A DNA stretch of 64,000 bases. Source: Panorpa germanica (taxonomy: Eukaryota; Arthropoda; Insecta; Mecoptera; Panorpidae). The notes beneath the pieces were generated by a model. The model searched no databases. It had not been told where the DNA came from and worked only from the letters and a program-made list of their open reading frames with translations. Of the stretch, positions 1 to 64,000 are shown one piece after another (position 1 is the first letter of the stretch; each line of letters begins with the position of its first letter). The stretch spans positions 1,922,001 to 1,986,000 of the forward strand of contig OY783205.1 in NCBI GenBank assembly GCA_963678705.1, in the 5' to 3' direction. Both the position numbers and the translations under genes were made by a program.

Positions 1-1494
1 GATCGTTATTGATTTTAGTATGGAAATAGTAAAATGATATGGAATAGTAGAATTAATGTTAGCGATATTTGGATCTAATATTGTCAGTACAACCCTGATA
101 AAACTCTGGACCTGTCCAAACCTTATCTTATTACCTTATGTGGTCTTGTTCTACGTTTCACAGACCTGGATAATCCGATACTTCACGTTCAAAGGTCCGC
201 ATCGTAGGTCTTCCTTTCCTTCCACGTTTACAACCCATCTGGTACGTCTCTGTGAAAGTTTACCCTTAGGCCCTCCGCATACGAGGCGACTCATTGCAAA
301 CCTTAGCCCCGAATCTGCCCGAACGGAATGAGAATGGAACCATCTTTTTAGTAAGAAAACGTTAGTAACGATGAAAAAAAACTGATTTCAAACTGATTTT
401 GAGTACGTTTTGGGCGAGTGTGTTTCGATGTCGCAGGGCATGCTTTTGATGGTGACATCATGAACAGAGATGTGCACAAATACTATTCAAAAGTATTTAA
501 ATACATACATACACACAAATACGACACAATAAAATCTCCTATTATGCTATTGTTAAAAATATTCTATAGAGTCACGAAATACGGCTCGACATGGCTCGTT
601 TTTCGCTTTCGTTGGAAACCGTTGCTCAGCTAGTTTACATTCAGTCTACTCGTGTGCGGTGGTCTTTAATCAACTGCTACTCTGTTAAGGCTATCTAGCC
701 CCGTGAATACCCCCGGTATGGCAACAAAGGTGTCCATTCATCATGGATGCAGGACACGTGTCTGCGGGACTTACATAGTTCGGGCAACGCTTGCACACGG
801 AGACTTCGACTTAAGAGCTTAGCACGGGACATTGGACACACAAATTTGTAGAATCAACTTTAGAACTGTGACACATACAGATCGGTTAAGAGACGTGACA
901 TTCAATATACATATTCGATTAAAATTGAATATTAAAATGAAATATCATTACTGACTTTTAATTGAGAGATTTGAGAGAAACCTGGCAATACGGTTTATCT
1001 TCTTCCTTGAAATTTAATTTACTACAAACAGGAAGTTAAAATCTTATCTCTTTTCAACAGATTCAATAAACAAATGATATTTATTTTAAAAATGTAGTAA
1101 TTATAATATTTTGTTCCATTTACAGGTTACATTTTTCGTAAGTGAACTGCGAAAGTCGGTCTTGGATAAAAGTTGAATTGAAAAATTCATTTTTTGGGTT
1201 CAACTTCAGTTGTGGCATAACTGAAGTTTAGTTGACTATTGAAAAATCGGCTATTAGTAAGTCGTACTGTTAATTATGTTAATTAAGACTAATTATTTTG
1301 CTGTATACCGATGATTCTGCATTACAACTTTAGATCTGTGCTGATCAAGGTAAACTAGGATGCTGAGTCGGCGGGAGAATCCGTTCACGTTGAGCACAAA
1401 ATATTCGGTGTTCTTCGGTTTTACTGCACAAGAAGCGTAATGTTTACGTCTTTCCAAAGATTATCAATGCTATTTAAGTGAAAAAACAGTAGTG
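1..1494. other. intergenic, no gene seen
   Basis: AT-rich sequence with only short open frames that show no domain, splice context or codon bias. I see no recognisable element here. Confidence 0.5.
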
Positions 1495-1502
1495 CCCACT
1501 GC

Positions 1503-1881
1503 CAGAGGCGACCTAAGGGGGTGGCAGGCGTGGCAATTGCCCGGGGCCTCGCATTCTCGCGCAACAACTCAAGTAGAAAAATTCATTAATATATATGTAT
1601 CCGAATCTTTTTAGAAATTTCACTAGAATCACTGCGTATATTTTTTAAGGCATTCATGTACCTTAGTTTATCATCATTATAATATTTGTCGTCTTTGTGC
1701 TTGTTAACTTTTATAACACTTCCAATATAAAATTTTATTTCTCGTCAATTATCATCAAAAAAAATTCTTACTTACAATTTACATAAATTATACAAAGAAC
1801 AAGTGCCACGCAAAGTTCTGCCGCCTGTGGCGTCTCAAGGATCTGCTGCCCGGGGCCTCGCAATGGCTAAGACCGCCCCTG
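1503..1881. mobile_element. non-autonomous hAT-like element
   Basis: The ends are imperfect inverted repeats: CAGAGGCGACCTAAG at the left and, reversed, CAGGGGCGGTCTTAG at the right. Both arms also carry a GC-rich CCCGGGGCCTCGC block that stands out from the AT-rich surroundings. Eight bases on each side match at 7 of 8 positions (CCCACTGC, CTCACTGC), as expected for an aged 8-bp target duplication. The CAG...CTG ends and the 8-bp duplication point to the hAT superfamily. There is no transposase frame. Confidence 0.6.
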
Positions 1882-2256
1882 CTCACTGCATAACATCAAA
1901 ATTCTTCGACTTAAAGAATGATTTTGCTATCTACTTGTATCTTTCGAATCGCCGTATTGCTGCAAGACCCATTTCAACGGCAGCATGACCTTTTGGTGAA
2001 TTTTGATGTACCCGACTTGATCCATGATCCATAGTCCTCTCAGGATTAATACGGATTTGCTAATTACAAATCATAAGGCATTTATAATATTGGCTCAATA
2101 TTATTTATTAACAAATTGCAAACAATGCAAGACTAGATGTAACTCTATTGACAGTTATATGATGAATGTCGTAGACAGCGAGTCGTCCAGGTGGAATGGA
2201 TATCACCCTTTCTTGTATCTGCTGTGAAGCGAGATAATTATAATTAAAGTGAATAT

Positions 2257-3018
2257 TTAAGGAGGTACAGGACGTACCGTCAATGCAAAAAGTTTATCTC
2301 TCGGTAATACGAAATGCAAAATACGAAGTACATGAGGGACGAGCAAATATTGGGACTGTATCTTTGAAAATGAATTTTTCAATTCCCTATTAAACTGCTT
2401 TTTACTAGTTAAAATGATTTTTTATGCATATAATAGTTTAATAAATTAAAAATTACCTATAATTAATATCAAATTTATATTAATTCAATTTAAATACAAA
2501 TTAAATATTTTGAAAAAGGAATAATAAATTTTGCAACGCTGCAAATTTACGTGTGTTGACGGCTACGTGATTTGGTTCTTTGACCAATAAATTGTAAATA
2601 TTTTACATAACATTTATTCCGATTTTTAATTTCCCGATCAAATTGGCATTTGTAACGTTGGCGGCTTATAACCTACATTTACTGTTTCTTAAAGGTTTTA
2701 TTTAAATATTTTCGTATATAGGTATCCTTTTGGTAATTTCCTTTTTGCAATAGTTACAGAAAAGATTATTTTATATACACCTAGTTTTTGAAAGCCGTAT
2801 CACTATTTTTTTATAATTAAAAGTTATATTATGTGGTGAAATTGGGCTAAAAATTATCATTTGTATGGAAAATGACTATTTTTAATCATGTATAAAAAGA
2901 AAACTATGAACCCTAGGTCTCTAAAATTTTGAGACAGCATGTATTTTAACTATTTGTATCGACCCTCCAAATTTCACGACGTTTGCATCATTTACGTTAA
3001 CGTCCTATACCTCCTTAA
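2257..3018 (+). mobile_element. MITE family B, copy 1
   Basis: The ends are TTAAGGAGGTACAGGACGT and, reversed, TTAAGGAGGTATAGGACGT. This is a near full-length copy, about 760 bp, of a family found again at 28938, 40386, 44934, 54211 and 57665. TTAA at both ends fits either a TTAA target duplication (piggyBac-like) or a TA duplication with a longer terminal repeat (Tc1/mariner-like). No transposase is encoded. Confidence 0.85.
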
Positions 3019-3956
3019 CATGCTGGTAGCGATAAAAACATCGTTTTACATACGATTATATCGAAATATCGCTAACAGTCACTACACCACTGTGTGAAAA
3101 CACTCCCTATTCTCTGTTAAGCATTATTGTTACTGCACCATGCTTGACTATTTCAATGGTGTGCCTTGGCCATTGGGTGATTTTGCGTTTGTCAGTTCCA
3201 AACACACACCACCATACCTCTCAACCAACATAGGTTTTTTTGCATAAGTCGAATTTTTGTTAAGAAAGATATTTAAAATACCGTTTTCACTTGCTCGTTT
3301 TTTAAGATGGACACCTAAATCATCAAAAGCACAAAATATTAGAAATCAACACACCTACATTAAACAGAAAAGATTATCACCTTTTTTAAGTAACTTGCCG
3401 TATTCAGCCTTCAAAAGCAAAATGACAACAGAATTGACCACATATTCCTTCACTGAAATGCATGCAGTTATTTGAAATGTGTGTTCAATTAAAAACAAAC
3501 AGAACAAATACTTCACAGTAGCTATTCGGGCGTGGGCTTGGTGTTTATTAAAATTGTGGAACGAAAACCTTCTGCATTCTAACTGAAACAACACGATTCC
3601 TAATATAGCAAGACAATTGCATGTTTTCTGTAGCATTTCATAATTCAAATTAAATAACAAATGAACCCGTACATGATCTATGTTATCCATATTGTTAAAT
3701 GATGGTACTCGTGTGCATTATGATGAAGACTGGTTGATACATTATGTCAGACGTCTATGTCTGCAGCAACTGCAAATTATTCGGATCTTCGTAACATACT
3801 TTGTGTTGTCAGTTTTTATTTGTTCATGAATATATCATTCAATGACCGCAAAGTCGAGCGGCGTACCGAACGCGTACCGACACGAATCATTCCGACAGGA
3901 CGGTTGCAGTTGTGAGCAACATTTTGTCTCGATTATATAGTTCAAATTATCAGAGA
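3019..3956. other. intergenic, no gene seen
   Basis: Short overlapping open frames occur on both strands at 3257-3690, but none has a domain, signal peptide or splice context. I read them as chance. Confidence 0.4.
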
Positions 3957-4394
3957 CAGAGTACTCTCAGTTAGTGTACAATTCATCAATGTATTCAGCA
4001 TGGTCGCTTTAGGCGTCATCAGTCGCCATTTTTGGAATAGTGAACTAAAAGGCTCTGCGACTCAACATTTGAAGGGAATGAAGGGTGAAGGGAGTGCACT
4101 GAGCTAAAGTTCAGTGCAGTTCAGTGATACCACATATTAAAACATAATATTTTTGTATAGTACTAAACAAATGCAAATAATTGTATACACAGTGATACAA
4201 AGCATAACACAAAATAAAACTACAATATTAATATATATTTATGTATATTTATAAATATTATGTTTTAATGCACTCCCTTCACCCTTCATTCCCTTCAAAT
4301 GTTGAGTTGCCGAGCATTTTAGTTCACTATTCCAAAAATGGCGGACTGAGGGCGCCTAAAGCGACCATGCCTTACACTAACTGATAGTACCCTG
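3957..4394. mobile_element. hAT-like foldback element
   Basis: Two arms of about 140 bases are inverted copies of each other and share a GCATGGTCGCTTTAGGCG block and an AACATTTGAAGGGAATGAAG block. They flank an AT-rich centre. The ends are CAGAGTACT and, reversed, CAGGGTACT. The element is flanked by a perfect 8-bp direct repeat, ATCAGAGA, at 3949-3956 and 4395-4402, which proves insertion. CAG ends with an 8-bp duplication are typical of hAT elements. It is non-coding and could fold into a very long hairpin. Confidence 0.85.
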
Positions 4395-5485
4395 ATCAGA
4401 GATCTCTTCAGAGACTGCAGTACATGGAATTCAAAAGAATTTCCGTAAATTTTTAAGATTGCAAGTACAGACATATGATAAAGCAGCGAAAAAATAAAAA
4501 ACGCTACGAAGCTAAAATTTTACTACTTGTTGCCTGCTATTTAGAATATGCTGTTCTTTAGAATATTCAGTACAGATTTGTTAGAAAAAGCATTTTAAAA
4601 ATCAATAACCAGTTTAATTATTTATCATTAATTACTACTCGTACAATATTCGAATTTTAATAATATTTTCAATAGAATTAATTATTACACAAATACTTTT
4701 TACAAGTAAACTTTAACGAACCAGGTGTACAGCTTACTACTGCTTACCTGCTTACCTGCTTACTACTGCGTAAGCAGTAGTAACTTATCAAAAAGTACCA
4801 GAATTGGACATTTGATGTCTTAATAATAAACTTAGTACAACATCGGCACAAACGACGCCTATATGACATGTTGGATTTGATTTGAAAGTAATTGGGAGCT
4901 TAGCATTACTTCACCATTTTATTTTAAGAAACTGTTATCCAATAGACATAACTCTGAACCTTCAATTAACTTTAATTAACGGAAAACCAAATAAAAAGTT
5001 TTCAATTTCTATCTTTTCTAGTTCAATGAGATATTAACAATAATATTTTTTTAATTTTAGGACATAGATTTAGATATATTATTTTAGAAAATATTATCAG
5101 CGCATTTTCGATATAACACACAGTTTCCACTGTGATTGAAAAATAACCAGTATTCTTATGAATATTTCAGATAAACTTTCGTGTATTATATCATGCATTA
5201 ATTAAGAAACATTTAAACGGTTAAAAGCCCGTGACGGTAGAGTTCGTTGCCACTGGATTACATATTATTAGCCTTGACATCGGAAAGAGACCTCTTAGTA
5301 ATAAACGGGGGCAAATTTGATAAACGTTGGTAAAAGGCGAAGAAGAGACTAGAAGCAGCCAGTAGCAGCATCGACGTAGGTCGAGCAGGACTGAACACAA
5401 TATTCTAATTATCTGACAAGTGACTTGTTGCTTAAAACAGTGTTTTGAAACAATACCAAATAAAACAAGTGTTTGTTTAGCGACA
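4395..5485. other. upstream region and probable 5' UTR of mfas
   Basis: No coding frame seen. A short hairpin, TTACTACTGC-gtaa-GCAGTAGTAA, lies next to CTTACCTG repeats near 4740-4785. The last 150-200 bases before the mfas ATG are less AT-rich and probably hold the 5' UTR. I could not place the transcription start. Confidence 0.35.
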
Positions 5486-29757
<24,272 letters not shown>

Positions 29758-31157
29758 GCTTTGTCATAACTTGAGGAACATCACGCGGCGATTGGTTAAC
29801 AATACAACTGATTAACTATCCAGACAAACTTTTTCGCTAGTCGCCTACTCGAATATTATTATTAAAAGTTAATATATTATTTACATACTTTAAGATAATT
29901 GTTAAAGCTAATTTTTAAATAAGTTATAATAATAATAATGAAGAATGTGTTTTAAGAGGTTTGGATATTCTTCCAAAATATTTATTATGATTAAGAAGCA
30001 AAGAAATTAAGACGTATGAATATAAAAATATATATGATAATAAAATGTAATACATTGAATTATTTACATAACATATACGTTTTGCATGTGACAAAAACCA
30101 CTAGTTTTAGTTATTTTTATGATATTATATTGTTTTAAGTAAAAACATTTATTTTGTTTTTGTTCTATGTCTATTTATTTATTTATTTTGTAATTATTTG
30201 AGGGTGCACTTAGCCCATTTTATCGCTCCTCGAGGAAATGATCATTTATATGTTATCCTTAAAGTTAACATTACATAAATCTTTTCGTTATGAAGAGCAG
30301 CCATTAATTCCAACTAATAATGTAATTGAATTTCTTTTTTGCGTTTTATTATTTCTATTCTCAATATTAAACAACTTTTCTATATTTTAAATGAAGAATG
30401 TTAATTAGCATAATGCGTACTCCGTTTCATACTTTTAGTACCCTTTTTTACAATATTTCAGAATAAATTTTTTTGCTGCCTAGTCTAAAACATTTTATTT
30501 TTTAATTATATAACAATTTCCGTGAACCTGAACCTTTCAGATATTTTATGTAAGTATGCAGAATGACTCGCAAAACCCCAAGCCATAAATGTTACCTTAT
30601 GTTAATGTAATGTTTTACTTAAGAAAAGCCTACTAATATTTAATCTAACAGGGTCAGGGTCGAACGGTGAAATACAAAAACTGAGTAGTGAACCATCCTA
30701 ATGCATTAGTGACCTACTTAATGGAAGACAGGACTATTTCAGCAGACTGAAGAGAACGTCTCAGGACTTAATTAACTGTATAAGTGCTTATAATAACATA
30801 TAATATTAGTATGTAATAAACAAAATGTCTATAATAAACAAAAAGTTACTAAGCCTTGTTCCATATTTAAATTTGTATTTCATATGGCTGATAGCAACCA
30901 ATCCCCGAAAATATAACATTAATTCGTGTCTGGCTTAAGCATAAATACCGTAGCCACTGTACCATTCATTGGACATTTATTTGTACGCGTTTCAATTAAT
31001 AGTTTATTTAAAATACTGACAATCGTCCTTATAATTTCTGTATCCTTCAACGGGTTCATAACACAGTTATCGTTATATTTATATTTATTGTGAACAGAGC
31101 TTTTAATCCAAATAAAATATATCGCTACATTTTTAATTTGCTGTGGTGGAGCAACAT
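29758..31157. other. mfas 3' UTR and intergenic
   Basis: After about 300 bases of likely 3' UTR the sequence is AT-rich with no gene. There is a short (ATTT)n run near 30174-30190. Confidence 0.45.
30039..30044 (+). terminator. candidate poly(A) signal of mfas
   Basis: AATAAA about 280 bases past the stop codon at 29757, and the first clear signal downstream of it. The 3' UTR would be roughly 300 bases. Confidence 0.4.
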
Positions 31158-31160
31158 TTA

Positions 31161-31235
31161 GGGCCTTATTCTGTATCTTTTAAAAAAATCGACCTTATTT
31201 TTTCACCGGTGGAAATAGTGTACAGAATAAGGCCC
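31161..31235. mobile_element. 75-bp micro-MITE (GGGCCTTATTCTGTA ends)
   Basis: A perfect 15-base terminal inverted repeat, GGGCCTTATTCTGTA and TACAGAATAAGGCCC, encloses only 45 bases. It is flanked by TTA on both sides (31158-31160, 31236-31238), consistent with a 3-bp TWA target duplication as in PIF/Harbinger elements. Confidence 0.6.
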
Positions 31236-31470
31236 TTAATGTGGGGAATCAGGGCAGCATGTATTTAGAATAACTGCAATATATCAAAATTATTACTCTT
31301 TGGGCTGACAAATTATGATACCCTGATCAACTGATCAGTATATAGAAGACGGACCGGACCACTGTGTCATCATATCACGTTACATAAAACGAACGATTTT
31401 TAATATGTGGAATTTTAAAGAGTCGTATACTAGATTATAAAATGTGAGGCGGTTTAATAGCTAAGGTAAT

Positions 31471-32095
31471 GGGCTTGTGTCCTATGTCTTAATTTCTATA
31501 AAAGTATACTATATATTGATAAAGTGGGTTATTAGAACCTCAAATGTTCAAATATTTTTAATAACTCCTTATATGTTAAGAGATATTAATAATTAAAAAA
31601 GTCATTTTGTCTCTTTAATTATTAGTGGGATTGAACTTTGTACACATTCCAAGTGCATGTGACATCACAATCCTTGTGTAACGTTACCAACCTTACAGCT
31701 CATAAATCTCTGCTATATGTATTTATATATCAAAATATTATTTACTGCTATTTCAAGGAACAATCACATTTAAATATTATGTCTGCCTTAGCACGGTTAA
31801 ATAAAATAAAAAATAATTATTCTTTGACTTGACTTGATTATTTGACTACCAACAGCTACAAAACATTACCACAGCACTGACCTACTCAACAAATAACTGA
31901 CGTTAAAATTCATTTCACGTCATACAAATATGGCCGACCATTTCTAGCGCTAAAACTATAATTCAAACTTTTTATTGCTATATCTCCGTCAATATTTAGA
32001 TATTTAATAAAATAGAAACGCCAATACACATTTATTAACATCAATTTCAATCAACAATTGAAAAATTGACCACTAAAAAATGAGGACACAAGCCC
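31471..32095 (+). mobile_element. MITE family A, copy 3
   Basis: Intact ends: GGGCTTGTGTCCTATGTC at the left and GAGGACACAAGCCC at the right. Length about 625 bp. It lies between the converging mfas and CDR2-like genes. Confidence 0.9.
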
Positions 32096-32099
32096 ATTT

Positions 32100-33111
32100 A
32101 ACAATCTGTCACAATATCAATAATTTTACGTTTCCGAATGTTGAAAGGTCAGCTTTATGCAGGAATTTAGTATTAAATTTAAGAATTTATCCATTTATTT
32201 TATCATTTACCTGTAAAATATGTGCATATGCATATATGTCGTATTAGAAAATGTCGCAATAGTAATGGTTTGAATATATGATAATAGTCTGGTTTTTAAA
32301 TTACTTTATATTTACCTTTAAAAATATAAAGTATGTTTATTTCATACACTATAAAACTTAAAATACAACATAATTATTAAATGTAATGATATTTTATAAT
32401 TATTATATAAAGTAAGCAAGTTATAAGGTATTAATTTATCATATTTTAAAACCTGGTTTGAATTTTGGAATGGCAATAATGGCGATTTGTACTAATAAAA
32501 GCATTTATAACATTTTTAAAATATATGCTTCAAGAAAGATTGTTAAAGTTAAATATGGTACATGACTCTAAGGCTTGAAAAAAATAAATAAGTAAAATAA
32601 TATCTCTTTGTAGATCAGATCCAAATGTTAAAGAGTTTTATTATTGAATTTATTACTTTTTATAAACATATGAAACTATCTGACGTAGTACCGACAAAGT
32701 ATGTCGATGTAATAAGTTACATGTCACTTTCTCTTCAACGTATTGTACAACATCTTTCAACTAATGGAACATAAGTGTTGAATGTCGCTTCTTGGTGTCG
32801 AGCTGGTGTGGAACTTATAAAAGAGACCTTTAATATTTTATAAATGAAATTATTAAAATTAATATAAATATTAATTAAATATTCAATTTTAGTTTGATCT
32901 TTATCCATGAAAATCTTATTATTAAAATAATTGCAACACGTCTATAAGAACTTCTGGTTAAATCACAAAATATTTTTACATTTTATTTGCTAAAAGTTTT
33001 GTAAAAAAAGTTTTCGTTAAAAATCTTTAAATGACAAAAACAAAAGTAAAAAAATAAATAAATATTTACATTTAAAACATATCATTGCTTTTTGAGGGCG
33101 ATTGCAATGAA
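32100..33111. other. intergenic and 3' UTR of the CDR2-like gene
   Basis: AT-rich, with no gene or clear repeat. It includes the minus-strand poly(A) signal at 32982-32987. Confidence 0.4.
32982..32987 (-). terminator. candidate poly(A) signal of the CDR2-like gene
   Basis: AATAAA on the minus strand, about 125 bases past the stop codon at 33112. Confidence 0.4.
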
Positions 33112-36100
33112 TTAACAATTTGAAATATATCTTCCTAGTGGTTTTCTTAAAATCTCTGCATAGGTTTCATTTAGTTTTCTTAATTCTTTTAAATCTTTTG
33201 ACGCTGTACTCGGGTCGAACTGTTTGTTATCTACACGATTATTTACAGAAGCATTCAGGCGTGGAGGAGAACTAGATTGATCATCTTGATCTATTTTCCT
33301 GTATTTAATTCGCTTCCGTACTTTCTGTGGGTTCCGTTTCCCCTCACAAGCATTGTCATTCCCTTCAAACACATTGACAGTGACGGAGATATATTCCAGG
33401 GATGGTCCTTTGTAGGGAACTATTACTTTCACTTTGTTAGGCGTTTCAAGCGTTTGCGGTACTTCCGCTGACTTGCTGAAACTTGTTCCTCGGATAACTT
33501 GTTCTGCGGCTGCAATTCTTTCGGAAACAGCCACAATCTTGGCCTGTTCTGTAGAATGCCCACTATAATATTTGTCCTTCGTGGGAGTGTCCAGAGTAAG
33601 CTTCACAGAAGAAACATTTACACTGAAAGGTAGTTTCCCGCCCAGATCTTCAGGTGTGGAGGGATTTTGTTTCATTGGGGTTAGTGTTAGAGCTACTATA
33701 GAAGTATTGTCATCAAGAGAAGCTTGAATTTCTTCATTATCAGAATTTTTGGTAACTGTTTTTAAAACATGCATCATTTTCTTAAACAACGCGTTACGAT
33801 TTGGATAGTTTTTGTATTTAGTATTCGTTGGATTTCCATCGCCATATATGCTGACCTTGAAATCGTCCCCGTCAGTGAGTTGGCACAAAAATGACTCGGA
33901 TCGTCTTTGTGTTTGAGCAGCCTGGCTTTCAGACAAACAACGCGACTTCAGTCGATTTGTGTTCGAACCGTGCCTTTTAAATTCTAATTGCTCGGCAGAA
34001 TTGTTTGTGTTGACGTCACTTTCAGTTCCTATTTCCATATTTAAATTCTGAGAGAGGCTACTGTTTCCACTATTCTCGCTTTTTCTGGTTGAAATGTCTA
34101 CTACTGCAGGTGAGCCCTGAAAGAGAAACAAGAAATGAGATTTGAAATTGATCTAATATTTGCAATGACAAGCAGATCAAAATTAAAATTAATCTCTTCA
34201 TCATAACTGCACTTTTCCACTCATTTTTTGTTTTCAAGTTGCGCAACGCAATAAATATCATTTTAGACACTTTTCAAGGAACAGATTGAACATATTTGAA
34301 ACTTGGTAAAATTGAAATTGGTGTTCTTTTAAATCATTGAACTTCCTAAATTATACATGTAAAGCAAAACGGCAGAAAGCAACCAGAGAAAAAACATTAA
34401 AAAGAGTTATTAAGAAGATGTCCAACATTCACCATTATTTGCAGTGTTATCGAGGTACGATGGCTGTCCGTGTTGGTGTTCGTATGGGTCTTGAACGGTG
34501 ATTTGAAATAATTAGTCTGAAAATTCTTCACACTTTCGTTATATCTTGCACTAGGTTTATCCAGTGATGTTTCTGCCAGCATATCGTCACATGACACATC
34601 TGCCTCTAATTCTTTTTGACGTGACAGATCCTTCAATGCCCTGTCATGCAATGCCATGTATTCCACACCACCATTTGGCAAACTGCATGGTCTGGAAAAA
34701 GGAAGTAAAGAAGATTAAATAATGCTCCTATTTATTAAATACTACAAATACGTGAAAAAGGCAAAAACTAATAACGGGAAGAGATGTGGAATTGCAAAAA
34801 TGGATAAAGATAAGTATAATAAAAAATATCAGATCTTAAGGAAAAATTTCTTCTGTTTTAAGGTATATAAATAACAATAGCACGTGACTGTACTTAGCAT
34901 AGTAGGAATCGAATGCGGCGTGTTACATAGATTTTAGTGTTATTTGTATGAATTATTATTGGAAAATGGAAGGTATTTATATTTTGTCATGCCAAAATAC
35001 TAGTATTCATGCTGTTAACAATCCTAAAGTTAGACTCTGAGAAAGATACGTTCTCTTAAATCTTCAGATTTAAGCAGTATTGGAAGTGGATAAGAGTAAT
35101 GTTTGATAACTACGCTTAACTGTTATAGAATATCTTCTGCTAGAAGTTGAAGAAAACTAACACCTAGAAGGTAGATTATAATGAGCTAAATCTTGGAAAG
35201 AGTAAGGAAAACTGCACAAGCAACACATTTCAAAGTCTTACATGTTTTCGCCAATACTAGTAAATTCTTCGCAAATGCTTTTCATCAAGGATATCTCATC
35301 AGCTTTTGCGTTTTCCATTTGTTCTTTCAGAGATTTATTATCGGTTACCATTGACTTTAGCTGATCTTCCAGTTCTATTACCCTTCTTTGTTCTTCAATG
35401 AGTAAGGTCGACAGAAGTTCACATCGCTGCTTAACAGCATTATCTTCCTCATCTGAAATTGAATTAAGAGCAATCGTTGGAAGAAACGTGAAATGTACTC
35501 CTAGATCAATACAATTCTCTGACCTGGTTCTGGTTCTGGATTTGGAGCAGATGATTGTTGATCCATTGATGAACTGACATATTCTTCCCCAACCTCTTCA
35601 GAATTGCAGTAGATAGAATAGACCTCGTCATACCTCTGAAACTGATTATTTTGAGTCGATGGAGAGAACTGACCAAATCTTACCACTTTGGAGGTATCTG
35701 CAGAAGGCGTGGAGTGAAACATGCAGTGGTTCTCACGGCGGTATGTATCCAACTGTTTATTTAATTCATCATTAGCTTGTTGAAGTTGTTCGGCCTTGGT
35801 TTCATATTCCATATTCTCTTTCCATAACCTGAAATAAATTAAATATGGTGAAGTTTTTGAAGATAATGGAAGCCGTTCAGAATACTTAAGCAAAATAAGT
35901 GGCATTTTCTAACAGAATATGTCAAAATTTATGGAGTTATGGGACCATTCAATTTAAAAGTGCTGTGAATAACGTGTTTCCTCAGATTTCGCTTCTTTAT
36001 ACGAAATATCTGGGTAAGTGGTCCTTATCTTGAAAGCCATTAGGCAGTTATGTCTTACTGAACTCTCAATGAAATCCGTGCTACACTTTAAACAAACGCA

Positions 36101-38079
36101 TAACTATATCGCTCAGACTGCGTTCACACTTTGCAAAGACAAATTATTTTACCAAATTGTTAACTAGGATAGTTAGTGTTGCTTACATTTCATATTTTTC
36201 CTTCAGGGTCATATGAGTGTCTCTTAGGCTGCTGTATTTTTGCGCTAACTCTGCAACACTCAGCTCCATCCTAAGAACCAAATCGCTATGCTTTTGTTGC
36301 AGTTCCTCAAACGAGCTAGTTTTGTTCTTCAGGAACTAAAAAAGTTTCAATAATAAATAGGTTTCTTCTTCATTTTGAAAGTTCATTAAAGTTTTTAAAA
36401 AAAGCAAAAAGAATTATTCTTGAATCTGCTAATTTGATGCTCTTTGGACAGCAAAGTGGACATATTTATTATTACTTCTTTGTGCTTGGAGCAACAGGAC
36501 TAAGAATTAACACTGGGTTGACCGAAATTGGTCTTTAATTGTCTTGATTGAAGAGTTCAAGAGTAAAGGTATTGTTTTCTTCAAGACTTGACAAAATTAA
36601 AGCCACTTTTGGTCAGCCAAGTCCTAATCCTTTTTTGTTTTATCCTGGTCAGGGGTTTAAGTAATAGCAAGTAGGAAGAAAGAAACACAAAACTCGAACG
36701 TGAGAACTACCGACCCGTTATTGCCATTTTCGCGCAAAATTGTTAGCGACGTCTCTGTTTCTTCAATGTTCGTTATGGTATTGTGTTAATCTTTCCATAA
36801 CAAAGACAAAATTGGTTAAACGTAGACTTTATCAGTATTTTCTGTGCTTACCTCGATTTCTTTCTTTTGTTCGTTAATGATCTCTTGTTTAATTTCTAGG
36901 TCTAATATGTTCTGTGCATTTCTCTCGAGTAGGCTCATCCCCACGGTGGCAGCTACTCTTAATTCTGCAAAGAAAACAAACAATGACCAAACATTGTATT
37001 TACTTATTTGTTCAGCTTAATGGCTTAAGAACAGATAACGGGTTAGTAAACAATAAATAACATTGTCATAAAAGTAATTTCGGTTTCCACAAATCGACGC
37101 GTGCCTTTGTTTTCAGGAACTTCTGTCAATTTTAAATCCTCTTTAGATCATCAGGTCATCAGGTCAGATTGAGATTCAGGCGAACTGTTCGTTTACTTTA
37201 GTGTAACTACTAAAAACTGAATGGGGAGTGAGATCAAATCTGATCTGATAAACAAAAGGATAACCAAAGGTTATAATAAACCACAATTAACTAGGTATTG
37301 AGAAATCGGGAATCAGTTTTGTCAATCAGTAATCTGTCACAGGGAAAGATTTATTCTTCAAATGCTAACTTTATCATATCATATCGTGTTGGCAACACAG
37401 TCTCAGAAAAACGCGCTGAAAGGAAATTGGGTTGGAACCACGTTTCAATTTCTATAAAAATGTTAATAAAATGGACTAACAGAAGCTCAAATGTCCAATT
37501 ATTTTTATTCAATTCGCAATATTATTGAAGTTATTACCATTTAAGCCATATTTTGACCCTTGAATTAGTAAAGAGATAGAAATGTGCAAATAATTCTACG
37601 CGAGTTTTGCATATTATGAAGGTAGTATACAATGGCTTGCAACAGTGACTTTAATATAAACATTGTAACAGCGATTAACGTAAGCCTCCAAAAACTCGGT
37701 TCAATTACGATTAGATACAATTCCTTTTGCGTGCCAGCTAAGAAACCTGCCCCTTATAAGACTACTGGAGTAATTGGATTACATTAGTATGAATATTGAT
37801 TCGTTTAGTGAAGAAAGTTAAGAAAATTAATTAGTAAATATTTATAAAGTAATTGGACATTTGTGGACCTGTCAGACAAGTTTATACATAGAATATATAG
37901 TACATTGTTATAAAAACAAAGACAAGGTTCACAAGCCCATTTTTAAAACAAATTTCTTAACCTTGTTCATCTGTCTCCTGAATATATTCAACTTCTCGGG
38001 CATACTTCTCCGGGGGTGAAGACGGTGCTCTCATGCCGGGGCCAGGTGTTTCCCAAACAAATTCCTTTTCGGCAGCCAT
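33112..38079 (-). CDS. CDR2/centrocortin-like coiled-coil protein (7 exons, 719 aa)
   Basis: Exons in coding order: 38079-37962, 36964-36852, 36335-36187, 35828-35524, 35452-35242, 34691-34433, 34116-33112. Introns are GT/AG and the joined frame is open for 720 codons. Residues 40-55 (ELRVAATVGMSLLERN) contain an AAxxG box as in CDR2, BICD and Spindly dynein-adaptor proteins. Coiled coil follows to about 185 and again at about 230-300 (LLIEEQRRVIELEDQL). Residues 488-505 (NYPNRNALFKKMMHVLKT) resemble the conserved C-terminal motif of vertebrate CDR2. The order box, coil, coil, motif best fits the CDR2 family, whose fly member centrocortin acts at centrosomes; BICD-related or Spindly identity is the alternative. 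The 200-residue polar tail ends in Cys, but not as a CaaX box. Family assignment comes from recalled motifs. Confidence 0.7.
37422..37945. mobile_element. relative of MITE family A in intron 1 of the CDR2-like gene
   Basis: The left end (GGTTGGAACCACGTTTCAATTTCTATAAAA-type) and the right end (TTATAAAAACAAAGACAAGG, TTCACAAGCCCAT) are roughly inverted. The interior resembles the degraded copies at 17755 and 18760. The same right end recurs at 61140-61247. It appears to be a sister family of A with AAGGTTCACAAGCCC ends. Confidence 0.5.
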
Positions 38080-38970
38080 TTTGAGTATTAAACGACGTAA
38101 TGTTCTAAATTTTGTCTATCAACTTGCAGTAAAGGTCAATAGGTCAATCTCTTAATTAAATAAAAACACTGAGACACTACGTTTGGTACTTAGGACTGAA
38201 TATATTGCCTTGTAATGCATCTGGGCGTTTTTGATTTATATTTGGTACTGTCAAAACACTGTCTAAAATAATAAATTCACTTGTTGCACGTGATAGTGTT
38301 CTTGTCAAACTGATGTCTTTCATCGCTTGTGTCGAAACGACAAAATGGTACTTGGCTTTGTTTATTAGCATCGACGGCGTGGATATTGTTCTAGTTTAAG
38401 GAGGTATTCTACATTTTCTAGTTCAAATTATTAAACATTTGTAGATAAAAGTTTCCAAATAAAGTGTGAAATCATAATCTCAGATAAGATTGCAATGGTA
38501 ATAGAATTCCGAGCTGTGATCAGATCTTGTAATCTAAAATAGTGAAAGTAAAGTTTAATAAAAATTGGAAGAAAATCGAGGTTGAATCTGAATCGCATCC
38601 GATCGCGTAATATCATTTACATTCATGTAATATATCACTTAAATGTTACAAGTATATTTAATATAATTGGCCTAATTAAGGATACTTTATTACCATTTAA
38701 TCCTTAAGGGTGCTTATCATCTTCTATAATCCGTAAAACGGTCTACTTAAGAAGTTAAGATATGTTAAGTAGATTTATTTAAACATGTTTACGTAATATT
38801 GTTTACGTAAAAGTTAAATGTAAGATTTTTGAATGGAACAAACGTTTCAAAAGGAATTATGGCGGTGATGAAGATGAGATCATGTTAGAACATGAACCAA
38901 CAACGAAACTGATAAACAAATTCACCAAATCACTGTTAAGTGAGTTGTTGAAGATGTTTTTTTTTATATT
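38080..38970. other. upstream of the CDR2-like gene, no gene seen
   Basis: Presumed promoter region. I see no TATA box or other motif that I can defend, and the short minus-strand frames at 38177-38616 show no domain. Confidence 0.4.
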
Positions 38971-39285
38971 ATTTCTCGAGCTTGCTAGGCACATAGCCTT
39001 TTATCGCCCCTACAAATGTTCTGATTTCTTTTATACTTTATATCCCGACAACAAGAATGATCTATTCATGGCTACTGCTGCTATAAATTTCGGTTTCTCA
39101 ATCAAAAAGGCGGTGTTAACAAGAAGCGTCTGCCAAGTCTGTAGCACCGCCCTTTGGAGTCCATTTCTTGCCATTGCTGTATTTTTACATTGTCACATAA
39201 TGTGGTGAGGATCAGCCTCTTTTTCACTACATTCGCATTTAGGATTTGGAATGATTTTATTTCTTGTTATTTTTCATAAAAACCT
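38971..39285 (-). pseudogene. LINE ORF2 C-terminal tail fragment 3
   Basis: The minus strand encodes H-x-M-W-Q-C-K-N and then RNGLQRAVLQTWQTLLVNTAF and MNRSFLLSGYKVYKRNQN, matching the fragments at 9024 and 9353. Frames are interrupted. It is the 3' remnant of the same non-LTR retrotransposon family. Confidence 0.6.
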
Positions 39286-39289
39286 GCTG

Positions 39290-40385
39290 AAAACCAACAT
39301 TCATAAAATATTACTTGTTATATAAAAAATTTTATGTAAATAATTTATATTTATAAAAATAAAGTAAATGTTACATTTTCTTTTTACATAAACCATAATA
39401 TTCTTTATGTATGTACGAGTTTATTTTTCATTGTTTGTCTTTCGGTTTTAAAATCCCAATTACGTTTCATGAAATATTTGAAAGTAGACTTAGTATATGT
39501 TCTGCCGAAGCAAGAACAAGAAAATAGACTTAAGTAAACTTAAAACTATACTTCAACTACGATTAATACGAGTACTTTTAGCACATCACTAAATTCGCTC
39601 TCTTTCTGTGTCCTTTCTTTCACCTCCTTCATCCCCTTCTTTGATGGAATCAACGTAATTATTCCTTAAATCTTTCTCTTCCTTCTTCTACTCCGTCACT
39701 TACACATCTTCCTTCTCTTCATTCTCCATTTTCACATTCATTTCTACCACTATTGAATGCTGGTGATAATAAACTTTTTTATATATTTTATTTTTATATT
39801 TCTACGATTTCAACAGCTATAGGTTATATCTCGCATTAATTGTAAATATTAATTGTGTATTTTGTAGATTTGTTTATTTTTGTGGTTGGCATATTTGTTT
39901 ATTCTTGATTTGTTTATCATGTGGTGAGTTAATTCTTTGCCAGTCATGAAATAAATTTATACCAATTGCGGGAATCGAACCTTTATGTAAAATAAAGGTA
40001 CTTGTGTTTAGGTTTGTGTTTATAAAAATTCCCTATGTATCAATTAACCAAAACATAACAAAACAGAAAGCCCCCTTAACCGATAAATACTGCAGCCTGG
40101 ATCTGATTGCATGTTTAGGCGTGATGCCTGGTATTGGATTGGAATGTTTTGTTTATATTTTAGCCAGCATGGAACATCGCTCTGTCTCTTTTTAATTATC
40201 TTTTCTGTGTTTAATTTTTGTTCTTATTTAATAATCCTGTTTAAATTTATAATTGAAAATTAAACATATTATAATTATCCTATCAAGTAACACTTTAATA
40301 ATAGAACTACACACACTTCGTTGTAGAACTCTCTTAATATAACGTCTTAATATAGGTGTATATAAATCTGTTACAGTTCTCCAAA
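39290..40385. other. intergenic, no gene seen
   Basis: AT-rich, with a pyrimidine-rich tract at about 39590-39760 (repeated CTTCCTTCTTC-like runs). No element assigned. Confidence 0.4.
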
Positions 40386-40474
40386 TTAAGGAGGTACGTA
40401 AATTATGAAAATGTCGAGAAATCTAGAAGATTGATAAACATAGTTAAAATACATGCTGTCTCAAAATTTTAGTG

Positions 40475-40486
40475 ATATATATACGA

Positions 40487-40535
<49 letters not shown>
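40475..40535. repeat. (TA)n tract, left of LTR element
   Basis: About 60 bases of near-pure TA repeat ending at the 5' LTR. The tract resumes immediately after the 3' LTR at 44165-44201, so the element inserted into it. Confidence 0.9.
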
Positions 40536-40539
<4 letters not shown>

Positions 40540-41176
40540 GAAAGAAAAAATATATCGAGCATACAAAATAGGCGTAACTATAATACCCGGTCTAAGAAAG
40601 TCATAAAGAATGTGATTAATGACGGTATGTTTTAAATAGAAACCAAGTGACAGGTTAAAAGCAATTATAATGTGTGGAACTTTAAACCACTGAGTGAATA
40701 CATGAGGGGATGTGTTTATTGAAACAAACCAGGCATATTCTGGGAAGTAATAAAAACAAACCTTTTTAAGTCAAGCTGAAAACTAATGTAGAACTGAGTA
40801 TATATTAACTAGAATTTAAGGTTGTTTATGCATTCATTGTTTTGTATTTGTAAAGTAAACACCAACGTTTATATTGTATCTTTATTGTATTATTATCATT
40901 ATTATTATCATCGTTATTATTTTATTCAATAAATGTATTAAACCAATTATGTGATTCTTTATCATCCTGACAAACTAACTAAGATATTACATAGTTGAAT
41001 ATTAATTGAATTGACATTGCCCTAAATTAAACAAGAGTACCTTGATTCCACACCAGATTAGCGGATTGGTTATTGTTTTCCACATAAGAAGTTGGATAGT
41101 TCTCGTTTTCCACATCAGAGGTGGCATTGTACTCTCGTTTCCACATCAGAACTGGGATTGTACTCTCGTTTCCACA
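40536..41176 (+). repeat. 5' LTR (641 bp)
   Basis: Starts TGTGGAAAGAAAAAATATAT, ends CTCGTTTCCACA, with an internal AATAAA (TTCAATAAATG) near 40928. Its first 100 bases are the same sequence that encodes the C-terminal end of the ORF in the 3' LTR. Confidence 0.93.
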
Positions 41177-41210
41177 TCAGAAGTGCGATTGAGCTCTCGT
41201 TTTCCACATC
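41074..41210 (+). repeat. 31-32-bp tandem units spanning the LTR/leader junction
   Basis: Units of the form GTTTTCCACATCAGAAGTGG + ATTGTACTCTC occur about four to five times. The LTR end at 41176 falls inside one unit, so the array is partly LTR and partly leader. The 3' LTR contains only the LTR part. Confidence 0.8.
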
Positions 41211-41374
41211 AGAAGTGCGGATTAGCAGCTCATAGCGAATTGAACTAAGTGCGCGAAGTGAATAATACAAAGAAGTGCGGATTAGCAGCTCATAGCGAAT
41301 TGAACTAAGTGCGCGAAGTGAATAATACAAAGAAGTGCGGATTAGTAACTCATAGCGAATTGAACTAAGTGCGG
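41211..41374 (+). repeat. 60-bp tandem repeat in the leader
   Basis: Two identical 60-base units start AGAAGTGCGGATTAGCAGCT at 41211 and 41271. A third partial unit at 41331 carries a few changes. It lies between the LTR and the ORF and may be part of the RNA leader; a packaging role would be speculation. Confidence 0.9.
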
Positions 41375-41571
41375 ATTAGTTATCTACGAGTTATACACAA
41401 GTGAATAATACAGAGAAGAATAATACAAGATAGTTTTCTACAAACAGTGCTTTCAAGTGATAGTTCATTAGCGGAATAGTCGAGAATTTATAAGACGGAC
41501 TTTATAATAGGACTAGCAAGTGAATTGTATCAGAAAAGTGTGTAAACTGTTTTACGAGGAGAAAATTGAAA

Positions 41572-43623
41572 ATGGCATACAACGTAAACATGAACGATAC
41601 TACTGTGGAAGATAGTTTGTTAGCTGGACGCTCAGGTAACTCAACATCTAATGAAGATAGTTGGTTGGGAGTACAAGCAGAGCTGACGAGGCTTAGAACA
41701 GAACTATTGCAGTTGAGTATCGGGAATAGTACAATACAGGAACAGAGAATGAATCATCATGGGTTTATGCCGACACAGAACCTGGAATGCATACCTGTGT
41801 TTAACCCAGCAACCACGGTATTGACGGCTACAGCTTGGGTGCGAAAATTGGAGGATATAGCAGACATTTATGGCTGGAGTGATAAAGTGAAGCTTCATCA
41901 AGGTGTCAACAAGCTGCAGTGTGCCGCGAAAAACTGGTTTGATGCTAGTTTGAACGTAGTCAAGGATTGGACGACGTTCAAATACGAATTAATCAGGAAT
42001 TTTCCAGTGGAGTACGATGAATCTGACGTACACATGGAACTAATGAAGAGACAACGAGAAAAAAACGAAGCAATAGAAGATTATGTATACTCGGTGAAAG
42101 CGATCGCCAGTAGGAGTGATAATATCAGTGAAAAGGCCGTGATAAAATACATAATAGCCGGACTAAACAACAAAGACTTGATAAGTGTGTTATCAATGTG
42201 TGACTTTAAAACAGTGCCTGATTTGTTGTTAAAAGTAAAACGGTATGATTCGACGCTATTGCAAGTGCAAGAAAGGAATCATTTTAGTGTACGTAAAGAC
42301 AGACCAAAAGACTTAAACGCGATAAAATGTTTTAATTGTAATGAACTCGGACATAAAGAAAACGTGTGCCGAAAAAGCAACGAATACCTTAATAGTAAAA
42401 GAAATGAATCAAGTGAAAAGATAAAAAGTGAAAGTAAAATAAAGTGTTTCAAATGTCATGAAGAGGGACATATTTCGAGAAATTGTACCGCGAATAAAAC
42501 AAGTGATGCTTTGTTAGTGGACACAAATAAAACCTGTAATATGACAAAAGACATGAGCATAGACAGTATCAGTTTTAAATGTCTGATTGATACCGGAAGT
42601 GATCAGAATTTGATTAGAGCTGACGATTATATTAAATTAAGTAATAAAGCGGTTGTGCGCGAAAATAATATTGTATTGACTGGAATCGGAGGATTTCAAA
42701 TCAAAGTTTTAGGTGAATTTAGTGCTCAAGTGAAAGTAGACAATGAACAGTACTGTACTAACTTTTTAATAGTTCCATCAAGTACAACTAGACATAGTGT
42801 TGTAATCGGTAAACCTCTGCTAGATCAAGTAGAAACTATAATAAGCGTAGACGGTATTACCATGCGAGAAAAGTACGTGGAAAGTAAACAGTATAAAAAA
42901 TTAGGTGTAGCCGACGACGAAATCGTCATGGGTAATAACATTAGTCCAGGTGCCAGGGCTAAAGTTGAGGAACTAGTTAAAACTTATGAACCAAAAGTAA
43001 CAAGGGTTACTGAAGCAGCAGAAATATACATGACCGATGAGGTTCCTGTTTTTCAAAATTCGCGACGTATGGCTTACTGCGAACAAGAAGAAGTTAATCG
43101 AGAAATGCGTGAGGACGATTTGCAAGAGTTACGTGCTAACGACAAGAAACATATATTAAAAACACAGGAAGAGAATCGCAAGAATTTCAATAGAAATAGG
43201 AAACCAGCTAGGACATACAAAGTCGGGGACATTGTAGCTGTAAAAAGAACTCAGTTTGGTACTGGATTGAAATTGCATAATAAATATTTAGGACCGTATC
43301 AAATTACAGGAGTTGACCCAAATGAACGGTATAGGGTAAGACGTATCGGTGAAGGGGAAGGTTCTTTTAATACACACTCAAGTGCAGACCACATGAAGCC
43401 ATGGGGTGTGTTCTCAGACGACAGCGATTCTGAAACTGGAAATGTTGTGTCAGATGCCGAACAGCAAACAGATGACCGCAGTGACGTATCGTCTTTGGAG
43501 GCCAAAGAGGAGTCATATGGCCGTGTGGAAAGAAAAAATATATCGAGCATACAAAATAGGCGTAACTATAATACCCGGTCTAAGAAAGTCATAAAGAATG
43601 TGATTAATGACGGTATGTTTTAA
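41572..43623 (+). CDS. Gag-protease fused in frame to integrase C-terminus (683 aa)
   Basis: The first ATG is at 41572. Residues 1-240 are a Gag-like region, including an RNFPVEYDESDVHMELMKRQ block. Two CCHC zinc knuckles start at residue 253 (C-x2-C-x4-H-x4-C, CFNCNELGHKENVC) and 292 (CFKCHEEGHISRNC). An aspartic protease has its active-site LIDTGSDQ with the Asp near residue 340, and VVIGKPLL further on. Next comes the start of the reverse transcriptase region (VPVFQNSRRMAYCEQEEVNR). At about residue 512 the frame jumps to the end of integrase: a KKHILKTQEENRKNFNR helix and a GPY/F-type module (KVGDIVAVKR, YLGPYQITGV). RT, RNase H and the integrase core are missing, yet the frame is intact. 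The last 33 codons lie inside the 3' LTR. Confidence 0.85.
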   Translation: MAYNVNMNDTTVEDSLLAGRSGNSTSNEDSWLGVQAELTRLRTELLQLSIGNSTIQEQRMNHHGFMPTQNLECIPVFNPATTVLTATAWVRKLEDIADIYGWSDKVKLHQGVNKLQCAAKNWFDASLNVVKDWTTFKYELIRNFPVEYDESDVHMELMKRQREKNEAIEDYVYSVKAIASRSDNISEKAVIKYIIAGLNNKDLISVLSMCDFKTVPDLLLKVKRYDSTLLQVQERNHFSVRKDRPKDLNAIKCFNCNELGHKENVCRKSNEYLNSKRNESSEKIKSESKIKCFKCHEEGHISRNCTANKTSDALLVDTNKTCNMTKDMSIDSISFKCLIDTGSDQNLIRADDYIKLSNKAVVRENNIVLTGIGGFQIKVLGEFSAQVKVDNEQYCTNFLIVPSSTTRHSVVIGKPLLDQVETIISVDGITMREKYVESKQYKKLGVADDEIVMGNNISPGARAKVEELVKTYEPKVTRVTEAAEIYMTDEVPVFQNSRRMAYCEQEEVNREMREDDLQELRANDKKHILKTQEENRKNFNRNRKPARTYKVGDIVAVKRTQFGTGLKLHNKYLGPYQITGVDPNERYRVRRIGEGEGSFNTHSSADHMKPWGVFSDDSDSETGNVVSDAEQQTDDRSDVSSLEAKEESYGRVERKNISSIQNRRNYNTRSKKVIKNVINDGMF

Positions 43624-44160
43624 ATAGAAACCAAGTGACAGGTTAAAAGCAATTATAATGTGTGGAACTTTAAACCACTGAGTGAATACATGAGGGGATG
43701 TGTTTATTGAAACAAACCAGGCATATTCTGGGAAGTAATAAAAACAAACCTTTTTAAGTCAAGCTGAAAACTAATGTAGAACTGAGTATATATTAACTAG
43801 AATTTAAGGTTGTTTATGCATTCATTGTTTTGTATTTGTAAAGTAAACACCAACGTTTATATTGTATCTTTATTGTATTATTATCATTATTATTATCATC
43901 GTTATTATTTTATTCAATAAATGTATTAAACCAATTATGTGATTCTTTATCATCCTGACAAACTAACTAAGATATTACATAGTTGAATATTAATTGAATT
44001 GACATTGCCCTAAATTAAACAAGAGTACCTTGATTCCACACCAGATTAGCGGATTGGTTATTGTTTTCCACATAAGAAGTTGGATAGTTCTCGTTTTCCA
44101 CATCAGAGGTGGCATTGTACTCTCGTTTCCACATCAGAACTGGGATTGTACTCTCGTTTC

Positions 44161-44164
<4 letters not shown>
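43524..44164 (+). repeat. 3' LTR (641 bp)
   Basis: Same length and, on reading, same sequence as the 5' LTR. The ORF enters it in frame and stops at 43623. Confidence 0.93.

Positions 44165-44201
<37 letters not shown>
44165..44201. repeat. (TA)n tract, right of LTR element
   Basis: Continuation of the TA repeat into which the LTR element inserted. Confidence 0.9.
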
Positions 44202-44203
<2 letters not shown>

Positions 44204-44280
44204 TAACATTTCATAACTTTTGGTTGAATTTCCCTATATATGATAATTTTTACTATGGAAAAATGGCAAAATGTCGGGTT

Positions 44281-44933
44281 CATTTTATAGATGCCACTAA
44301 TAGATACCAGCGTATTTAAAGAAAAAGAACAATGAGGATACAAGAAGGGAAGAGAAACGAGGAGAATCGAAACATAAATTGGAAAAGAGTTGAAGTTGTA
44401 ACACGATAACTTAACTATAAAACTGTTAATGCGTACGCAAGATATCGGACAAGGTAGAAGAGACACTGGAACATACAAAGAGAAATTCGAGACACCAATA
44501 CCAGCTCCTTATTGAATAAGATGTAGCTCAGCATCAAATCGCCATTGGAGCAGATCTTGGTGATAGTAGTAAATATTCTGCAAAGTTGGAAGAAGGAAAG
44601 GAGGTGGATGGTAAAATAAAGAAGAAACAAAAGACAAAAGGAATAGAACTCAAAAATTATTTTTTTTGATTTTTTATTTTATAATTTATTATGTCATTTT
44701 AGGAAGTGAAAATTGAAACAGTGATAGTCTGAAACAATTATATATTAATAAACAAACACACAAAATATGTTTTACATATCAGAGCATGTTTTAGAAACAA
44801 ATTATTTAAAATAATTAGCGCTCCAGATTTCATGGAGATCCAAAATGCCAAACTACAAAAAGTACAACAGTGCAAACTGATGTGGTTGTATCTCAATCAC
44901 CTGACGGTGATGTCTAGTAATCCATGCCACTAC
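44281..44933. other. intergenic, no gene seen
   Basis: Purine-rich on the plus strand at about 44320-44640, without an open frame of note there. The minus-strand frames of 114 and 71 codons are pyrimidine/TA-biased and look like chance. Confidence 0.4.
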
Positions 44934-45686
44934 TTAAGGAGGTACAGGACGTACCGTCAATGCAAAAAGTTTATCTCTCGGTAATACGAAATGCAAAATA
45001 CGTAGTACATGAGGGACGAGCAAATATTTAGACTGTATCTTTGAAAATTAATTTTTCAATTCCCTATTGAACTGCTATTTGCTAGTTAAAATGATTTTTT
45101 TATGCATATAATAGTTAAATAAATGAAAAATTACCTATAATTAATATCAAATTTATATTAATTCAATTTAAATTCAAATTAAATATTTTGAAAAAGGAAT
45201 AATAAATTTGGCAAAGCTGTAAATTGACTTATGTTGACGCATGCGTGATTAGGTTCTTTGACCAATAAATTGTTATATTTTATAAAATATTTATTCCGAT
45301 TTTGAATTTCCCGCTCAAATTGGCATTTGCAACGTTGCCGGCTCATAACACACAATTACTGTTTCTTTCTGGTTTTATTTAAATATTTTCGTATATAGGT
45401 ATCCTTTTGATAATTTTCTTTTTGCAATAGTTGCAGAAAATATTCTTTTATATACACCTAGTTTTTGAAAGCCGTGTCACCATTTTTTTATAGTTAAAAG
45501 TTATATTATGTGGTGAAATTGAGCTAAACAGTATGGAAAATGACTATTTTTAATCATGTATAAAAAGAAAACTAGGTACCTTAGATCTCTAAAATTTTGA
45601 GACTGCATGTATTTTAACTATTTGTATCGACCCTCCAAATTTTACTACGTTTTCATCATTTACGTTAACGTCTTATACTTCCTTAA
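44934..45686 (+). mobile_element. MITE family B, copy 2
   Basis: Full-length copy (about 753 bp) with TTAAGGAGGTACAGGACGT at the left and TATACTTCCTTAA at the right. It lies downstream of the odorant receptor gene. Confidence 0.85.
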
Positions 45687-46327
45687 AAGGATACATTTCT
45701 TTATTTCCGTTGGGTATCTCTCATGACCGCGTAATAGCTGTAAGCAGTTTTCAAAATCTGCAACAAATAATAATATTCAAATGAAAATGAGAAAAGAACC
45801 GCTTTAGTCGTATGTTGCATTCACATTCATTTAACTCCGAAGTGAACAATAATAAGCTGAAATATTTTCCCATGTAATCTCGTGTCCGTGTCAAAAGATA
45901 TTCAAGGTCAAAGGTCTTAGGTATAATATGTCATTAAAGGTTATTATGAAACTTACAGATCATAAAATTCTCTACCAATTTGATTTCATACATTTCTTCT
46001 AAGGTTAACCGTTCGCGAGATATAGCGCGGAAAGTGGGACGCATATTCGCTCCGAATTGTAAATAGGCCGACGTTAATAACCAAAAAAAAAAAATGTTTA
46101 TTTCAGTTAACTGTAAGCAATAATTTCGGAAACTAGTTTCATGAACCCTTATTTTTCAAAATTATTACTGGAAAAAATAATATTTGTTTTAATAAATGAG
46201 ACTGAATAAAATAAATATAGAAATTATTAAAGCATTTTGAATTTATTTTGGCAATAAATTTTGTAAATTGCAGATAATTTCAAAAGTACAAGAAGAAAGG
46301 ATTTTTATTATGGTACACCAAGTTTTC

Positions 46328-46333
46328 TTTATT
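46328..46333 (-). terminator. candidate poly(A) signal of the odorant receptor
   Basis: AATAAA on the minus strand, 79 bases past the proposed stop at 46412, which supports the choice of last exon. Confidence 0.45.
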
Positions 46334-46411
46334 GAAGAAACAAATCTTTTAGTCTGCACACAAACGATCGGAATAATTTCGGACTCGAACCGTTGCTTTC
46401 CATCAGAAGGG

Positions 46412-49331
46412 TTAAGTATTTCTCCGCTTCATCGTACTCGTATGTGAGTACGAGAATGTTACTTTTATGTTTGTCAGCAATACTCCATGAGGAATGCACA
46501 TAGTTTCGGTAATGCGCCAATAATGCTGCGGAATTTTAGCACAATTAAATAGGGATCAAAAATACCGTAATATCCTACAGAATTCAAGATAGTGTCATTA
46601 CGGCATACATAAGTAACAAACAAGACAAACTGTATGCTACTTCCCAGATGTGGTGAATTCGTGTACTATGCTGATCCATTATAACAGCATTACCTGCAGA
46701 TATGTCTCTAACGACAGTTCGGTCATTCCGCTTGCTTTTAGAGTGAGGTCCACCTGGGCGTAAGCCATCGACAACAAAACTGATCTCTGGTCTTCAATGT
46801 TAAGGTCATACCATTTGTTATTGTACAGGTCAAAGGAAAATTCACTTATCTGTAAATACATATCAAGTATTAATATACACCGCGCCCACCGCCTAATCCG
46901 CCTCTTTTATAAAATTGTTTACAACAAGGTACTTACTTTGTTTTTCAAAATTTCGCCGTAGAAACAATACAGGCAAAGTTGAAGCATGACAGACAACGCA
47001 AATGTCAACATTTTGGAATTGTTATTTGTGGCCATAAACAGAGATGTGGAAATCAATAAGAAACTGCTCGAAAATTGAACTAACAGTATTTTTGAAAATG
47101 TCTTGTTAATTATCTTGATGACCCTGAAACAAATTGTTATTCTCCTATTATTTATTTATTCTTATGAAGTTAAGATATTAATATATGATTAAAAATAGCG
47201 TAACTTAGCTATTTCCTTATTCGAAGATAAAATTTAACTCGTTACAAAAAGATATACGTAAAGAACTTAAAAAGTTTGGGCTGCTGTTTCTCACTTGGCT
47301 ACAACTTCTTGTCAACCACGTCTAAACAAGTATAACTTCATTAAATTTATACATTCGCGTCCTTGTCTGATGAACGGTGTGTCCTCTAACACTCTCTCGC
47401 TCTTATATATCTTTAGCTGTTAGCAACCTCCACTTGCAGGCACATAAGCAACCGTATTATATTGTGTAGAGATAGAAATTAGCTTCAATGCAGCCATATT
47501 TTGATACCGTATTTCTTTAATAATAATTATCTATAAAAATTGTATTTTGATTTAAAATACACATGGATGTAGTAACTACTTAATCAGATCTTAGACTCTG
47601 AGAAATGAATGATTACATTTAACCTGAACTTAGTTATAATAATTTCAATGTAAATACGATTTTGACAACATGGTCATGTTAGTAGAAAATCGTCCAACCA
47701 TAGACCACTTTTTGATTATTTAATCACTTCAATGGGACTATTAACCAGTGGCGTAGCTAGGTAACCAAAAGCCACGGTGCAAAAAGAAACTGTGGCCCTA
47801 ACTAAACTGTTGAGGTTTTATCAAGTCAAAATATATATATAAGAGTAATTCATAAAATGTTTCACTCATGTAAATCAGATCTCTTCGATCACGATCATTG
47901 TTCGCAAGACTCAGCAATACGGCCACCGGTTATTACTGCATACCTCACAACAATGGTCTATCTTCGATAAATCTAAATCTAAACTATTCTTTTTATAAAA
48001 TGAAATAAACACTGTGATTTCTCATAAGCCTCAATGTTAAATTAAAAAATTCAAAGTTCAATATATTTTAACTGGTTCTCCGCAGTTTTTCTAAAATTTA
48101 ACGAGATCATTAATTATTAATATGCCAAATTTTAGAAAATATTAAACGGTAACTCTCTGACCTGAGTACTACCTTAAAATCGTGTTGCAACCTATTTTAT
48201 TTACATTCCAAAGGTGGGAGAATTTTTAGCTAGTACAATACGAGGTTCACTGGTCAGGGTCGGAGGGCCGCCTGAGCTTGAGGGCCCCGGTGCCCAGCAC
48301 CGACTGGCCCATACCTAGCTACGTCAGTGCTATTAACATATATAGACTTTGAAATAAAGTTGAATTCGATTATTTTCTTTGTATAACGAATATAATGTTA
48401 ATAAGGTTGCCTATTTATTTTCATCAAAGTAAAACGAATGTTAATTATTGTAAAAAACATGCATACATTTCTGTAATACAGTACTAATATAAAGAACATT
48501 CCTTGTTCGTTTCTTCCTTGTTATTACTGTTTCAATGATCTTAAATGACATTCTTAAAAGGAATTCTCTAAGATTTAACTAGCAAAAATAAAAGTTTTAC
48601 CTGATTATGTTGCTATGCATTTCATAAATTTCTCTAAATTGCAGGTGTCGTTCTTCTTTAGATTCACCCAATTGCGTTACTTTATGCTTCATCACATTAA
48701 TTTGTAAGCAAACTTCCGCCACCAATAAAATAAAGATGGCGTCCATGCCAACTGTCAAATGCATGCACACCACTACTGTCAAAACGATAAAAACATAATT
48801 GACTACGTAATAAGGTTGTTCCAATGGCGGTCCAAGGGGAAGATAATATGCAAATGGTAAACTTCTCTCTGATTTGAATATTGGGCTTGTAAAGAGCAAT
48901 GTTAACGTTATCCAGTAGCAAGTTATCATGGTCACCATGCTCCAAGTTGGCCGCTTGATAAATATGGTATCTTCGTATTGTTTGTCTTCCTCTATGTCGC
49001 CCTGATATTTCGCTCGGAATGTTCTGAACTCCGTTACAAGGACAATGATGTCTTGGTAAACATATTGCAGAGCAATCAACTTGAACAAGTTTTGGTAGCA
49101 CCCTGCTGCAATCATCAACGCTTCTGACAACTCTACAAAGTTGTTGAAGTGGTAGTAGAAGGCAGTTGTTGTCGCTATTGGGGTCATGGCCATCAGCAAA
49201 GTCGCACAGAATCGTTTCACTTTGCTTTTGATGCCAACAGACCAGGACTCGCTTAATACCTCATAACCGCTAACGCATAATATTAGATTCACCGTGCTGA
49301 TGATGCTCTCCAACTCCTCGTGAGGGTGCAT
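46412..49331 (-). CDS. odorant receptor, insect 7tm_6 family (4 exons, about 395 aa)
   Basis: Exons in coding order: 49331-48601, 47123-46937, 46849-46694 and, less surely, 46525-46412. Introns are GT/AG and phases agree (2, 0, 0), giving 396 codons, the usual length for the family. Several hydrophobic helices are visible (ATLLMAMTPIATTTAFYY, VFIVLTVVVCMHLTVGMDA, ALSVMLQLCLYCFYGE). The family C-terminal signature is clear: FYGEILKNK, then DLYNNKWYDL, then LSLETYLQ. These proteins form ligand-gated cation channels with Orco in antennal neurons; the ligand cannot be read from sequence. The last exon ends VTFSYSHTSTMKRRNT, resembling the usual (T)SYSYFTxLRR tail, but carries a longer lead-in than normal, so its acceptor may be wrong. 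The style is that of lepidopteran receptors. The open frame at 48697-49101 is a shadow. Confidence 0.87.
47746..48329. mobile_element. non-autonomous hAT-like element in odorant receptor intron 1
   Basis: The ends CAGTGGCGTAGCTAGGTA and, reversed, CACTGACGTAGCTAGGTA differ at only two positions. A perfect 8-bp direct repeat, CTATTAAC, lies outside both ends (47738-47745, 48330-48337). This is diagnostic of an insertion of hAT type. The interior carries a half copy of the palindromic MITE E (about 47858-47930) and a GC-rich right arm (GAGGGCCCCGGTGCCCAGC). There is no transposase. Confidence 0.9.
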
Positions 49332-50621
49332 CTTGCTGCTGGAATGAATTTATGTTACTGTGGAAACTCGTATTTCGCACAAACAAATATTTCTGTTTAC
49401 ATAAATATTGATATTACCTACCTTAAATGTTTTCCTGTGTGAAAGTGATATAAGAGTGAACGCATGATACGGTGCTGTCTCTTATAACAATATTTCCTGG
49501 CTGTCGTATGTAAGGCGTTGGGCGTATCACTTAGTTCCTAAAGGGTGTAATTAAATTTTCTTTCGTGCGAGAAAAAGTATTTATTTTCAACAAGAGTTAT
49601 ACAACATTTTGCTGCCGGGCGTTTCTGGTATCATCATAAACTACTACGCAAACATCGACGATGTTTGTAAAAGTCCAACTATTTATCTGTGCCAGTATGT
49701 TTCTAAACATAACCTTTAAAAGGATGTTCTTTGCTTTGTGGAGTAGAGAACAAATTTCTGTGGCACGTTTCTACAGCAGCAGTTCGGGCGATGCAGTTGT
49801 AAACTAAACAAAATCAAAGAGACAGGAGATGTCGATTTATTCTTGTTATTAGAATAACCTTCGATTGTGATTTAAACAAGAATTCACCAAAATGAACGAT
49901 TACTATTTTTATTTTATATTAGAGGACCCGACAGACGTTGTCCTGTCTAAATTTAAATAAATTTTTACACAATTCAACTAAAAATAAATACCTAAATCAA
50001 TTTTTCACAATTTCTTTTCTCTTCTTATCAAAATCGATGACTTTTTTTTTAAGTCCAATTCCTAAATACGGACCTATTACTTTAGTAAAAGATTTATAAA
50101 AATGATACAATTCGGAATATGTCGGATTAACTCGGAGTCAGTCGGTCAGTTACTCGGGGTCAGTTGAAATATCTAAGTTAACAAAATATACATTTTTTGA
50201 TAAAATTCTATGCATATACGGTAAAATGAGACATTTTAACTTAGGTTCTCTTACTTGGGTTTCATTATATCTACAATCTACATCTTTATACATTTTCTAT
50301 TCAACCCTTAGGTTCACTTCCTCAATTTTTTCTTCGCGGTTTTAATTCCATGTGCTAACATAGGATTCCATGTGTTACAGAATTCGTGTTTTTATTCGGG
50401 AGGAATTATTCTGCAGTCGGACCTAGGCCTTAATGTTACAAATAAAAAAATCAAATTTAATTATAAAACGGTTTGGGGTTGATCAAAGATAGCACAAAAA
50501 AATAGATAATGATGACAGTAGTAGAGTAGGATAGATATACAATATGGATCGCTCTAATCCACGGCTTACTCTACATGCGAGGTGCATACCAGATATGTCG
50601 ATTTAATATGGAAACGGATAT
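49332..50621. other. upstream of the odorant receptor, intergenic
   Basis: No gene. A short dispersed repeat begins AGAGGACCCGACAGACGTTG at 49922; its relative is at about 59207. The presumed receptor promoter lies in the first few hundred bases, but no motif can be defended. Confidence 0.4.
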
Positions 50622-51248
50622 GGGCTTGAGTCCTATGTCTTAATTTCTATAAAAGTGTACTATATATTGATAAAGTGGGTTACTAGAACCTCAAATGTTA
50701 CATTATTTTTTAATAACTCCTTATATGTTAAAAGATATTAACAATTAAAAAAGTCATTTTGTCTCTTTAATTATTAAAGGGATTCAAAGTTATACACATT
50801 CCAACTGCATGTGACATCACAATGCTTGTGTAAGGTTACCAACCTCACAGATCATAAATCTCTGCAATATGTATTTATATATCAAAATATCAAATATTAT
50901 TTACAGCTATTTCAAGGAACAATTAAATTTCAATATTATGTCTGCCTTAGCAGGGTTAAATAAAATAAAAACTTATTATTCTTTGACTTGATTATTTGAC
51001 TACCAACAGCTACAGAACATTACCACAACACTGACCCACTCAACAAATTACTGATGTTAAAGTGCATTTCACGTCATACAAATATGGCCGACCATTTCTA
51101 GCGCTAAAACTACAATTCAAACTTTTAATTGCTATATCTCCGTCAACATTTAGATATTTAATAAAATAGACACGCGAATACACATTTATTAACATCAATT
51201 TCAATCAACAATTGAAAAATCGACCACTAAAAAATGAGGACCCAAGCC
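50622..51248 (+). mobile_element. MITE family A, copy 4
   Basis: GGGCTTGAGTCCTATGTC at the left; the right end reads GAGGACCCAAGCC. Full-length with a few end mismatches. Confidence 0.87.
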
Positions 51249-53079
51249 AATTTATTCTTAGACCCACTGAAGTTATAGAGTTTCCAATGCATACAAATGG
51301 TTGATCACCTCACTGTAAAATAAACTGATTACATGGTTCTGACAGTTCCAAGACAAAGCAGGTACAATAGATGAATGAATACATGATGCCGGGAACTGCA
51401 CGGCCGTGCTGTTCAATATTCAACGCGTAATGATTAAATGTCATACGGATCCAATAGATTATGCTCTATATCAATGTGTACAGAGTCTAAATAGGGAATC
51501 ATGTTTTCCAGAATGTTACTAAAAATATTATTATAATACAATGCACCACCTACATTCAATTTGTGTACTAAAGAAAGTACTGTTTCCCCTTAATAAAGAA
51601 ATAACAGTTGAGCAGCTACTATTCACTCACATAGCTAGTTTCACCACACAAAACACCGCAAAACTTACAATTATACGATACCATTAGTGACGCACTTTAT
51701 GACAATGAGTGCGGTGTTTTGACTAAAACTAAAATAATATTGAAATTTCTACAAATCACCAAATTAATAAATAACTTAAATTATTATATTAAGTCATATA
51801 TAAAGAAACTTATATTATTATGAATATTTGTCCTTTTAATAATAATAAGTTATTAAATATCATAATTAGTTTTTCCAATCAAATGGGATTTGATATCTAA
51901 ACATTTTTACTTTCCTATACATATTGTAGAAATCCCTAACATGTTAAAGTGTTAATATGTTTGCCAATCAGATTAGTTAGGCGCTGTGTTGCTCTGCAAC
52001 AGTGGTGTTCTAACGATAATAAAATAGTGTACCTTCGCAATAATTACGAATGAATTATTCTATTTATATTATAAAAAGGTATATATATTTAATGAATTAA
52101 ATATATAAAAAATAGTCTATAACGTGAATACAATAATAATTACTTATTCCGTTTGCTTTGTTTGAGGGTATGATTCGTTTTCAATTTAGAATAATAGAAG
52201 AAAAGATTTAGAAAGTTTAGAACATAAATTGATATTTATGCGCATAAGGCGCTGCTATGGATATACCTCCGTTTTTATTTAGGCATAAATTTGACTGATG
52301 TGTTTATCATGTATAGGTTTTCTATCGGATAAAGGTAAACTGTTTTGATAATACAGAGCAGCTATTGTTCTACAGAAAGAGAGAATTATTTAATCATACC
52401 TACAGATAAACATTTAATTTACACAAAACCTCTTACACAGAAATAACAGTTAAGAAATTTCTAGAGAAAACACTAATCTGTCATTTTAAAAAGGTTGTAA
52501 TCCTTGCTATGAATAGGTTTGTATGTATGATAATATTCTAGGATTGCAAAATATCAACAGCATTTATTAAAATAACCATGAAATATGAACCGGAATCTAA
52601 AGAATTTGTTTATAATAATTTCAAATTACATTTATTATTATTAACTTTTACATAACAACTTGTGCAACTTTATTAATATTTGACATAAAGATATGAACTG
52701 TACCGTTGGTAACCTTACACAAGGATTGTGATGTCATATGCACTTGGAATGTGCATGACTTACTGAGTGCTAGACCAAATCTAAAGTATTGTTCTCTTAA
52801 ATTGCTATATTAAAGTATAGTCTATATAAACCTTTTGTAAAACGAGTTGCAATTAATCCGGTTCATAACAGTTTTGGGGTCCTTGATGCGTGTAAGGCCT
52901 GTGCAGTAATGCTTGTAACAAAACAGCAAATGCAATGTTTGTAAAAATAACAGTTGGAATAAGGTGAATGTACACAGGAAGGTGCTTATTTGTTAACAAT
53001 ATACAAGGTTCTAGCGATTAATACTAAATAAATTCAAGAAGAGCGTCATAATAGCGATGGATATTCGTATTTTTGCAAT
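51249..53079. other. intergenic, no gene seen
   Basis: AT-rich. A 50-base minus-strand scrap of MITE family A (GTAACCTTACACAAGGATTG, ..CACTTGGAATGTG) lies at about 52704-52754. Confidence 0.5.
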
Positions 53080-53775
53080 AGGCTTGTGTCGTATGTCTTT
53101 TTTCTATAAAAGTGTACTATATATTGCTAAAGTTGGTTACTAGAACCTCAAATGTTCAATTATTTTTTAATAACTCCTTATATTTAAAAAGATATTAACA
53201 ATTAAAAAAGCAGTTTTATCTCTTTAATTATTAAAGGGGTTCAACGTTGGACAACATTCCAACTACATGTGACCTCACAACCGGTAGTTGCTATCTCCTT
53301 TATACAACAGTGCGTAAAAGAGATATATTCTTGACAGAACTCAGACAAGTTTACAGGTTACCAACTTTACAGCTCATAAATCTCTGCTATATGTATTTAT
53401 ATATCAAAATATCAAATATTATTTACAGCTATTTCAAAGAACAATACAATTCCAATATTATGTCTGCCGTAACAGGGTTAAATAAAATAAAAACTTATTA
53501 TTCTTTGACTTGACTTGATTATTTCGACTACCAACAGCTACAAAATATTACCACAGCACTGACCTAATTAACAAATAACAGACGTATAAAATGCATTTCA
53601 CGTCATACAAATGGCCGACCATCTCTAGCGCTAAAGCTATAATTCAAATTTTTAATTGCTATATCTCCGTCAACATTTAGATATTTAATAAAATAGACAC
53701 GCCAATACACATTTATTAACATCAATTTCATTCAACAATTAAAAAATCAACCACTAAAAAATGAGGACACAAACC
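53080..53775 (+). mobile_element. MITE family A, copy 5 (with internal insertion)
   Basis: Family A from GGCTTGTGTCGTATGTC to GAGGACACAAACC. Compared with other copies it carries about 70 extra bases near 53283-53355 in the middle (GGTAGTTGCTATCTCC.. to ..CAGACAAGTTTAC). Confidence 0.85.
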
Positions 53776-53801
53776 TATTTATATACATATACTAGCTGTC
53801 C

Positions 53802-54135
53802 CGGCCACGCGTTGCTGTGACTAACGTTTTTGTCATATTACATTACATAGCGCCATCTATTGAAAATTTACTCAATCTAGTCAACAGAATATTTACTCAA
53901 TCTAGTCAACAGATGTCGCCATCATCGTCGCCAGATGTCATATGTCATATACAGATAATTAATAGACAAATAATTTGCAATAAGATAATATTGCAATCAT
54001 AAATTGAGATGTAAGCTATCCTATCTTTCAAGTTGGATCAAACTGCACACGGTGTACAAATTTGATTAAAATCGGTTAAGTAGTTTAGGAGTCCATCGCG
54101 GACATACAACGTGACACGTAATTTATATATATTAA
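53802..54135. repeat. dispersed repeat (ACTAGCTGTCCCGGCC...)
   Basis: Starts ACTAGCTGTCCCGGCCACGC and ends after a GTTAAGTAGTTTAGGAGTCC block and AACGTGACACG. This begin/end pairing is common in insect genomes, but I cannot assign its class with certainty (SINE-, LINE-tail- or Helitron-like). Contains a 22-base tandem duplication, TTTACTCAATCTAGTCAACA plus GA, near 53868-53913. Confidence 0.5.
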
Positions 54136-54210
54136 GAAGATGTAGGTGTTAGGCTTTGGAATCACCAATATATACTAGGTTATATGATTAGAATATATCA
54201 TTATGAATAC

Positions 54211-54950
54211 TTAAGGAGGTACAGGACGTTAACGTAAATGATGAAAACGTTGTGAAATTTGAAGGGTCGATACAAATAATTAAAATACATGCTGTCTCAA
54301 AATTTTAGAGACCTAGGGTTCATATTTTTCTTTTTATACATGATTTAAAATAGTCATTTTCCATACAAATCATAATTTTTAGCTCAATTTCACCACATAA
54401 TTTAACTTTTAACCATAAAAAAATGGTGACACGGCTTTCAAAAACTAGGTGTATATAAAATAATCTTTTCTGTAACTATTGCAAAAAGAAAATTATCAAA
54501 AGGATACCTATTTACAAAAATATTTAAATAAAACCAGTAAGAAACAGTAAATATTGGTTATAAGCCGACAACGCGCAAATGCTAATTTGAGCGGGAAATT
54601 CAAAATCGGAATAAATGTTATATAAAATATAACACCTAAATTATATAGGTGCCAACACACGTAAATTTGCAGCGTTGCCAAATTTATTATTCCTTTTTCA
54701 AAATATTTAATTAGTATTTAAATTGAATTAATATAAATTTGATATTAAATATAGGTAATTTTTAATTTATTAAACTATTATATGCATAAAAAATCATTTT
54801 AACTAGCAAAAAGCAGTTTAATAGGGAATTGAAAAATTCATTTTCAAAGGTACAGTTCCAATATTTGCTCGTCTCTCATGTACTTCGTATTTTGCATTTC
54901 GTATTACCGAGAGATAAATTTTTTGCATTGACGGTACGTCCTGTACCTAG
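54211..54950 (-). mobile_element. MITE family B, copy 3
   Basis: Minus-strand copy with TTAAGGAGGTACAGGACGTT at 54211 and ..GACGGTACGTCCTGTACC at the other end. The right end is followed by a partial duplication, TAGTCCTGTACCTGTCC, before the next TTAA. Confidence 0.85.
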
Positions 54951-55704
54951 TCCTGTACCTGTCCTAGCCTTAATTTAATACAAGTTATGATTTCGACCAT
55001 CCATGCAAGTTCATCTTCATGTTTACAAAATTATACTCTATTCCTGGTACACTATTCCCTTATCAATATTTGTCCCCGTTGTAACATTCAAGTAAAAAAT
55101 ATAAAGATTTTACTTCCGTTGCAGAGAAGCTGTATCAAAGGTTATTCGCATATACACCTATATCGTCGAGGCACACATTCTATTCCATAATATCTATAAT
55201 ATATTGAAGTGTTTATTTTTACAACAAGTGCTCGTATCACATATGGATTATTCACGTTTAAAACATTTACTGGTATCATTTGTTTATCTTATCTGTTAAA
55301 TCCACTTGTGCTGAGGTGACTGAAGAGTGGGGAGGGATCCAGGTGAGTCGGGGGCAGGTGGCAAGGTGGGGGGCTCTAACTACTAGGAATATTGAAAACG
55401 ATCCAAAACACATTGTTGTGCCAGGCCAGTGTGTGTTTGTGTGAGTTTGAGTGTTGGATTATTCAATGTTTAATAAATGCAAAAATTAATATCACACTTT
55501 GCCACTCATTAGTCATCCATTTAGTGTGTGTGGTGCAGTTGTAGTAGTTGTATTTATACCTGCATTTACATGATTAAAATATGCTAATTACTTTACTCAT
55601 TCGTGATAGTTACCTGTGCAATCTGTGTCTGGAATAAAACGAAAGAAATGTTTTATTAAAATATTTGTTTTGAAGTAAAAACCGTTTAATATCCGTCTGT
55701 AATC
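54951..55704. other. GC-richer stretch, possible promoter or 5' non-coding exon
   Basis: 55315-55380 is G-rich compared with its surroundings and contains a good donor, CCAG|GTGAGT, at 55342/55343. It could be a 5' non-coding exon of a gene whose first coding exon is at 55705, but nothing else supports this. Confidence 0.2.
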
Positions 55705-55761
55705 ATGTTCGAACGACTGGGCGAACGAGGGACCATTCTTTTTGCGGCCATTGTCACTATA
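55705..55761 (+). CDS. weak candidate first coding exon
   Basis: ATG opens MFERLGERGTILFAAIVTI, then a strong donor, ATA|GTAAGTAAAG. Charged residues followed by a hydrophobic run would suit a signal anchor or secretory leader. Without splicing the frame runs on for 79 codons to 55944. I recognise no family and found no convincing next exon in the window. It may be chance. Confidence 0.2.
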
Positions 55762-56409
55762 GTAAGTAAAGCAATGTTACTAATACCTTCAATAATACTG
55801 ATGACAATACCCAATAAACAATTTGGTGAAGTGTCCTATTTAGTGACGTTTCTATCACTATTTCACTTCAATTATAGTTTGCATCAACTTTATCTTCATT
55901 TGTATTCCGACAGGTGGAGTAATTTCGCTATTTGTAGCCGATAAAGTAAATATTTTATATGAAAGACTCTGAGAAACTGACCTATAAATGAACCCTTTCA
56001 TGACACAAAAATCATGACGCATCTTCAATATGATGTCAAAGTGACTCCAAAATGTTTACTGGGTAAATGTCATTAATTTGTGAACACTTATCTTTTTCAA
56101 CCTTTTATTATATTACTGCTTTAACAACTGGTCCACTAAACGTAAAACATGCCTCTTACACTTATTTAAGAATAATCTACTAATATTTAATAGTATAATA
56201 TTGCTGGGACTAGCAAAGGTAAGTGTAAACAAATCATTCATGACGTTTAACAAAGTTTTATGCACTTATTTATTAATTAGTCCTTGCGTTTCTTTTAACA
56301 GTCAATAAAATTTGCAATGTTTCTTAAGATCCGTACAGACTAGTGCGACATACCCATGCGACATCCAACATTTGTTGTACAACACATCTACACTGCAACT
56401 TAATACGTC

Positions 56410-57022
56410 GGGCTTGTGTCCACATTTTTTAGAGGTCGATTTTTCAATTGTTGTTTGAAATTGATGGTAATAAATGTGTATTGGTGTGTCTATTTTATTA
56501 AATATCTAAATGTTGACGAAGATATAAAATTTGTATTGTAGTTTTAGCGCTAGAAATGGTCGGCCTTATTTGTATGACGTGAAATGCATTTTAACGTCAG
56601 TTATTTGTTGAATAGGTCAGTGCTGTGGTACGGTTTTGCAGCTGTTGGTAGTCAAAATAATCAAGACAAGTCAAAGAATAATAAGTTTTTATTTTATTGA
56701 ACCCTGCTAAGGCAGACATAGTATTGGAATTTTATTGTTCCTGGAAATAGCTGTAAATAATATTTGATATTTTGATATATAAATACATATAGTAGAGATT
56801 TATGAGGTTGGTAGCAGTTGTGATGTCACATGCAATAGGAATGTGTACAACGTTGAATCCCTTTAATAATTAAAGAGACAAAATGACTTTTTTAATTGTT
56901 AATATCTCCTAACATATAAGGAGTTATTAAAAAATAATTGAACATTTGAGGTTCTAGTAACCCACTTTATCAATATACAGACACAATACTCTTTTATAGA
57001 AATTAGACATAGGACACAAACC
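56410..57022 (-). mobile_element. MITE family A, copy 6
   Basis: Minus-strand copy. At 56410 it reads GGGCTTGTGTCCACATTTTT (the family's right end reversed), and at 57022 it ends in ATAGGACACAAACC. It lacks about 20 bases around the TTACACAAGGAT block. Confidence 0.87.
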
Positions 57023-57664
57023 AATTGCTTCAACCTGCTTTAGAAAAAAATATATTTAGAAGTAAGGAAGTAATAAAAGTCAGTTATTTAACAAGGCATC
57101 TGCTAACTCGTGATTACCACAATTTGACAAGGGTCTATTTCATTTATCCATTTAAACACCATTTTCAAATAATTTTATTTATTCACTAAACACAACTAAA
57201 AAAGACATCAACGTACATTGAGATTATAGTAGAAACTGAGTAGGTACTCGACCCTTTTGTCCGAAATCATATTCAAAACCGTAATTCCTTTATTCCTTTT
57301 TTGTTTCATAAAAATACTACCTAGAATTTTTTAAAATAACGTAAGTAAGTGTTTTATTAGTGTCGCATGTTTATGTCGCATTAGTCTGTTCGTTAAAAGT
57401 ACAACACATTTAGAACACTCATGTCTAAATAATGTCAACTTATGAATGAAAATAGATAAAGGATGGATGTCACATGTTTATGTCGCACCAATCTGTACCA
57501 TACACTTACACTTACACTTACTTAAGCATAACCTATTAATATTTAATAGTAACAGTTTTTATTGAGAAAAGTAAGTGTAAACAAATCAAACACGATGTTT
57601 AACAAAGTTTTATGCACTTATTTGTTATATCCTATATTTATTATATATAATCCTTGAATTTCTT
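57023..57664. other. intergenic, no gene seen
   Basis: AT-rich. A segment at about 57490-57645 (CTTACTTAAGCATAA..AATATTTAATAG..AAGTAAGTGTAAACAAATC, GTTTAACAAAGTTTTATGCA) repeats 56155-56270 with differences, pointing to a local duplication or shared element. Confidence 0.4.
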
Positions 57665-58411
57665 TTAAGGAGGTAGAGGACGTACCGTCAATGTAAAAAG
57701 TTTATCTCTCGGTAATACGAAATACGTATTTCGAAATATGTGAGGCACGAGCAAATATTGGGACTGTACCTTTGAAAATAAATTTTTTAATTGCTTATTA
57801 AACTGCTTTTTGTCTGCTAAAATGATTTTTTTGTGCATATAATAATTTAATAAAAAAAAATACCTATAATTAATATCAAATTTAAATTCAAATTAAATAT
57901 TTTGAAAAATTAATAAAAAATTTAGCAACGCTGTAAATTTACGTGTGTTGACGCATGCGTGTTTTGTTTTTTTGACAGCCAAATTGTTATATTTTATATA
58001 AACCCGTGTCAATATTTTTTCATATTTTGAATTTCCTGCTCGATTTGCTATTTGCAACGTTGCCGGCTCATAACCCACATTTACTGTTTCTTAAAGGTTT
58101 TATTTAAATATTTTCATATATAGGTATCCTTTTGATAATTTTCTTTTTGCAATAGTTTCAGAAAAGATTATTTTATATACACCTAGTTTTTGAAAGACGT
58201 GTCACCATTTTTTTATAGTTAAAAGTTATATTATGTGGTAAAATTGAGCTAAACATTATGATTTGTATGGAAAATGACTATTTTTAATCATGTATAAAAA
58301 GAAAACTATGAACCCTAGGTCTCTAAAATTTTGAGACGGCATGTGTTTTTATCGACCCTCCAAATTTCACGACGTTTTAATAATTTACGTTAAGGTCCTA
58401 TACCTCCTTAA
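57665..58411 (+). mobile_element. MITE family B, copy 4
   Basis: TTAAGGAGGTAGAGGACGTA at the left and CCTATACCTCCTTAA at the right, with the family interior throughout. Confidence 0.87.
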
Positions 58412-61139
58412 AAGTGTTTAAAATTAGCATTGTTTCTCATATCTTACTTAGTCGGCCGGTGTGGTATCTTTATCTACTGCTCTTACATATTGGGCCCAAG
58501 ACCACTTCTAGTTGAAAAATGTTCAATAAATATATTATTATTTGTTCTTATGTTTTGTTCGTGCACTTGTACAAAATTAGGTTCATCAAAATAAATACCA
58601 TAAATAGCTAACATAGTTTTATTTATAAACGTATTCCTGCACGACTTTCAATGTCTTAAGTTAATAATAAACTAATAAATCTTTTCTAACCTCTAAATAC
58701 ACGTACTGCTTGGGATGAGTGTCCCAACAAGATCACGCCAGCTTTTATTGCACTCTAAGCAAATGCGTAATATATATACTCGTATAGTAATTTAAAGTTG
58801 TTGTCCTGAACTATTTTTCAATGTTTTTAAATAGTAGCATGCCATGTTTATCTTCTTACAACACAACATTTGTATGGAATTCCTATTTTAGTTTTCAGAA
58901 ATGTAAGGTCATGGATATACGAGTACACTATACAGCCTTGCAGGTTGTGCAGTGCATACATGGTGTTTAATATTGATACAAAGTTTATTTGCACATTTTA
59001 ATTAGTTGTTATTATTCATTGTTGTAGCAACGCAGTGTATACATCGCTTAGCAGGCGCCATCTTGTTCACTCAACACGTGGAATAAAATCTAAATAAAAA
59101 CGGTTTATTATACTGTGACAAATATACAGTAGAAATTACTATATGAGCATACTTACTAAGTGGCTAAAGGTTTTACAACAAAAACTCTTTTGTAACTATT
59201 TAAAACTAGCTGACCTGACAAATGTTGTCCTGTCCAAATTACAATACACTTTTACACAATTCAACTGAATCAATTTCCCGTTACTATTAGCTTGATTCAC
59301 AATTTCACAATCAGCTGTCAACACATAGTAGCAAAATTTCCATACAGAAAAGCACGTTCAGTTTTTATAAAAATTTTATAGAGTTTTTATACAAATTTTC
59401 CAATTTTTATTTTCCTAAAAACCTGGTTCAGACTATTACGAAGATTTAAAAAAAAAACTTCCTTCTTCTTCCTTCTACTTTCCACTCCTTTTCATCATCT
59501 CCACAGTTTTTACCTTCACATTTTGTATAAAGAATTTTTAAAAATGTTATCTTCTTCTCGAATCGCTCTCATTTTTGTCGAATTCTGTGCTGTCAACATT
59601 TCCAACTCTTTGGTTTCATCCTCTCCATCCACCTCTTCTTTCTTTTTCTCCTCTCAGCAGTTCCTTTATCCTCTCTTCACGGACAATTCTGAATTCGCGT
59701 GTTCTTCTTGTTCTTTACAGGAACGCAATATTTCGGTGACATTTAGCAGACATTGTGTTTCATTACTAACCTCACAGTTTGTTCTTTGGGTTAAAATAAA
59801 AAAATCGCAATATTTCACAGAAATATTGTTTTTTTCTATTGATTTAAAATTACCGCTCTTGTAGGAAGACCCTATACATATCAGCTATGTTTACGATTAA
59901 ATATTATATTTCGCACGCTATTTATGTTAATGTATATTAAAATAATCTAGCGTTATCTATAATGTAAAAACAATTACTCTCTCTGTCTCTCCTTTATTTC
60001 TAATAAATCAGTTCTATACACAATATTATTCCGCTCATTTTTCTTTTACTATTATTAATTCTAAATTATAAATGCGTATGCATCAATAGGGCCCCCTAGC
60101 ACGCTTCCACTGCGCTGCTAACAAATATCTTCTCAGACATTTAGGAGAATTAGGTCAGCCAGGAGCATTAATTGGAGATAACTAAATGTTTAATGTAATT
60201 GTCACAGCTCATTATGTAATGAATATGTTCCATATAGCCAACCTAACCTCTTTACCATAATAGTATGATAGAAAGTTATGCGAACTATGAATTAAATTGA
60301 CATCAACACCAGGAGCATCTAAACGATTTCGATCATAAAACATTACGCAATATTAGTAAATAATGTCACATTAAAATTCATCGCATTCATTTCTTCTTTA
60401 ATGGTTAATTACAGGCTGCGATTGATTTCCAATACTTTAGCAGAGTTGTTAAACAATACAAGCGGTAAACAATACAATCTCTTAAATTGCTTACTTAATT
60501 AGGCTAAGTGCCAGTGAATGTTTTCTTTTATAAATTCCAAAAGAAATATTTGAAATGACATTACTTAATTAACAAATCAAATCATAGCAACTTTGAGGGC
60601 ATAGTACCGCGATAGCCCACGTTTAAAGATAACCTCAAAATTAAATATACAATTTAAGCATTTATTGATAAAATAAATAGTTCACAAATAAAAGTATAAG
60701 ACAATGAATAATTTCAAATTATTAGATAAGAAATGTCAAACCTTCTTTTATAGATTTGTAAGAAAACTACTTATTTCATTAAAAAGAACTGTAAATAAAA
60801 GTTGCAGAGCGTAAATCCTTTTAAATGATATATAATATATCTACATACAATTACTATTTAAATATTACTAACCTTGTTATCACAATTCACCTTTCTTTAT
60901 TATATACCCGCTAACCACAGTTTATACGTTTATAGAAGATTTATTTAACAAAAACAACTTTACCTTTTACATCATTTTTTTTAGGTTAATTTAATCTAAT
61001 TCTGCATTTACATTAGTTTTTTTGCACACCGAAAAATCTGGCGCCGGCGATCATAAATCATTTGAAGAACTGTGGCGTTGTCAACCATGTCATAACTTCT
61101 AGAAAACTGTACTATTATATAATTGTTAAAATCTTCTAA
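58412..61139. other. intergenic, no gene seen
   Basis: A short repeat at about 59207 (GCTGACCTGACAAATGTTGT) is related to 49922. A pyrimidine-rich tract lies at about 59455-59720; its 113-codon frame is Ser/Phe-rich and probably spurious. Confidence 0.4.
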
Positions 61140-61247
61140 AATATAAGGAGTTATTAAAAAATATTTGGACATTTGAGGTTCTGTTAACCAACTCTATAAA
61201 CATATAGTACCGGTTAAAAAAATTAAGACAAGGTTCACAAGGCCATT
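61140..61247. repeat. solo end of the family-A relative
   Basis: AGGAGTTATTAAAAAATATT through AAGACAAGGTTCACAAGG matches the right end of the element at 37422-37945. Confidence 0.5.
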
Positions 61248-64000
61248 ATTCCAACTGTTTCGCATTCGTATATTTTATCATGAAATGAAACTTTTAATAT
61301 AATGTTTATTAATACACCACTGTACTGCACTGCATCGTTTTCCATTCTCACTACTTCGCTCCCAAACACAAAGGACAGCCTCTTGGTACAACTCACGTTA
61401 TGTACGAATATTCAAGTTTTCGAGTACGGTTTGGAACTACGCAACTCTGAGTAGATCGTAGTGCGGCCCTTCATAAAAAAGCTTGCTAATGCGACTACAC
61501 TATACTGAAAAACTCGCAAGTCGCAAAAAACATGGTGTTTCACGTGATTCATGGTGTATAATTAACAATCCTATCTACTGCATTTGTATAGTATTAATTT
61601 GATTACCCTGATAATCCTCCGTCGTATCTAATTAACAATCCTGCAGATTATCCTAATTAACTACTCCCTACATAAAGTCATAAAGTCATAAAGTGAAGTT
61701 GGATCGGTCCGATGAATTAAAGTGAAGTTGCAACAGTCTTGCCAGCGTATGCTGTACTCCTGGTAGAAACAAATTGTTTTGTTCCTAATAATTGCGTCGT
61801 AGAGTGCAGTGGATAATTATAAACATCACATAGTGTGTCAACAGTCGTAACTCATAAGCAATGCCACATACGACATTGTTATAAGTCGTAGCTCCTAGAT
61901 AAGCCGAGTAAATATTAGCACGCCGTGCTAACGCCGAATGCTTTGACTTTCCTTGTAGTCATACTTTCATCGGCAAGGCGAGCTGCGTTAGTTGCAAGTG
62001 AAACACGGCCCTAACAAACTCTTTATCAATCTCGGGAAGAACTATTAGGAATAGGACAGTAAGCCTGCGTGAATTTACATCAGTTGTATGTATTTGTATG
62101 TTATTGTATCTTACAACCTCCTTACATTCATTTTACATTTTATTCACATATTTAAAAAAATTTAAATACTCTTCTTCCTTTACAATGTTCGTCTCCTTTA
62201 TTATCTTCCAACACTGCCTATTTGTTACATCCACCCCCATCTAGTTTCTTCTCTTCTCTTGCAATTGTTCTTTCAGACTCATCCGTTTCCTTCTTCGTCT
62301 CACCTCTTGCCTTCCTTGACTTGTCTCGACAAACCCTCTATTATTTTTTCCCTATCCTTCATAACATAGCATTTCCCCCACATATACTGTTAATTCCTTT
62401 TTTGTATTTCTCCTCTCTCCCGTTTCGGCATTTGTCAAAAATCCTACTCTATCATTGTGCTCACTTCCCATCCTTCTCTCTTCTCTTTCTCTTTACCTCC
62501 GTTATCCATACTCTTCCTTTCCTCATTCCCAACAACAACTCCTCCCACCTTAATTCACTTATTCTAATTTTTTCCCCTCCTTCCCGTATATGCTGCATAA
62601 TTTGTCTTCTACAGATCCACCTACTGCTCCCTCTTCATTCACCAGCCTAACACTAGCAATTATTTTCGCATACTTTCCCACTTGGTTTTCCAGATCCTTT
62701 AGCCTTCTTAAATCAGTTGTATAATCAGTTGAATTTTAAACTATGTTTTAAAGTATGGAAATACCTAATCAGTTATATCAGAGAAAGGAAACAAGGTCTT
62801 TCCATCCTTTCTAATCCTTTGTGAATTATTAAAATATCAGATTGTCCATATTGTTTTTAATAATACCTAAAAAAGTGTCGTGTACTCAGTGTAGTTTTAA
62901 GTGTCTGATGTGTCGCCCATATCAGTGTGATACTAATATGAGGTAATTTAGACTTTTGCTTGACTACTTAGTAGATGGATGGATATGTTGATAGTAACAA
63001 CTACCAATAATCACCTCCTTCTTGGAAAGTCTTCTTATGTTACTGTTAATGTTTTTGTGGAATTCCAAGAATTTCGTGTCCCATGTTGGACTTGGATTTT
63101 TTAATTTCAAAAATAACAATAGACATGTGTTAGCATATATTTCAGAAAATATTCTAAATATTCAACGAAAACATGCAGTCCGCAACCCAATTATTGTTTC
63201 AAACAAATAACTTGAAATTTATTTAGAATTTTAAGTTTTAAGCAATTTATATTGAAAACAAATAAGCTAGCGCATTTAATTTATCTAATTGTTAACAATT
63301 GATTCTTGGTAAGAGGTAATCGATTGTGGTTCTCTAACAAAATATTGTATCAGTTATGCCAAAACTTAACATTTTTATCTCATGTTCACAATATCTTGAA
63401 GAGCAGATGGAGACGGAGATGCAGGAAGCCAGATAATCAAGAGATAAAGAAAATTGTAGAGTTGTCGGAGTACTTTGATATAGGGACACAAAAATATTCG
63501 AATGATTACAAATATCAGGATAAGAAACGAAGAAAGAGGAAGAAAATATTGAAAAAGGGATGATGAAGAGAAAGCAAGCTGAAGAGGAAGAAAAATAGCT
63601 TAAGCACATAAGTGTGAGGAAGCTTAAGGAACTGTTGCTTAGAAAGAGAGATGGAAGAAGTAGAAGTGAAAAGAAGAACACATGTGGCGAGGAACGCTAA
63701 AACGAGAAGAGTGACTTTCATCTTCTAACTTTTATTAATTTAGAAAATGAAACGTGAAATAAATGTAGAGAATGCAAGGCATAAACCTGTAGATATACAT
63801 ACAAATTATCTAAGCACTTTTGGCATACCCGAGTAGAAATGGTGCCCAGATAAACGATGTCCCGATGAGGCGTTGAAAATGCATGCCTTATTAAGGCTGG
63901 CCCGGGAAGGGTCTAATCTCGTACCTATAAGGCTTTTCTAAGTAAGAAAATATTATGCATAAGGCTCCAAATTGAAAGTAATGAGGTTAGATTGATTGCG
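61248..64000. other. intergenic with biased-composition tracts
   Basis: 62165-62640 is pyrimidine-rich on the plus strand (142-codon Ser/Leu/Phe-rich frame, judged spurious). 63380-63720 is purine-rich. A minus-strand frame starting at 63721 begins like a signal peptide (MKVTLLVLAFLATCVLLF) but runs into Phe/Leu low complexity. No gene is supported. Confidence 0.4.

What the first reader, a model, noticed from the sequence alone, without database searches (positions are those of the whole stretch)
41572..43623. LTR element whose polymerase core was deleted in frame, leaving a Gag-protease-integrase-tail fusion
Sequence: two CCHC knuckles, the LIDTGSD protease, the first residues of the RT region, then a direct jump at about residue 512 to the integrase C-terminal GPY/F module, all in one open frame. 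Known: Ty3/gypsy elements need RT, RNase H and integrase core between these parts. Inference: the fusion is a non-autonomous derivative that still makes structural protein and protease, plus the integrase end that can contact chromatin or DNA. An in-frame deletion kept open suggests that it may spread as a coding parasite of a full-length relative, or be on the way to co-option.
Basis: partly seen in the sequence, partly recalled or inferred. Interest (0 to 1): 0.72.

Follow-up and report, generated by a model that had tools for sequence, protein, structure and literature searches.

The report
Pol-deleted Gag–protease retroelement, recently amplified
This is one of more than two hundred copies of an insect LTR retroelement that lost its polymerase and integrase core but kept an open Gag–protease–integrase-tail gene, and that most likely moves by borrowing enzymes from a few full-length relatives in the same genome.

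Summary
The element spans 40536-44164: two identical 641-nt LTRs around one open frame (41572-43623, 683 aa) with Gag capsid, two CCHC knuckles, protease, the start of RT, then an integrase GPY/F tail.

It is no one-off. The same genome holds 53 places with this junction (type A) and 182 with a second in-frame junction (type B), against 17 places with the RT of a close relative. Pieces of one relative carry both arms of the repeat 703 codons apart, a matching LTR start and a TA-run target. LTR pairs are identical in 16 of 41 loci; 38 of 38 mapped LTR starts follow TA runs.

Best reading: a TR-GAG-type non-autonomous derivative, comparable to mouse IAP 1-delta-1, made by template switching and mobilised in trans. 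Gag and protease look conserved and the scar neutral, but recombination means this does not prove selection on deleted copies. Co-option is unlikely. Expression and mobility were not testable.

The parts
40488..40535 (.). (TA)n microsatellite, left flank / target site
   Evidence: alternating TA run of 48 nt left of the element
40536..41176 (+). 5' LTR, 641 nt, TGTGGAAA...TTTCCACA
   Evidence: 100% identical to the 3' copy (coordinates)
41046..41223 (+). six tandem units of about 31 nt, TTCCACA(T/C)(C/A)AGA..., spanning LTR end and primer site
   Evidence: offsets 510-666 from the element start; repeat D3
41177..41194 (+). putative primer-binding site TCAGAAGTGCGATTGAGC (one of several tandem copies)
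   Evidence: directly follows the 5' LTR; a 20-mer complementary to the commoner unit form TCAGAAGTGGGATT occurs 12 times exactly in the genome; tRNA identity not confirmed
41211..41390 (+). 60-nt tandem repeat in the leader, two exact copies and a third at 73%
   Evidence: repeat D4
41572..43623 (+). single ORF, 683 aa: Gag - CCHC x2 - protease - RT start - integrase tail
41917..42168 (+). Gag capsid domain (PF03732)
42328..42489 (+). two CCHC zinc knuckles
42556..42837 (+). aspartic protease (LIDTGSD)
   Evidence: RVP E 0.014, below the curated cut-off
43021..43086 (+). first residues of the RT region
   Evidence: comparison with the RT-bearing relative and, weakly, other gypsy-type elements
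43087..43095 (+). deletion junction GAAGAAGTT; the RT-bearing relative has two copies 2,109 nt (703 codons) apart
43120..43332 (+). integrase C-terminal GPY/F module
   Evidence: match to the Ty3 integrase tail in 7q5b
43524..44164 (+). 3' LTR; contains the last ~33 codons of the ORF
44165..44201 (.). (TA)n microsatellite, right flank

Best explanation
A non-autonomous LTR retroelement of Ty3/gypsy type. A single-frame Gag-PR-RT-IN element lost the stretch from the start of RT to the end of the integrase core when reverse transcription jumped between two copies of GAAGAAGTT 703 codons apart (type A; a separate in-frame junction gives type B). The shortened RNA keeps LTRs, primer site, Gag and protease. 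I infer that it is translated into Gag-PR-IN-tail, packaged together with RNA of full-length relatives, reverse-transcribed and integrated into TA runs by their RT and integrase, and recombines with other copies on the way. Shown: anatomy, copy numbers, young LTR pairs in the loci examined, target, existence of RT-bearing relatives, recombination. Inferred: translation, packaging, template switching as the cause, and mobilisation in trans.
For: 53 A-junction and 182 B-junction places at up to 3 mismatches, reversed-pattern controls 0; LTR pairs identical in 16 of 41 loci examined; 17 RT places at 96-100% protein identity to the relative's RT, 4 more at 73-87%; the relative has an RT with YMDD, both repeat arms, IN-core end and tail in the same frame, and an LTR start TGTGAAACGT after a TA run; 38 of 38 mapped LTR starts after alternating TA runs; recombination between A and B.
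Against: No RNA, protein or mobility data. The relative was read only in four pieces of 110-549 bases; RNase H and the integrase catalytic core were not read, and its own open frame around RT is 1086 aa, shorter than a complete Gag-to-tail frame. Only its first 10 LTR bases were read. Target-site duplications cannot be seen inside TA runs. The 41 loci were chosen by high protein similarity, so youth and openness are biased upward.
Confidence: 0.87

Rival explanations
1. Division of labour: the deleted copies are not mere parasites but supply surplus Gag and protease to a single-ORF master that otherwise makes Gag and Pol one to one, so the pair works as a two-component element.
For: The relative's PR, RT and IN pieces lie in one frame, and 2 of 17 RT places sit in open frames of 1392 aa, so no frameshift seems to separate Gag and Pol; 235 deleted places against 17 RT-bearing ones; low omega in capsid and PR (0.2-0.4 by the counts).
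Against: No stoichiometry data; low omega may come from recombination with full-length copies; a parasite that simply packages well would give the same counts.
Confidence: 0.2
2. Neutral passenger: the deleted RNA is mobilised in trans and its protein is irrelevant; the frame looks conserved only because Gag-PR and tail are refreshed by recombination with functional copies.
For: In a seven-copy B subgroup codons 440-737 show 4 changes (N 3, S 1) while CA+PR (383 codons) shows 48 (N 26, S 22), so the 5' half is imported; all four gametes in 4,865 of 7,750 site pairs, Rm 34, among 16 copies.
Against: Deleted copies are the great majority of the pool, so refreshment should come mostly from other deleted copies; both junctions that were seen to spread are in frame (one frame-breaking further deletion, L058, was seen once among the 26 places).
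Confidence: 0.3
3. Host co-option of the Gag-PR-IN-tail protein.
For: Open frame with low omega in capsid, PR and tail.
Against: 235 junction places; the loci examined are LTR elements in TA runs, many with identical LTRs, the window copy included.
Confidence: 0.03
4. Assembly collapse of a full-length element.
For: None found.
Against: Same junction at 53 places on many contigs, another at 182, RT-bearing relatives assembled in the same genome.
Confidence: 0.01

Closest known systems
TR-GAG elements (plants)
   Same: LTRs plus a Gag (or Gag + protease) frame and no RT/RNase H/IN; Inpactor files elements with only GAG, or GAG and AP, there (PMC6022998, passages). A TR-GAG was seen to transpose in Arabidopsis ddm1 and resembles a potentially autonomous element (PMC8704663, passages).
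   Different: This one keeps an integrase tail fused in frame, is in an insect-type genome, and comes in two amplified junction forms.
Mouse IAP 1-delta-1
   Same: A deletion in gag-pol creates a fusion protein; young and prolific; [quoted passage not shown]
   Different: An endogenous retrovirus; by the passages its fusion is Gag-Pol and helps in cis. Here RT beyond its start and the IN core are gone and only the IN tail is kept; no cis effect was tested.
CM-gag of Culex pipiens
   Same: Reiterated insect element said in its title to contain only a gag gene (title seen in the reference list of PMC3286476).
   Different: The paper itself was not seen; structure and any full-length relative were not compared.
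Gypsy-superfamily elements of Drosophila with ATAT/TATA targets
   Same: ATAT or TATA target motifs, mostly with 4-bp duplications (PMC3276498, passages).
   Different: Here insertions lie in longer alternating TA runs, median 25 nt on the left side; duplication length unknown.

Membership tests
LTR retrotransposon | paired direct LTRs with TG...CA ends | tested here: met
   641-nt identical LTRs, TGTGGAAA...TTTCCACA
LTR retrotransposon | target-site duplication | tested here: inconclusive
   flanks are TA runs, so a duplication cannot be told apart
LTR retrotransposon | primer-binding site next to the 5' LTR | tested here: inconclusive
   TCAGAAGTG... follows the LTR but without a leading TGG; GGTTCGAATCCCACTTCTGA occurs 12 times exactly and once with one mismatch, control 0; the tRNA gene could not be fetched
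Ty3/gypsy (Metaviridae) | Ty3-type RT in the RT-bearing relative | tested here: met
   L089: RVT_1 E 1.7e-37; best solved structure Ty3 RT, E 4.2e-34
Ty3/gypsy (Metaviridae) | RT, RNase H and integrase core in this element | tested here: not met
   absent in the window ORF; it is a derivative, not an autonomous member
TR-GAG | Gag or Gag+protease frame between LTRs, no RT/RH/IN domain | tested here: met
   Pfam finds Gag and CCHC above cut-off and RVP below it, no RT/RH/IN; an integrase tail is present but only as weak matches
TR-GAG / IAP 1-delta-1 type | full-length relative in the genome | tested here: met
   17 RT places at 96-100% identity, 2 of 17 in open frames of 1392 aa; one relative read in four pieces
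IAP 1-delta-1 type | mobilisation in trans demonstrated | not testable with these tools
   no expression or mobility data
co-opted gag gene | single locus without LTR mobility | tested here: not met
   235 junction places, identical LTRs at this locus

The most novel reading that the evidence does not exclude
A two-component retroelement in which the abundant deleted copies serve as dedicated Gag-protease suppliers for a rare single-ORF master, solving the Gag:Pol ratio problem between elements instead of by frameshift or splicing, with the retained integrase tail adding to assembly or to targeting of TA microsatellites.
Probability: 0.15. Interest if true: 0.75.

Novelty: new variant of a known kind. 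Interest (0 to 1): 0.5.

Why it matters
The Gag-only or Gag-protease LTR elements listed by my TR-GAG searches are from plants. Here an insect-type genome holds two in-frame polymerase-less forms at 235 places against 17 places with the related RT, with a likely parent form, a deletion repeat and recombination all readable from sequence. That makes it a good natural system to ask whether Gag-coding parasites persist because their protein helps, or only because their RNA is packaged.

Tried and rejected
Tried and led nowhere: viral-contig scan with the protein alignment (43 stretches matched a pattern, none a relative by tblastn). The top-scoring gypsy-type RT families of the genome were tested as possible masters by eight 701-base pieces and rejected: six match only around residues 484-513 with E 0.04-0.28, plus trivial hits, and two (L074, L075) do not match. 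No tRNA gene in the window. Literature: searches for non-autonomous Gag/protease LTR elements in Hymenoptera and for in-frame deleted LTR elements with six terms returned 0 papers of the held library; searches for LTR insertion into microsatellites gave no clear precedent in the listings. PF00665 in the own genome and an integrase-end pattern did not complete and were dropped.

Considered and rejected: assembly collapse; co-option; B as the necessary ancestor of A (the relative itself carries both arms of the A repeat, so A may have arisen directly). My first target-site count (39 of 39 located of 41) demanded TATA at both ends in its end-finder and is circular; it is replaced, which has no flank condition. 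The low omega was at first read as selection on deleted copies; searches show recombination, so that claim is left undecided.

Full report
What is there. The frame at 41572-43623 is open for 683 aa and contains a Gag capsid domain, two CCHC knuckles and an aspartic protease with LIDTGSD that scores below Pfam's cut-off. The tail has no Pfam hit above cut-off, but a profile of five copies matches the integrase C-terminal region of the Ty3 polyprotein in 7q5b (E 0.029) and the single sequence weakly matches SH3_Tf2-1 (E 0.09). The whole element is larger than the finding: two identical LTRs of 641 nt, 40536-41176 and 43524-44164, with TGTGGAAA / TTTCCACA ends, set in a TA microsatellite. The ORF runs about 33 codons into the 3' LTR.

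Not alone. The window's own genome (464 Mb, 249 contigs; an insect to judge by the odorant-receptor gene nearby) was searched with the protein: 65 copies were scored of 2,561 candidates, 31 with the same continuous junction (type A, window included) and 34 with extra residues there (type B). Forty further copies were fetched, 20 of each class. All 20 A copies show the A junction, with one-residue variants in a few, and all 20 B copies the B junction. B reads ...EEVEKHVETWLNDGKVEEQALNKTYQRSINTTPFKLLTG..., RT start joined to what the relative shows to be sequence just upstream of the same tail (TTPFKMLTG); that it is the end of the integrase core is my reading, Pfam does not flag it. Whole-genome pattern counts at up to 3 mismatches: 53 for the A junction, 182 for the B junction, 199 for the RT-start 33-mer, 284 for the protease active-site 34-mer; reversed-pattern controls are 0 in all four. 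Of the 100 listed RT-start places, I fetched 26 whose type was unknown (20 absent from the list, 6 without a listed B junction): all 26 are B or B-derived, and one (L058) has a further deletion that shifts the frame.

A full-length relative. 284 minus 182 minus 53 leaves roughly 49 protease places with neither junction (the probes differ, so this is approximate). I looked at six: five are diverged B copies and one continues into RT. The next 549 bases at that place encode an uninterrupted RT with YMDD, RVT_1 E 1.7e-37, best solved relative Ty3 RT (E 4.2e-34). Further small pieces show an LTR start, TGTGAAACGT, directly after a TA run and 1,906 nt before the protease motif (B copy L029: 1,928), and sequence upstream of the tail plus the tail itself in the same frame as RT. 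The RT frame is also the protease frame (C7:2117928 to 2118552 is 208 codons). RNase H and the integrase catalytic core were not read, and this place's open frame around RT is 1086 aa, shorter than a complete frame would be. With this RT as query, 17 places have 96-100% identity (some of them partial matches), 4 have 73-87%, and the other listed matches are at most 54% except one 85-residue match at 66% (150 of 1,795 candidates scored). Two of the 17 lie in open frames of 1392 aa, close to 683 + 703, so intact-looking single-frame copies exist. Deleted places thus stand to RT places about 235 to 17.

How the deletion arose. The relative carries GAAGAAGTT twice, in EEVEKH at the RT start and in LEEVNREM before the tail, 2,109 nt (703 codons) apart; the window junction has one copy, and from there the window matches the relative's downstream arm at 94 of 100 bases. 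This is what a template switch between short direct repeats would leave (inference). Type A can come straight from a full-length copy; B need not be its ancestor.

Age and targets. In one search clean LTR pairs are 97.4-100% identical and 16 of 41 loci have no mismatch (L026 is cut by a contig end; for L037 and L045 the top self-match was not the LTR pair; in L015 and L047 it covers only part of the LTR). One search placed LTR starts by internal self-alignment with no flank condition: a pair in 40 of 41 loci, 38 starting with TGT; in L015 and L047 the alignment starts inside the LTR because one LTR has an internal deletion. All 38 follow an alternating TA run of at least 5 nt, 37 of at least 7, 30 of at least 12, median 25; at window positions 100-40400 the shares are 0.75%, 0.09% and 0. 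TA runs of 12 or more make up 0.6% of 73 kb of outer flanks. An earlier count was circular and is dropped. Drosophila gypsy-superfamily elements have ATAT/TATA target motifs (PMC3276498, passages), so the preference is of a known kind, though the TA runs here are long.

LTR end and primer site. Units of about 31 nt, TTCCACATCAGAAGTG..., are repeated across the LTR end (two to six found per copy by the pattern), and the LTR ends at different units: 641 nt in the window against about 605-616 in many copies. The primer site seems to exist in tandem and the LTR end to shift by a unit (inference). The 20-mer GGTTCGAATCCCACTTCTGA, complementary to a frequent unit plus a recalled T-loop, occurs 12 times exactly and once with one mismatch, control 0, as a tRNA gene family would; I recall it as leucine tRNA but could not fetch a gene. 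The usual TGG start is missing. A Culex mdg3-type element has a Leu primer site (table passage, PMC3286476). The clade of the present element is not determined.

Selection and recombination. For one search, 35 of 41 copies were used (18 of 21 A, 17 of 20 B); L020, L024, L040, L042 and L046 were dropped for early stops in the translated slice and L027 because the script saw no stop in its slice, so L027 and probably L042 (trimmed start) were dropped needlessly. Pooled pN/pS is 0.20-0.22 in capsid, 0.26-0.29 in protease, 0.31-0.42 in NC, 0.27-0.42 in the tail, 0.58-0.63 in the C-terminus, and 0.91-1.27 in the PR-RT linker and B scar. Unique-change counts are less clear: in all A and all B copies the linker gives 0.53 and 0.79, not different from 1 (p 0.07 and 0.76), and NC in A is 0.60 (p 0.16). 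In the 16 copies with identical LTRs, CA+PR has 37 nonsynonymous to 43 synonymous changes (omega 0.22) against 23 to 5 in linker plus scar (1.2; Fisher p 0.001); the tail is 42 to 27 (0.42; Fisher p 0.057 against linker plus scar). This looks like conservation of Gag and PR, but it cannot be pinned on the deleted copies. A/B differentiation is 0.01 in capsid and 0.03 at the C-terminus, 0.10-0.18 between PR and junction, and 0.29 just after the junction; 4,865 of 7,750 site pairs show all four gametes, Rm 34. An A copy (L012) carries a B-type tail, and seven B copies that are nearly identical over codons 440-737 differ by 48 changes in CA+PR. Gag-PR is thus shuffled among copies, possibly including full-length ones. 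Such recombination is what co-packaging of these RNAs would produce, which the model needs.

Reading. The best-supported account is a non-autonomous Ty3/gypsy derivative mobilised in trans, comparable to plant TR-GAG elements (PMC6022998 and PMC8704663, passages) and mouse IAP 1-delta-1, where a deletion creates a Gag-Pol fusion that helps in cis but still needs Gag and Pol in trans (PMC7411935, passages). A Gag-only mosquito element, CM-gag, is known to me only from a reference title. Distinctive here are the retained integrase tail, two amplified in-frame junctions, the ratio to RT-bearing copies and the TA-run targets. Expression, protein, packaging and mobility remain untested.

Noticed in passing
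window 41046-41223 and the LTR ends of L009-L048: Tandem ~31-nt units carry both the LTR end and the primer-site motif; the LTR end differs by whole units between copies, as if priming can start at different units.
   Followed up: partly
window 41211-41390: 60-nt tandem repeats in the leader between primer site and ORF.
   Followed up: no
window 48597-49331 (-): ORF matching 7tm_6 odorant receptor (E 3.3e-16), which suggests an insect host.
   Followed up: partly
own genome: Other gypsy-type families with open frames of about 1,100-1,390 aa and many equal-scoring RT copies; the genome seems to have much recent LTR activity.
   Followed up: no
L058 (C2:11069437): A B-derived copy with a further deletion that ends near the same GAAGAAGTT arm and shifts the frame.
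   Followed up: partly
L015, L034 and L045: A second LTR of the family lies about 20-100 nt from the element in each, as if one TA run had been hit twice.
   Followed up: no
codons 267-293 of the ORF alignment: The stretch between the two zinc knuckles is among the most variable parts of the frame (diversity 0.09-0.12).
   Followed up: no
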